Part shown: one piece after another, positions 1 through 40,215 of the stretch
Numbering within the stretch: position 1 is the stretch's first letter
How the letters are laid out: every line of letters begins with the position of its first letter
From: a virus
Length of the DNA stretch: 40,215 nucleotides
IMG/VR virus record: IMGVR_UViG_3300047564_001471
Location: 1-40,215 of that record
Reading direction: 5' to 3' (one strand)
Made by a program: the position numbers and the translations under genes
The notes under the pieces: model-generated
What the model saw: only the letters and a program-made list of their open reading frames with translations
Databases searched by the model: none
Told to the model about the DNA's origin: nothing

Positions 1-105
1 CTTGTCCGTGAACGCCCCAGACAGGTCAAACCATTTAATGTCCACAATGTCCACGCCAGCATCAGCCATCAGCTTCATAGAGTCACGAACAAGTTGAGTG
101 GTCAT
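1..105 (-). CDS. Small hypothetical protein; stop codon lies across the window ends
   Basis: The ATG at 105 overlaps the TGA of the upstream gene (ATGA, 102-105). The frame is open for 35 codons to base 1. If base 1 is joined to base 40215, the next codon is TGA (40215-40213), so the protein would be 35 residues, and that TGA overlaps the ATG of the next gene as TGATG. The visible protein has a short amphipathic helix followed by a DIVDIKWFDLSG strand. That strand faintly recalls the start of the glutamine synthetase N-terminal domain, but the frame is far too short to be that enzyme. Function unknown. Confidence 0.6.
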   Translation of the reverse strand, partial: MTTQLVRDSMKLMADAGVDIVDIKWFDLSGAFTDK

Positions 106-293
106 GTGTTCTTCTCCTTGAGTTTGGATTCAGTTTCACGAACAACTTTTATGTAGTTGCTCAGACCAATTTGCTTAATCTCTTCATCCGTCAGCCCAAC
201 AAACTCACGCTTCTTCTGCAAGTCTTTGATAATTTGATGGCAGTTTTTAACTTCTTCGCGCAGGTGCTCAAGTTCACTTGTTGCAATTTTCAT
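102..293 (-). CDS. Hypothetical 63-residue coiled-coil protein
   Basis: Charged, mostly helical protein. Residues 6-32 (SELEHLREEV...DLQKKR) have a heptad-like pattern that suggests a short coiled coil. It overlaps the HNH gene upstream by ATGA (290-293) and the 35-codon frame downstream by ATGA (102-105), so it is an internal cistron of the early leftward operon. No family recognised. Confidence 0.7.
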   Translation of the reverse strand: MKIATSELEHLREEVKNCHQIIKDLQKKREFVGLTDEEIKQIGLSNYIKVVRETESKLKEKNT

Positions 294-784
294 AACCGAT
301 TACCTTTCCGTAAATTTTGATGCCAAGGCAAGACTTGTAAGTTGTTCTCAACATGGAATCCACTGGCTTCTTTGCCCTTCAGTGGAACAATGTGGTCAAC
401 GTGAAACAACACACCACCACGACTCAAAACCTCTGCCACTTCATAAAACATCTTTATGTTGATCTGGTTTGCCCAAGACGGTGTGCGTTGCAACTTTGCC
501 GCCCTTCGATGCGCCTCAATAGCGTTCTTCTTCTCAGGATTGGCTTGTCGCCAGTGCTGTGCGTACAACTTATTTTTATGCTTACGCTTATCGTTTGATG
601 CGGTCTTTTTTTCAAGATACCGATCACGGTTGAGCAATGCCCATTTGCTTGACTTTTCCCTTGAGCAAGCCATACAAGTGCCATCTGAAGTTTGGCGCTT
701 GTCAATGTGTCCATGCTTACAGGGCAACCCAGTGAAGTAGTGCTGCAAGCCATCTTGCTTGGCCTGTTCTCTTGCGCTTTTCAT
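290..784 (-). CDS. HNH endonuclease (free-standing)
   Basis: A 164-residue protein. The HNH core is HVDHIVPLKG (residues 128-137) followed by HVENNLQVLPW and N-x3-K near the C-terminus, the standard metal-binding HNH layout. An N-terminal cysteine group (C22, C37, C40 with nearby H24/H26) may form a zinc knuckle, and the middle is a basic helical DNA-binding linker. It lies in frame with operon coupling on both sides (ATGA at 781-784 and 290-293), so it is either a domesticated nuclease or a well-settled homing endonuclease. The nuclease family is clear; the target is unknown. Confidence 0.88.
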   Translation of the reverse strand: MKSAREQAKQDGLQHYFTGLPCKHGHIDKRQTSDGTCMACSREKSSKWALLNRDRYLEKKTASNDKRKHKNKLYAQHWRQANPEKKNAIEAHRRAAKLQRTPSWANQINIKMFYEVAEVLSRGGVLFHVDHIVPLKGKEASGFHVENNLQVLPWHQNLRKGNRL

Positions 785-1068
785 TTGTCCTCCTTGCGCT
801 GTGCTGGCTGTGGACGCTCATAAAGTGCCACAGCACCTTCATCACTCTCAGCGCAATCAGTCCAGCCAAATGGTTCGGCTTTAAAGTAGCCAAAAGGCTC
901 CTGCTGTGCTGGCTGCTCTGCCAGTGCTTCTCGCAAGGCGGTAATTGCTGGTTCTGCTTTGTTTGACACACAAAGCCAAGAAATGCCTGTGTGTGGCCCT
1001 TGATTGTTTGCGCCTTTATGGATGTATTCCAACGCCTCCAGCGCCAGCTTTATTGCTTCGCGGCTCAT
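781..1068 (-). CDS. Hypothetical 95-residue phage protein with QEPFGYF and ALYERPQP motifs
   Basis: The start at 1068 is chosen because AAAGGTG precedes it at good spacing and its ATG overlaps the upstream stop (ATGA 1065-1068). The N-terminus (MSREAIKLALEALEYI) is an amphipathic helix. The C-terminal half carries the QEPFGYF...ALYERPQPAQ pattern that recurs in many small uncharacterised phage proteins. No function can be assigned. Confidence 0.75.
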   Translation of the reverse strand: MSREAIKLALEALEYIHKGANNQGPHTGISWLCVSNKAEPAITALREALAEQPAQQEPFGYFKAEPFGWTDCAESDEGAVALYERPQPAQRKEDK

Positions 1069-1217
1069 GCAGACACCTTTGCCATTTCCCATCCCATGAT
1101 GAAATAGTTCCAACGGGTTTGGATGTTTGTATTGATGTAACGGCCATTTTTCTGAGAAAGGTCTGCATAACCTTTTGTTTTCATGATGGCTTCAAAGATC
1201 TTTTGTGATTGGCTCAT
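1065..1217 (-). CDS. Hypothetical 50-residue protein
   Basis: The start at 1217 (MSQSQKIFEAIMKTKG) overlaps the upstream gene's stop by ATGA (1214-1217), so the in-frame extension to 1280 is not used here. It is a small basic protein with an aromatic C-terminal segment (RWNYFIMGWEMAK). It is an internal cistron of the early operon; no family recognised. Confidence 0.65.
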   Translation of the reverse strand: MSQSQKIFEAIMKTKGYADLSQKNGRYINTNIQTRWNYFIMGWEMAKVSA

Positions 1218-1453
1218 GCTGTCACCTCTTGTTTTAACCATGTACGAACAACAGCCATGTCTTTTGCAGAGATTGACCAATCTGGTTCACCACCATCAAG
1301 GCATAAACCACGATCATCTGACTCCAAGATGGTTGACACGTAATAACGGCTAACAAACTGCCCAAACTCGGTATGCGGGTAACGAGAGTCGTAAAACTCT
1401 ACAAGCGGGTCATCCTGGTGAACAACTCGCACATTGAATTTGTCTACTCTCAT
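1214..1453 (-). CDS. Hypothetical 79-residue protein
   Basis: Soluble alpha/beta-looking protein, MRVDKFNVRVVHQDDPLVEFYDSR at the start, with no recognisable motif. It is coupled by ATGA to the gene on each side (1450-1453 and 1214-1217). The conserved tight spacing is the main evidence that it is real. Confidence 0.7.
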   Translation of the reverse strand: MRVDKFNVRVVHQDDPLVEFYDSRYPHTEFGQFVSRYYVSTILESDDRGLCLDGGEPDWSISAKDMAVVRTWLKQEVTA

Positions 1454-1731
1454 GCTGTGAACTCCAGTGCTTGGAGCTTGCTGATACGCTCGTTGATGCT
1501 GGCTACCTTATTGGCAAACTCAGCTTGGGCTTTGTCTTTTTCTTTTTGCAAAGCAGCAATCTTTTGAGCAGTAGGGTCGTACTCATCAGGGATGTCTAAC
1601 TCAATCTCTTGAGAACAAATATAAGTTCGGCGTTCGTCATCGGCCAATTTGGCGTACATGACTTGGTATTCAGCAGCCTCTTGCCAAGGGTAAGTGGCGT
1701 AGTAAATGTGGATTGTGGTTTTGACTTTCAT
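1450..1731 (-). CDS. Hypothetical 93-residue protein with C-terminal coiled coil
   Basis: The start at 1731 has an AAAGGAA ribosome binding site about 5 bases upstream; the in-frame ATG at 1782 has none. The N-terminal half is beta-rich (MKVKTTIHIYYATYP...). Residues about 55-90 (KIAALQKEKDKAQAEFANKVASINERISKLQ) form a likely coiled coil, which implies oligomerisation. First gene downstream of rusA in the leftward operon. Function unknown. Confidence 0.72.
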   Translation of the reverse strand: MKVKTTIHIYYATYPWQEAAEYQVMYAKLADDERRTYICSQEIELDIPDEYDPTAQKIAALQKEKDKAQAEFANKVASINERISKLQALEFTA

Positions 1732-1806
1732 TGCATTTCCTTTAGTGCCGTCATTGGCAAGCCAATTTTGCACTTGATTCATTTGAATTTGTATAGGGAC
1801 TTACCC

Positions 1807-2235
1807 TTAGTCCATGTCTTCCTTAATCAACACATCCACTAAACCTACCGTCCCATACACCTTTGTGCTGTGCAGGGAAACAACCTGGGTGTCATCGTCA
1901 TAAACGATCCCATTCATGGCATCCAAGTACGCTTTTAGGATGTTGTCGATGTCAGGCTTCTTGCAAGGCCTCTCCAAACCCTCCAAACAGGCCTTAGAGC
2001 GCTTTTTAGAGTACGACTGAGGGATAGGTACTGTGATGTAGATATAAGCTGCTATAGGCGTTTTTAATGGCTCTGAGCTTCCCATTGCTTGTTTGGCAGC
2101 AATCTTGATCAGATCCTCGTAGTCTCTGGTCTTGGTTGGGGTGTAGGTGGAGACAAAGTTGCCTCTCCTGGCGAACTTGGGACGTTGTTTCCCGACAGGG
2201 GTTGCTTCCACAGAAAAAGTAACAGAAAAAGTCAT
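1807..2235 (-). CDS. rusA: RusA-family Holliday junction resolvase
   Basis: A 142-residue protein with the RusA signature: N-terminal strand, TPVGKQRPKF, then KPDIDNILKAYLDAMNGI with acidic residues D95, D97 and D113-D115 and K101 in the positions expected for the resolvase active site. RusA cuts four-way junctions, so here it would resolve replication or recombination intermediates before packaging. The start at 2235 is chosen for AAGGAT upstream and its one-base gap after the HNH-AP2 stop. The neighbouring HNH gene and a second RusA-like start at 2868 suggest this copy arrived with, or was displaced by, a mobile cassette. Confidence 0.92.
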   Translation of the reverse strand: MTFSVTFSVEATPVGKQRPKFARRGNFVSTYTPTKTRDYEDLIKIAAKQAMGSSEPLKTPIAAYIYITVPIPQSYSKKRSKACLEGLERPCKKPDIDNILKAYLDAMNGIVYDDDTQVVSLHSTKVYGTVGLVDVLIKEDMD

Positions 2236-2236
2236 T

Positions 2237-2716
2237 TCATATCCTTGCAAATTCGCCAAAAAACCTTACGGCTGCTTTTTTGTACGCCTCTGATGCGTCT
2301 TCAATTTTTTCAAACCTACCAAGACATTTGAATTTGTTGTTTATCGTTATGTAGGCCATCCATTTATTTCTACCAACATCCCAACTAACGCCTTTGTGAC
2401 CACTTGTGTTGTGTGTTGGAATCTTGCAATTTCTGGCGTTTTCATTTGCTGTGGCTGGACGCAAATTTTCTAATTTGTTGTTAGAGCGATTGCCGTCAAT
2501 ATGATCAAGAAACTGTGGGCAGTGACCATGATGCAAAAGGTAAATTAGCCTGTGAGCAGGACGCAACTTGCCTTCAAGTCCTACCAAAACATATCCTTTC
2601 GAAAGACATCCGGCTGCTTTGTGAGCTATCTTTCTGCCTTGTGTTTTTTTCCAATAAAGAACTCCATCTCTGTAGTAAAGATTTTCTTTAACGGACTCAA
2701 GTAAGTTTTCAAGCAT
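2237..2716 (-). CDS. HNH homing endonuclease with AP2 DNA-binding domain
   Basis: A 159-residue protein. The HNH region spans about residues 50-95 (HRLIYLLHHG, then LDHIDGNRSNNKLENLR). It is followed by an AP2-type DNA-binding domain at about 105-155 (SGHKGVSW...KWMAYITINNKFKCLGRF...EAYKKAAVRFFGEFA). The HNH-AP2 fusion is typical of phage homing endonucleases. The start at 2716 follows GAGG at 7 bases. It sits exactly between a truncated rusA 5' end (2815-2868) and an intact rusA (1807-2235), the position expected of an element that invaded rusA. Confidence 0.9.
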   Translation of the reverse strand: MLENLLESVKENLYYRDGVLYWKKTQGRKIAHKAAGCLSKGYVLVGLEGKLRPAHRLIYLLHHGHCPQFLDHIDGNRSNNKLENLRPATANENARNCKIPTHNTSGHKGVSWDVGRNKWMAYITINNKFKCLGRFEKIEDASEAYKKAAVRFFGEFARI

Positions 2717-2814
2717 GTCGCACCTCATCATTGGTGGAAGTCATCACTAAAAGACAACAGCAGGACGGTGATGAATCGTCTTTTCCCCCGCTAAAGGTAG
2801 CTGTTACCTAAATT
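2717..2814 (-). other. Non-coding gap between rusA remnant and HNH-AP2 gene
   Basis: About 100 bases with no coding potential on the operon strand, in an operon whose genes otherwise overlap. It includes AGCTACC, a GCGGGGG run and a TCATCACC segment. It may be the 5' flank of an inserted element. Group I intron core elements could not be made out by eye. Confidence 0.4.
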
Positions 2815-2868
2815 TTATACCATTCCCTTACCTACAGGAGTGCCTTCAACTTGGAAGGTGACATGCAT
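2815..2868 (-). pseudogene. Truncated rusA 5' end
   Basis: A 17-codon frame reads MHVTFQVEGTPVGKGMV and stops. It matches the start of the intact RusA (MTFSVTFSVEATPVGKQRP) over the TF-V-E-TPVGK motif and ends where RusA needs its RPR/RPK loop. Its ATG overlaps the upstream stop as TAATG, so it occupies the original coupled position of a rusA cistron. The DNA differs from the intact copy at many third positions, so it is not a recent duplicate. Inferred to be a displaced, broken rusA start; chance similarity over 14 residues is possible but unlikely in this position. Confidence 0.6.
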
Positions 2869-2966
2869 TACCACGGTGCTGGCTCCGTCTTGAGTGGGAC
2901 TTGTTCGGGTTTGACGGGTTGTCCGTTGCGAACAGGGAAAGGCCACACTATCTTTTTGGTCATCAT
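2868..2966 (-). CDS. 32-residue hypothetical microprotein
   Basis: The frame begins MMTKKIVWPFPV and ends TEPAPW. The start overlaps the upstream stop (GAATGATG at 2961-2967) and the stop overlaps the rusA-remnant start (TAATG). Proline-rich and extended, it may be a peptide-binding tail. The evidence is translational coupling on both sides rather than any family match. Confidence 0.5.
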   Translation of the reverse strand: MMTKKIVWPFPVRNGQPVKPEQVPLKTEPAPW

Positions 2967-3139
2967 TCGCGTTTTCCTTCCATGAATTCTTTGAAGTAGG
3001 CGTGTATTCGTCTAACGCCATCGGGTTTGTGCCACTTGATTGATCCCTTGATAAGCCTCAGAGTGTTCTCTTTGTCTTTCAAGGTTTCGTGGGTTCTCCA
3101 TATCTCTCTGGCTCTGGCAATCTCTTCTTGAGGGTTCAT
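2963..3139 (-). CDS. 58-residue hypothetical protein beside the helicase gene
   Basis: The start at 3139 overlaps the helicase stop (ATGA 3136-3139). Charged helical protein (MNPQEEIARAREIWRTHETLKDKEN...). Its position directly after the helicase resembles that of helicase-loader or replication-accessory genes in other phages, but the sequence itself gives no function. Confidence 0.65.
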   Translation of the reverse strand: MNPQEEIARAREIWRTHETLKDKENTLRLIKGSIKWHKPDGVRRIHAYFKEFMEGKRE

Positions 3140-4119
3140 GTAGGCACATGGGGGTAGTTGACGAACCACATCGGTCTGTCTTGGGGTTGACCAATGTACT
3201 GTTGAGCATCCCTGTGAAACCACAGCTTGATCGTAGGTTCACCCTCTACCGAGCCTTCGTAGTTCCGTTGCTTACGGCACAGCAGGTAGTGGTCAGGGTC
3301 ATCAGCAGACTTGGCAAACTGGCCTTCAGTCTTGATGTCGTCCTCTTTGGACTTGTTGCGCCAAACCAACATCACGTTGTCAACTTGGTCGGTGATAGCA
3401 CCCGAGCCTTTGTTGTCGTGTTTGTCAGGCATGGCGTATTCGTTGGCTGGTTTCTTCAGATGGTGGACAAGGTGGATGTGGACATCGTAGTCACGAGCAA
3501 CACTGGTCAGCTCATCAACAAAGACCTTTTGACCGTTGTAGTCGTCCTCACCCTTAACGCACTTGGCAAGGTTGTCCACAAAGATGTGAGTGATGCCCAG
3601 CTCCTTGGCACAGTAGCGAACCATACCGATAACGGTCTGAGCGTCTGCTGTTCCCATCTGGTCGTACAGCCACATGGTTCCATCCGTCCAGGTTCCAAAT
3701 TGGTCGTACATGTCATCAAGGGCTTCAATTCCTCTGTCGCCTTGGAACTCAGGCATGAAAGGGTTGCACCCAATCCACATACGAGCCATACGCTGTAGGG
3801 TCACTGATGGCTTCATTTCAAAGGAGGCAATGCAGACCTTCTCATCTTGGCCGATCAGGGATAAGGCAACTTGGGAGGTCATCAGGGATTTACCGTGACC
3901 GTTCTGTCCTGACCACAGGGTGACCTCACCCTTCCTGAACTCAAAGTTTTCCTTGGTGTGATCCCAAGGCAGGTACGAAACCTTCTGGTCTTTCTTGGTC
4001 CTCAGTCTGGACTTGATGTAATCAATGTAGTCTGAGGCTTTCTTGACCTTGGTTTGGTTGTCAGTCTCTTTAATGTACTGAGAGAAGTCGATTGTGTCTG
4101 GGGTTAGTACTATTGCCAT
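3136..4119 (-). CDS. DnaB/Twinkle-like replicative DNA helicase
   Basis: A 327-residue RecA-fold ATPase with Walker A GQNGHGKS (residues 71-78), IASFEM after it, Walker B IFVDN (179-183), and HLVHHLKKP with KGSGAITDQVDNV typical of DnaB-family motifs H3 and H4. It lacks a primase domain and has only a short N-terminal region. It would unwind phage DNA at the fork after loading by the upstream O-like initiator. The start at 4119 is chosen because the upstream gene stops at 4121 and GGGAAA lies just before it; the in-frame extension to 4218 overlaps that gene. Confidence 0.9.
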   Translation of the reverse strand: MAIVLTPDTIDFSQYIKETDNQTKVKKASDYIDYIKSRLRTKKDQKVSYLPWDHTKENFEFRKGEVTLWSGQNGHGKSLMTSQVALSLIGQDEKVCIASFEMKPSVTLQRMARMWIGCNPFMPEFQGDRGIEALDDMYDQFGTWTDGTMWLYDQMGTADAQTVIGMVRYCAKELGITHIFVDNLAKCVKGEDDYNGQKVFVDELTSVARDYDVHIHLVHHLKKPANEYAMPDKHDNKGSGAITDQVDNVMLVWRNKSKEDDIKTEGQFAKSADDPDHYLLCRKQRNYEGSVEGEPTIKLWFHRDAQQYIGQPQDRPMWFVNYPHVPT

Positions 4120-4120
4120 T

Positions 4121-4456
4121 TCATTTCCCGATGTAAGTTTCAGACCATCCGGTCTGCCGAAAGTATGGTTGACCAGGGAGCAGAACGCTACTGGTGATAA
4201 CCCTTGCTTTGGCATCAATCAGTTTCTGGTGAACTGCCTTGGCTCTACGTTCGTCAAGGCTTGTCAGGAAGACTGTCAGGCCAATGGCAAAACGTAGGTC
4301 AAGGGTGTGGAGGTCGTCCTTGGCTATGCAGATGGTTGGGGAGTCATCCCACTGATGCCACTCATGGGCATTCAGGGAGGGATGGTCTTCAATGGAGATG
4401 AACTGGGGTGCTTTACCAGTCAGCCTCATTCGGATAAGTGGTTCATGGCCGAGCAT
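4121..4456 (-). CDS. 111-residue hypothetical protein between initiator and helicase
   Basis: Overlaps the O-like gene by 14 bases and ends two bases before the helicase start. The sequence (MLGHEPLIRMRLTGKAPQ...DDSPTICIAKDDLHTLDLRFAIGL) suggests a small alpha/beta fold with no motif I recognise. Its location between initiator and helicase suggests a replication accessory role, as inference only. Confidence 0.75.
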   Translation of the reverse strand: MLGHEPLIRMRLTGKAPQFISIEDHPSLNAHEWHQWDDSPTICIAKDDLHTLDLRFAIGLTVFLTSLDERRAKAVHQKLIDAKARVITSSVLLPGQPYFRQTGWSETYIGK

Positions 4457-5099
4457 TTGACATCCTCTTAAGTTTTTCTGCTGCTGTCAGTGGTGGAGCA
4501 GCGATCTCATCTTCCCAGCGTTTTCCGTTCAGCCAAGTACTGGGGTGTGGGATGTACTGGACATCTTTGTCTTTCCAGATGGTCCTGACTTGGATACTCA
4601 GAGAGTGGAGGATCTTGTCCAACAATGGTTGGTCAACCCGGAGCTTTGCGAAGACCCGTTTGGCAAACTCCTTGTTGGTCTTCTTGGGGTAGGCTTTCCA
4701 GAACGTATCAAATAAGGGATTACCCTGTCCAACAATAGGTTCTATTCTGGTTCTTAATTCAGGTTCTGTAGCCAGATTCTGGCTGGGGGGGTAGCCCGAT
4801 TCTGACGGGGGGGTAGCCCGATTCTGGCTACTGGGGAATTTCAATAAATATTGATTGGGTCTTTGGATGTTGTCCTTGAATACATTGACCGTTTCAACGT
4901 ACCCAGCTTCCTCCAAAGCATTGATGTGATTCTTGAGCGTAGACAGGCCCATAGAACACTCTTCAGCAAGCAGTTTTTGTGATGGATTGCACTGTCTAGT
5001 GTGGTCGTTGCAATGGTTTGCAAGCATCAACAAGACAAGTTTTTGCCCAGTATTGGCTGTCTTGGCCTCAATAGCCATAGCCATGAATCTAATGCCCAT
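4443..5099 (-). CDS. Lambda O-like replication initiator (winged-helix N-terminus)
   Basis: A 218-residue protein. Residues about 10-85 form a winged helix (LVLLMLANHC...CNPSQKLLAEECSMGLSTLKNHINALEEAGYVE). A Pro/Ser-rich linker at about 90-115 is encoded by the iteron-like repeats. The C-terminal domain has FDTFWKAYPKK...YIPHPSTWLNGKRWEDE, the signature of phage O-type and related initiators. It should bind the origin repeats and recruit the helicase encoded two genes downstream. The in-gene origin in the linker is the same arrangement as in lambda. Confidence 0.85.
   Translation of the reverse strand: MGIRFMAMAIEAKTANTGQKLVLLMLANHCNDHTRQCNPSQKLLAEECSMGLSTLKNHINALEEAGYVETVNVFKDNIQRPNQYLLKFPSSQNRATPPSESGYPPSQNLATEPELRTRIEPIVGQGNPLFDTFWKAYPKKTNKEFAKRVFAKLRVDQPLLDKILHSLSIQVRTIWKDKDVQYIPHPSTWLNGKRWEDEIAAPPLTAAEKLKRMSNARP
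4775..4836. repeat. Iteron-like direct repeats inside the initiator gene (candidate replication origin)
   Basis: Two near-identical units, 4775-4797 and 4798-4819, share GATTCTG followed by a G7 run and TAGCCC. A partial third unit starts at 4820 (GATTCTGGCTA). A perfect dyad AGCCAGA-T-TCTGGCT covers 4770-4784, and an A/T-rich stretch follows at about 4837-4856. The repeats lie in the coding region of the linker between the DNA-binding and C-terminal domains of the O-like protein, the position of the lambda origin. Their role as an origin is inferred from position and repeat form. Confidence 0.6.
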
Positions 5100-5205
5100 G
5101 ATTTTTTCCGTTCAAAACCCCACTTCAAAAGAAATCCACAGGCAGGTGGAAGGGGACACTTTTCGGCGGAGTAGCTACTCTCTGCCTAGCCTGGGTTTCA
5201 GAATA
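5100..5205 (-). other. Leader region of the initiator gene with a 12-base palindrome
   Basis: Gap in an otherwise overlapping operon. It contains a perfect palindrome GAGTAGCTACTC at 5169-5180, flanked by GGC and GCC so that a longer hairpin can form on the leftward RNA. A TGTGGATTT sequence (one to two mismatches from a DnaA box) lies near 5135. No promoter could be assigned. Confidence 0.35.
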
Positions 5206-5406
5206 TTATGTACGATCCCAAACAAAGTTGCAAGAATCGCACTTCTTGTGTGAGTGCCACTTGTCGTAGTCCTTGAAGTGCTTTTCTTGGCACTTGTCAG
5301 AAGCACAGACAGGGCATTTGATCTTCTTGCCAAAGATGGCATCGTAGTTGCTTGCAAACGTCTTGTGATCGACCTCAAAAGGTCTTGGGCTAGAGCCTTT
5401 ACTCAT
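5206..5406 (-). CDS. 66-residue zinc-ribbon-like protein
   Basis: Contains CPVCASDKC (about residues 31-39) and CDSCNF near the C-terminus, two CxxC knuckles that would bind one zinc ion, with H residues between them. Ends FVWDRT. The start at 5406 has GGGAG just upstream and overlaps the upstream gene by ATGA. Small zinc-ribbon proteins of this size are common near phage replication genes, but no specific role is visible. Confidence 0.75.
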   Translation of the reverse strand: MSKGSSPRPFEVDHKTFASNYDAIFGKKIKCPVCASDKCQEKHFKDYDKWHSHKKCDSCNFVWDRT

Positions 5407-5606
5407 TGCTCCCTCGATTTCAGCATGGCATCGGCCATTGCATAGGCATACTCTGCTGCGATCTCGACCCGGCTGCCGATTGCCGTACCTTGGGACTGCG
5501 CCAGCAATCCCTGCATCGCCTTGGCCGCAAAGTAATCGCGCAGGGTCATGCCTTCGTAGGACGCAACTTGCGTAGGAAACGCTGGCCCACCTGTGTTTTT
5601 AGTCAT
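5403..5606 (-). CDS. 67-residue conserved phage protein with GGPAFP and GMTLRDYFAAKAMQ motifs
   Basis: Begins MTKNTGGPAFPTQ and carries EGMTLRDYFAAKAMQGLLA followed by an alanine-rich helix. This motif pair marks a widespread uncharacterised family in phages and prophages of proteobacteria. Coupled by ATGA on both sides (5603-5606 and 5403-5406). Function unknown. Confidence 0.85.
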   Translation of the reverse strand: MTKNTGGPAFPTQVASYEGMTLRDYFAAKAMQGLLAQSQGTAIGSRVEIAAEYAYAMADAMLKSREQ

Positions 5607-5761
5607 AGGTCATCCCACTCTTGGTCAAACTGGCGCTCTTGTTCCTTACGTTGGTAGTAAGCATCCAGCAAGGCTGCTTTTTGTTGGTCAACAAGGTATG
5701 AGCCATCAGGCTCAGGCATCAGACCAGCACGGGGAGCATCATATTGGAAGTCGTTTCTCAT
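5603..5761 (-). CDS. 52-residue hypothetical protein
   Basis: The frame starts MRNDFQYDAPRAGLMPEP and ends RQFDQEWDDL. ATGA overlaps on both sides (5758-5761 and 5603-5606) place it in the operon. The C-terminal half is a charged helix rich in Q, E and K. No family recognised. Confidence 0.65.
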   Translation of the reverse strand: MRNDFQYDAPRAGLMPEPDGSYLVDQQKAALLDAYYQRKEQERQFDQEWDDL

Positions 5762-5952
5762 TTTTTACCTTTCATTACAAAAACTTGTTCAATAGGCCTG
5801 ACCTTTCGGCCACTTGCAACCTCTACAGCCTTGATTAAAGCACCGACAATAGCTGCCTCCCAATCCTCCTCTTGAAGGTGTTGGGACAGTCTGTCAGTGG
5901 CAAGAACGATCATGTCGTATGCCAGTACTTCTTCAATGTTGTTTGGGCTCAT
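5758..5952 (-). CDS. 64-residue hypothetical protein, first gene of the early leftward operon
   Basis: Begins MSPNNIEEVLAYDMIVLATDRL and ends EQVFVMKGKK; two helices followed by a short beta segment. It is promoter-proximal, the first cistron after the divergent control region at 5953-6061. Function unknown. Confidence 0.7.
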   Translation of the reverse strand: MSPNNIEEVLAYDMIVLATDRLSQHLQEEDWEAAIVGALIKAVEVASGRKVRPIEQVFVMKGKK

Positions 5953-5990
5953 GTGGTGAGCCTATCAAAGAAAAAAACAAAAAGGAACTC

Positions 5991-6015
5991 GGGTAAACCC
6001 CTATGTTTTTGTTGA
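5991..6015 (+). promoter_or_regulatory. Conserved upstream element shared by both rightward operons (copy A)
   Basis: GGGTAAAC, one base, CCTATG, a T run, then GTTGA. The same order of blocks occurs at 34644-34671, 73-100 bases upstream of the other rightward operon. It lies in the divergent region between the leftward early operon (start 5952) and the rightward genes (start 6062). A sequence AGGTACAGT at 6024-6032 could be a -10 region, but no -35 box fits at standard spacing. AAAGGAACTC occurs at both 5981 and 6051; the second copy is the ribosome binding site of the next gene. Confidence 0.5.
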
Positions 6016-6061
6016 AAAAAGCTAGGTACAGTGGCTTCTCTTGCTTAACGAAAGGAACTCA

Positions 6062-6217
6062 ATGAACACGCAAGCTCTTATCAAGGTCCGTCAACTCTTC
6101 TGCGTTGCAGGTGTACCAGCAAACATCCAGCGTCACAACTGCCGTCAGTGGGTCAAATCAGTACGCCACCTGGGTGACAAGTGGTTGTTGGCAAAACAAG
6201 TGGTTCGTCAATCATGA
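6062..6217 (+). CDS. 51-residue basic hypothetical protein
   Basis: Frame from MNTQALIKVRQLFCVAGVPANI to AKQVVRQS, preceded by AAAGGAA at good spacing, overlapping the next gene by ATGA (6214-6217). Basic with a possible helix-turn-helix shape (VRQLFCVAGVPANIQRHNCRQWVKSV), so it may bind nucleic acid. That is inference only. First gene of the rightward recombination operon. Confidence 0.65.
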   Translation: MNTQALIKVRQLFCVAGVPANIQRHNCRQWVKSVRHLGDKWLLAKQVVRQS

Positions 6218-6450
6218 GCCAAGAACAGTTTTATCAAACAGTACAAATGCAAGAGGAATATATGAAAGACTTTTTGATCCAAGCCAAAGAAGACCTACAT
6301 GGTGTTCAGTACTGCCCGTACTGCATGGAACCACGCAACGACAAACGCTCGTGCTGTGATGAAGTCCACTTCTTGGAATTCCAAGACTTTGACGAAGAAA
6401 CACAAAATCAAATTGTCCAAGACGAATATGACTCAATTATCTGGAAGTAA
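6214..6450 (+). CDS. 78-residue hypothetical protein with cysteine pairs
   Basis: Starts MSQEQFYQTVQMQEEYMKDF and has YCPYCMEPRNDKRSCCDEVHF in the middle, a likely zinc-binding CxxC/CC-x3-H cluster, followed by an acidic tail. It overlaps the preceding gene by ATGA and ends three bases before the Sak3-like gene. No known family. Confidence 0.7.
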   Translation: MSQEQFYQTVQMQEEYMKDFLIQAKEDLHGVQYCPYCMEPRNDKRSCCDEVHFLEFQDFDEETQNQIVQDEYDSIIWK

Positions 6451-6453
6451 TGT

Positions 6454-7116
6454 ATGTCAATTGAAAAGCTGCTTCAGACCAACGTAAACGGTCATACAGA
6501 GAAAAAAAACAACCTTACATACCTGTCATGGGCATGGGCATGGGCAGAGGCTTTAAAGGCCGATCCTGCTGCTACATACAGGGTTGAAACATTCCAAGAG
6601 CATGGTCAAAACGGGTCATGCCGTACTGTCCCTTACATGAACATCAACGGCTCTTGCATGGTGTTTGTCACTGCTACCTTGTTTGGCAAGCCAATGACCT
6701 GTCAGTTGCCAGTGATGGACTACAAAAACAAGGCAATCCAAGAGCCTGATGCTTTTGCTGTCAACACGGCAATCATGCGTTGCATGACCAAGGCACTGTC
6801 GTTGCATGGATTGGGTCTGTACATCTATGCTGGTGAAGACTTACCAGAAGAGGGTGATGTCCCAAGAAAAGGCAAAGGCGCAATCGTTACACCTCGTGGT
6901 GGCATTGGCGAAGACCTCCCACAAGACATCAAAGACTTCCTGACTGACTTGGCAGCAGGAGTTACAGAGTTAGTTGACCAGGGTAAGGCTAAAGAAGCTC
7001 TTGCACTGATTGACGAACAGGCATTGGAAGCTGATCAGCGTGTCTGGTTGGCTAATCAAATGTCTTCCACCGTGCGTTCTGCACTAAAGAAAATTAAAGA
7101 GGTAAATAATGGCTGA
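6454..7116 (+). CDS. Sak3-type (DUF1071) single-strand annealing protein
   Basis: A 220-residue protein. The N-terminal part carries NVNGHTEKKNNLTYLSWAWAWAEALK, then PYMNINGSCMVFVTATLFGKPMTCQLPVMDYKNKAI, and NTAIMRCMTKALSLHGLGLYIYAGEDLP, all hallmarks of the DUF1071/Sak3 group of phage annealing recombinases. The C-terminal 70 residues are a more variable helical region. It would anneal complementary strands during phage recombination, probably with the SSB-like protein encoded next (8-base overlap). Confidence 0.88.
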   Translation: MSIEKLLQTNVNGHTEKKNNLTYLSWAWAWAEALKADPAATYRVETFQEHGQNGSCRTVPYMNINGSCMVFVTATLFGKPMTCQLPVMDYKNKAIQEPDAFAVNTAIMRCMTKALSLHGLGLYIYAGEDLPEEGDVPRKGKGAIVTPRGGIGEDLPQDIKDFLTDLAAGVTELVDQGKAKEALALIDEQALEADQRVWLANQMSSTVRSALKKIKEVNNG

Positions 7117-7360
7117 TTTCGACAATACAAACAGGGGCAGTATTTTTCGCAATGAAAAGAAAACTGAGGACCGTCACCCCGACATGAGTGGCTCCATCAA
7201 CATCGATGGCATTGAATACTGGATCTCTGGCTGGAAAAAGCAGAGCAAAGCAGGTACAGGCTTTATCAGTCTGTCAGTGCGTCCTAAAGAACAAGTACGG
7301 CAATCCAGCCAACCAACAAGCAAAGCCAAAGCTGACGATTTTCTTGATATCGACTTTTAA
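7109..7360 (+). CDS. Small putative ssDNA-binding protein with SSB-like acidic tail
   Basis: An 83-residue protein. The core reads NRGSIFRNEKKTEDRHPDMSGSINIDGIEYWISGWKKQSKAGTGF-ISLSV when joined, which looks like one small OB-type beta-barrel. A Q/S/K-rich linker leads to a terminal DDFLDIDF that resembles the acidic, Phe-ending tail of bacterial SSB. It overlaps the Sak3-like gene by 8 bases, so the two are translated together. The ssDNA-binding role is inferred from the tail and partner. Confidence 0.65.
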   Translation: MADFDNTNRGSIFRNEKKTEDRHPDMSGSINIDGIEYWISGWKKQSKAGTGFISLSVRPKEQVRQSSQPTSKAKADDFLDIDF

Positions 7361-7369
7361 GGAGCAACC

Positions 7370-7522
7370 ATGAAAAAAGTATTTGTAGCTATCGCACTTG
7401 CAGCAGCAGCAACCGCAACATGGGCTGCTTGCACAACTCACAGTTACACCATGAATGGCAGGTTCATTACTTGTACAACATGCTGTTATAATGGTGGGAA
7501 TTGCACAACAACTTGTTTCTAA
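7370..7522 (+). CDS. 50-residue exported cysteine-rich microprotein
   Basis: Preceded by AAGGAGCAACC. MKKVFVAIALAAAATATWA is a clear signal peptide with a cleavage site near AWAA-C. The mature part contains eight cysteines (C-TTHSYTMNGRFIT-CTTCC-YNGGN-C-TTT-CF). The stop abuts the next ATG (TAAATG). It would be exported to the periplasm, either disulfide-bonded or lipidated at the first Cys, though the lipobox is poor. Such a protein in a recombination operon suggests an envelope-directed early function, e.g. superinfection exclusion, as inference. Confidence 0.7.
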   Translation: MKKVFVAIALAAAATATWAACTTHSYTMNGRFITCTTCCYNGGNCTTTCF

Positions 7523-7957
7523 ATGAACACATATTTTGCTGATCTTCGGGCTAAAAGAAAAGCGCTTGGTCTTTGTCTTGCTTGCGGAAAACATCCAGCG
7601 CCTTGCGAATCATGCAGGGCTTGGAACCGTGAGTACATGAGAAAAAAAAGAGCTGGTCTGCCGCCTGAAGAAAAGCAAAAGGTGTGGGTGACAAAGCGTC
7701 ACTATTACTTAATGCGCAGGTTTGGAATTTCTGAAGAGCAATACAACAAAATGCTTGAGCAGCAAAACTACTCTTGCGCAATATGTAAATCAAAAGAATC
7801 TGGGGACAAACGAACAAACCGACTTGCTGTTGATCATTGTCACACTACAAACCATGTTAGGGGTTTGTTGTGCTCGGCATGCAACAAAGGAATTGGGCTT
7901 ATGCGTGACTCCCCTGACATTCTTCAATCCGCCATCAAATACCTACAAAATAACTGA
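7523..7957 (+). CDS. Recombination endonuclease VII-family nuclease
   Basis: A 144-residue protein with an N-terminal zinc knuckle (C18, C21, C28, C31). The nuclease core has CAICK (C85, C88), LAVDHCHTTNHVRGLLC (D104, H105) and CSACNKGIG (C117, C120, N121), the endonuclease VII layout. Members cut branched DNA (T4 gp49) or act as mobile nucleases. The short N-terminal knuckle and terminal LRDSPDIL-type helix are common in the free-standing phage forms. Confidence 0.88.
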   Translation: MNTYFADLRAKRKALGLCLACGKHPAPCESCRAWNREYMRKKRAGLPPEEKQKVWVTKRHYYLMRRFGISEEQYNKMLEQQNYSCAICKSKESGDKRTNRLAVDHCHTTNHVRGLLCSACNKGIGLMRDSPDILQSAIKYLQNN

Positions 7958-8063
7958 TTTTTGGCCGAAAGCGGATGCTGTTAGTGATGCCCCATTGGGG
8001 TGTCCGTCATATGCAAACAGACGCAGCGAGTAGGCCAACTTATAACCCCCCCTGGAGAAAACC

Positions 8064-8225
8064 ATGACTTTTACACTTGACCCCAATGAAGCAGCTTTTA
8101 TCGTCCGTGTTCTTGGACAACTTCCCACAGAATCAGGAGCGTTCCCCCTCCACCAAAAACTTGTTCAGCAGTACAAAGAACAAGAGGCAGAGCAGGAAGT
8201 GATGCAGGTTGGAGGCACTGACTAA
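8064..8225 (+). CDS. 53-residue hypothetical protein
   Basis: Frame MTFTLDPNEAAFIVRVLGQLPTES to VMQVGGTD, with GGAG about 8 bases before the ATG and the stop overlapping the next ATG (TAATG at 8223-8227). The DPNEAAFIVRVLGQLPTESG...PLHQKLVQQY pattern looks like a two-helix phage microprotein. No known function. The 106 bases before it hold only a weak CCCC-ATT-GGGG hairpin near 7992. Confidence 0.7.
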   Translation: MTFTLDPNEAAFIVRVLGQLPTESGAFPLHQKLVQQYKEQEAEQEVMQVGGTD

Positions 8226-8542
8226 TGAAAGAAACCCAATCGTTCAGCAGCACAGAGTTTGCTGTGATGGAATGGGCAAAAGCCCGTGGCATCTATGAGA
8301 ATGGAACAGCACTAGGCCAAGCCAGCAAAACAGTGGAAGAAGCCTGTGAGTTGTTAGTTGCCATCGCTAAGAACGACAAAGCAGAGATTGCTGATGCGAT
8401 TGGTGATGTGATGGTCACACTGGTTAACGTAGGGGTCTTGACTGACCTAGACGTTCGCCAGTGCTTCTATAACGCCTACAAGGTTATTGAGCACCGCAAG
8501 GGTCACATGGACAAAAGCGGAAAATTTGTCAAGGAGTCGTAA
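8225..8542 (+). CDS. MazG-like nucleotide pyrophosphohydrolase
   Basis: A 105-residue protein with the MazG metal-binding motif: E38, E39, E42 (KTVEEACEL) followed by E54, D57 and D61 (AEIADAIGDVMVTL). It hydrolyses nucleoside triphosphates to monophosphates; phage members are thought to modulate nucleotide pools or host alarmones. It is translationally coupled to genes on both sides and adjacent to a DUF3310 gene, a frequent phage pairing. Confidence 0.88.
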   Translation: MKETQSFSSTEFAVMEWAKARGIYENGTALGQASKTVEEACELLVAIAKNDKAEIADAIGDVMVTLVNVGVLTDLDVRQCFYNAYKVIEHRKGHMDKSGKFVKES

Positions 8543-8832
8543 TGGCTTGTTTTGAATGCAAATCACCAGACGCTTGCATGGCTTTTAGTCGCTGCATTTT
8601 GCCAAGCAGTTCTGCCCTTGATAAGCAGGTTTCTGGCAACCACTACAAAGACAAAGGCATCCAGCCCATTGTCTACATCCATGCAAACGATTTGGGGTTC
8701 TGTGAGGGAAACGTCATCAAGTACGTTACCCGCCACAAGGAAAAGAATGGTGCTGCTGACATCCGCAAGGCCATTCATTACCTAGAGTTGTTGCTGGAAC
8801 TGGAGTACAAGAATGAACACCCTGCCGTTTGA
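8542..8832 (+). CDS. DUF3310 family protein (nucleotide kinase-like annotation in phages)
   Basis: The core DKQVSGNHYKDKGIQPIVYIHANDLGFCEGNVIKYVTRHKEKNGA-ADIRKAIHYLELLLE is the DUF3310 signature. An N-terminal extension (MACFECKSPDACMAFSRC) carries four cysteines, and a possible zinc knuckle there is unusual for the family. The start overlaps the MazG-like stop by one base. The biochemical role of DUF3310 is unsettled. Confidence 0.85.
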   Translation: MACFECKSPDACMAFSRCILPSSSALDKQVSGNHYKDKGIQPIVYIHANDLGFCEGNVIKYVTRHKEKNGAADIRKAIHYLELLLELEYKNEHPAV

Positions 8833-9001
8833 TTACAGCAGGTGTGAGCCAGAGTTACCAGACTCATACTGCAAGAACTGCCGTAGATGGTTTAAGCACC
8901 CTGAACAGGTGAACAATCCCTACGGTCAGTCCGTTGTCAGTGTTGAGTCTAGTAGCTCAGAGGCGTGTGTATATACGCCAATCTCATTCTTGAAGAAATA
9001 A
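8813..9001 (+). CDS. 62-residue cysteine-containing hypothetical protein, last gene of the rightward operon
   Basis: Overlaps the DUF3310 gene by 20 bases. Contains C14, C21 and C24 (YCKNC) and a later C, so zinc binding is possible. The last 18 bases overlap the 3' end of the convergent endolysin gene, with no terminator visible between them. Confidence 0.65.
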   Translation: MNTLPFDYSRCEPELPDSYCKNCRRWFKHPEQVNNPYGQSVVSVESSSSEACVYTPISFLKK

Positions 9002-9490
9002 GGCACGTTCTGCTTGTCTGCGCTTAACGAGTCCCGGCAACACCTTGCCACCACCCTTCACCCAAGCCATAAAAGCCTCGGCAGCACCCTCCCAATCGCC
9101 TCTATTAGCCTTTATACGGATAGTAGAGCGTTGGAGGTTGCCTAGCCCAGCATTGAAGGCAAAACTGACCAGAGCGTCAAAGCTGCCTTGACGGCCAACA
9201 CAGCCGGGAACAAGTCGTAGAACACCACGTTCAAAATTCTCAACGTCAACACGGAATAGTTCGTTGATCTCTTCCTTGGTCCAAACACGGTTGTCCTCCG
9301 GTTTCAATGCGTATTTGCTGCGTATCAGTCCTGTGTAGCCTTCTTTCCGAACCATAGGCAGTTTGATCTGCTGTTGGTACAGGACATGGCCGTAACCAAT
9401 GGTCCAGATGTGGGCAGGGCAAAGGTAGGGTTTGTTCCTGAACCCTTCATAGCGGTGCATCAGATCTTCACCAGCCTTGGACAGCTTCAC
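8984..9490 (-). CDS. Endolysin, GH24 (T4-type) lysozyme
   Basis: A 168-residue protein. GH24 catalytic region MHRYEGFRNKPYLCPAH then IWTIGYGH: E15, C24 and T30 at the E-x8-(D/C)-x5-T spacing. FDALVSFAFNAGLG and GLVKRRQAERALF complete the fold. The middle residue is Cys instead of Asp, a natural variant in many phage GH24 enzymes. There is no signal peptide or signal anchor, so release should depend on the holin encoded just upstream, with which it overlaps by ATGA (9487-9490). Cleaves the MurNAc-GlcNAc bond of peptidoglycan. Confidence 0.92.
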   Translation of the reverse strand: MKLSKAGEDLMHRYEGFRNKPYLCPAHIWTIGYGHVLYQQQIKLPMVRKEGYTGLIRSKYALKPEDNRVWTKEEINELFRVDVENFERGVLRLVPGCVGRQGSFDALVSFAFNAGLGNLQRSTIRIKANRGDWEGAAEAFMAWVKGGGKVLPGLVKRRQAERALFLQE

Positions 9491-9990
9491 TTCTTGCCCC
9501 AGTTACGTGAGCCAAACCAGAAACCAATGATGCCTCCAAGCATTGCCATCTCGTCAGCCGTGAAGATCACATCAGCGTATCGCAGCACATCATCCATGCT
9601 GGTGATGAGGCTAGGATTGCTCCACAGGTAGTAGCACAAAAAGATGTTGATGCAGACCAACTCCAGCACAAAAATGTATGTGATGGTTGGTCGGACAGTG
9701 CCAATGTAGTTCACGATCCACTTGCTGCCATTTTCGATAATGGCCTTGTCGTGATCTTGAGCGCCTTGGACCATATCGGCCTGAGTTTGCATGGCAACCT
9801 GCTCAGTGCGGATCTCCTCAATGTGGGCTTGTGCTGCAAAGCCTTGAGCGGCCAATGCCAACTCACGCTCGTTCTGGAGGGAAGCCAGACGCAACTCATG
9901 GGCTTGGTCGGCTTTGTTCTGGAAGAACTCAAGAAGTTTAGGTAGGCCAGAAATTAAAAGACCCCCCAGGGTCGAAATAAGTGACAGCAT
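9487..9990 (-). CDS. Holin of the 3-TM gene-transfer-agent-release type
   Basis: A 167-residue protein. It has an N-terminal hydrophobic segment (MLSLISTLGGLLISGLPKLL), a long charged coiled region (KADQAHELRLASLQNERELAL), then VRPTITYIFVLELVCINIF as a membrane segment and a C-terminal AMLGGIIGFWFGSRNWGKK. The VRP-x-ITY and GFWFGSR motifs match the GTA-type 3-TM holin family. It would permeabilise the inner membrane to let out the cytoplasmic endolysin encoded downstream. Confidence 0.82.
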   Translation of the reverse strand: MLSLISTLGGLLISGLPKLLEFFQNKADQAHELRLASLQNERELALAAQGFAAQAHIEEIRTEQVAMQTQADMVQGAQDHDKAIIENGSKWIVNYIGTVRPTITYIFVLELVCINIFLCYYLWSNPSLITSMDDVLRYADVIFTADEMAMLGGIIGFWFGSRNWGKK

Positions 9991-10421
9991 TATTTTCCTT
10001 TCAGTTGGTCAACAACGTACAGCCCAATGATTGCCAGAGACACCAGCAAAATAATGATGGCTGTCCACATAACAAAAGCCCAAGCCTTTTCGATCCTTGC
10101 AGCTCTTTTACGAGCAGCCTCTTTCTCAACAGCATCACGCTTTTGCTTGGCTTCTTTCTTGAACTTGAGCCAATCCTCCCACAGGCCAGCCCTGCCGTGG
10201 TAGACCATCATGCGCTTGAGTTCGGCTTCGTTGGTTTTGATCTGCTCTAAGGCAGCAAAGGCCTCCATGTCATTGTCTGACTCGGCCTTCTTTTGGATCT
10301 TGCTGGTGTTGTCAAAGTAATTGAACAACTGCTGCCCAGCAGCCATGATATCGCCACCATTGTTGACGGCTTCCTTAATGACCGCAAAAACCGCATTAGC
10401 TGCTGCAAGTTCAACCAACAT
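9990..10421 (-). CDS. Lysis-cassette membrane protein with C-terminal transmembrane helix
   Basis: A 143-residue protein from the ATG at 10421. MLVELAAANAVFAVIKEAVNNGGDI is followed by a long charged helix (QKKAESDNDMEAFAALEQIK...KFKKEAKQKRDAVEKEAARKR) and one strong TM segment near the end (WAFVMWTAIIILLVSLAIIGLYVV). Similar proteins occur next to holins in podoviruses. A coiled-coil arm plus TM could suit an inner-membrane spanin-like role, but the TM is C-terminal. The stop overlaps the holin start (TAATG). Confidence 0.75.
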   Translation of the reverse strand: MLVELAAANAVFAVIKEAVNNGGDIMAAGQQLFNYFDNTSKIQKKAESDNDMEAFAALEQIKTNEAELKRMMVYHGRAGLWEDWLKFKKEAKQKRDAVEKEAARKRAARIEKAWAFVMWTAIIILLVSLAIIGLYVVDQLKGK

Positions 10422-10506
10422 AGGCCCACACAACTACTTTGACGCAATAGACAATGAATCCGACTAAAGCCGCAGCCGCAATAAAGCTGACGGCCAAGTC
10501 CTTCAT
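10411..10506 (-). CDS. 31-residue single-TM microprotein in the lysis cassette
   Basis: Frame starts MKDLAVSFIAAAALVGFIVY and ends VWAYVG, essentially one transmembrane helix. Its ATG overlaps the upstream stop (ATGA 10503-10506) and its 3' end overlaps the next gene's start by 11 bases. The size and coupling fit a small pinholin or holin regulator, but no family match supports that. Confidence 0.6.
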   Translation of the reverse strand: MKDLAVSFIAAAALVGFIVYCVKVVVWAYVG

Positions 10507-10736
10507 TTGAATTGATCTTTAAATGTCTGCCAGTAAATGCCAGCAGCAACGGCCAAAGCACCAATGTACAAAATGGGTCTGGCAAGCTTACCTAGAGTCT
10601 CAAGAACAAGAAAAGCACCAGATGCTGCTTGAAACGCAGCAACGACACCTTGAGTGTTCTGGTCAATCCGATCAACCTTCTGTTCGACAAGAATGAGTCG
10701 AGAGTAGATTTCAGCATGGGATACTTCTTTGTCCAT
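10503..10736 (-). CDS. 77-residue XhlA-like membrane protein
   Basis: Residues 1-40 form an amphipathic heptad-like helix (EIYSRLILVEQKVDRIDQNTQGVVAAFQ). Residues about 50-68 (ARPILYIGALAVAAGIYW) are a TM helix. The soluble-coil-then-TM layout resembles XhlA/hemolysin-type lysis accessory proteins. It is the first gene of the lysis block and ends in an ATGA overlap with the 31-residue TM gene. Confidence 0.65.
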   Translation of the reverse strand: MDKEVSHAEIYSRLILVEQKVDRIDQNTQGVVAAFQAASGAFLVLETLGKLARPILYIGALAVAAGIYWQTFKDQFK

Positions 10737-10739
10737 GAT

Positions 10740-12134
10740 TTATCTCTGATAAGCAGATGCAGGGGTTAGGCCACGACCACCGCCAACTTTAGCGGCATAT
10801 TCAAGTGCTTGTCTACGCTTCTTTGCAAGCTCAGTCTGAGCGTAGGGACTTCCAAGCAACATAGAATTTTCTTGGAATCGAACTTGCTCAGGAGACAGAG
10901 TAGAACCTTCACCAGCAGATGATGGACTTAAAGCCTGTTTAATCTGCCCCACAAAAGGCAAATAATCAGTTGCAATATCAGCAGCTTGCAAAGCAGCACC
11001 GCCGTAGTTGCCTTGTTGGGCAGCATTTGCAAGATTTGGAATAGCAACTAATGCACCTATAGTACCTGCAACCCGTGTTGTCTTTGTGCCCATGCCACTG
11101 CCTTTTGGCTGGTTAATAGGTTGCGTAATGCCACGAGTAATTTCAGCAGGAGCAAGCCCAGCAGCAACCATTTCAGCACGAGTAGCCCTGCCCAACAAAC
11201 GATTGATATCCTTGGATTCTTGGATAGCCTGTTCGTTTGTCAATGGGAATGGACGCTCTGTATAAGCCTTGGTGTACTCAGCTTGACCAATATTTTGACG
11301 GGGTGTGTCAATGTATTGAGCGCCTGGAACAAAAGCGTAACCAGATGGAACATCTGCTACAGATGCATATTCATTTTTAAATTTAGGCATCCCTTTTTTA
11401 TTAAGTTCGGCGGCTGGACCCATACCAGCAAAGGCAGGTTTACCAGTACCAGTACGCAACTCTTGAGGTGGTGCAACAGGAGCAGGAGCAGCAGCAGGAG
11501 GTTTAGCAGCCTCAATAGGCTGTTCAGGAATTTCCTGAATCATCTCTTTCACAGTGTCTGTAACGATACTGGTGACAGGAGAATTAGGAGCAGCAGAAGG
11601 TGTTGGTGCAGGAGCGTCAACAGGGGCTGCTGTAATTGGGGTAGAGATAGGGTTTTGAGCAGCAAAAGCAGCATCTAACTCAGCCACTGTTGGGGTTGCA
11701 CTGGGGGCTACAGGTGCTTTTAGTTGAGCAGCACGAGCCTCAAGGTCTTGAGGTGTCAGATTGGTCTGCTGTGGCTTGACAGGCTGCATTGGCTGCTGGT
11801 CAATAGGCTCAACATCAAGCTTTGGGTCAAAACGATATGTTGGTCGATTGCTTGGGTCGTTAGGATCATCTGCACCCCCACCCATTAAAGCTTTCAATCC
11901 AGTTGCAGCAGCACCAAGCACAGCCAAGCCAGCAGGAAGATGCCACCAATCATTGCCAATACGTTCTTGGATTTGTTCGGCAGTACCTAACTGAAACCCA
12001 TCTGGACCTTTTTTAAATGGATCAGTTTTTGCAGGGTCACTTGTTTGAAACTTGATCTCGTTTTCGATTTCAGAGTCAGAAATGCCAGCAGCTTTTGCCG
12101 CTTTACGATAGCCTTCAACATCAAATGCTGCCAT
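10740..12134 (-). CDS. Internal/structural virion protein, Pro/Ala-rich (464 residues)
   Basis: The N-terminal 60 residues are helical and charged. LPAGLAVLGAAATGLKALMGGG (about 66-88) is hydrophobic, followed by a 170-residue Pro/Ala/Gln-rich low-complexity region and a helical C-terminus. The position, between lysis and tail genes, and the composition suit an internal or DNA-ejection protein, which typically diverges fast. GGGAG precedes the start. No family recognised. Confidence 0.7.
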   Translation of the reverse strand: MAAFDVEGYRKAAKAAGISDSEIENEIKFQTSDPAKTDPFKKGPDGFQLGTAEQIQERIGNDWWHLPAGLAVLGAAATGLKALMGGGADDPNDPSNRPTYRFDPKLDVEPIDQQPMQPVKPQQTNLTPQDLEARAAQLKAPVAPSATPTVAELDAAFAAQNPISTPITAAPVDAPAPTPSAAPNSPVTSIVTDTVKEMIQEIPEQPIEAAKPPAAAPAPVAPPQELRTGTGKPAFAGMGPAAELNKKGMPKFKNEYASVADVPSGYAFVPGAQYIDTPRQNIGQAEYTKAYTERPFPLTNEQAIQESKDINRLLGRATRAEMVAAGLAPAEITRGITQPINQPKGSGMGTKTTRVAGTIGALVAIPNLANAAQQGNYGGAALQAADIATDYLPFVGQIKQALSPSSAGEGSTLSPEQVRFQENSMLLGSPYAQTELAKKRRQALEYAAKVGGGRGLTPASAYQR

Positions 12135-12136
12135 TG

Positions 12137-13741
12137 TTATCTCCCGCCAAATTGTTTTGCAAGCTCACGGGCTGATGGGCCTTTGGACTTGATCTCAGGA
12201 TTGGTAATAGAGCGGCCACGGATAGACTTTGGCTGCTCTTTAGGTGCAGCACCAATGCCAAGAGAAAGGCCAAAATCAGCAGGTGTTTCACCAGTTGATG
12301 GACGACTCTGTGCAGGTCTACGCAAGATTTCTCGGTTCTTCTGTGCAAACTGCTGACGCAAATCTTTGAAAGCTTGTGTACGAGCAAAAGCACTTTCAAG
12401 CTCACCAGCACTAGGAATCTGTGACTTGTCTTTGTATCTAGTGAGTTGCTGTTTACGCCAATCAGCAAACGCTTGAGTTGCGTCTTGATTGAATTCGCCA
12501 ATCAAAGCCAAAGCTTCACCACGGGCAAATTCATCACCAATTTGGTATGTCTTTGGGTTGATCAAGAAAGGTAAAGTACCGTGCTTGGAAGACAACTCAA
12601 GCTGGGTCTTTTCAACCATTTGCTGAAGGTCCAAAACACGGCCAAGGTTTTTCATCTCAGCCTCACCTAAGCCTTCAAAAACTTTATTGCGAATAAAGTC
12701 ATCTTTGGACTGTGTGAAGTTCCTATCAAACTGAGTGCCGTTTGTCAGGCTTTTCTGAGCTTGTTCCAATTCATTCTTGGTTACAGCTTCACCAGACCTA
12801 TTGGTCACAGAGCCATCAGCACCTACACGGAAGCCAAGCTGATCAAGGACAGCATTCAATGACTTTTGTTGTGCTTCAGATAAGGAGACATTCTTGTTAT
12901 CCACCTTCTGACGCAAAGCATTTAAGCCCTCAGACACTGTTTGAGAAAACCCAAGAGATCTGGTTGTAAAAGCACCAATAGCTTTACGTTGCTCTTCGTT
13001 TAATTCTGCACCAGTAAGGTTTTGCAGTCGTTGACGCATCTCACTGTAAATTTCTTTAAGCTCAGGAGCCTTTGCCGCATAGTCAGCAGTAGCTACGTTA
13101 GCTTTGTTGAAAGCTTCAGTGTCGAATTTGGCTCGTTCTACCTTTGTTTTGTAGCCGATAGACTCTTGCAACGAGCTAACAAAACCACCACGAGCAGCAA
13201 CTTGTGCACGGTTCAATAGTTGACCTGTATCCATGTCAACAGCTTTTACAATTGTTCCCAGTTGATTGATTGTCTTTTCAATTGGGCGACCACCTTCAAG
13301 GTCATAAACAATTTGCTTTGTCTCAGTTCCACCAGTGACAAATTTACGCCAGTCAGGATTACCAAGCATTAGCTCAACAAACGCTCTCATTTTTTGAGGT
13401 TTATCAGCCATGTACTCAAGAGTTTGAGCCGTAGCAATGTTGCCTTCTGGAGTCCCAGGTCCTCCTTTATCCATTACAGGCTTGATGTCTTTTTTGAAGT
13501 CATCCAAGTTGCGCTGCATGATCTCAGCAGAACGCTTAACAACAGGTTCAAACTCAGTACCTTTGACTCGGCTTGTCAAAGAATACATAGAGACAGGATC
13601 GCCATTAGATGCGGCATCTTCATACATAGATGCAACATCAAAAGTTTTTGCTGTAACTGGCGAAATTGCACCACCAACAGGCGTTGCATTGTTAACGTCA
13701 GGAGGAGCTACTGGAGCAACAGGGTTAATTGTTTCTTGCAT
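12137..13741 (-). CDS. Putative internal core/ejection protein (534 residues)
   Basis: After a Pro/Val/Ala-rich N-terminus (about 1-35) the protein is almost all helical and charged, with a coiled-coil-like central region (LKEIYSEMRQRLQNLTGAELNEEQRKAIG...) and a flexible Pro/Ser tail. Large helical proteins at this position in short-tailed phages are usually internal virion proteins released with the DNA. The role is inferred from size, composition and neighbours. Confidence 0.7.
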   Translation of the reverse strand: MQETINPVAPVAPPDVNNATPVGGAISPVTAKTFDVASMYEDAASNGDPVSMYSLTSRVKGTEFEPVVKRSAEIMQRNLDDFKKDIKPVMDKGGPGTPEGNIATAQTLEYMADKPQKMRAFVELMLGNPDWRKFVTGGTETKQIVYDLEGGRPIEKTINQLGTIVKAVDMDTGQLLNRAQVAARGGFVSSLQESIGYKTKVERAKFDTEAFNKANVATADYAAKAPELKEIYSEMRQRLQNLTGAELNEEQRKAIGAFTTRSLGFSQTVSEGLNALRQKVDNKNVSLSEAQQKSLNAVLDQLGFRVGADGSVTNRSGEAVTKNELEQAQKSLTNGTQFDRNFTQSKDDFIRNKVFEGLGEAEMKNLGRVLDLQQMVEKTQLELSSKHGTLPFLINPKTYQIGDEFARGEALALIGEFNQDATQAFADWRKQQLTRYKDKSQIPSAGELESAFARTQAFKDLRQQFAQKNREILRRPAQSRPSTGETPADFGLSLGIGAAPKEQPKSIRGRSITNPEIKSKGPSARELAKQFGGR

Positions 13742-13746
13742 GATGT

Positions 13747-14283
13747 TTATCCCATTCCCGCAAACATTTGGATAGCTTTGGCAAGTTTGCCATAGCCTGG
13801 AGCATTCTTGTAATCGTCAGGAGACACAGCCATTTGATTGCTTGTATCTGGAGCCAAAGGATTGAAATCAGTTGGGTTTTGCAGATTTACAGATGATTGA
13901 GGACTGCTTTGTTTAACACCCCAGAAGTCATCAATTTGACCATTGCCATCAGTGTCTTGTGTTGGCATTGGAGCGGCTTGAGGCATTTGAGGAGCACTAG
14001 GAGCGACTGCACCTGGAATGTTTGCGTTAATACCAATTGAAGGCGCAACAGGAGCAGAAACGCCTTGGCCTAAAGCAGGTGCTGGAACAGCCGATGGAAC
14101 TGGACTTGGTGCTGTTGTACCGTCACCAGCCGCAACAATACCTATCAGACTTGCCAATGGACTATTTCTAATCTTGGTAACCGCCGCTTCAACTTTTTTT
14201 CCGGGAGACACGCCTTTGTTCATGTAACGGCGAGGATCTCCGTAGCTTCCAAAGCTAAGACCAAAAGGTGTTTCTTCTGCCAT
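13747..14283 (-). CDS. Pro/Ala-rich structural protein with one EF-hand-like loop (178 residues)
   Basis: The start at 14283 follows AAGGAA. The N-terminus is basic, and residues 55-110 are Ala/Pro-rich. D110-TDGNGQID-D119 is a calcium-binding EF-hand or dockerin-type loop, single and without obvious flanking helices. The C-terminus ends in GYGKLAKAIQMFAGMG. Probably a minor virion protein; calcium may stabilise it. Confidence 0.65.
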   Translation of the reverse strand: MAEETPFGLSFGSYGDPRRYMNKGVSPGKKVEAAVTKIRNSPLASLIGIVAAGDGTTAPSPVPSAVPAPALGQGVSAPVAPSIGINANIPGAVAPSAPQMPQAAPMPTQDTDGNGQIDDFWGVKQSSPQSSVNLQNPTDFNPLAPDTSNQMAVSPDDYKNAPGYGKLAKAIQMFAGMG

Positions 14284-14292
14284 GATGTTTCC

Positions 14293-14997
14293 TTAGAAGC
14301 CAAAGCCCTTGCTGCTTGTACGCTGACCCTGAGTGCCTTGGAAGCTTGGGGTTGTAGAAGCCTGTGGTGTACCGTACACAATAGATGCGTATTTGCTGTA
14401 CAAGTCCATAGGAGCACCAGCACTTGAAATCTGTTGTGCACCAGCGTTCATACCCAAAGTACCTAAGCTTTGACCGCTTTCCAATGCTGTTCTAGCAGCA
14501 CCCATACGGTTAGCTTGTACCTGAGCCTGAGCACCAGCAGCAGCAGTAGCCTGACGTTGAGCATTCAGGGAAGCAAGGTTTCTGTCAGCCAAGGCCATAC
14601 GAGAAGAACCCAAGCCACCAGCAGCACCGTACATGGCGTTTTGACCCAACTGTGACTCACGAGCAGATTCACGACCTGCTTGCAATGCAGCTTGGATCTG
14701 GTTTTGCTCGTACTGAGGGTCAAACAAAGCACCAAGAGTGGAAGCACCACTTCTGACTAGCTCACCGCCCTTTGTAATTGCGCCTTCTGCAACGTCACCA
14801 GCACGGCTATATACGCCTTTAGCAGCCTCGTTGACGTAAGGCTGTGCCAAATCCATGCGCTCTTCAGCACCACCAATGGTTTTTTTGTACTGAGGTAGAG
14901 CTGTGTCTGTCAGAAAACCAGTTTGTGCCCGTAAAAGCTCTTTTTGCTCTTCCGTTACAACTGGTGCGGATGAGGAACTACCTTTACCAAAACCCAT
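14293..14997 (-). CDS. Putative internal virion/ejection protein (234 residues)
   Basis: AAAGGAG precedes the ATG. MGFGKGSSSS leads into a helical Ala/Gln/Gly-rich body with LGSSRMALADRNLASLNAQRQATAAAGAQAQ and a Ser/Gln-rich tail. The Ala-rich amphipathic helices resemble small ejection proteins such as P22 gp7 or cyanophage equivalents in style only. Confidence 0.65.
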   Translation of the reverse strand: MGFGKGSSSSAPVVTEEQKELLRAQTGFLTDTALPQYKKTIGGAEERMDLAQPYVNEAAKGVYSRAGDVAEGAITKGGELVRSGASTLGALFDPQYEQNQIQAALQAGRESARESQLGQNAMYGAAGGLGSSRMALADRNLASLNAQRQATAAAGAQAQVQANRMGAARTALESGQSLGTLGMNAGAQQISSAGAPMDLYSKYASIVYGTPQASTTPSFQGTQGQRTSSKGFGF

Positions 14998-14999
14998 GA

Positions 15000-15299
15000 T
15001 TACACTCCTTTACCAGTTGCAATTTGACTAAATTTGCCGTTTGCAAGAGATCCCTTGCCAGTGGTAGGCATGGGTTGCTGCTGATTATACGGCTGGACCG
15101 TATTTTCGTAAGGGTTTGGCATACCCATTTGTGGTTGACCACCTTGGCTAGGCGTAGTGATCTTTCCGCCTCCTAGGCCCGTCAGGAACTTTTCAAAGTC
15201 ATTTTCTTGACCAGCCTGTTGAGGAATTGAATTAATGCCAGTTCCTTTGCCTGATGGCGGGGACTGAGGCTGCTGTATTTGAGGTGCAAAACCGCCCAT
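15000..15299 (-). CDS. Gln/Pro/Gly-rich small structural protein (99 residues)
   Basis: Low-complexity protein (MGGFAPQIQQPQSPPSGKG...QPYNQQQPMP) with one short ordered stretch, ENDFEKFLTGLGGGKI. GGAG lies 6 bases before the start. Tight packing with the genes on both sides (3-base gaps) supports expression in the late operon. Function unknown. Confidence 0.6.
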   Translation of the reverse strand: MGGFAPQIQQPQSPPSGKGTGINSIPQQAGQENDFEKFLTGLGGGKITTPSQGGQPQMGMPNPYENTVQPYNQQQPMPTTGKGSLANGKFSQIATGKGV

Positions 15300-15301
15300 A
15301 A

Positions 15302-15568
15302 TTAACTCCTAGCCAAATCAACGTAATGCCACAAATCTTCGTTTCTGTATGTCCCGACAGGTTTATCAGGACACCAATCCAAGGGGGGTCCATTTAATTC
15401 ATCGTACTGTTCACCAGAAACAATGAATGTTTGGAATTGTTGTGGGATAACCCAGTTCCCATTGGCTTCTTTTTTGCCAACAAGAAACCTGATTTGAATC
15501 CCAGGGGACTCTTCAATCAAGTTGATGTCTTCTGTAACTGTGGTTTCTGGGATAACAACTGTTCTCAT
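15302..15568 (-). CDS. 88-residue hypothetical protein of the late operon
   Basis: MRTVVIPETTVTEDINLIEESPG...IRFLVGKKEANGNWVIPQQFQTFIVSGEQYDEL is a beta-rich fold, and DLWHYVDLARS closes it. The ATG at 15568 follows the upstream stop by two bases; the longer frame would need a TTG inside that gene. Small beta proteins next to fibres can be fibre adaptors, but there is no direct evidence. Confidence 0.65.
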   Translation of the reverse strand: MRTVVIPETTVTEDINLIEESPGIQIRFLVGKKEANGNWVIPQQFQTFIVSGEQYDELNGPPLDWCPDKPVGTYRNEDLWHYVDLARS

Positions 15569-15570
15569 GA

Positions 15571-17250
15571 TTATGACCAAACTGGTATGTAAAGTGTTGT
15601 TGAATCAATCTGAATGGTCATCCACACGTTTGTAGATGCTCCTCCAGGCTTAACCCCTGAAAAGGTTGCAGCAGAAGCTCCAGTAGACGTACCACTGACA
15701 AACCGCAACTGGTTGCTTGTTGTACCAATTAAGGTACGGGCAGAGTCTGCATACAAGTTAACAACCCTAGCGTTGCTGCTTGTAATCATTGGACCATTTA
15801 CAGATAGTGCAGTACCGCCACCAGTGTTGGTGCATTCCATGCCATATCCTGATGCTGATGAGTTTGAAAAGAACCCACCAGAACCACTATTACCAGCACT
15901 ATTTCCAACAACGCCATAGCTTCTTGCCAAGCTGTTTGCAATACCAAGAACGCCTACGTTAACGCCACTAAGGTTTGATGTTGCATAACCAAAATGCCCT
16001 GTTCTTGCATCACCAACAGCATTGGTTGCAGCAAATGCAGCAGAACTGTAGTCAACGTTATAAGTGGTTCCAGCAACAGTTACAGGAATTGTTGTTGGGT
16101 TGTTGCCATTAAATAAAGCATCTCCATCAGTGTTTACATCACCACGGAAAATACCGTTGTTGAAGAACACATCGCCTGTTGTTCTTTGAATGTAGTAACC
16201 AGCAGTTCCATACGATGATGGGACTCCAAAGGTCGGAGGGTTAGATCCGTTCCAGTTATCAGACCTGATGTCTTGGAAGACAGATGCAGCAGTAGGAGTA
16301 CCCCAAGATGTTCGATTAGCAGGAACACCATCAAGCGTTGATGAACTTGAGTTGTAACGACCAAAGCTGTACCAAAGCACCTCACCAACAGACACAGCAG
16401 GAGCCGTCAAAGACCATCCAGCAGGGGCTGTAGGACCAATTGTGTTAGCAGGAGTGCTGGGAGCAACACCAGCTTGGCTTTGAACCAAGTAAGCAGTCAA
16501 AGAACTTAGGCCATTGTCGCCAGTTGGACCATCATCACCGTTGTAAGAAAACGCATACAAGGGATACAAAACATTGGTCCAATCCAAGGTTGATGTCACT
16601 GTATTGGCATTGACTACCAAAGGAATGGTGATTGCCCACAGATAGCTACCAGGGGTGGTGTTTGTTATCGGTGCTGTTGTCCAACCAGCAGGTGCTGAGT
16701 AAGCACCAGTAGCCCATGTGTACGTTGATGTCGTTGATGGTCTTGCAGGAGGAGTGGATGTTGATGTCCAGATGTAAATCGATGGAGCAGCAGTGTTGTA
16801 AGCAGTGGTCGTAGTGACAACATCCAAATCAATTGATGATCCAGAATCTTGCAGATACGTTGAGTCAGGAGCAACTGTGTCAACAACAAAGTTAATTTGA
16901 CGGCCACCATTGGTTTGGTAGAACAAAAACTTGGTTGTACTGAAACCACCAACAACTTTATTCCAAATGTAGTCTGCTGGGTTGGATGACTCAGTGGTGT
17001 CGTTTGTGTTTCTTATGCCGTAGTAATCACGGTTTGTAGGACTGTTGCTGAAGTTAACCGAACCATCAGCGCTGTCAGCATACTTAACCGCCAAATACCT
17101 GTACAAGTAAGCAATGATGATCCCTGATGGACCACTGATCTCTCCGCTGTTAGGGTCAGCAGAAAGGTTTGCTCCAAAGTTTGCAAGCAAGTAATTGATG
17201 GAGTCAGCCATCTCAGATGGCAGAGCATCATTGTTTAGTAAGAATGGCAT
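15571..17250 (-). CDS. Tail fibre / receptor-binding type protein (559 residues)
   Basis: The N-terminal helix (LNNDALPSEMADSINYLLANFGANL) is followed by Thr/Ser/Gly-rich beta repeats including two SYLWAI/YTWATGAY-PAGWTTAP modules. A segment TTGDVFFNNGIFRGDVNTDGDALF recalls the central domain of lambda J-type host-specificity proteins. The C-terminal part has bacteriophage-fibre-like Ala/Gly/Asn repeats. It starts in a TAATG overlap with the upstream gene. Probably a trimeric tip fibre that contacts the host surface. Confidence 0.75.
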   Translation of the reverse strand: MPFLLNNDALPSEMADSINYLLANFGANLSADPNSGEISGPSGIIIAYLYRYLAVKYADSADGSVNFSNSPTNRDYYGIRNTNDTTESSNPADYIWNKVVGGFSTTKFLFYQTNGGRQINFVVDTVAPDSTYLQDSGSSIDLDVVTTTTAYNTAAPSIYIWTSTSTPPARPSTTSTYTWATGAYSAPAGWTTAPITNTTPGSYLWAITIPLVVNANTVTSTLDWTNVLYPLYAFSYNGDDGPTGDNGLSSLTAYLVQSQAGVAPSTPANTIGPTAPAGWSLTAPAVSVGEVLWYSFGRYNSSSSTLDGVPANRTSWGTPTAASVFQDIRSDNWNGSNPPTFGVPSSYGTAGYYIQRTTGDVFFNNGIFRGDVNTDGDALFNGNNPTTIPVTVAGTTYNVDYSSAAFAATNAVGDARTGHFGYATSNLSGVNVGVLGIANSLARSYGVVGNSAGNSGSGGFFSNSSASGYGMECTNTGGGTALSVNGPMITSSNARVVNLYADSARTLIGTTSNQLRFVSGTSTGASAATFSGVKPGGASTNVWMTIQIDSTTLYIPVWS

Positions 17251-18863
17251 TAGAAGGCATCCTCAACAATAGTGGCTTGCCAGTTCAAAGCAGTCAAATT
17301 CCAAGTGTTTGTGGCATCGTTTGACTCAACCTTGACAGACACAGTGCGAACAGCATTTTGCTGAGTTGTTACCCAAGGACTGTTGGTATCAATTTGTGTA
17401 GTTCCTGTTTGACCGTATGTCGGTGTTTGTGCAGTGGAATTAGCACCACCAACAGCAATGTTGATGCCACCACTACCAGAAATCTCAGGAAGCAATCTGT
17501 GTGTGTAAACCTTAGAACTGTATGGAACAGGACCCCTATCCGACTGCAAAACCACGTTGGTACGCTCAAACAAAGCAGGAATTGCTGCTGAGTTAATAAA
17601 CGAGTTACCAATATTGGTCTGAATCAGCTTCTGGCTTGCTACACCACCACGAGCATAGGTCACCACACGAGATGCCTTCTTGAACGAACCAGAGATGAAC
17701 TGAGGACCTTCTGCACCCATGCAAGCGTCTTCAATGTCTTTAGGAGCATTCCAAATCTGCAAGTCATAACGGTATGACAGCATCTTGTTGCAGTAACCAG
17801 TAGAAGTCAGGTCGGGATAGTAAATCTCAATCTGGTTCTTCTGAGTGTTGTTGACCATAAAGATACGGTCAGAGTAAGTTGTACTCAGGTTGCTGTAAAA
17901 GTAGTTCTTGACCTTCTGGTTGCCCAAGGATTGGAAGTTTGAACCATCAAACACCCAGATGTCTCTTGAATCAAGACCGTAAACATTTGAATCAGCATTT
18001 GACCAGCAGTTGTTGTTGATCAAACCACGGCCTTGGTTAAGCAAACGAATGCCGAACACTGGGGCTGTAGAGTTCTGATAGTTGATTGGTGAAAAAACAA
18101 CAGTATCCCAATACGAGCATACGTAGAAATTACCACCAAGCATAAACCCGTCAATCAATGGACCACGAACAGGAACCTCTTGTTCGTTAGCCACGTTAGA
18201 CAAGGTTGGCTCCCATGTACCGGGGTAACCAGTTTGAGCAAAAGGCTGTGACCAACGTACCGTTGTAGGGTAGTTGTATTCAATACCACCGATAACTTTG
18301 GTAATGTTGCCAGCAACTAAGAGGTTGCCCAAGTTGGGTGAGGAATAGTTCCTGACAAACCCAGCAGTTGTTTTGGTAACCCCAGGTTCGTAATTCCAAT
18401 TAGCATCAACCTCAATGGTGATTTCATTGGCCGTAGATGTGAAATACATCGGGTTGTTCAGCGTGTCATTGATAAAGAACACGCCACCAACAACAGACAT
18501 GGTGATATTTAGATCAGCAGTGTAACCAGCAAGGAAAACACTGGGATTTGCACCAACACCTGGGGTAATGTTACTGATACCCGCAGAGGTAATCATGTAC
18601 CAGCGACCCTGACTAGAAGAGTCTCTGGTTGCAACAATGTAAACCCACTGAGTTTCCGAACGATACCCACCCTCCATGAAGATAGGCTCGTTAGGAATAA
18701 CGCTCAGTATCTCTTCTTCACCAAAGATCTTTTTGATGCCACGTACATCAGCCTCAACATTAAGTCCGTTGTTGTATTCATTTGGACCAAGAGCATTACT
18801 CGGTACATCTGGAGTAAATGACATGTTGGTAAATGGAGTCCGTAAACGGATGTAATCAGACAT
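17250..18863 (-). CDS. Tail hub protein resembling packaged-DNA stabilisation gp10 (537 residues)
   Basis: The N-terminus (YIRLRTPFTNMSFTPDVPSNALGPNEYNNG when joined, then LNVEADVRGIKKIFGEEEIL) and the long all-beta body with repeated aromatic strands fit the P22 gp10/beta-propeller tail hub group. The ATG at 18863 is preceded by AAGGAT at 6 bases; the longer frame reaches past it without a ribosome binding site. It would plug or extend the portal-connector channel. The assignment is by style and context, not by a decisive motif. Confidence 0.6.
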   Translation of the reverse strand: MSDYIRLRTPFTNMSFTPDVPSNALGPNEYNNGLNVEADVRGIKKIFGEEEILSVIPNEPIFMEGGYRSETQWVYIVATRDSSSQGRWYMITSAGISNITPGVGANPSVFLAGYTADLNITMSVVGGVFFINDTLNNPMYFTSTANEITIEVDANWNYEPGVTKTTAGFVRNYSSPNLGNLLVAGNITKVIGGIEYNYPTTVRWSQPFAQTGYPGTWEPTLSNVANEQEVPVRGPLIDGFMLGGNFYVCSYWDTVVFSPINYQNSTAPVFGIRLLNQGRGLINNNCWSNADSNVYGLDSRDIWVFDGSNFQSLGNQKVKNYFYSNLSTTYSDRIFMVNNTQKNQIEIYYPDLTSTGYCNKMLSYRYDLQIWNAPKDIEDACMGAEGPQFISGSFKKASRVVTYARGGVASQKLIQTNIGNSFINSAAIPALFERTNVVLQSDRGPVPYSSKVYTHRLLPEISGSGGINIAVGGANSTAQTPTYGQTGTTQIDTNSPWVTTQQNAVRTVSVKVESNDATNTWNLTALNWQATIVEDAF

Positions 18864-18898
18864 AAAGATCCTTGTTTTTTGACAGCGAGAAACAAGAT

Positions 18899-19207
18899 TT
18901 AGGTTGATGCTACCCAAGGCATACCAGACTCCTGCACAGGGTTGATCTGTGCATCAATTTGGCTTTGCAGACTGGCTTCCACAGTGTCTTTGCCAAGGCT
19001 TGTCTGTACCCAGCCCACCACCATCTCTTGCGTCAGTTGGTCGTAGGGCACATAAGTTTCACCGGGCTGCTCTGTGTAGCCCACAGTGCCGTATGTCGAG
19101 GCGTTGTATGTGCCATCAGTGGCTGATACGTTGTAATGCACTGTCACCACAAAGCCATCAGCAGTGAGGCGATCCATGTTGACGATTGTCCAAGTGTAAT
19201 TTGTCAT
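18899..19207 (-). CDS. 102-residue fibre-associated protein
   Basis: MTNYTWTIVNMDRLTADGFVVTVHYNVSATDGTYNASTYGTVGY is a pattern I associate with small phage proteins encoded beside tail fibres. Acidic-aromatic C-terminus ending PWVAST. AAGGAG lies 8 bases before the ATG. It may cap or assemble the fibre; function unproven. Confidence 0.7.
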   Translation of the reverse strand: MTNYTWTIVNMDRLTADGFVVTVHYNVSATDGTYNASTYGTVGYTEQPGETYVPYDQLTQEMVVGWVQTSLGKDTVEASLQSQIDAQINPVQESGMPWVAST

Positions 19208-19209
19208 GT

Positions 19210-19458
19210 TTAAACTCCTTGATTAGCTTGAGCCGCTTGATAAGCCGCAATCACTTCAGCAGTCCAAGCCGCATTGCAGATTGCAACAACATTAGCGGGA
19301 ACGCCTGTCAGGTCTTGTGCGGGTGTGAGGCTTGAACGATGGTAGGTTTGGCTTAGTTGAACGCCATCTTCCATGATGCGTGTTGCCTCACGATAGAGAA
19401 CTGTGCCGTTTTCTTGAACGACAATTTGGTCAATTACAGTTTGTTTTGTTAAAGACAT
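19210..19458 (-). CDS. 82-residue fibre-associated protein
   Basis: Starts MSLTKQTVIDQIVVQENGTVLYREATRIMEDG, a beta hairpin region found in small proteins near phage fibres, then DLTGVPANVVAICNAAWTAEVIAAY as helices. AAAGGAA precedes the ATG. Just downstream of the giant fibre gene, it may be an assembly factor. Confidence 0.68.
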   Translation of the reverse strand: MSLTKQTVIDQIVVQENGTVLYREATRIMEDGVQLSQTYHRSSLTPAQDLTGVPANVVAICNAAWTAEVIAAYQAAQANQGV

Positions 19459-19497
19459 TTTGATTTCCTTTGTGTTTGACTAAGCCATCTGACCTAG

Positions 19498-22400
19498 TTA
19501 AGTTGTGAAATATGTAATACACATACGATAATTGACCCCTGCAACAAGCGGGCTTCCACCAGTGTATAAATATGTGTCTGCTCTTGTTGAACTAGCGGAA
19601 ACAATAGATACAAGTTGATTGCCATCATTAGCTCTTACACCATACCCTGCAACATCGCTCGTTGCAGAACCAACAGTAAAAGGAAGATTTGTTACAGCAA
19701 AACCAGTACCCCCAGTTCCTAGTGTGGTTACATTTACTGTATAGGTAACACTAACTGTTTGACCTATCTTTACATATTTTCCAGTACAAGTTCCAACAGT
19801 TGTAAAAGTTCCAGTAATAGCAACTACTGTTGGTGTCCAAGTCCCCTCCTCATAGTCATCCAGCGTGTTGGCGTTGGCTGATGCGACTTGAGTTGCGGGG
19901 AACTGAATCTGTCCAACAGCACCAGCACCTGTGCCAATGTCTAGTACCCCCGCGCTGGTGATACGGGCGCGTTCGGTGTCGTTAGTAAAGAACAAAACAG
20001 GGCCATTGGCGCGGTTGTGGAACCACATCTCAGAACCTGAGTGGTAAATGCTTCCTGAATTTGCAGAAGCCACAGACAAGTTAAAGATAGCGCTAGATGA
20101 ACCACCAAGTGTTATGTTTCCACGACCACCAGAACTGTTTTGAATTGTTGTAGTATTTATTGCAAGCTGAGAACTCGCATCCAGCGTCATCGCCTGAGTG
20201 AAGCTAATAGCGTCACCTGCTGTGCCGGAGGGGGCGGTGTACCAAAGGTGTTTACCACCGTCTTGCGCGTAGCGAGTAGCAAGCCCGTCGGCAATATAAA
20301 CAGCAGAGCCGCCAGAGTTAATTAGTGTGTTGGCATACACGTTGGTTTCGGATGCGTTATTTGTTCTGCCGCCAAAAGCAGAGCCAAGACCAACTTGGAT
20401 TACACGCTCAGAACTAAACCAAGCACTCGGAGTAACTCCCAAGCCGAGGTTGCCGGAGGAGTCGAGGCGCATACGCTCGGCAAGCGTTGCACTTCCTCTA
20501 GTGCTAAAGGCTAAAACCGAATCACCGCTTGCAGGTGCAAAACTATTGATGGCCGCAATACCCGCATTACCAGCAGATGGTTCTGTATTAAATGCAATAC
20601 CAGCATAGCCGCTTGCCGTGCTGTTTGAAATCGTCAAAACATTTCCGGTAGACGATGATGTGTAGGCAGTTCCGCTTGCAATAGTGGCTTGCAGTTTTGT
20701 AGCAGGCGAACTCGTCCCAATCCCCAGCCCTGTGCTGTTCAGGCGCATTTGTTCTGTTCCGGCGCGTTGGAAAACTAAGCCAGAGCCGTAGTAATCATTT
20801 AGGTATGCAGTTCCATTAGAACCATCAACACCAAGTTGGACATAAGCCGCTGTAGGACTTGCGCCACCAACTTGAATGTAAACTTTAGATGCGGTTGCAT
20901 CGTAAGCAGCAACAGAAGCACCAGTATTGCCGCTTGTGTTTACAAAAAATCTGCTTCCATCAAACGTCAGCGCAGACCCAGTGGTCAGGACTTTGCTGCC
21001 GTTGAGGTAGGCCACGCCGTTGGCTGTGCCGCCTGAAAGGTTTGCCGTTCCTGACAAATACAGGTTACGCCACTCATGGCTGTTTCTGCCAAGGTCGTAT
21101 GTGTTTGAAGTTGTAGGTGTGAACTCAGACGCAATACGAGCTGTGAAATTCACCTCATCTGTATTACTGCTGCCAAGAGTGGTGTTGTCATTGACCGTCA
21201 GGCTGGTCAATGTTGCTGTACCACCAGTAATAGCAACAGCATTAGCGTTCTGAGTCGCAATAGTGCCCAAACCACCAATGTCAGCAGTTGTCAGAACAAC
21301 AGCACCTGTACGACCAGCAACAGAAGTTACCGTGTTGGATTGGTCAATCTTTTGCCAAGCAGTACCATTGAAAATCAACCAATCGCCAATTTGCCAATCA
21401 GTAATGCCGTCAATGTTTGTTGAACCAGCAACAGAAACAACGTAGTAGTACCCGTTTACACCAACACCAGATGTGATCGTTGGGGTGTTTGTACTTGCAT
21501 TCCAAGTACCCTGGTAACTGATTGTCCCGGTAATCGTTACCCAAGATGCGTCAGTTCCGTTAGTTGTCAAAAACTTACCGGAGTTAGATGTCTGAGATGG
21601 TGCAAGTGCATTAAACGCAGCATTTGCCGTTGTCTGACCTGTACCACCATTGGCAATACCCAAAGTGCCATCAAGCGTGATAACACCAGCAGCCGTAATA
21701 GGACCACCAGAAGTTGTAAGTCCTGTTGTGCCACCAGACACATCAATACTAGTGACAGAACCAACACCACCACCAGCAACCCACTGAACATCACTTGATG
21801 ACAGGTTAACCGCCAGAACCTTACCCGCATTACCAGCGTAAGAAGGCAAAATCCAATCAGGACCCAACAACTGCACAGCACCCAACGTCAGATCAACGCC
21901 GTTGACGTTAACGCTGTCATTGTCCAGTGAAGCATTTGGGATGTTGGTCAGTGTATTGCTTGCACCACTGATTGTTTTATTGGTCAGTGTTTGCGTATCT
22001 GACAAACCCACTGCACCAAGATTAGTACGAGCAACAGACGCTGAGGAAGCACCTGTACCGCCATCAGCAACAGCCAAGTCAGTGATTCCAGTGATCGAAC
22101 CACCAGTAATGGCTACAGAACTTGCATCTTGCGTAGCAATAGTGCCAAGGCCAAGGTTTGTTCTTGCATTGGCCGCTGTAGAAGCACCAGTACCACCATT
22201 GGCAACAGCAACAACACCAGACACGTTGCCAGCAGTACCAGAAATATCACCTTGAATGGTTTGGGTGAAAGTCTTAACGCCACCAATGGTTTGGTTGTTA
22301 ATCAGATCAACAAGGTTAGAGCCTGTCAGTTGTGTCCAAGCACCAGACTGCTTGAAATACAAAGACTGAGGCGTTGTGGCCGTATCAATATACAACTGAC

Positions 22401-22752
22401 CATTCAAACCAGTACCAGCAGATGGAACGCCAGATGCCGACAAGATTGGCAAACCAGATCCGGTCATCAATCCTGGTACTGACCATGTGAAAGTCGCTGC
22501 ATCTCGTGAATCAACAATCGTAATTGACACCCACACTTGGTTTACAGGAGCCGCTGGTGGAGCATTTAGCCATCCAGTAGGGGCTGTACCAGTATTGGTC
22601 GAAAAACTCCAAGAACCCCCCGTAGGAGTAGCCGGAGCAGTTGCCGAATCTTGGAAGATGAACCATTCAAAGTAAGTGCCGCCAGAAGCAGCACCAATGC
22701 CATACAAACCAGTGGATTCTGATACAGAACCGTAGAGGCTACCTGTTGCCAT
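19498..22752 (-). CDS. Large tail fibre protein with GGTGA-x-ARTNLG repeats (1084 residues)
   Basis: Contains several phage tail-fibre repeats: VANGGTGASTAANARTNLG, VADGGTGASSASVARTNLG and IANGGTGQTTANAAFNAL. There are also SDTQTLTNKTISG and many Gly/Ser/Thr/Asn beta segments, and DYEEGTWTPTVV near the end. No C-terminal intramolecular chaperone peptidase motif was recognised. The N-terminus (MATGSLYGSVSESTGLYGIG) would attach to the virion. Probably the main adsorption fibre. Confidence 0.88.
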   Translation of the reverse strand: MATGSLYGSVSESTGLYGIGAASGGTYFEWFIFQDSATAPATPTGGSWSFSTNTGTAPTGWLNAPPAAPVNQVWVSITIVDSRDAATFTWSVPGLMTGSGLPILSASGVPSAGTGLNGQLYIDTATTPQSLYFKQSGAWTQLTGSNLVDLINNQTIGGVKTFTQTIQGDISGTAGNVSGVVAVANGGTGASTAANARTNLGLGTIATQDASSVAITGGSITGITDLAVADGGTGASSASVARTNLGAVGLSDTQTLTNKTISGASNTLTNIPNASLDNDSVNVNGVDLTLGAVQLLGPDWILPSYAGNAGKVLAVNLSSSDVQWVAGGGVGSVTSIDVSGGTTGLTTSGGPITAAGVITLDGTLGIANGGTGQTTANAAFNALAPSQTSNSGKFLTTNGTDASWVTITGTISYQGTWNASTNTPTITSGVGVNGYYYVVSVAGSTNIDGITDWQIGDWLIFNGTAWQKIDQSNTVTSVAGRTGAVVLTTADIGGLGTIATQNANAVAITGGTATLTSLTVNDNTTLGSSNTDEVNFTARIASEFTPTTSNTYDLGRNSHEWRNLYLSGTANLSGGTANGVAYLNGSKVLTTGSALTFDGSRFFVNTSGNTGASVAAYDATASKVYIQVGGASPTAAYVQLGVDGSNGTAYLNDYYGSGLVFQRAGTEQMRLNSTGLGIGTSSPATKLQATIASGTAYTSSSTGNVLTISNSTASGYAGIAFNTEPSAGNAGIAAINSFAPASGDSVLAFSTRGSATLAERMRLDSSGNLGLGVTPSAWFSSERVIQVGLGSAFGGRTNNASETNVYANTLINSGGSAVYIADGLATRYAQDGGKHLWYTAPSGTAGDAISFTQAMTLDASSQLAINTTTIQNSSGGRGNITLGGSSSAIFNLSVASANSGSIYHSGSEMWFHNRANGPVLFFTNDTERARITSAGVLDIGTGAGAVGQIQFPATQVASANANTLDDYEEGTWTPTVVAITGTFTTVGTCTGKYVKIGQTVSVTYTVNVTTLGTGGTGFAVTNLPFTVGSATSDVAGYGVRANDGNQLVSIVSASSTRADTYLYTGGSPLVAGVNYRMCITYFTT

Positions 22753-22761
22753 TTTGTTTCC

Positions 22762-23745
22762 TTACTTAAACGAGTATCTGTATGTACGTGGCTGGAATTC
22801 AGATGTCAGATGCTGATCACCACCACGCCACTTGCCTTTGTAGTTCTGATCTTCAATCAGACCATACGAGTCATCAAAGCGAGCAAGCCACTTTTGGGCT
22901 TCTTCTGTGTTTTTGTTCTTGTCGTAGTACGCTTGCAACGTACCATACATGTAACCTTCTGGGAAGGATGCCAAGATACCATTGCTTTGTACAACAGGAT
23001 CAGTCGCATCACCAGTAGGGCTAAACAAAAATGGAAATGTCTTTTGATAGTACGCCTTGATTGTGACGTTATCGCCGGGGTTTGGCGTAAACACATAGTT
23101 AGGACCGACTTCAGAAAAAGAAGCTCGAATAACCCGTGGAACACCAAAAGGTCGAACGTACAACTGGTCAATCATCCTACGGCGAATGATCTCCCGGTCA
23201 CCAACCCTGTCATACACAATCCAAGGACCCAATGAACTAGCACCTGGAGGCTGGTTAGATGGTGGGCTTTCTTGGAAGAACAGAATAGGGAAAACCATGT
23301 CAGCAGGAATGGGAGCCATGCCTTCTGAATTGGTTGTCAGGATAGATGGGTTGTTGGCATCGTAAGGATTTGAACGCAGAGCAGGAAGCTCAATCGTTCG
23401 CATCTTCAATTCGCACAATTGAATGCTTGCCATGATCTCAGCAGAAGACTGAGATGGGATCTTTAAGATGGTTGATGGAAATGTCAGGTTATCCCAAACG
23501 CCATCTGGATCACTGACTGTCACCGCTGTTCCGTTTACGCTTAAAACAGCAGTAAATGGGAGCATTGTGCTTACGCCGATAAAGTCTCCAGGAACGATGC
23601 TTGATGCAGCAGATGCTGAAGTCGTGATAACACTTGTTGTAGTGTTATAGGAAGCAGCGGTGATGGTCAATGCAGAAGGAATCGCTCCTACCCACTGAGC
23701 TATACGACTAACCAACGTATTAGCGGATTGAATAAAGAGCGACAT
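22762..23745 (-). CDS. Head-tail connector/adaptor-like protein (327 residues)
   Basis: The N-terminus is beta-rich (ITAASYNTTTSVITTSASAAS...GDFIGVS). The C-terminal half has IYDRVGD-type strands, FPEGYMYGTLQAYYDKNKNTEEAQKWLARFDDSY, a helical pattern typical of phage adaptor proteins, and an Arg/Tyr-rich tail (TYRYSFK). AAGGAC precedes the ATG. Placed after the capsid gene, it probably forms the ring under the portal, as P22 gp4 or similar. Confidence 0.6.
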   Translation of the reverse strand: MSLFIQSANTLVSRIAQWVGAIPSALTITAASYNTTTSVITTSASAASSIVPGDFIGVSTMLPFTAVLSVNGTAVTVSDPDGVWDNLTFPSTILKIPSQSSAEIMASIQLCELKMRTIELPALRSNPYDANNPSILTTNSEGMAPIPADMVFPILFFQESPPSNQPPGASSLGPWIVYDRVGDREIIRRRMIDQLYVRPFGVPRVIRASFSEVGPNYVFTPNPGDNVTIKAYYQKTFPFLFSPTGDATDPVVQSNGILASFPEGYMYGTLQAYYDKNKNTEEAQKWLARFDDSYGLIEDQNYKGKWRGGDQHLTSEFQPRTYRYSFK

Positions 23746-23754
23746 GGATTGTCC

Positions 23755-24249
23755 TTATTTGGTCGGTATTGCTGGATTATACGGAATAGGGATCTTTCCG
23801 CTAGGGTGACAAACGAAATCTGAATAGTATTCGTTGACGATTGCATAGAACAAAATCTTGTCTTTTTTGTCCTGCTTGATCAACTCCCAAGGACGGTTGT
23901 TAAACCACTTGGAACTGATCTCGTGAGCAAAGCATTTTGGCAACTGCATCATGTGAGCAGTACCAGCAAAGAATGGATTGTCAGTACCGTGAACCTTGTA
24001 GAACTCACGCTGCTGTTTGCAAAACTCACGGACGTTCTCTACGTTTTTTTGCTCGTATTGAACGTATCGATTGCCGTCAATAGCACCGACCTTGTAGTCG
24101 ATATTGTCGGTTTTGAAGGTTTGTGACCAAGTACCAGACTTGACCTCGTTAAAAAGTTTGTCGTTGTGACGGAATACACCGTCAACACCAGCTTCAAGAA
24201 TACCTTTTGAGTAGTATTCTTCGTTGATCTTTACTTCGTCATCGGTCAT
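23755..24249 (-). CDS. Hypothetical 164-residue protein between capsid and connector genes
   Basis: The start at 24249 is preferred because GGAG lies 7 bases upstream; an in-frame ATG at 24261 gives 168 residues. KEGILEAGVDGVFRHNDKLFNEVKSGTW...YEQKNVENVREFCKQQREFYK is charged and mixed alpha/beta. No family recognised; a virion role is possible from its place in the late operon. Confidence 0.7.
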   Translation of the reverse strand: MTDDEVKINEEYYSKGILEAGVDGVFRHNDKLFNEVKSGTWSQTFKTDNIDYKVGAIDGNRYVQYEQKNVENVREFCKQQREFYKVHGTDNPFFAGTAHMMQLPKCFAHEISSKWFNNRPWELIKQDKKDKILFYAIVNEYYSDFVCHPSGKIPIPYNPAIPTK

Positions 24250-24294
24250 TGCTTTCTCCATGCTTTACCAAAGGAACCCCTTTCGGAGTCCCTT

Positions 24295-24315
24295 CAGAAA
24301 AGCCCCGGAGGGCTT
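24295..24315 (-). terminator. Rho-independent terminator behind the major capsid gene
   Basis: On the leftward RNA: AAGCCC, loop TCCG, GGGCTT, then TTCTG, directly after the capsid stop codon (24319-24321). A second imperfect hairpin (GGACTCC-GAAA-GGGGTTCC) follows at 24272-24290. It sits inside the late operon, so partial read-through would leave capsid mRNA in excess over the downstream tail genes. Confidence 0.75.
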
Positions 24316-24318
24316 AAA

Positions 24319-25476
24319 TCAGGCCAAGTAACGCTGGCACTGAGCGGCAGCACGAGGAGCTGTCACTGCTGCACCAGTTGGGCTGATAGCCGCCAACACA
24401 GCAACACCTGCTGGGTTACGAACAATCAGTGTACCTTCCATGATGTACTGATCCAAGGAAGCGTCAGCAGAGCTGAACACTTCGTTGTTTGGACCCAGTT
24501 CACGCAAGCTACCCCACTGGATAACGTCAGGGTTCAGGAACAGGGCAGAAGTGTTGTCTGCGCCTGTGGAGTCCATAACCCAAGAGTCATCGATCTGGTA
24601 GGTGTAGTTGAAGTCACCTTCGTAAGTACCAATCGTGTCGCCCTTGTCAGCAGGGTTAAAACGGTTGATCGAACGGCTGGTAGGCATCATGTCCGAGATG
24701 TGCGTACGCATGGAAGTGGGGACAACCATGTTCGTAATCTTGGCGTTGAAGCGCTGTTCAGCAGTGGTCACCAGTTGCTTGTACAGGTATGGGCTGAATT
24801 GCTGCAGCGTCACGCCAGACGAGAAGGTGAAGTAACCCAAGCCAGCATTGCTCAACAGGCCGTTGAAAGGCTGGTTGGTGTTGGTGGCAGAAGTCACATC
24901 GTTACCATCGCTGGTAGCCAGGTTCAGCACAGAAGTGCCGTCTGTGTCGTTGCCGGAACGTGTACCAGCGAACGAATACAGGGAACCAAAACGGCGACCG
25001 TTGTTGGGGGAAGCGCCTTGAGTAGCAGCTTGGCCGCTGTACTTGATAGAAGCGCCATCGGCACGAACCATCTGAAGTTCAACGTCAAACATGATTTCGG
25101 TCAATTGCTTGACCTCTTGGTAGGCTTGTGGATCGCCACCAGCTTGCTCAACAGCACGGGCAGTACCTGTAGCACCAATGACGGTGGTAAAGATCTGCGT
25201 GTAGTTGCCGCAGTTAGCACGGGTGTTGCTGTCAGCAGCAGAAGCGGCAACAGCAGCGCCTTCCAGCTTGGCGTTCAAAGCTGGGGTGCGGTAGTAGTCA
25301 ACAGGCCAGATGTGCAGAGTCGAGTTGACTTTGCGCTTCTTGGACATAGCCATGTTGGTCAGGGGGGTACGGTCTTTAACATAGTTAGAGACTGTCATGT
25401 CGAGGTCTTTGACCACGATATCGGTGGTATACGAGCCGTTGCCGTTACCAAGGTTTGCAGAGGTGATGGTAGCCAT
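24319..25476 (-). CDS. Major capsid protein, SU10-type (DUF5309)
   Basis: A 385-residue protein from the ATG at 25476, which has AGGAG upstream; the longer frame overlaps the scaffold gene. DRTPLTNMAMSKKRKVNSTLHIWPVDYY, NYTQIFTTVIGATGTARAV and DDSWVMDSTGADNTSALFLNPDVIQWGSLREL follow the HK97-fold SU10 capsid pattern. It forms the head shell around the scaffold encoded just upstream. A terminator follows immediately. Confidence 0.92.
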   Translation of the reverse strand: MATITSANLGNGNGSYTTDIVVKDLDMTVSNYVKDRTPLTNMAMSKKRKVNSTLHIWPVDYYRTPALNAKLEGAAVAASAADSNTRANCGNYTQIFTTVIGATGTARAVEQAGGDPQAYQEVKQLTEIMFDVELQMVRADGASIKYSGQAATQGASPNNGRRFGSLYSFAGTRSGNDTDGTSVLNLATSDGNDVTSATNTNQPFNGLLSNAGLGYFTFSSGVTLQQFSPYLYKQLVTTAEQRFNAKITNMVVPTSMRTHISDMMPTSRSINRFNPADKGDTIGTYEGDFNYTYQIDDSWVMDSTGADNTSALFLNPDVIQWGSLRELGPNNEVFSSADASLDQYIMEGTLIVRNPAGVAVLAAISPTGAAVTAPRAAAQCQRYLA

Positions 25477-25489
25477 TTGAAACTCCTGT

Positions 25490-26605
25490 TTAACGCTTGC
25501 GTTTGTTTGCTGCAAGCATGGTTGCTAAAAGATCGCGTGCTGCATTCTTATCGCCGGACTTAGCTTGCTTTTGAAGTTTTTCCATCTCGTTATCTGGAGC
25601 GGTTTTGGCCTTTGCCACCGGACGACTAGCAGCAGCTAGAGATCCACCAGCATTTTTGACCTTGGGTCCTTCCCGGAACTTCATACCATCCCGAATCAGA
25701 CCCAACAGAAATTCATCACTGGACACCAAATCGATGTTTGGCACACCAGGGACAAACGAACTGTTTGCACCTTTCCAATCCTTACCAAGCTTCTCACGAA
25801 TCTCAGTAAAGACAGCCTTGTTGCTCAACTCTTTGTCAGTAAAGGACTGTCTGGCTTTCTCCAAGCTTTCTTGGACCATCGCAGTACGATGCTGATAGAA
25901 CTGTTCAACTTTAGGCCGATTTGCCTTAATGAACTGCGACTTCTCTTCAATCAACTGAGCGTTTTGACGCATTGCTGCTTCAGCACGGCTCTTCTCTGTC
26001 GGATCAGTCGTGTTTTGATAGATTTGCGCCCATTGCTGGTTATATTCTTGGATCGTAATCAGCTCATCAGCAGCAGACTGCAACTGAGGAACGATTGTCA
26101 ACTCCAAGCCTATCTGCAAGCCATCAAGTTCACTCTTGCGCTTCGATTCATATTCTTCAAAATCTGCTTTTTCAGCTTTAAGCTTACGAGCATTTTCATG
26201 GATAGCACTACCTTGACCCAGAATAGAAGCTGCCTTCTCTGCTGTCAATTCAATAAAGCCGCCTTCTGCGTCCTTATTAGGAATCTTCAACATTACGTCA
26301 GGATTCTCTTTCGCAAACTCAATGAAATCGACTGCTTCGCTTACTCCATCGGAGGACTCGGCTTCAACTTCTGACTCTGCGGCATCCGACTCAACTGAAC
26401 TGCCATCTTCAGGTTCGACCCCTTCAACAGGAGCCGCCTCCGGGGATTTGGCTTGCGCCTCTTCTTGTCCGGCTGGTGGTGGAGAACTGCCATCGGGTTG
26501 CGGATTGTTACGCTTGTTAGCGGCAATCATGGCAGCGATAGCATCGGCGGGATTCGCCACACCAGTTTGCTCAGGGGCGGTCACTTGCGTGATTACGTCT
26601 GACAT
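25490..26605 (-). CDS. Scaffold-like protein (371 residues)
   Basis: Pro/Ser/Glu-rich acidic N-terminus (about 35-95), then a long helical charged body (ENARKLKAEKADFEEYESKRKSEL...) and a basic C-terminal helix rich in K/R (KLQKQAKSGDKNAARDLLATMLAANKRKR). Acid-rod-base proteins directly upstream of capsid genes are scaffolds. The C-terminal basic helix is the usual capsid-binding element. Confidence 0.8.
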   Translation of the reverse strand: MSDVITQVTAPEQTGVANPADAIAAMIAANKRNNPQPDGSSPPPAGQEEAQAKSPEAAPVEGVEPEDGSSVESDAAESEVEAESSDGVSEAVDFIEFAKENPDVMLKIPNKDAEGGFIELTAEKAASILGQGSAIHENARKLKAEKADFEEYESKRKSELDGLQIGLELTIVPQLQSAADELITIQEYNQQWAQIYQNTTDPTEKSRAEAAMRQNAQLIEEKSQFIKANRPKVEQFYQHRTAMVQESLEKARQSFTDKELSNKAVFTEIREKLGKDWKGANSSFVPGVPNIDLVSSDEFLLGLIRDGMKFREGPKVKNAGGSLAAASRPVAKAKTAPDNEMEKLQKQAKSGDKNAARDLLATMLAANKRKR

Positions 26606-26621
26606 AGTTTACTCTCTTTGG

Positions 26622-26939
26622 TTAAGTGTTAGATTTCTGAGCCACTTTTCCAAGATATTCGGTTTTCTCAATGAACCCGATGAAATCTCGTACTCCAGCA
26701 ACATTAAATGCATTTTCAATGCGTTCCGGATCGGTTCGACAATCTTCTAACCGTTCCAGCAAGTTAAACCTGTAAAGGTTAAACAACAGTGCAAAATCCT
26801 CATTCTTGATGAGGCGGGAAGCGCACTCCCCGTTTTCAATAGCTAAAGTTCTTCGATGTACATCGGCTCCTTTACTTGAATCTACGGATTTTGTCCGTCT
26901 GTTGAAATATTCCCTAATTCTATATACCAAGCTTTTCAT
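26622..26939 (-). CDS. 105-residue hypothetical protein between portal and scaffold
   Basis: AAAGGA lies 6 bases before the ATG. N-terminus basic (MKSLVYRIREYFNRRTKSVD), then a helical region (FALLFNLYRFNLLERLEDC). No motif. The late-operon location suggests an assembly or minor virion role. Confidence 0.68.
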   Translation of the reverse strand: MKSLVYRIREYFNRRTKSVDSSKGADVHRRTLAIENGECASRLIKNEDFALLFNLYRFNLLERLEDCRTDPERIENAFNVAGVRDFIGFIEKTEYLGKVAQKSNT

Positions 26940-26948
26940 TGCAATCCT

Positions 26949-29111
26949 TTAATCAACTTGAATTGAGTGGAGTTTTCCTCGTTTAGCAGCCAAAGCCTCA
27001 AACATGTTGTCTGTATCAATGTCTTCAGCTTTCTTCTGCGTGAACATTGTGTTTGCCATTGTGTCTTCAATCTTGGCTTTGTTCAAATCTGTTTCAGATT
27101 GAATCTTCTGTTGTTCAGCGCTCGGACCTTTTTCGGCTTGAGCTTGCATGATTTTTGCAGCTTCTTCCAATGTAGGCAAATAAGCGTCAACGTCTTTGAC
27201 ACCCAAAACCCGCAAGGTATCCTCAAAAGGACGGCGCAATTTGCCAAACAACTCAGGAACGCTAGGGTCCAGACCCATCATTGCCTGGGTAAACTGCTGT
27301 TGAGCCTGACCAATCAACTGTTGGCGGGTCAAACGGTTCTCATCGGACAGGAAACCAAGAGCCAAATCGATGTTGATCAGCTTACGGTCAATGAACTCGT
27401 AGTTTTCCATTGAGATAGCGTCCATAAATGGAGCGCCCTTGGCACAAACACCTGCCAACTGCTGAATGTTGTAGTCGTCCGAGTACTGAATCAGGGTCTT
27501 CCAGACAATGTAGATCATGTCCCGCAGACCAATGGCACAGTTCTTAACCATTTCATCTTGGATGAGCTGGTTAGGACCCATAGCCAATTGCAGCTTAAAG
27601 CCCGAGTTGCCGTCCTTCATCACTTCAGGATTAAGCACATCGTTGGGGCTTGTCATGCCGATCATTGCCATCTTGTCGGCTTCAAACCGCTGCATGGACG
27701 ATTGGACGTAAGCCAAGTTGCCCTGCATGGGTGCAAATTCGTAGATGTGCTTGGCAGGATCAAACTTACGGTCCAAGATGAACATGGCAGACACACCACG
27801 TTGGATCTCTTCCGCATCCATGAACTCTGGGTTGACACCGATACGAGGTGTCGAGGACTGCATGGCAAAAGCCATCTCAGCACGAGCAATCGATGTGGCG
27901 TATTCCTGCATAGGCACAAGGCGTTCTGCAAGGGAGTAGCCAAAGAAGTTGCCAGTGATTGGCTTAGGGCACATTGCCGCCAAAGGAATGAAGTCCACCT
28001 CTTTGACGTACAAAACATACGAGCCAGAGAAGCAGCACTCAACGATTTCCTCTTCACCGTCACCGTCAACGTCTTTGCGAATCCATGCGGTGGTCAGCAT
28101 GATGACTCGGCTGTAACGGTCAGCACCAGCAGAAGCAATTACGCCTTGGCCGGGAACAGGAGTGGAATCACGAGCATGCAAAGCAAGATCGTTTTCCAAT
28201 GCACCTGCTTGGTAAGCGCCAGCAGGACCATAGGCAGCGTGTTCAGCAAGTTTCTCAAGGTCAACATACGGGAATTGAGCTTTGCACTCATGGATGGTCA
28301 TTGGATCGTAGAAACCTACAAAATCTTGATCCTGGATATTGGGAATTGTTGGGTTACAGACAAAGTAATGTTGGGCAACGTGCTTGATACGGACAGATGT
28401 CGAGAAACCCGTCATCTTGTACTTGGCACGGTAGATGGTATTGGCAGAAATTGCCTCATTGACCTCTTCTTGGACGGTTCCTTGGTCGTCATCAGGATTC
28501 ATCATCTCCTGCATGACACCTTCAAGGTCAACGTCAATCTTACGCATGTTCTGACGCTTAACTGTCAGACCTTTTTCAGCAGCCATAGTCTCAAAGACTC
28601 GCAACTGATCTCGTGTACCTTCAACTTCTTTGTACTGCGTAATAGGCTCCCGCACTGGAGAAACCATCACAACACCGTTCTTGTGCAACAACGAGTCTTG
28701 TGCCCAATCACGGATGACAGCATAAGAATCGTTCTTTGAGTTGATCATGTACTTGACCATCTCAGTTGCTTGATTGGCTTGTGCGCTGTCTTGCTCACTG
28801 AACCGCTCAAACTCAAAGTTAACCTTGCCGTTTGGCATCAGGCATTTGGTAATGATGGCCGTAGCGTAATCAACACCAGGGGTCACTACAGGGTGGATGT
28901 AGTCAATGCCCCGGATTGGCTCGGTGGAGTTGCTGACAGCAATGTTGAGGTAGTGGTAATCAGAAAGACGGTTAAACGTGTTCTTGGCTTGCGTCAATCG
29001 CAAGTAGTCCACCATCTTCAAGTACACCTCATGTGCAACTTGGAAAACAATCCCTTTGTTGCCAGCAGGTGCTTCGATGTACTCAACGATAATATTTTGT
29101 TTATCCAACAT
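26949..29111 (-). CDS. Portal protein, P22 gp1-like
   Basis: A 720-residue protein, close to the 725 of P22 gp1. YHYLNIAVSNSTEPIRGIDYIHPVVTPGVDYATAIITKCLMPNGK near the N-terminus, wing and stem regions with LAERLVPMQEYATSIARAEMAF, SPNDVLNPEVMKDGNSGFKLQLAMGPNQLIQDEMVKN as the central helix-rich part, and a charged helical barrel-like C-terminus (AEKGPSAEQQKIQSETDLNKAKIEDTMAN, read in pieces of the chain). It forms the dodecameric DNA gate and docks the terminase encoded just upstream. AAAGGAT precedes the ATG. Confidence 0.9.
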   Translation of the reverse strand: MLDKQNIIVEYIEAPAGNKGIVFQVAHEVYLKMVDYLRLTQAKNTFNRLSDYHYLNIAVSNSTEPIRGIDYIHPVVTPGVDYATAIITKCLMPNGKVNFEFERFSEQDSAQANQATEMVKYMINSKNDSYAVIRDWAQDSLLHKNGVVMVSPVREPITQYKEVEGTRDQLRVFETMAAEKGLTVKRQNMRKIDVDLEGVMQEMMNPDDDQGTVQEEVNEAISANTIYRAKYKMTGFSTSVRIKHVAQHYFVCNPTIPNIQDQDFVGFYDPMTIHECKAQFPYVDLEKLAEHAAYGPAGAYQAGALENDLALHARDSTPVPGQGVIASAGADRYSRVIMLTTAWIRKDVDGDGEEEIVECCFSGSYVLYVKEVDFIPLAAMCPKPITGNFFGYSLAERLVPMQEYATSIARAEMAFAMQSSTPRIGVNPEFMDAEEIQRGVSAMFILDRKFDPAKHIYEFAPMQGNLAYVQSSMQRFEADKMAMIGMTSPNDVLNPEVMKDGNSGFKLQLAMGPNQLIQDEMVKNCAIGLRDMIYIVWKTLIQYSDDYNIQQLAGVCAKGAPFMDAISMENYEFIDRKLINIDLALGFLSDENRLTRQQLIGQAQQQFTQAMMGLDPSVPELFGKLRRPFEDTLRVLGVKDVDAYLPTLEEAAKIMQAQAEKGPSAEQQKIQSETDLNKAKIEDTMANTMFTQKKAEDIDTDNMFEALAAKRGKLHSIQVD

Positions 29112-29113
29112 GA

Positions 29114-31555
29114 TTAAATCCTTTGCACCTTGCCATCAACGGGTGTTGGACGGCGATATTGGAAAGAGTTGGCCCGACTGACCACCGTTTCCCCGTGACC
29201 CTGAATCAACGCCAAGATTCCAATACGGGCAGAGTCAATGTGATCGTCCGGATCACTGAACCTGCCAGCGTCATCAATAGCGTAGTTCCTTGCCTCATCG
29301 AGAAAATCGACACAAGACTCATTGATCATCAATGTGCCACGTTCCATTCCCATCCGCATTATATTGATTCCATAGGACTTATGGTTGGTTACCTTGCCCT
29401 GGTCGTTTACTGGGTTCAATATAGCACCCGGAATACAGTTTAGGCCATAGTTGTCCTCAAACACTTCCCGAACCGACTGTTCAGTCAAGGTATACCGACC
29501 AGCTTGGGTCGCATCATGGGGCAAAGCAATCGGGATACCCTTGGATTCTCTGTCCATCAAATAATGGACGTACTCATCCGGGGTTTCGCCTTGGGGAATC
29601 TTAATCTGACGGTGCAAATAGATGATTTCTTCCACAGGATTGCGGAAAAAGAAGCTAATCACGGTTGGGTCATTGCGGATACCCAAGTCAAACGAGATCA
29701 AACGCTCAAGTTTTGGATCATTCTTGAGGTCAATGTCAGTTGCTTTGTATGTCGGCCAGTTAAGGATTGGGAAAACCACGCCTTTGCCGACCAACGGAAT
29801 ACCTTTGATACGGCAGTCTCGCTCCCAAGGCATAAAGTCACGGGATAACTGATCCCGCTCTTCTTGGCTGAAGAACTTCTCACCCCATTCGTTTTCAAAC
29901 GGGATGTCGTCCCAAGTCACTCGCACATGGGTGTAGCCGTCAATCTTGTCCCAGAACTTACGCACGAGTCCGGACATACCTTTGAGTGGCGTAAACGAAC
30001 ACATAACCTGCCCATTACGCTGTGCTGTACGGACAACAAGTTCCGAGAACACTTCATCTGGGGGTTGTTCGTCCAAGACAACAAGGTCAAGCTCAAAACC
30101 CTGCAAGTGACGCACTTGTTGGGTGTAGTTTGAGAAATACAGCTTTGATTTACCACCGGAACTATGCCAAATCTCAATAGACAGGACGTTAGCCCCATCC
30201 GTTCTGTATGACTTCTCGTCAATACACTCCAAAGGGATAGAGCCTGTTCCTAATTTGTACGATTGCTTGATGTCATCACATCCAAGCAGCTTGCTTTGCA
30301 GTGTCTTGGCTACCTGTTCCCAGGATTCACCAGCACACATGGCAATGATGGGTTTGTCCCACTTCTTGCCTTTCCAATTTTTGGGATATCTGCCTGTCAG
30401 GTGGTAAGCAGTCTCGTAGGTCGAGGCGATTGTATTGTGGTGAACAATGCCAGCACTGATGTAGTTTTCAGTGCCAGGAACAGTAAAGTCATAGCAATCA
30501 TGGACGCCAATCGGTTGATACGCTATAATCTGGTTAGCATCAACACTAAAGGGGTTTACCAATGAAGGCTTTTCAATTTGATCTTGACCAGTTGCGTGAA
30601 TTGATTGAAGTTCAGCAATTGACGCAAGAACAAGTCTCTGCAATTCTTGGATGTAGTCGCACAACTTTGCAGAGGGCATGTTATCGCTATGAGTTAAATA
30701 CTCAGCGAACAGGTCCACGATCTGGCGACAGGCATCCAGATTGGAAAGGTGGTCGAACTTTGGTTGGTGGGTATTGGTATATCTATCAACCAGACCATCC
30801 GCATCGCACAAAGAAAAATACTGTCGCAGAGCATCGACTTGTGATGGAAGAACATTTAGGCCGGTATTTATTGCGAACAGAAGTTGTTCATCATAAGAAC
30901 GGAGATTCTCAAGACAATCGATTAGAAAACCTAGAAGTGTTTTCCACGAACGCTCTTCATCTGAAGCATGAACTCTCCGGGCGCACTCCAAACTGGTCGC
31001 CCCAAGGTTTGGAAGCGATGGCAGCAGGTTCTCGCAAAAGACGTATTCAGCTCCAGACTGCAAAACGCGATGCCCAAGGGCGGCTTCTATCCAGCGACCA
31101 TTCGACATCCACAGACGAACGCAAGGCTCCGCAGGTTTCATGATTGGCTGAATGGCAGTTTTAATTACTGCCTTCTCACCATCCCAAGACCAAACCTTAA
31201 ACGGCTTGTTTTGTCTGTACATCTCGCCGTAGGTAATCTTGCTTCCATCGGGCAGGTCTAAAACTGTTGCTGCTGTACAACATTTTCCTGCACGGTTGGC
31301 TGCAATCATCCCTCTACGGGCAAAGTGAGCGCCTGTCTCAAAGAACTCAGTCTGGTACTTGAAAGGTCTGAACCACTTCAAGGTATTGAACTGCATGTCT
31401 TTGGCGACAGTATCTCTTGCCGCTTTCATCTTGCGTAGTTGGTCGGCATCAAGATGCTTGATAGCAGCCTTGCCACCAGCCAACTTCACAAGGTGTTTGA
31501 GTGCCCGATCCTTGTAGATGGGCAGTATGTAGTCACTGGCTTCACTTTTTGCCAT
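29114..31555 (-). CDS. terL: Large terminase subunit precursor, interrupted by an intein
   Basis: An 813-residue precursor (530 after intein removal). The N-extein ends AANRAGK and the C-extein starts TIASTYE, giving the Walker A AANRAGKT only after splicing. Walker B is LVVLDEQ with D495 and E496, and the nuclease domain has ISFDLGIRNDP (D623) and a late DDHIDSAR. It packages DNA through the portal and cuts concatemers. The ATG at 31555 is chosen over an in-frame GTG three codons upstream. Unspliced protein cannot bind ATP normally, so packaging should depend on intein splicing. Confidence 0.93.
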   Translation of the reverse strand: MAKSEASDYILPIYKDRALKHLVKLAGGKAAIKHLDADQLRKMKAARDTVAKDMQFNTLKWFRPFKYQTEFFETGAHFARRGMIAANRAGKCCTAATVLDLPDGSKITYGEMYRQNKPFKVWSWDGEKAVIKTAIQPIMKPAEPCVRLWMSNGRWIEAALGHRVLQSGAEYVFCENLLPSLPNLGATSLECARRVHASDEERSWKTLLGFLIDCLENLRSYDEQLLFAINTGLNVLPSQVDALRQYFSLCDADGLVDRYTNTHQPKFDHLSNLDACRQIVDLFAEYLTHSDNMPSAKLCDYIQELQRLVLASIAELQSIHATGQDQIEKPSLVNPFSVDANQIIAYQPIGVHDCYDFTVPGTENYISAGIVHHNTIASTYETAYHLTGRYPKNWKGKKWDKPIIAMCAGESWEQVAKTLQSKLLGCDDIKQSYKLGTGSIPLECIDEKSYRTDGANVLSIEIWHSSGGKSKLYFSNYTQQVRHLQGFELDLVVLDEQPPDEVFSELVVRTAQRNGQVMCSFTPLKGMSGLVRKFWDKIDGYTHVRVTWDDIPFENEWGEKFFSQEERDQLSRDFMPWERDCRIKGIPLVGKGVVFPILNWPTYKATDIDLKNDPKLERLISFDLGIRNDPTVISFFFRNPVEEIIYLHRQIKIPQGETPDEYVHYLMDRESKGIPIALPHDATQAGRYTLTEQSVREVFEDNYGLNCIPGAILNPVNDQGKVTNHKSYGINIMRMGMERGTLMINESCVDFLDEARNYAIDDAGRFSDPDDHIDSARIGILALIQGHGETVVSRANSFQYRRPTPVDGKVQRI
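30502..30530 (+). promoter_or_regulatory. Sigma70-type promoter for the antisense endonuclease gene
   Basis: TGGACG at 30502-30507, 17 bases, then a perfect TATAAT at 30525-30530, pointing into the HNH gene that starts at 30562. The predicted transcript start near 30537 leaves a leader of about 25 bases with AAAGGGG before the ATG. On the other strand these bases encode intein residues near the C-terminal splicing block. Confidence 0.7.
30562..31143 (+). CDS. HNH homing endonuclease encoded antisense within the terL intein
   Basis: A 193-residue protein. A helix-turn-helix-like N-terminus (LTQEQVSAILGCSRTTLQRAC, in parts) is followed by HPDWKGG and an HNH_3-type core: AEHRLVMEEHLG, VVHHKNGDSQDN (H110, H111, N113), RLENLEVFS and HLKHE (H133, H136). 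Ribosome binding site AAAGGGG. It lies wholly inside the intein coding region on the opposite strand, 194 codons including the stop. The usual antisense shadow frames here put the third codon base opposite the first base of the real codon; this gene is in a different phase (first bases opposite), which supports genuine coding. Confidence 0.92.
   Translation: MKAFQFDLDQLRELIEVQQLTQEQVSAILGCSRTTLQRACYRYELNTQRTGPRSGDRHPDWKGGRTLVGGYWYIYQPDHPHRTKKNTVAEHRLVMEEHLGRYLLRTEVVHHKNGDSQDNRLENLEVFSTNALHLKHELSGRTPNWSPQGLEAMAAGSRKRRIQLQTAKRDAQGRLLSSDHSTSTDERKAPQVS
31154..31175 (+). terminator. Terminator-like hairpin just after the antisense endonuclease gene
   Basis: GGCAGT, loop TTTAATT, ACTGCC, then TTCTC, beginning 10 bases after the endonuclease stop. 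The U-tract is weak. Together with the promoter at 30502-30530 it would limit the plus-strand transcript to the endonuclease cassette inside the intein. Confidence 0.4.
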
Positions 31556-31730
31556 ATGCGTCACGCATGGTCAGCAAGAGGTCAGCAGCAGAAGCAAGGT
31601 AGTAAACATCCTTTGGCTCCAAGACACGATCTCCTTGAAGATCCTTCTGTAGCCACTCTAATGTTTTTCTTGCACAAGCCTCTGCTTGAGCTGACAACTT
31701 TTGACGGAAGATGGTTGAATGATCTTCCAT
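31542..31730 (-). CDS. 62-residue protein directly upstream of terL
   Basis: The start at 31730 overlaps the upstream stop (TGATG). MEDHSTIFRQKLSAQAEACARKTLEWLQKDL is helical and charged, and the stop lies inside the start of terL (14-base overlap). The position fits a small terminase-associated protein; the usual terS candidate is further upstream (32931-33422). Confidence 0.65.
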   Translation of the reverse strand: MEDHSTIFRQKLSAQAEACARKTLEWLQKDLQGDRVLEPKDVYYLASAADLLLTMRDAYGKK

Positions 31731-32371
31731 CACGCCCACGGGTTAGTGACGTTCTTCTCTGCGATGTTCATCAAGTTGCGGTCAATCAAAGTCCAGATGC
31801 CGCCACCCTTTTCACCAACACAGAAAGCATACAAGCCACGACCCTTTTCAGTGAAAGTGCCATCAGCTCGGCGCAGCAAGATCTCCTCTGTACGAGGGTC
31901 AAGCCAAGAATACTTCTCGGGCTGCTTTTGACCAAACTTGTTGATGCGCTCACCAACAGCAATCTGCTCAATAGGACCTGTCACTTGGAAGGTGATCACG
32001 CCATTGTCGTACTTGCGGAAGTTGATCTGCACCTTGCGGTCAGACTGAGGGTCTGTCGGGTGAGGCATGTTGGTTGCACCAAAGAAGTGGACCTGTGAAC
32101 CTGGGTCAGGAAGATCTGCTGGGCGAGGAGGGATGGTCTTCTTCTCGTCAACAGGGATCAATTCCTTGCGGTCAATGTAAGGGTTGAGGTCCGTCAAAAA
32201 GTTTTCCGGAACCTTCTTACCCTCCAATGCATTACGAGCGACCATGTACTGGTCTTCTTTTGGCTTACCAACCAAGTCCAAAGAGATGCCCACTTTGTCA
32301 TAGACAAACTGAGCAAGGTCCTTGGCGGTTGGGAGGTCTGCCTTCAGTGCTTCAATATCATACGTTGCCAT
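31730..32371 (-). CDS. 213-residue late protein of unknown function
   Basis: AAAGGT before the ATG. N-terminal helices (ALKADLPTAKDLAQFVYDKVGISLDL), a DLNPYIDRKELIPV segment, then beta strands (QVHFFGATNMPH, KVQINFRKYDNGVITFQVTGP). No motif recognised. It lies between small proteins and terL; a head-completion or decoration role is possible but unsupported. Confidence 0.7.
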   Translation of the reverse strand: MATYDIEALKADLPTAKDLAQFVYDKVGISLDLVGKPKEDQYMVARNALEGKKVPENFLTDLNPYIDRKELIPVDEKKTIPPRPADLPDPGSQVHFFGATNMPHPTDPQSDRKVQINFRKYDNGVITFQVTGPIEQIAVGERINKFGQKQPEKYSWLDPRTEEILLRRADGTFTEKGRGLYAFCVGEKGGGIWTLIDRNLMNIAEKNVTNPWA

Positions 32372-32380
32372 GCTATACCT

Positions 32381-32611
32381 TTAAATACGAGTTGGGAGTT
32401 TGGGAGTGGTGAACTTCTTATCTGCTGCCACGTTGATGTTGTTCAAGTGGTTATCGACAAGAGGGTTTTGGTTGAAGGCTTTGCCAACAGCAGTAGCCAA
32501 TGTCTGACTGCGCTTGTGGCTCTCTTCAAAACCTTTGAGCTTGTTGTTGATGCCTTTGGTCAGACCATTTGTCATAGCCTTACCACCAGAGATTACTTTG
32601 CCGTAGGACAT
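32381..32611 (-). CDS. 76-residue hypothetical late protein
   Basis: MSYGKVISGGKAMTNGLTKGINNKLKGFEESHKR... basic and Gly/Asn-rich. GGGGT lies before the ATG. No family; ends DKKFTTPKLPTRI. Confidence 0.6.
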   Translation of the reverse strand: MSYGKVISGGKAMTNGLTKGINNKLKGFEESHKRSQTLATAVGKAFNQNPLVDNHLNNINVAADKKFTTPKLPTRI

Positions 32612-32614
32612 GAT

Positions 32615-32881
32615 TTACCCCAAGTAGTTTTTGGTTGATTTGTTCATGTAGCCATCATTCTTGATGGTTCCACAGTAATCAGCATGAGTGCTGACCTGAA
32701 CCTTTTGATTGCGACTAGCAATGTTGCCAGTGGCTTTAGGAGCACCTTGTTGACCAGTAGGGCCAGACATGCCGTGCTTAGGACCACAGTCAGCAGTAGC
32801 ACCACCAGAATGCATAGCAGTGTGCTTGGAGACATTACCCTTGCGGTTAGGCGCTTGAGCGTACAAGAAGTTAGTAGACAT
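32615..32881 (-). CDS. 88-residue Gly/Ser/His-rich late protein
   Basis: AAAGG lies 6 bases before the ATG, about 20 bases downstream of a strong promoter. Sequence HTAMHSGGATADCGPKHGMSGPTGQQGAPKATGN is low-complexity with scattered His and Cys. It is the first gene of the promoter-proximal late block. Function unknown. Confidence 0.62.
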   Translation of the reverse strand: MSTNFLYAQAPNRKGNVSKHTAMHSGGATADCGPKHGMSGPTGQQGAPKATGNIASRNQKVQVSTHADYCGTIKNDGYMNKSTKNYLG

Positions 32882-32906
32882 ACTGACCTTTCATAAAAGT
32901 ATCTGA

Positions 32907-32934
32907 ATTATCACACTTTACGCAAAGCCGTCAA
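32907..32934 (-). promoter_or_regulatory. Late-operon sigma70-like promoter
   Basis: On the leftward strand: TTGACG (32934-32929), 16 bases, GATAAT (32912-32907), with TG one base before the -10, an extended -10. It lies in the only non-overlapping gap of this region and drives the block from 32881 to the lysis genes. The -35 box overlaps the end of the upstream terS-like gene. Confidence 0.72.
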
Positions 32935-33422
32935 ACTTTTCTTAAAGCAGTCAAGAAGTCATCCAAAGCGTCATCAGCAGACACCTCTTCTTCTTTGTTG
33001 ACGTTGTTCACATGCTCAATCGAAATAATTGGCGCTCTAGACGACTCAAAGGGAGCCAGCTTATCAGCAATCCTGGCCTTGTCCTTGATGTCAATCTCAT
33101 CAGACTGCATGGCATCAATCAACACTTCCATAGCCGTCTTCAATGGAGCCAAACCCTTAGCAAGCCGCTCCTCATTTAACTTGTTGAACAAAGCACCGTA
33201 CTCAGTAACCCTGTTCACAATGGATTTTGGTCTACCAGTAGGCTGAGGAATCTTAGGCTCTTTGGGCATCTTCTCACCAGTAGCCAAAGCCATAGCCTTT
33301 TTCTGATCCCTCTTCATTTTCAGATATTTTTTCTTGTACTCAAGCTTTTCAGCATCAGTCAATAAAGAGCCTTCAGGGCGAATCTCACCGAATAAAACAT
33401 CAGCATCATGTGGGGTTTTCAT
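32931..33422 (-). CDS. Candidate small terminase subunit
   Basis: A 163-residue protein. Basic N-terminal region (KKKYLKMKRDQKKAMALATGEKMPKEPK), GRPKSIVNRV, TAMEVLIDAMQSDEIDIKDKARIADKLAPFESSR and an acidic C-terminus. The K-A-R-I-A-D-K-L-A-P-F-E segment is like a motif in phage small terminase or terminase-associated proteins. It is four genes before terL. The assignment is by size, position and this motif. Confidence 0.5.
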   Translation of the reverse strand: MKTPHDADVLFGEIRPEGSLLTDAEKLEYKKKYLKMKRDQKKAMALATGEKMPKEPKIPQPTGRPKSIVNRVTEYGALFNKLNEERLAKGLAPLKTAMEVLIDAMQSDEIDIKDKARIADKLAPFESSRAPIISIEHVNNVNKEEEVSADDALDDFLTALRKV

Positions 33423-33958
33423 TTAAGACCTTTCATTCCGTCTTCAGTCCGAATATAAGCATATGAGCCATTAACTTTAAATCCACGCTTTTGGTGAATC
33501 CTCATAAACCCATCATGCTCTGCCCTAATACTGGTTGAGCAAATAACAGGAATACCCCATGCATTTGCCCACAATATATGTTGGTCAATCATCTGATTAA
33601 TCAACCTCACCCTTTGTTTGGCAGGAAGAGACAAGTCAACATGGTGGAACTTGGCATTACTGATCTCCTCATTGGCATACGTTGTATACCCACCACGGTC
33701 AAACCAACAGTAACCCAGCAAAGCATCATCAACAACCCCATGACCCATCATCGTACTGACAATCCTGTCACCACGACAAACAGCCAAGAACTCTCGACCC
33801 TTGTCAAACAACTGAGTCGTTGCCGTAATCGTCACGTTCTTCCGAAAGACGTTCCTGTCTCTTGTCAAGATTTCGTCAGCCTCTACCCCAAACACACTGT
33901 CTGCCAACTCCACAATGTCATCAACATCATGCAACGGATGAGCCAAACTCCATTCCAT
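33419..33958 (-). CDS. GNAT-type acetyltransferase-like protein
   Basis: A 179-residue protein from the ATG at 33958 (GGAG upstream); a longer frame to 34057 lacks such a site. Beta strands FLAVCRGDRIVSTMMGHGVV, LLGYCWFDRGGYTTYANEEISNAKFHHVDLSL, VRLINQMIDQHILWANAWG and HDGFMRIHQKRGFKVNGSYAYI follow the GNAT order, with a C-terminal RGF motif. Its substrate is unknown. It is coupled by an ATGA overlap to the candidate terS. Confidence 0.75.
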   Translation of the reverse strand: MEWSLAHPLHDVDDIVELADSVFGVEADEILTRDRNVFRKNVTITATTQLFDKGREFLAVCRGDRIVSTMMGHGVVDDALLGYCWFDRGGYTTYANEEISNAKFHHVDLSLPAKQRVRLINQMIDQHILWANAWGIPVICSTSIRAEHDGFMRIHQKRGFKVNGSYAYIRTEDGMKGLK

Positions 33959-34124
33959 ATCAATCTCCAAGCAATAGTGGCCGATTCTAACAACCCTGAA
34001 AAGTTTTGGACGAAAAAATTTTATACAGGATTCAAGTATTACTTTTTTGTTTGGCAAAAAGATGCCCTAGCTTGTATCAACCCCGTGAAAAAGGCTATTT
34101 CTTACAGATAACTTACGGAATATC

Positions 34125-34133
34125 TGTGGATAA
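34125..34133 (-). promoter_or_regulatory. Perfect DnaA-box sequence
   Basis: TGTGGATAA, the complement of the DnaA box TTATCCACA. ACAGATA and TATCTGT around it form a 7-base inverted repeat with a 10-base gap (34104-34127). Near-matches are at about 34313 (TGTGGATTC) and 34549 (TTATCCATC). One box alone can occur by chance. Confidence 0.4.
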
Positions 34134-34407
34134 CTATAAACGTGTAGGTTGTTGGTTCTAGTCTGCTTGGTGAATTGTGGTGAGGAGGAAAAAGTTTTTA
34201 GAAAAAAACTGACCTTGGGGGAGTGGGCCCCCTCTTTTCCCTCCATATCCAGCCCTACCCCCTCCCTAATCCAGGGGGGTTAAACGCATTTAAACGCGAT
34301 TCTAGGGGGGTCTGTGGATTCCTAGTGGGGTAGTAGCGTCTAGGTGCTTTATTCGCTCTACAGGCTTGTATAAAAGCGACAGACTAGGGGCCCGATCATT
34401 TGTAGGT

Positions 34408-34453
34408 TTTCCAGCGTTTTGATGTGTCATCCTGACAAGTGTTTCGCTGGAAA
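34408..34453. repeat. Inverted repeat with nested stem in the control region
   Basis: TTTCCAGCG at 34408-34416 and CGCTGGAAA at 34445-34453 are perfect complements. Inside, TGTCA-TCC-TGACA forms a second stem. It can fold as RNA on either strand. Confidence 0.45.
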
Positions 34454-34456
34454 TGC

Positions 34457-34480
34457 TAGAGCTTGTCTTAGAGCTTGTCT
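34457..34480. repeat. Perfect tandem 12-base repeat
   Basis: TAGAGCTTGTCT occurs twice in direct tandem. It lies between the inverted repeat at 34408-34453 and a TCTCC/GGAGA hairpin. Possibly a binding site pair. Confidence 0.45.
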
Positions 34481-34602
34481 CCCTCTGGTGGAGAGCAAAG
34501 ACAGCACCTAGGTTTCTTGGTTTTTCTTTTCGTTTTGAGCTTTGGAAAGCACTTATCCATCATGCTTATAAAACCCTGTCCCTTATGCGCTTTGCTTATA
34601 TA

Positions 34603-34625
34603 CACTTGAAAAACGATTTCAAGTG
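34603..34625. promoter_or_regulatory. Perfect 9-base dyad, operator-like
   Basis: CACTTGAAA, five bases, TTTCAAGTG. It sits 19 bases before the conserved upstream element at 34644, consistent with an operator for the rightward operon. No matching regulator gene is recognised in the window. Confidence 0.4.
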
Positions 34626-34643
34626 AAAAACATGGCAAACCTA

Positions 34644-34671
34644 GGGTAAACACCTATGGTTTTTTTGTTGA
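34644..34671 (+). promoter_or_regulatory. Conserved upstream element shared by both rightward operons (copy B)
   Basis: GGGTAAAC, one base, CCTATG, one extra base, T7, GTTGA. The order and sequence match copy A at 5991-6015 with only a few differences. TTGACG (34668-34673) overlaps its end and could be a -35 box, but no good -10 is seen at 16-18 bases. The flanks AAACCTAGG and CCTATGGTTT also form an imperfect hairpin followed by T7, so a terminator function is the main alternative. Confidence 0.5.
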
Positions 34672-34743
34672 CGGATCATAAAATTGATGTACCGAAGCGC
34701 AAAGCCTAGGCACTCATCAACTAATGACACTCAAAGGATGACC

Positions 34744-34989
34744 ATGTTAGACACCTCCCATTTCTATGAGACAACACTCAACGGCGGCATCGTTACCGTT
34801 GAGCTTGACTTGTCTATGCCCTCTTACATGAACAGACTGGTTGCAGTCTGGTTTGAGGATACAGATGTAGCGTCAATCTTGGATAAAAACACAATCACCG
34901 CCTTGGATATGGAGGCTGAACGGGCTTTTTCAGGCGGTAATGTAGGCGACTTTGATCCAGCACGCGATGCACACCGCTTGGGAGACTGA
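34744..34989 (+). CDS. 81-residue hypothetical protein
   Basis: The ATG at 34744 has AAAGG 6 bases upstream. MLDTSHFYETTLNGGIVTVELDLSMPSYMNRLVAVWF then helices rich in D and E (ITALDMEAERAFSGG). No family. First gene of the small rightward operon. Confidence 0.65.
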   Translation: MLDTSHFYETTLNGGIVTVELDLSMPSYMNRLVAVWFEDTDVASILDKNTITALDMEAERAFSGGNVGDFDPARDAHRLGD

Positions 34990-34991
34990 CC

Positions 34992-35081
34992 ATGAAAACA
35001 TTGTTGCTTGACCTTGCTTATGCAGTGATTTTTGTTATCACCGCATTTACGCCATTTTTTGTTTATATCTACATGATGTAA
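34992..35081 (+). CDS. 29-residue single-TM microprotein
   Basis: Frame starts MKTLLLDLAYAVIFVITAF and ends YIYMM, almost all hydrophobic. GGAG lies 7 bases before the ATG. A single inner-membrane helix; early phage membrane peptides of this size often affect host envelope or superinfection. Confidence 0.6.
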   Translation: MKTLLLDLAYAVIFVITAFTPFFVYIYMM

Positions 35082-35114
35082 ACATCCCTTTTAATATATT
35101 CACGGAATATCAAA

Positions 35115-35444
35115 ATGAAACAAACTATAAATTTTTCTGACTTTGTGGATGCTTTCAGGGCATATGACCGATATGACCAATTCGGTTATCAGGCTTTAAT
35201 GGTTATTTTTGAGTATCTTGAAGAACTCGAAGAATCAACGGGCCAAGAACTGGAATTAGATGTAGTCGCTATTTGTTGCGATTATGCGACAGACAATTGG
35301 GAGGCCATTGCCGAAAACTACTCAATTGATTTGAGCGGCTTTGAAAATGAAGATGAAAAACAAGATGCGGTTATTGAGTATTTGAATGAAAACACAATCT
35401 TGCTAGGTCAGACTGATTGTGAAATTGTGTATCAAATCTTTTAA
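35115..35444 (+). CDS. 109-residue highly acidic hypothetical protein
   Basis: MKQTINFSDFVDAFRAYDRYDQFGYQALMVIFEYLEELEESTGQELELDVVAICCDYATDNWEAIAENY resembles a widespread small acidic family in phages and mobile elements. It has far more Asp/Glu than Lys/Arg, so DNA mimicry (anti-restriction or inhibitor) is possible. No conserved catalytic residues are seen. Confidence 0.72.
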   Translation: MKQTINFSDFVDAFRAYDRYDQFGYQALMVIFEYLEELEESTGQELELDVVAICCDYATDNWEAIAENYSIDLSGFENEDEKQDAVIEYLNENTILLGQTDCEIVYQIF

Positions 35445-35454
35445 GGGGCACGCC

Positions 35455-35931
35455 ATGAGAACAATTGAAACCACAATCTACACCTTTGAAGAATTGTCAG
35501 ACAAGGCGAAAGAACGTGCGATAGAAAAAATGCGGGAGATAACCGATTACCCTTGGTTTGATGAATGCTTAGGCAGCTTACGGGCCTTCTGTGATGAATT
35601 GAGCGTCAAGGTTACGGATTACACCTTGTCAGACTGTTACCGGGCGTCAATTTCCACTGATGCAACCCCTAGACGCTTTCGCGGGGTCAGGCTTTCAGGC
35701 TTTGACCGGGAAGCAATGCCAACCGGGTTTTGCTTTGATTGTGATCTACGCTACACATTTCACGATGAATTTAAGCGCACGGGTGACGCTTATCACGCAT
35801 TTGAGACTGCGATAGAGGCTTTTTTGTGCGCAGTTAGGCGCGATATTCAGTGGAATTTTTCGGATGAATGTATCACCGAAAACATTGAAGCAAACAATTA
35901 TGAATTCACCGAAGATGGAGAAATGGCATGA
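35455..35931 (+). CDS. 158-residue conserved phage/mobile-element protein
   Basis: MRTIETTIYTFEELSDKAKERAIEKMREITDYPWFDECL, then NFSDECITENIEANNYEFTEDG. The TIYTFEELSDKAKERA motif marks a family of uncharacterised phage proteins sometimes annotated as antitoxin-like. GGGGC before the ATG. It overlaps the next gene by ATGA. Confidence 0.72.
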   Translation: MRTIETTIYTFEELSDKAKERAIEKMREITDYPWFDECLGSLRAFCDELSVKVTDYTLSDCYRASISTDATPRRFRGVRLSGFDREAMPTGFCFDCDLRYTFHDEFKRTGDAYHAFETAIEAFLCAVRRDIQWNFSDECITENIEANNYEFTEDGEMA

Positions 35932-36080
35932 GCATTTATTCGATTGAAATCGAACGCACTTTTCAAGGCGCTTGGCGTATTAGTGCAATGGTTGACGGGT
36001 ATCTAGTCTCTAAGCAGTACATGGGATACACCAAAAAAGAGGCTATTGCACTGTTTCAGGAACAACATCCAGAAAGCTAA
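35928..36080 (+). CDS. 50-residue hypothetical protein
   Basis: Frame MSIYSIEIERTFQGAWRISAMVDG to FQEQHPES, coupled by ATGA to the preceding gene. Beta hairpin then helix (YTKKEAIALFQEQ); similar in shape to small KH-less adaptor peptides, no family. Confidence 0.65.
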   Translation: MSIYSIEIERTFQGAWRISAMVDGYLVSKQYMGYTKKEAIALFQEQHPES

Positions 36081-36083
36081 CCA

Positions 36084-36290
36084 ATGACATACGATTTTTA
36101 TCGCACTCGATCCGGCAGTGATTCGCTTACTGCTCACCGAAACCCTACACCCGCCGAAATCCGTTTTGGGCATGGCGCAACACACTACAAAGACTTTCCC
36201 CGTGAATTGTGGGCAAAGCCAGACGGAACAATCAAACGCTGGACAGTTTGCCCTAATGACGGGTTGCGCTATTACCGTTCAGCGTACTGA
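36084..36290 (+). CDS. 68-residue hypothetical protein
   Basis: MTYDFYRTRSGSDSLTAHRNPTPAEIRFGHGATHYKDFPREL then KRWTVCPNDGLRYYRSAY. His/Tyr/Arg-rich with a FGHGATHY motif that looks conserved. Follows the previous stop by three bases. Confidence 0.65.
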   Translation: MTYDFYRTRSGSDSLTAHRNPTPAEIRFGHGATHYKDFPRELWAKPDGTIKRWTVCPNDGLRYYRSAY

Positions 36291-36298
36291 AAGAACAT

Positions 36299-36475
36299 AT
36301 GCACATTGAAAATCAAATTGGACAAATTGGAGTTATTACTACGCTAGATGTTGCAACACTTTGGACAGTCACCGGGGTGCATGAATTGGGCCTGATAGTC
36401 GCTTGCTGCGACAACCCTAAACAGTGGCGAAGCGTTAAGACTGATGATTTTTGGGTCTTAGTTGACTATGTATAA
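36299..36475 (+). CDS. 58-residue hypothetical protein, last gene of the rightward operon
   Basis: Frame MHIENQIGQIGVITTLDVATLWTV to DFWVLVDYV. Mixed beta sheet with a CC pair (VACCDNP). A terminator follows 18 bases after the stop. Confidence 0.6.
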   Translation: MHIENQIGQIGVITTLDVATLWTVTGVHELGLIVACCDNPKQWRSVKTDDFWVLVDYV

Positions 36476-36492
36476 CTGACAATTCCAAAGAA

Positions 36493-36517
36493 TCCCGGAT
36501 TCATTCCGGGTTTTTTT
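36493..36517 (+). terminator. Rho-independent terminator of the small rightward operon
   Basis: CCCGGA, loop TTCAT, TCCGGG, then seven T. It starts 18 bases after the last stop codon. Confidence 0.88.
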
Positions 36518-36656
36518 GGGCTTGTTAAGTTAGTTGGCGCTTACTTCACAGAATCGGGCTTTTGAGGCGTTTTCTGTATTTCCTAGGGCTAGGGTGCATG
36601 GATTGAAATCAGGCCCTTTAGCGGCCTTGTAGCGGCCTTGTAGGCCCCATTGGAAT

Positions 36657-36716
36657 GATGGGCGGCGATGGGTGTCGATGGGGGTTAATGGGCCTCGATG
36701 AGGTCGGATGAAGTTG
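36657..36716 (+). repeat. Six-unit 10-base-period GATGGG array with G-quadruplex potential
   Basis: Six decamers in exact 10-base phase starting at 36657: GATGGGCGGC, GATGGGTGTC, GATGGGGGTT, AATGGGCCTC, GATGAGGTCG, GATGAAGTTG. The first four give GGG tracts at 36660, 36670, 36680 and 36690, with loops of 7, 7 and 5 bases, meeting the G3+N1-7 quadruplex rule. A helix-phased array would present the same face to a protein. Confidence 0.6.
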
Positions 36717-36817
36717 GAGGCAAACATTTTCCCCAAAAAAAAGACCCCCCCGGGGCAAAAAAAATGACCCTCCCTTTTTTTTAACAGGGCTTTTTCTGGA
36801 TTTCTGGCAGGTTTTTT

Positions 36818-36846
36818 CCAAAAAAAAGACCCCGGTTAAGGGGTCT
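36818..36846 (-). terminator. Strong terminator of the leftward early operon
   Basis: On the leftward strand AGACCCC, loop TTAACC, GGGGTCT then a T7 run; 22 bases after the last stop (36868). A similar GC-rich hairpin with T8 lies further on at about 36735-36755. Confidence 0.9.
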
Positions 36847-36867
36847 AAGTTCTCACCTTGAGGAAAC

Positions 36868-37230
36868 TCACTTCAGGAATTTGAGCTTGTAGATCGTACT
36901 GTCAATCAAATCTGCAATCTCGTCAACAGCATTTTGGATCTCTGAGTCCTGCGGTAGCAATTCCCGTTCGTCTTTGACAAAGTCTTTGAGGGATCGCAAC
37001 TCGTCCAGGGCATCTTCCATTGGTGGGTAGTAATCAACAGGGTAGTCAATCATCTCTTCTGTGATACCCATAATGCCTTCAGCCACCACATCAACCAAGT
37101 CAGGCAGCTTTGTGTAAAAGTCACCCAAAGCCATGTGTTCAGAGTAACTGGTGCTTTTGAGATGCAACAGATGCGTATTGGTTGCCGCATGGAGTAGCGT
37201 CAGTATGAATTGACCAACATCTTTGTTCAT
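36868..37230 (-). CDS. 120-residue protein, ferritin-like fold style
   Basis: N-terminal helix HAATNTHLLHLKSTSYSEHMALGDFYTKLPDLVDVVAEGIMG looks like the HxxxH/D-E pattern of small Dps/ferritin-like phage proteins; the rest is helical and acidic (DALDELRSLKDFVKDEREL). ATGA overlap with the YbcO-like gene. Last gene before the terminator. Metal binding is a guess. Confidence 0.6.
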   Translation of the reverse strand: MNKDVGQFILTLLHAATNTHLLHLKSTSYSEHMALGDFYTKLPDLVDVVAEGIMGITEEMIDYPVDYYPPMEDALDELRSLKDFVKDERELLPQDSEIQNAVDEIADLIDSTIYKLKFLK

Positions 37231-37523
37231 ATCAAGCCCTTGTCTTTCAAAATCTGTCGAGATTTAACCATTGCCATTGTAAAAGCTTCTTCAACATTGT
37301 CCAAGGACAGGTGTTCTGGGCGTTTTCTTTGTCTGTCGTACACCTGATGACAGGCATAACACCCATAAGCACCATGCTGATCGTCTGCCTTCTTACCCAT
37401 CCCCTTGCCATGCTCGTATCGATTACTGTGACACCAGACAACAGTCTCGGGGTTGTAGTTACACACCCCAGGAAGGTTTATTGTGCAATCCTCACCTCTA
37501 GCACTCTGTCTAATCTTGGTCAT
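37227..37523 (-). CDS. YbcO-like (DUF1364) putative nuclease
   Basis: 98 residues from the ATG at 37523 (family length about 96). MTKIRQSARGEDCTINLPGVCNYNPETVVWCHSN matches the YbcO/DUF1364 start; YGCYACHQVYD carries the second C-x2-CH metal site. Together C13, C21, H32 and C55, C58, H59 would coordinate zinc in an HNH-like nuclease. Prophage relatives accompany RusA and recombination genes, as here. The start has only a weak ribosome binding site; a longer frame begins at 37625. Confidence 0.85.
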   Translation of the reverse strand: MTKIRQSARGEDCTINLPGVCNYNPETVVWCHSNRYEHGKGMGKKADDQHGAYGCYACHQVYDRQRKRPEHLSLDNVEEAFTMAMVKSRQILKDKGLI

Positions 37524-37710
37524 AAGTGATCTTTGGTGAATGTTTGAGCAAAGCACAGCCTTACCGTAAGCAAATACAGTTCGCTCTGTGCCTGTGATCT
37601 TTGGAGCCATGTCCTCGCACTGCACTATCCCAGACTTATTTCAACCACCCGGCTCTAGGAATTCGCCCACCGTCCCTGCTCTGGCTTGCTCGTGTAACAG
37701 GGTTATTTAA

Positions 37711-37746
37711 GACTCCACCACTGACGTACCGCATGGTGTCCGAGTC
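37711..37746. ncRNA. Stable hairpin adjacent to the three-way junction
   Basis: GACTC-CACCA (37711-37720) pairs with TGGTG-TCC-GAGTC (37734-37746) with a 3-base bulge, and the loop can pair TG-CG with CG-CA around TAC. A third hairpin CCCTG/CAGGG lies upstream at 37674-37702. Hairpins in series before a junction are the style of structured phage RNAs. Strand not determined by this hairpin. Confidence 0.5.
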
Positions 37747-37762
37747 GTTGTGAGAAACAAAA

Positions 37763-37853
37763 AAGCCGTTTACTACTGCCCTCTGGTGGTAGTCTTTCTT
37801 AAATTTATTCCAACGGAAACTTAAGGAAGACAGAGAGCATGAGTAAACGGCTT
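37763..37853 (+). ncRNA. Three-way-junction RNA element
   Basis: P1: AAGCCGTTTACT (37763-37774) and AGTAAACGGCTT (37842-37853), 12 perfect pairs. P2: ACTGCC (37775-37780), loop CTCT, GGTGGT (37785-37790), two G-U. P3: GTCTTTCTTAA (37792-37802) with TTAAGGAAGAC (37821-37831), one U-G, capped by TTCC/GGAA. The wobble pairs work only if the plus strand is the RNA. However, T6 follows P1 on the minus strand (GGCTTTTTT), so a leftward terminator-like use remains possible. No known family recognised. Confidence 0.5.
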
Positions 37854-37890
37854 CAATCTTGTTACCTACCACAGCAACAGGTGCAGTATA

Positions 37891-38211
37891 TCAAAGATTT
37901 TTAAGTTCCTGGCGTTTGCTGTATTCCTGTGTCTTCCAGGTATCAAAGCGCATTTGAGCAGCAGCTAACATGAACTTCAGGTTCTCTTCCTGTTCAGTTG
38001 CTGCTTGCAGACCCTTTAGCTGGGCTTCGTAGTCAGGGTGAGCATATGCAAACGCCTCTTTGTTGCCAAGCGTTCCCTCTTCCTTGTTCATCAAACGGCT
38101 CTTGACCGTTCTCAGGTAGTTCTCAATAAACACCCGCTCTGCCTTTGCTTTCGCAAATTTAGGGGCGTTTTCCATGATGTATGCCACGCATTTGTTTGGG
38201 TCAATGTCCAT
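37891..38211 (-). CDS. 106-residue conserved phage protein
   Basis: MDIDPNKCVAYIMENAPKFAKAKAERVFIENYLRTVKSRLM then AHPDYEAQLKGLQAATEQEENLKFMLAAAQMRFDTWKTQEYSKRQE. All helical; this pattern recurs in phage early operons of podo- and siphoviruses. TAATG overlap with upstream gene. Function unknown. Confidence 0.75.
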   Translation of the reverse strand: MDIDPNKCVAYIMENAPKFAKAKAERVFIENYLRTVKSRLMNKEEGTLGNKEAFAYAHPDYEAQLKGLQAATEQEENLKFMLAAAQMRFDTWKTQEYSKRQELKNL

Positions 38212-38486
38212 TACGATTCCAATTTTTCATCAATTAATTTCTGTACACCAGCACTCAGGTCACCTTCTCCCATGTCCATCAGAAGAAGATATTGCATCCT
38301 GGTGTGATTGATGTACACCTTTGCGTCATATGGGCGTTCTCTTTTCTTTCCGGCCCCTTTACGCCTTCCTCCCCAATTACCAATAGGTCTGCCAAGGCGC
38401 TTTGCTCTGGCCTCCCTACGCTTCTCACGCTCTTCAAGAACCAGCCACTCTGGCTTCTTGTAGACAAATGGGTCATCAAGTTCCAT
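38211..38486 (-). CDS. 91-residue basic, possibly RHH-type DNA-binding protein
   Basis: Basic N-terminus (EEREKRREARAKRLGRPIGNWGGRRKGAGKKRERP) and C-terminal AKVYINHTRMQYLLLMDMGEGDLSAGVQKLIDEKL, the strand-helix-helix of ribbon-helix-helix proteins with low confidence. TAATG start and stop overlaps in the operon. A possible transcription regulator. Confidence 0.65.
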   Translation of the reverse strand: MELDDPFVYKKPEWLVLEEREKRREARAKRLGRPIGNWGGRRKGAGKKRERPYDAKVYINHTRMQYLLLMDMGEGDLSAGVQKLIDEKLES

Positions 38487-38962
38487 TACGCCATCTCCAC
38501 TATTGGTCGAGCCTTCTTGAGTCGGATCTCTTCCTCAACAATGAACAAGGCTTGCTCCATCTCACGGACAGAACAGTCATCCAGTTGGGCATCATGCAGA
38601 TCCATCACCAGCTTCACAGCAGCCATCTCTGGTCCTGTAAAGGCAAACCTGCCCTTCTCAACACCACGCTTACCCATTGTGTAAATGGCGTCTTGGGCTT
38701 CTTTGATCTCTTTGGCCCAATCCCTGCCCAACTCATCCCTGACACGGATAAAGGCTTCACTCATGTTGACAGCAGCAATCAGTACATCTACATGCGCTCT
38801 TGTTCCTTGGCCTGTCAGGATTGAATCAAGTGCCTCATGGTTTTTAAGCTTTAGTGCAACACCAGCAGTAGGCAGTGATCCAACCTTTTTAAAGCCAGCA
38901 ACGATCCAAGACAAGTTGTCGTATCGAACACCACGGGGTTTGTAGTTGCTTTTCTTTCTCAT
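38486..38962 (-). CDS. 158-residue conserved phage protein
   Basis: MRKKSNYKPRGVRYDNLSWIVAGFKKVGSLPTAGVALKLKNHEALDSILTGQGT..., then helical repeats DLHDAQLDDCSVREMEQAL and a charged end. A pattern of small helical phage proteins I have no function for. ATGA overlap upstream. Confidence 0.72.
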   Translation of the reverse strand: MRKKSNYKPRGVRYDNLSWIVAGFKKVGSLPTAGVALKLKNHEALDSILTGQGTRAHVDVLIAAVNMSEAFIRVRDELGRDWAKEIKEAQDAIYTMGKRGVEKGRFAFTGPEMAAVKLVMDLHDAQLDDCSVREMEQALFIVEEEIRLKKARPIVEMA

Positions 38963-39150
38963 ACTTCCTCAACTTTTACTCTAACTCTTACTGATTCAGC
39001 AAGAATTTCATATCTGTCAGCAACGCTTTGAGAAAAATCATCAGCGTCTTTCTTGTTGGCAAATGTCCAGGGTGAACCATTGCTACGCAAATAAAAACTT
39101 CTGCCTCTGATTTTTATTGCCCAAGCTTTAATATCTTTCTTCATTGCCAT
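38959..39150 (-). CDS. 63-residue hypothetical protein
   Basis: MAMKKDIKAWAIKIRGRSFYLRSNGSPWTFANKKDADDFSQSVADRYEIL, a beta-beta-helix unit like small DNA-modulating proteins. GGAGG 9 bases before the ATG. No family. Confidence 0.68.
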   Translation of the reverse strand: MAMKKDIKAWAIKIRGRSFYLRSNGSPWTFANKKDADDFSQSVADRYEILAESVRVRVKVEEV

Positions 39151-39482
39151 AGTGATTTGCCTCCGATGAATGTCGTCAGTGGTGTGAAGTTGTGACGCAT
39201 TGCCTTCTTCTTTAAATAGCTCCTGCGGTTTCTGTCTTCCTGAGTCTGTGACTGCTTTGGCTGTGCATCTTCACCATCACCCAATGCGTAAATCTTGACC
39301 CTGTTACGGCCATCCCTGTCGTTTGAGTAAGAGATAACGTAGATCATCTTTTGCTTTTTCAGCTCAGTCAATAACCGACCTGCCATCTTTGGAGTGGCTC
39401 CTGTTTTTTCAGCCAAACTTAATCTGCCGTGAGGTCCTTCAAGTAAACACTTGAATATCCCCACTACTTGCTCTGTGTTCAT
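39141..39482 (-). CDS. 113-residue winged-helix-like protein
   Basis: MNTEQVVGIFKCLLEGPHGRLSLAEKTGATPKMAGRLLTELKKQKMIYVISYSNDRDGRNRVKIYALG has the helix-helix-wing layout of a winged helix. The C-terminal part is basic. A regulator of the early operon is plausible. Overlaps upstream 30-residue gene by ATGA. Confidence 0.7.
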   Translation of the reverse strand: MNTEQVVGIFKCLLEGPHGRLSLAEKTGATPKMAGRLLTELKKQKMIYVISYSNDRDGRNRVKIYALGDGEDAQPKQSQTQEDRNRRSYLKKKAMRHNFTPLTTFIGGKSLWQ

Positions 39483-39571
39483 TTAATAATCCTCATAAAT
39501 GCATTGCATTTAAAGCATTTGTAAATAGGTTGGCCCTCAACAGGCTCCCAACGGTGTTTGCAATCAGGCAT
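39479..39571 (-). CDS. 30-residue zinc-finger-like microprotein
   Basis: Frame starts MPDCKHRWEPVEGQPIYK and continues CFKCNAFMRIIK. C4/H6 and C19/C22 can bind one zinc ion. ATGA overlap with the winged-helix gene and 8-base overlap with the TM microprotein upstream. Coupling supports reality. Confidence 0.6.
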   Translation of the reverse strand: MPDCKHRWEPVEGQPIYKCFKCNAFMRIIK

Positions 39572-39632
39572 ATATGCTCCTAACGGTCATCAGGGTCAGC
39601 ATCACAATGATGAAGGTCCATGCAATCTTCAT
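39564..39632 (-). CDS. 22-residue hydrophobic microprotein
   Basis: MKIAWTFIIVMLTLMTVRS then IYA. Single membrane helix or signal-like peptide. The start overlaps the upstream stop by ATGA (39629-39632) and the stop overlaps the next start. Very short, so confidence is moderate. Confidence 0.5.
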   Translation of the reverse strand: MKIAWTFIIVMLTLMTVRSIYA

Positions 39633-40213
39633 TTCTGCTCCTGTGCTATTGCGTAGTCATGGAATATCACGCCCTTGCTTGCGTCACCGACCTTGCAAGA
39701 TTTAACCCAGACATTCTTTCCGGTCTTAAGCCTTCTCAAGTGGCCTCTGCGCTCGTGCAATCGGGGTGATGCGTGTGTACCGCCTTTGGACTCCTGACGG
39801 GGCTTGGCTGGCTCAATCCATACCGTTGTCCAGTCATAGGTCGGCAGCTTCCCTTGCTGCATCTTTCGGCGGTTGGTAAAGGTTTCACGCACCGTAGGAA
39901 TGTGCGCCTCAATACGCCTGTCCATTGCACCGTACCAAGCGCCAATTTGAGCCAACATGAGTTCTGCAAGCTCCTTGTCCACTGGCTCGTCATCGCTGAC
40001 AGACCCGTACCGAATGTTGTCATCCTCAATGAAGTAAAACATGGCAGGGATCGGCATCAGTCGAGTCCCGGTTGGCCCCTTCCACATCGACACCGTGATG
40101 CCTTCATCTGGATCATCTCCAGCCACCATCATCAAGACGGTGTAGCTCGGGTGATGGCTTGTCTTTCCTTGCCAAACAACAAAGCATTTGTCAAAAGGTG
40201 GTCGGTGCGTCAT
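39629..40213 (-). CDS. 194-residue conserved phage protein
   Basis: FVVWQGKTSHHPSYTVLMMV... beta-rich N-terminus with an acidic middle, and a C-terminal SPRLHERRGHLRRLKTGKNVWVKSCKVGDASKGVIFHDYAI that matches a widespread phage family of unknown function. The ATG at 40213 overlaps the TGA formed across the window ends (TGATG). Confidence 0.78.
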   Translation of the reverse strand: MTHRPPFDKCFVVWQGKTSHHPSYTVLMMVAGDDPDEGITVSMWKGPTGTRLMPIPAMFYFIEDDNIRYGSVSDDEPVDKELAELMLAQIGAWYGAMDRRIEAHIPTVRETFTNRRKMQQGKLPTYDWTTVWIEPAKPRQESKGGTHASPRLHERRGHLRRLKTGKNVWVKSCKVGDASKGVIFHDYAIAQEQK

Positions 40214-40215
40214 CA

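What the first reader, a model, noticed from the sequence alone, without database searches (positions are those of the whole stretch)
30434..31282. TerL intein whose homing endonuclease is encoded on the opposite strand
A full class 1 intein (C1 ... HN^T) splits the Walker A of terL between Lys and Thr. Known inteins carry their endonuclease as an in-frame domain or have lost it. Here the sense strand has no nuclease, but the plus strand, fully inside the intein, encodes a clear HNH endonuclease with an HTH-like N-terminus. That would be an intein-plus-endonuclease unit in which the two genes face each other, so homing and splicing are decoupled. I know of no described intein class with this layout.
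Basis: partly seen in the sequence, partly recalled or inferred. Interest (0 to 1): 0.95.

Follow-up and report, generated by a model that had tools for sequence, protein, structure and literature searches.

The report
Intein with an opposite-strand homing nuclease
A self-splicing protein insert (intein) in a phage DNA-packaging gene carries its DNA-cutting partner on the opposite DNA strand of the same stretch; this two-strand layout is shared by about 120 distinct viral sequences and appears not to have been described before.

Summary
terL (29114-31564, -) is split at the Walker A Lys^Thr by a 283-aa class 1-type intein (30434-31282, -). The opposite strand inside it encodes a 193-aa HTH-HNH protein (30562-31143, +). 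It is not chance. The 80 best IMG/VR relatives of the HNH all lie opposite an intein-bearing reading frame, in one reading phase. Cultured phages have it too (Pectobacterium phage Ymer and kin, Pseudoalteromonas phage PHS3). Searching with the intein's splicing domain alone gives 96 with antisense HNH, 3 mini-inteins without HNH, none with a sense HNH. The HNH frame is under purifying selection (omega 0.23); the facing intein frame is not (1.2) but is kept free of stops (0 seen, about 5 expected per gene). AlphaFold2 gives a confident Hint domain whose disordered middle is the HNH-facing part. The element is sporadic: 77 of 80 closest terL relatives are empty, one pair near-isogenic. Best reading: a mobile intein whose homing endonuclease is an independently expressed antisense gene. 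Cleavage, splicing and expression are inferred. No held paper describes such an intein; one relevant 2025 preprint could not be read. New variant of a known kind.

The parts
29114..31564 (-). terL ORF (816 aa) with in-frame intein; N-extein 31283-31564, C-extein 29117-30433
   Evidence: Terminase_6N match just under cut-off, portal (SU10_portal) follows downstream
30434..31282 (-). intein, 283 aa, Cys1 ... His282-Asn283^Thr, in the Walker A motif GK^T
31013..31282 (-). Hint N-part (intein aa 1-90, blocks A and B with His71)
   Evidence: AlphaFold2 pLDDT about 86-96; C1, G62 and H71 invariant in 48 relatives
30434..30535 (-). Hint C-part (intein aa 250-283, blocks F and G)
   Evidence: AlphaFold2 pLDDT 93-97; D265, V268, N283 invariant
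30548..30988 (-). intein linker aa 99-245: open but structureless stretch facing the HNH gene
   Evidence: pLDDT mostly under 50, up to 64 in aa 204-227; sense-frame omega about 1 or more in the overlap; stops avoided
30562..31143 (+). antisense HTH-HNH endonuclease gene, 193 aa, ATG start
30562..30996 (+). selected core of the HNH protein (aa 1-145): HTH about aa 8-42, HNH_3 aa 91-129
   Evidence: omega HNH 0.26-0.41 in the core against about 1-1.7 in the tail; AlphaFold2
30549..30554 (+). Shine-Dalgarno-like AAGGGG 7 nt before the HNH ATG (AAAGGA at the same place in L011-L013)
   Evidence: SD of 4 or more in 54% of HNH starts against 24% of internal start codons, p=6e-7
30501..30529 (+). 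promoter-like TGGACG-17-TATAAT on the HNH strand (weak evidence)
   Evidence: 2 hits found, 1.6 expected; TATAAT/TACAAT 38 nt before ATG in 6 of 8 relatives

Best explanation
It is a mobile intein built from two overlapping genes on opposite strands. The minus strand encodes a cis-splicing Hint intein that removes itself from TerL and restores Walker A (GK-T); its middle is a tolerated linker. The plus strand over that linker encodes a separate HTH-HNH homing endonuclease, probably made from its own start (and perhaps its own promoter). The nuclease would cut intein-free terL at the GK^T site; repair from the intein-bearing copy, perhaps helped by the phage's Sak annealing protein, inserts the whole element. 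Shown: anatomy, conservation, selection on both frames, precise presence/absence alleles. Inferred: splicing, cleavage of the empty site, plus-strand expression, homing.
For: Exact coordinates and motifs. Antisense layout in 80/80 HNH relatives, same phase; 184 fetched loci, 120 distinct HNH core sequences, all one phase; 96 of 99 by an intein-only search. HNH frame omega 0.23, intein frame 1.21 in the overlap (HNH-silent against doubly replacing changes p=2e-40). Sense stops avoided: 0 against 5.2 per gene. Catalytic-type residues H111, N119, N123 invariant in 48; profile hits I-HmuI, an HNH homing endonuclease (E=0.0017). Hint confident, facing linker disordered. 77 of 80 terL relatives empty, intein label scattered, at least 4 changes on the tree. 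Near-isogenic pair L161 (849-bp intein) against L166/L168 (empty). Hint and HNH co-diverge, Mantel r=0.51. SSAP_Sak in the window.
Against: No cleavage, splicing, transcript or protein data exist. Promoter evidence is weak and lies in coding sequence. The window-L108 comparison does not show recent transfer: intein DNA outside the overlap is as divergent (77.5%) as exteins (76-80%). The tree counts changes and cannot separate gain from loss. About a third of relatives have no recognisable Shine-Dalgarno at the assumed start. Foldseek found no significant PDB match for the HNH model.
Confidence: 0.8

Rival explanations
1. A now immobile intein with a relict antisense HNH: the layout arose once and is carried along, but the nuclease is no longer used for homing.
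For: No functional data; window-L108 intein flanking parts diverge like the exteins; many inteins of known families lose their nuclease (general knowledge), and three HNH-less mini-inteins occur here.
Against: HNH omega 0.23 over 12 independent close pairs, including 3-9% divergent ones; intact frame in nearly every locus; invariant H/N residues; near-isogenic presence/absence pair.
Confidence: 0.12
2. A parasitic free-standing HNH gene that inserted into a mini-intein (intein as safe harbour) and homes only itself, into HNH-less mini-inteins rather than into empty terL.
For: HNH-less mini-inteins of 135-136 aa exist at the terL Walker A; related HNH genes are free-standing elsewhere.
Against: In the window's own terL family the alternative allele is intein-free in 77 of 80 and HNH-less mini-inteins were not seen; the whole 849-bp unit is the polymorphism in L161 against L166/L168; Hint and HNH co-diverge.
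Confidence: 0.06
3. The nuclease is mainly used by the phage for another job (cutting competitor genomes, or aiding packaging as some terminase-adjacent HNH proteins do) and the intein merely hosts it.
For: HNH proteins adjacent to terminases can assist packaging in other phages (general knowledge); recurrence in terL.
Against: Sporadic and absent from nearly all close relatives, so not needed for packaging; also found in a TraG/TraD-like protein and a Strawberry-notch helicase, where packaging is irrelevant.
Confidence: 0.04
4. The plus-strand ORF is a chance open frame opposite an ordinary intein.
For: Long antisense ORFs do occur by chance in coding DNA.
Against: HNH_3 and PHROG matches, 80/80 conservation, purifying selection in that frame, confident fold, pLDDT 85.
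Confidence: 0.005

Closest known systems
Class 1 inteins with an in-frame homing endonuclease, e.g. the cyanophage CL131 dCTP deaminase intein with HintN + HNH_3 (PMC6293099) and mycobacteriophage TerL1-a/-b inteins in the Walker A motif (PMC5050341)
   Same: Cys1, HN, +1 Ser/Thr/Cys, Hint fold, P-loop insertion including the identical Lys^Thr site of TerL1-a; HNH_3-type nuclease in CL131
   Different: There the nuclease is an in-frame part of the intein or absent; here it is a separate gene on the opposite strand
ShiLan domain: hidden out-of-frame HNH in phage DNA methylases (Arsenault, Gosselin and Gogarten 2025, PMC11855218)
   Same: HNH gene hidden in a frame other than the host gene's, host frame kept open, sporadic mobile insert; its HNH is a detectable homologue
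   Different: Same strand, and no splicing domains: the host protein keeps the insert. Here the strand is opposite and the insert is a canonical-looking intein
Antisense homing endonuclease genes in nuclear rDNA group I introns, e.g. I-DsqI (PMC9548176)
   Same: Homing endonuclease encoded on the strand opposite to the self-splicing element, shown there to be expressed and to cut the intron-less site
   Different: RNA intron in eukaryotic rDNA with a His-Cys nuclease; the intron need not stay an open reading frame, whereas here both strands must be translated
Split inteins with a free-standing endonuclease gene between the halves ('fractured genes'; own knowledge, paper not held)
   Same: Endonuclease encoded as a separate gene within an intein locus
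   Different: There the host gene is broken into two ORFs that trans-splice; here the precursor ORF is continuous and would splice in cis
I-HmuI-type HNH homing endonucleases
   Same: HNH profile match at E=0.0017 to 1u3e
   Different: I-HmuI is encoded in a group I intron on the sense strand and is a nicking enzyme

Membership tests
Intein, class 1 type | Nucleophile Cys/Ser at position 1 | tested here: met
   C1 invariant in 48 aligned inteins
Intein, class 1 type | Block B His and C-terminal (His-)Asn followed by Cys/Ser/Thr | tested here: met
   H71 and N283 invariant; +1 residue S 51, T 28, C 1; last two residues HN 65, KN 13, RN 1, AN 1 of 80
Intein, class 1 type | Hint fold | tested here: met
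   AlphaFold2 aa 1-90 and 250-283 confident, Foldseek to Ssp DnaB mini-intein E=1e-5, profile 1mi8 E=5e-22
Intein, class 1 type | Continuous in-frame insertion in an intact host protein at a conserved site, with insert-free alleles | tested here: met
   816-aa ORF; 77 empty relatives with contiguous GK-TIASTYETAY; near-isogenic pair
Intein, class 1 type | Protein splicing activity | not testable with these tools
   needs expression of the precursor
Full intein with in-frame homing endonuclease domain | Endonuclease domain read in the intein's own frame between blocks B and F | tested here: not met
   Intein frame hits only intein families in Pfam/NCBIfam/PHROGs; HNH is on the opposite strand
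HNH homing endonuclease | HNH motif with conserved His/Asn residues | tested here: met
   HNH_3 2.5e-10; H111, N119, N123 invariant in 48
HNH homing endonuclease | Maintained as a protein (purifying selection) | tested here: met
   omega 0.23, 0.26-0.41 in aa 1-145 for the window family
HNH homing endonuclease | Cuts or nicks the insert-free allele at the insertion site | not testable with these tools
   needs a cleavage assay
ShiLan-type hidden HNH insert | HNH on the same strand in another frame, no splicing domain | tested here: not met
   opposite strand; Hint domain present
Split intein / fractured gene | Host gene broken into two separate ORFs | tested here: not met
   terL ORF continuous, 0 stops across the intein

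The most novel reading that the evidence does not exclude
A widespread class of mobile inteins in which splicing domain and homing endonuclease are two antiparallel overlapping genes in one fixed phase, so that the nuclease can be expressed early and independently of a late host gene; the only constraint on the intein linker is to stay free of stop codons while its amino acids are dictated by the nuclease on the other strand.
Probability: 0.7. Interest if true: 0.9.

Novelty: new variant of a known kind. Interest (0 to 1): 0.86.

Why it matters
Homing endonucleases of inteins are described as in-frame domains that are made with the host protein and drive the intein's life cycle. Here the nuclease is a separate antisense gene. 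That separates expression of homing from expression of a late gene, makes the intein linker a by-product of another gene, and gives a large natural set (120 distinct HNH sequences) of strictly antiparallel, dual-use coding DNA. Ordinary annotation tends to hide it: in the records read here the intein gene is called hypothetical, or the terL gene is reported in pieces. Because cultured phages and near-isogenic empty alleles exist, splicing, cleavage and homing are directly testable.

Tried and rejected
Chance antisense ORF: rejected. In-frame nuclease in the intein: none found. Group I intron or split gene: not needed, because the ORF is continuous; no dedicated RNA search was run. Recent lateral transfer inferred from the 93% DNA identity of the overlap between window and L108: rejected as evidence, since non-overlapping intein parts diverge like the exteins and double coding explains the excess. 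Promoter scan: only a weak site, no more hits than shuffles give; the positional TATAAT signal is from related sequences, so its p-value of 1.5e-4 is optimistic. Foldseek with the HNH model: no significant PDB match, top hits mostly DNA-binding transcription regulators. tblastn of the whole intein in phage records: no match; the cultured members were found through the HNH instead. Six literature searches for an intein with an opposite-strand nuclease found none; one search found the ShiLan paper. The 2025 preprint 'Actinobacteriophage Inteins... Non-Canonical Architecture' (doi 10.1101/2025.01.02.630785) is not held, so a mention there cannot be excluded. Three mistyped references cost, and one selection script timed out and was rewritten (redone).

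Full report
OBSERVATION. terL lies at 29114-31564 on the minus strand as one 816-aa ORF. Residues 95-377 are the insert: minus-strand 30434-31282, 283 aa, flanked by ANRAGK and TIASTYET, starting with Cys and ending His-Asn. The plus-strand ORF 30562-31143 inside it encodes 193 aa with HNH_3 (2.5e-10) and sub-threshold HTH matches at the N-terminus; PHROGs give several HNH families, best 3e-24. The intein frame itself hits only intein families.

WHAT IT IS. A profile of 48 relatives of the insert matches solved inteins (Ssp DnaB 1mi8 5e-22, PI-MtuI 5e-14). AlphaFold2 models intein residues 1-90 and 250-283 with high confidence as a Hint domain, with the middle mostly under pLDDT 50; Foldseek returns Ssp DnaB mini-inteins. 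The HNH model has pLDDT 85 with an N-terminal helical (HTH-like) part, a beta-beta-alpha region and a long C-terminal helix. The HNH profile matches the homing endonuclease I-HmuI at E=0.0017. The selected HNH core (30562-30996) lies opposite the disordered linker, and the Hint N-part begins just beyond it (31013).

CONSERVATION OF THE LAYOUT. A first search found three IMG/VR relatives (90, 76 and 46% identical), all with the same layout, one in a very divergent TerL. A profile search confirmed 590 relatives; the best 80 were kept. In all 80 the HNH ORF is opposite a long frame carrying intein ends at a P-loop, and in all 80 HNH codon position 1 faces intein codon position 1. Counting all fetched loci, 184 matches hold 120 distinct HNH core sequences, all in that phase. 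Insertion points include GK^T, NR^SGK, NQ^SGK, EK^TGK, IG^SGK and DQ^TGI. Hosts are mostly terminases, plus a TraG/TraD-like protein (L075) and a Strawberry-notch helicase (L077). To avoid selecting for the HNH, IMG/VR was searched with the intein N-domain alone: 59+37 loci have the antisense HNH, 3 are HNH-less mini-inteins of 135-136 aa, none has a sense HNH, and one is cut by the contig end. Cultured phages carry it: Ymer (annotated 'hypothetical protein', L009) and Setonix were read directly; six more Pectobacterium phages match both the C-extein and the full-length HNH on the opposite strand. In Pseudoalteromonas phage PHS3 the HNH is annotated on the opposite strand and only the C-extein is called terminase large subunit, although the minus-strand ORF is continuous for 708 aa. 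In bacterial genome contigs three of the 24 HNH relatives lie opposite an intein-like frame (L170, L183, and L171, whose intein end I did not identify); the others lack such a frame.

SELECTION ON BOTH STRANDS. Substitutions were classed by effect in each frame. Over 12 independent close pairs, HNH-silent/intein-replacing changes are about four times as frequent per site as doubly replacing ones: omega HNH 0.23, omega intein 1.21 in the overlap (p=2e-40 and p=0.29; these treat sites as independent). For the window's own pairs the HNH core (aa 1-145) has omega HNH 0.26-0.41 and omega intein 1.05-2.39. In the tail (aa 146-190), opposite Hint block B, the pattern reverses (about 1-1.7 and 0.48-0.89), on small counts. 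Yet the intein frame is not free: shuffling synonymous codons within each HNH gene yields 5.2 stops per gene in the intein frame, while none occurs in 74 loci. So the HNH strand is selected for amino acids and the intein strand for staying open.

MOBILITY. Of the 80 closest relatives of the window's TerL C-extein, 77 are intein-free with contiguous GK-TIASTYETAY and 3 carry the intein, all antisense-HNH. On the terL tree the four intein-bearing rows need four changes; the window groups with empty L090/L092. L161 (intein) and L166/L168 (empty) are nearly identical: the first mismatch is 34 nt upstream and, downstream, 501 nt (L166) or 147 nt (L168), with an exact 849-bp insertion. This shows a precise presence/absence polymorphism; gain by homing is the likely but not the only direction. 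Hint and HNH sequences co-diverge (Mantel r 0.51, permutation p about 0.0005), so the element travels largely as a unit. The high identity of the overlap between window and L108 (93%) is not evidence of recent transfer, because the non-overlapping intein part is as divergent as the exteins.

HOW IT MOST LIKELY WORKS. Splicing restores TerL. The nuclease is translated from the opposite strand: a Shine-Dalgarno-like AAGGGG precedes the window's ATG, and SD-like motifs are commoner at HNH starts than at internal start codons (54% against 24%, p=6e-7). A TATAAT/TACAAT sits 38 nt before the ATG in six of eight relatives, and ATA codons are over-used there (p=1.5e-4, not corrected for relatedness), which hints at a promoter inside the intein. 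An antisense gene could be expressed early while terL is late; this timing is inference. The phage encodes a Sak single-strand annealing protein, which could serve recombinational repair; inference.

COMPARISON. In-frame HNH inteins are known (PMC6293099), as are TerL Walker A inteins (PMC5050341), same-strand hidden HNH inserts without splicing (PMC11855218) and antisense homing genes in group I introns (PMC9548176). None of the papers I found or read combines an intein with an opposite-strand nuclease. The preprint most likely to mention one is not held. Hence 'new variant of a known kind'.

LIMITS. No activity data; the selection tests use related environmental contigs; the literature held is open-access only; start codons of many relatives are uncertain.

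Noticed in passing
L008 (Mycobacterium phage Starcevich, OR475289.1) about 2501-2863 and kin; L007 (Cylindrospermopsis phage Cr-LKS3, OM373202.1) 2501-2731: HNH homologues lie on the same strand as a DNA methylase but in another frame, inside an in-frame insert of the methylase. The mycobacteriophage case is the published ShiLan domain; the cyanophage Cr-LKS3 case looks like a further member.
   Followed up: partly
L046:455-2860(-), L086:1166-3673(-): These terL ORFs also match LAGLIDADG_3 in frame downstream of the antisense-HNH intein, suggesting a second, ordinary intein in the same gene.
   Followed up: no
L258, L260, L261: Mini-inteins of 135-136 aa at the terL Walker A with Hint domains related to the antisense-HNH family but no HNH: probable loss products or ancestral state.
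   Followed up: partly
L072-L074, L076, L078-L085, L087: Inteins of this family ending Lys-Asn instead of His-Asn before Ser, i.e. a non-canonical penultimate residue in an apparently maintained group.
   Followed up: no
L194 (KX912252.1, Pseudoalteromonas phage PHS3) 1203-3326(-): In the public record only the C-extein is annotated as terminase large subunit and the HNH is a separate CDS; the continuous 708-aa intein-bearing terL frame is missed.
   Followed up: yes
window 2237-2731 (-) and 7523-7957 (+): Two further putative nucleases in the window: a free-standing HNH_3 + AP2 protein and a recombination endonuclease VII family protein.
   Followed up: partly
window 24319-25515, 26949-29111, 6454-7116: Capsid and portal match SU10-type families, and a Sak single-strand annealing protein is present: an SU10-like podovirus.
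   Followed up: partly

Follow-up and report, generated by a model that had tools for sequence, protein, structure and literature searches.

Promoter-proximal structured RNAs that head phage genes include the put RNA of HK022, an antiterminator acting in cis against terminators that lie downstream of it, and the lambda late leader (the Q-dependent 6S region), the latter with a T-run hairpin early in the transcript. The leader immunity RNA of phage P4 combines early termination with two matching short repeats, seqA and seqC. GOLLD, whose function is unknown, is a large structured RNA carried by phages, with a 3' region that is conserved and a 5' region that is less so (PMC12286853). Here, we analysed a gap between two genes of a viral record (IMG/VR IMGVR_UViG_3300047564_001471; the window is the whole stretch of 40,215 nucleotides), which, judging from sequence comparisons, is one copy of an uncatalogued modular structured RNA gene. 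Like GOLLD, its family is a large phage structured RNA with a conserved 3' part and a less conserved 5' part, but it is about 360 rather than 800 nt long, shares 5' modules with unrelated 3' modules, has a duplicated octamer, and is usually away from tRNA genes, whose proximity is a frequent trait of GOLLD and ROOL (none in the window, and in 1 of the 30 loci scanned, L130). With ROOL it shares occurrence in phages and prophages and several pseudoknots. Unlike both, it has no Rfam match.

The family is promoter-proximal, as are put and the lambda late leader, and has the early T-run hairpin of the latter, but it is much larger, its conserved domain follows the first terminator-like hairpin, and antitermination is only putative. 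With the P4 leader, the family shares two matching short repeats and a predicted early termination, but the third segment to which the repeats of P4 are complementary was not found in our family. HEARO/omega RNAs (IscB, IsrB) resemble the element as structured RNAs directly before an HNH gene, with ATGA in the window; they differ in that the element has no Rfam match and no adjoining IscB or IsrB, the downstream gene being YbcO, and many members precede other genes. Identity with HEARO, GOLLD, ROOL, tRNA, or tmRNA was rejected given the lack of Rfam or ARAGORN matches. A likeness to the RNase P signature, noticed by eye, was dropped because that many shared short words are expected by chance. 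The only match to int-alpA RNA in the window (Rfam RF02996, 38 bits) lies elsewhere (2741-2807, minus strand), just upstream of an HNH/AP2-domain gene; no integrase was found among the proteins scanned.

Bounds and strand of the element

The initial annotation had placed a structured region at 37674-37853, inside 367 non-coding bases. The non-coding gap is indeed there, between a 106-aa gene and a YbcO gene, and it is structured; the element is larger than was proposed, spanning about 37526-37890. The main features are as follows.

37891-38211, minus strand: upstream 106-aa gene, no assigned function
37526-37890, minus strand: whole RNA element, made up of the -10 box of the promoter, the 5' module, the T-run, and the 3' module, absent from the relatives L004 and L005; covariance model R1 matches 37603-37743
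37885-37890, minus strand: -10-like hexamer TATACT, without a good -35 in the window copy
37861-37878, minus strand: hairpin P0 of the 5' module, whose loop (37866-37872, GTGGTAG) forms a pseudoknot
37763-37853, minus strand: long hairpin P1, with an outer stem (37842-37853 with 37763-37774) and a middle stem (37833-37839 with 37777-37783)
37786-37792, minus strand: pseudoknot partner CTACCAC, on the 3' side of P1
37759-37764, minus strand: terminator-like T6 run after P1
37711-37740, minus strand: helix H1 of the 3' module, double changes in 7 of 7 pairs
37674-37702, minus strand: helix H2 of the 3' module (CCCTG/CAGGG), 100% of cells paired, double changes in 4 of 5 pairs
37628-37672, minus strand: pseudoknot, 37670-37672 with 37650-37652 (99.6% of cells paired), crossed by 37654-37660 with 37628-37634 (99.4%), both with double changes
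37594-37601, minus strand: octamer X, internal copy (AAGATCAC)
37546-37591, minus strand: terminal pseudoknot, 37586-37591 with 37553-37558 and 37580-37586 with 37546-37552, compensatory changes in L125 and L130
37526-37533, minus strand: octamer X, terminal copy, 2 nt before the ATG
37227-37523, minus strand: YbcO-family HNH gene (Pfam PF07102), start corrected to the ATG at 37521-37523

The limits of the element are the stop codon of the 106-aa gene (37891) on one side and the YbcO start codon, ATG (37523), on the other. In the close relatives L004 and L005, the same two genes are joined as CCATGA, the element is cleanly absent, and YbcO begins at the same ATG. The window's YbcO ORF (37227-37625) appears to have been called 34 codons too early, its initial 34 codons being RNA and not protein. 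In another relative, L003, the same RNA follows a cytosine methyltransferase gene. We rejected the ORF at 37636-37872, a conserved version of which would have argued against an RNA, because it matches no protein family and the indels among homologues disrupt the frame.

The gap folds clearly better than shuffled sequence on the minus (z = -3.1) and on the plus strand (z = -3.0), so folding alone cannot choose between them. The covarying 3' helices, read in the operon (minus) sense, contain 29 G-U against 3 A-C cells, and the promoter and the T-run are on the minus strand; the RNA strand is thus that of the operon. This contradicts the antisense, plus-strand RNA that had been proposed on the basis of three wobble pairs, and favours the fallback offered with it, a structured intercistronic element read leftward. 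Three of the proposed structures were confirmed: the hairpin at 37674-37702 (CCCTG/CAGGG), that with a bulge at 37711-37740, and the stem of 12 pairs that 37763-37774 forms with 37842-37853. The proposed three-way junction, whose stems would have had 12, 6, and 11 pairs, was rejected: its arm ACTACTGCCCTCTGGTGGTAGT is missing in homologues, and the CTACCAC strand of this arm pairs instead with the upstream hairpin loop at 37866-37872. The comparison with relatives that had been suggested as a check revealed massive compensatory change, which, with the lack of Rfam matches, supports a structured RNA of unknown class; its description as regulatory is putative.

Structure and divergence of the two modules

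The 3' module of the window (module I) has about 240 nt and two pseudoknots. Across 93 distinct sequences, 97.3% of the cells are paired and 17 of the 22 pairs are double-changed (477 cells), a result matched by none of 500 shuffles and approached by no slid control; covariation had also been counted earlier on 22 sequences. The helix 37670-37672:37650-37652, although outside the alignment model, is still paired in 99.6% of the cells, with CG, GC, AU, UA, and GU types. In the terminal pseudoknot, L130 shows the compensatory change of GAGCGAA:TTTGCTC to GGGCGAA:TTTGCCC (a hand reading, with no counted control). Between the window and L003, the 3' module is 98.2% identical and the flanking genes 86.7-87.5%.

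The 5' module consists, in order, of P0, the long P1 hairpin, and the T6 run. The outer stem of P1 shows one compensatory change, T-A to A-T, between the window and L003. As for the pseudoknot between the P0 loop and P1, in all 72 distinct modules of the window's type the loop is perfectly complementary to a stretch of 7 or more bases within its own P1, in 17 different sequence pairs, whereas swapping the P1 partners gave perfect pairing in 2 of 642 trials. Judging from the sequences, this pairing could occur either within one molecule or between two. A T-run is found at the same place in 101 of 113 members, and with the GC-rich stem before it, present in all folded types, it forms a predicted intrinsic terminator. 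Most members have a sigma70-like promoter just upstream of the 5' module (mean score 9.44 vs 7.87 in shuffled sequences); the promoter scan of the window did not list that of the window copy, which has only a fair -10. Other members have very different 5' modules (types B to E, e.g., the H-type pseudoknot of L116), which nearly always end in a stem and a T-run.

Module I carries a direct repeat, which we named octamer X. It occurs after CTCC(G) and again, 60-80 nt downstream, after CACC(A) at the 3' boundary. When the two copies are anchored on CC, their identity is 0.68-0.92 at positions 1-8 and drops to 0.18-0.42 from position 9 (n = 113). The repeat is mostly 7-9 nt long between a member's own copies, and mostly 5-7 nt when copies are swapped. 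There are about 50 different octamers, and both copies change together. On average, they resemble Shine-Dalgarno (SD) sequences (about -3.2 vs -0.65 kcal/mol); the window's own octamer pairs poorly with the anti-SD (-0.6) and is not SD-like. No complement of X was found in the 5' module, the 3' module, or 400 bases on either side beyond what swapped controls gave, and we thus rejected the ideas that X pairs within the RNA or seeds a pairing with these flanks. Both copies therefore probably respond to a single external partner.

These results bear on a P4-like system of immunity or specificity, in which a short, terminated 5' module would act in trans upon further copies of its own transcript as these are being made. 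Despite its rapid divergence (window and L003: 75% identity plus 20 gap columns, as against 98.2% for the 3' module), the 5' module keeps its pairing; whole 5' modules are exchanged (L116 vs L101), and the paired repeats recall seqA and seqC of P4. Yet neither the RNA nor the 400 bases on either side contain a complement of the octamers, and there is no integrase among the window proteins scanned; we regard this explanation as highly improbable.

A family of mosaic RNA genes in phages

A 21-base probe identified further phages with the RNA, and two more probes reached much more divergent members. The gapped core probe gave at least 120 matches, of which at least one (L142) is a chance match, and two pattern scans gave at least 120 each. 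These large, pseudoknotted RNAs form a common class, carried by well over a hundred phages, mostly from freshwater. When 100 loci and 19 whole records were scanned with a covariance model of the 3' core (R1), every one of them contained exactly one copy, and the four element-free relatives contained none; these counts reflect copy number and not prevalence, since the probes with which many of the loci had been selected target that core as well. No Rfam model matched the window element or 31 other loci at gathering scores, and, with E-values up to 5, the window element matched only chance-level miRNA models, on the long hairpin. The family is uncatalogued as judged against Rfam; the survey of structured RNAs in viruses reportedly made by Fremin et al. 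in 2023 lies outside this comparison. Searches with blastn in a collection of annotated phages gave no convincing match to module I and none to the module III described below, plasmids gave no match to the RNA, and a single 19-mer match among bacterial species genomes (L107) was judged to be due to chance.

Probing with 5' modules alone revealed that those of the window's family also precede at least two unrelated 3' modules, which makes these mosaic RNA genes. Modules II (GCCGTACTCCACACGATAGCAG...) and III (GGGGACTGTAAGGATTGCAGACC...) follow many 5' modules, and there are intermediate variants. They were read by eye, and 'unrelated' means that they share neither visible sequence nor a visible helix with module I; neither has an Rfam match at gathering scores. 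The sequence of module II hardly varies; at its end, a hairpin is followed by CACC, in most cases by TTGGAGA, which is SD-like, and by a start codon, an ATG following CACC within about 14 nt in 46 of 47 cases. Module III, found after a type B 5' module in L260, L263, L264, and L272, has roughly 400 nt, is nearly invariant, and is apparently non-coding. L116 and L101 have the same flanks and 3' module and differ in the 5' module, showing that the halves of the RNA are exchanged. It is possible, though less likely than not, that we are dealing with a combinatorial class in which interchangeable 5' modules, each with a promoter, a pseudoknotted hairpin, and a T-run, would provide a switchable specificity. 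At least three unrelated large 3' modules joined to them, two of which finish close to the start of a gene with a hairpin followed by CACC and an SD-like sequence, would engage a conserved host machine (polymerase or ribosome).

Some loci are more complex. In L355 and L358, a further domain of some 200 nt, which a hairpin of its own closes (TTGATGATGGTG/CACCATCATCAA in L355), separates the 5' module from a sequence resembling module II; L355 also has a tRNA cluster. Module II was found once in the annotated phage collection, in MW202484.1 (L396), where a member with a type A 5' module (4500-4875) is annotated as the hypothetical protein UOF77725.1. Along with the start of the window's YbcO ORF, this indicates that annotation can miscall the RNA as protein. 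The capsid protein of this phage is 86.5% identical to that of the window.

The genes next to the RNA encode replication-initiator-like, terminase, portal, capsid, HNH, and methyltransferase proteins. The nearest downstream gene is on the strand of the RNA in 103 of 119 loci, and the other 16 calls, on the opposite strand, appear upon inspection to be spurious antisense ORFs. A selfish mobile element that passes from phage to phage, with a structure serving its own transfer and with the octamers as its limit, would account for the many genome positions, the clean absence from L004 and L005, where the same two genes adjoin, and the octamer exactly at the 3' boundary. Such an element is unlikely in the light of other observations: no associated protein is common to all members, there is never more than one copy per record, and the near-identical L108, L114, and L115 are in similar, not unrelated, contexts.

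Possible modes of action

Our best guess from the sequence data is that the RNA controls adjoining phage genes. We lean tentatively, with less than even confidence, towards a two-module RNA acting mainly in cis, made of a promoter, an attenuator, and a structured leader that ends at the ribosome-binding site of the next gene. RNA polymerase would start at the element's own sigma70-type promoter, and the 5' module would fold first, P0 being locked to P1 by the pseudoknot. We infer that P1 and the T-run would end or pause part of the transcripts, the polymerases reading through to make the 3' module, a compact double-pseudoknot domain. The latter would end in an SD-like octamer at the start of the next gene, and the identical octamer 60-80 nt upstream could be a stand-by or decoy ribosome-binding site, presumably to the benefit of the phage.

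We favour this cis leader, with attenuation and ribosome loading, because of the co-directional placement, the promoter, the T-run, and the link between the 3' end and gene starts. In module I, the start codon of an ORF of at least 40 codons lies 7-17 nt from the start of X in 36 of 97 members, compared with 49 of 355 control sites. On the other hand, 61 of these 97 members have no long ORF right after X, the downstream genes (replication, terminase, portal, capsid, HNH) are oddly varied for a dedicated regulator, the promoter of the window copy lacks a good -35, and its X pairs poorly with the anti-SD. No alternative antiterminator fold was found.

The main rival is nearly as likely as the cis leader. 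It posits an autonomous, trans-acting ornate RNA similar to GOLLD and ROOL, a free molecule whose 5' domain varies and whose 3' domain is conserved. This molecule might form RNA-protein particles or RNA-only ones, like the oligomeric cages of GOLLD and ROOL, and perhaps touch ribosomes. It would account for the single copy per record at varied genome positions, the RNA's own promoter, and the much higher conservation of the 3' module than of the flanking genes (98.2% vs 87%). It fits less well with the ends of the RNA: module II stops at a start codon in 46 of 47 cases, module I does so more often than expected by chance, and no terminator-like end is visible after the 3' module. Since the structure is proven, the boundary exact, the octamer copies co-changing, and the modules naturally swapped between relatives, the function of the RNA is testable by module swaps.

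In the same window, the large terminase ORF (29114-31564, minus strand) has an apparent intein: about 250 residues are inserted behind RAGKC, the last of them being ...AGIVHHN, with a weak match to the Pfam intein splicing domain (19.8 bits, below the cut-off). Small HNH-type or endonuclease VII-type genes are scattered at 290-784, 2237-2731, 7523-7957, and 37227-37523.
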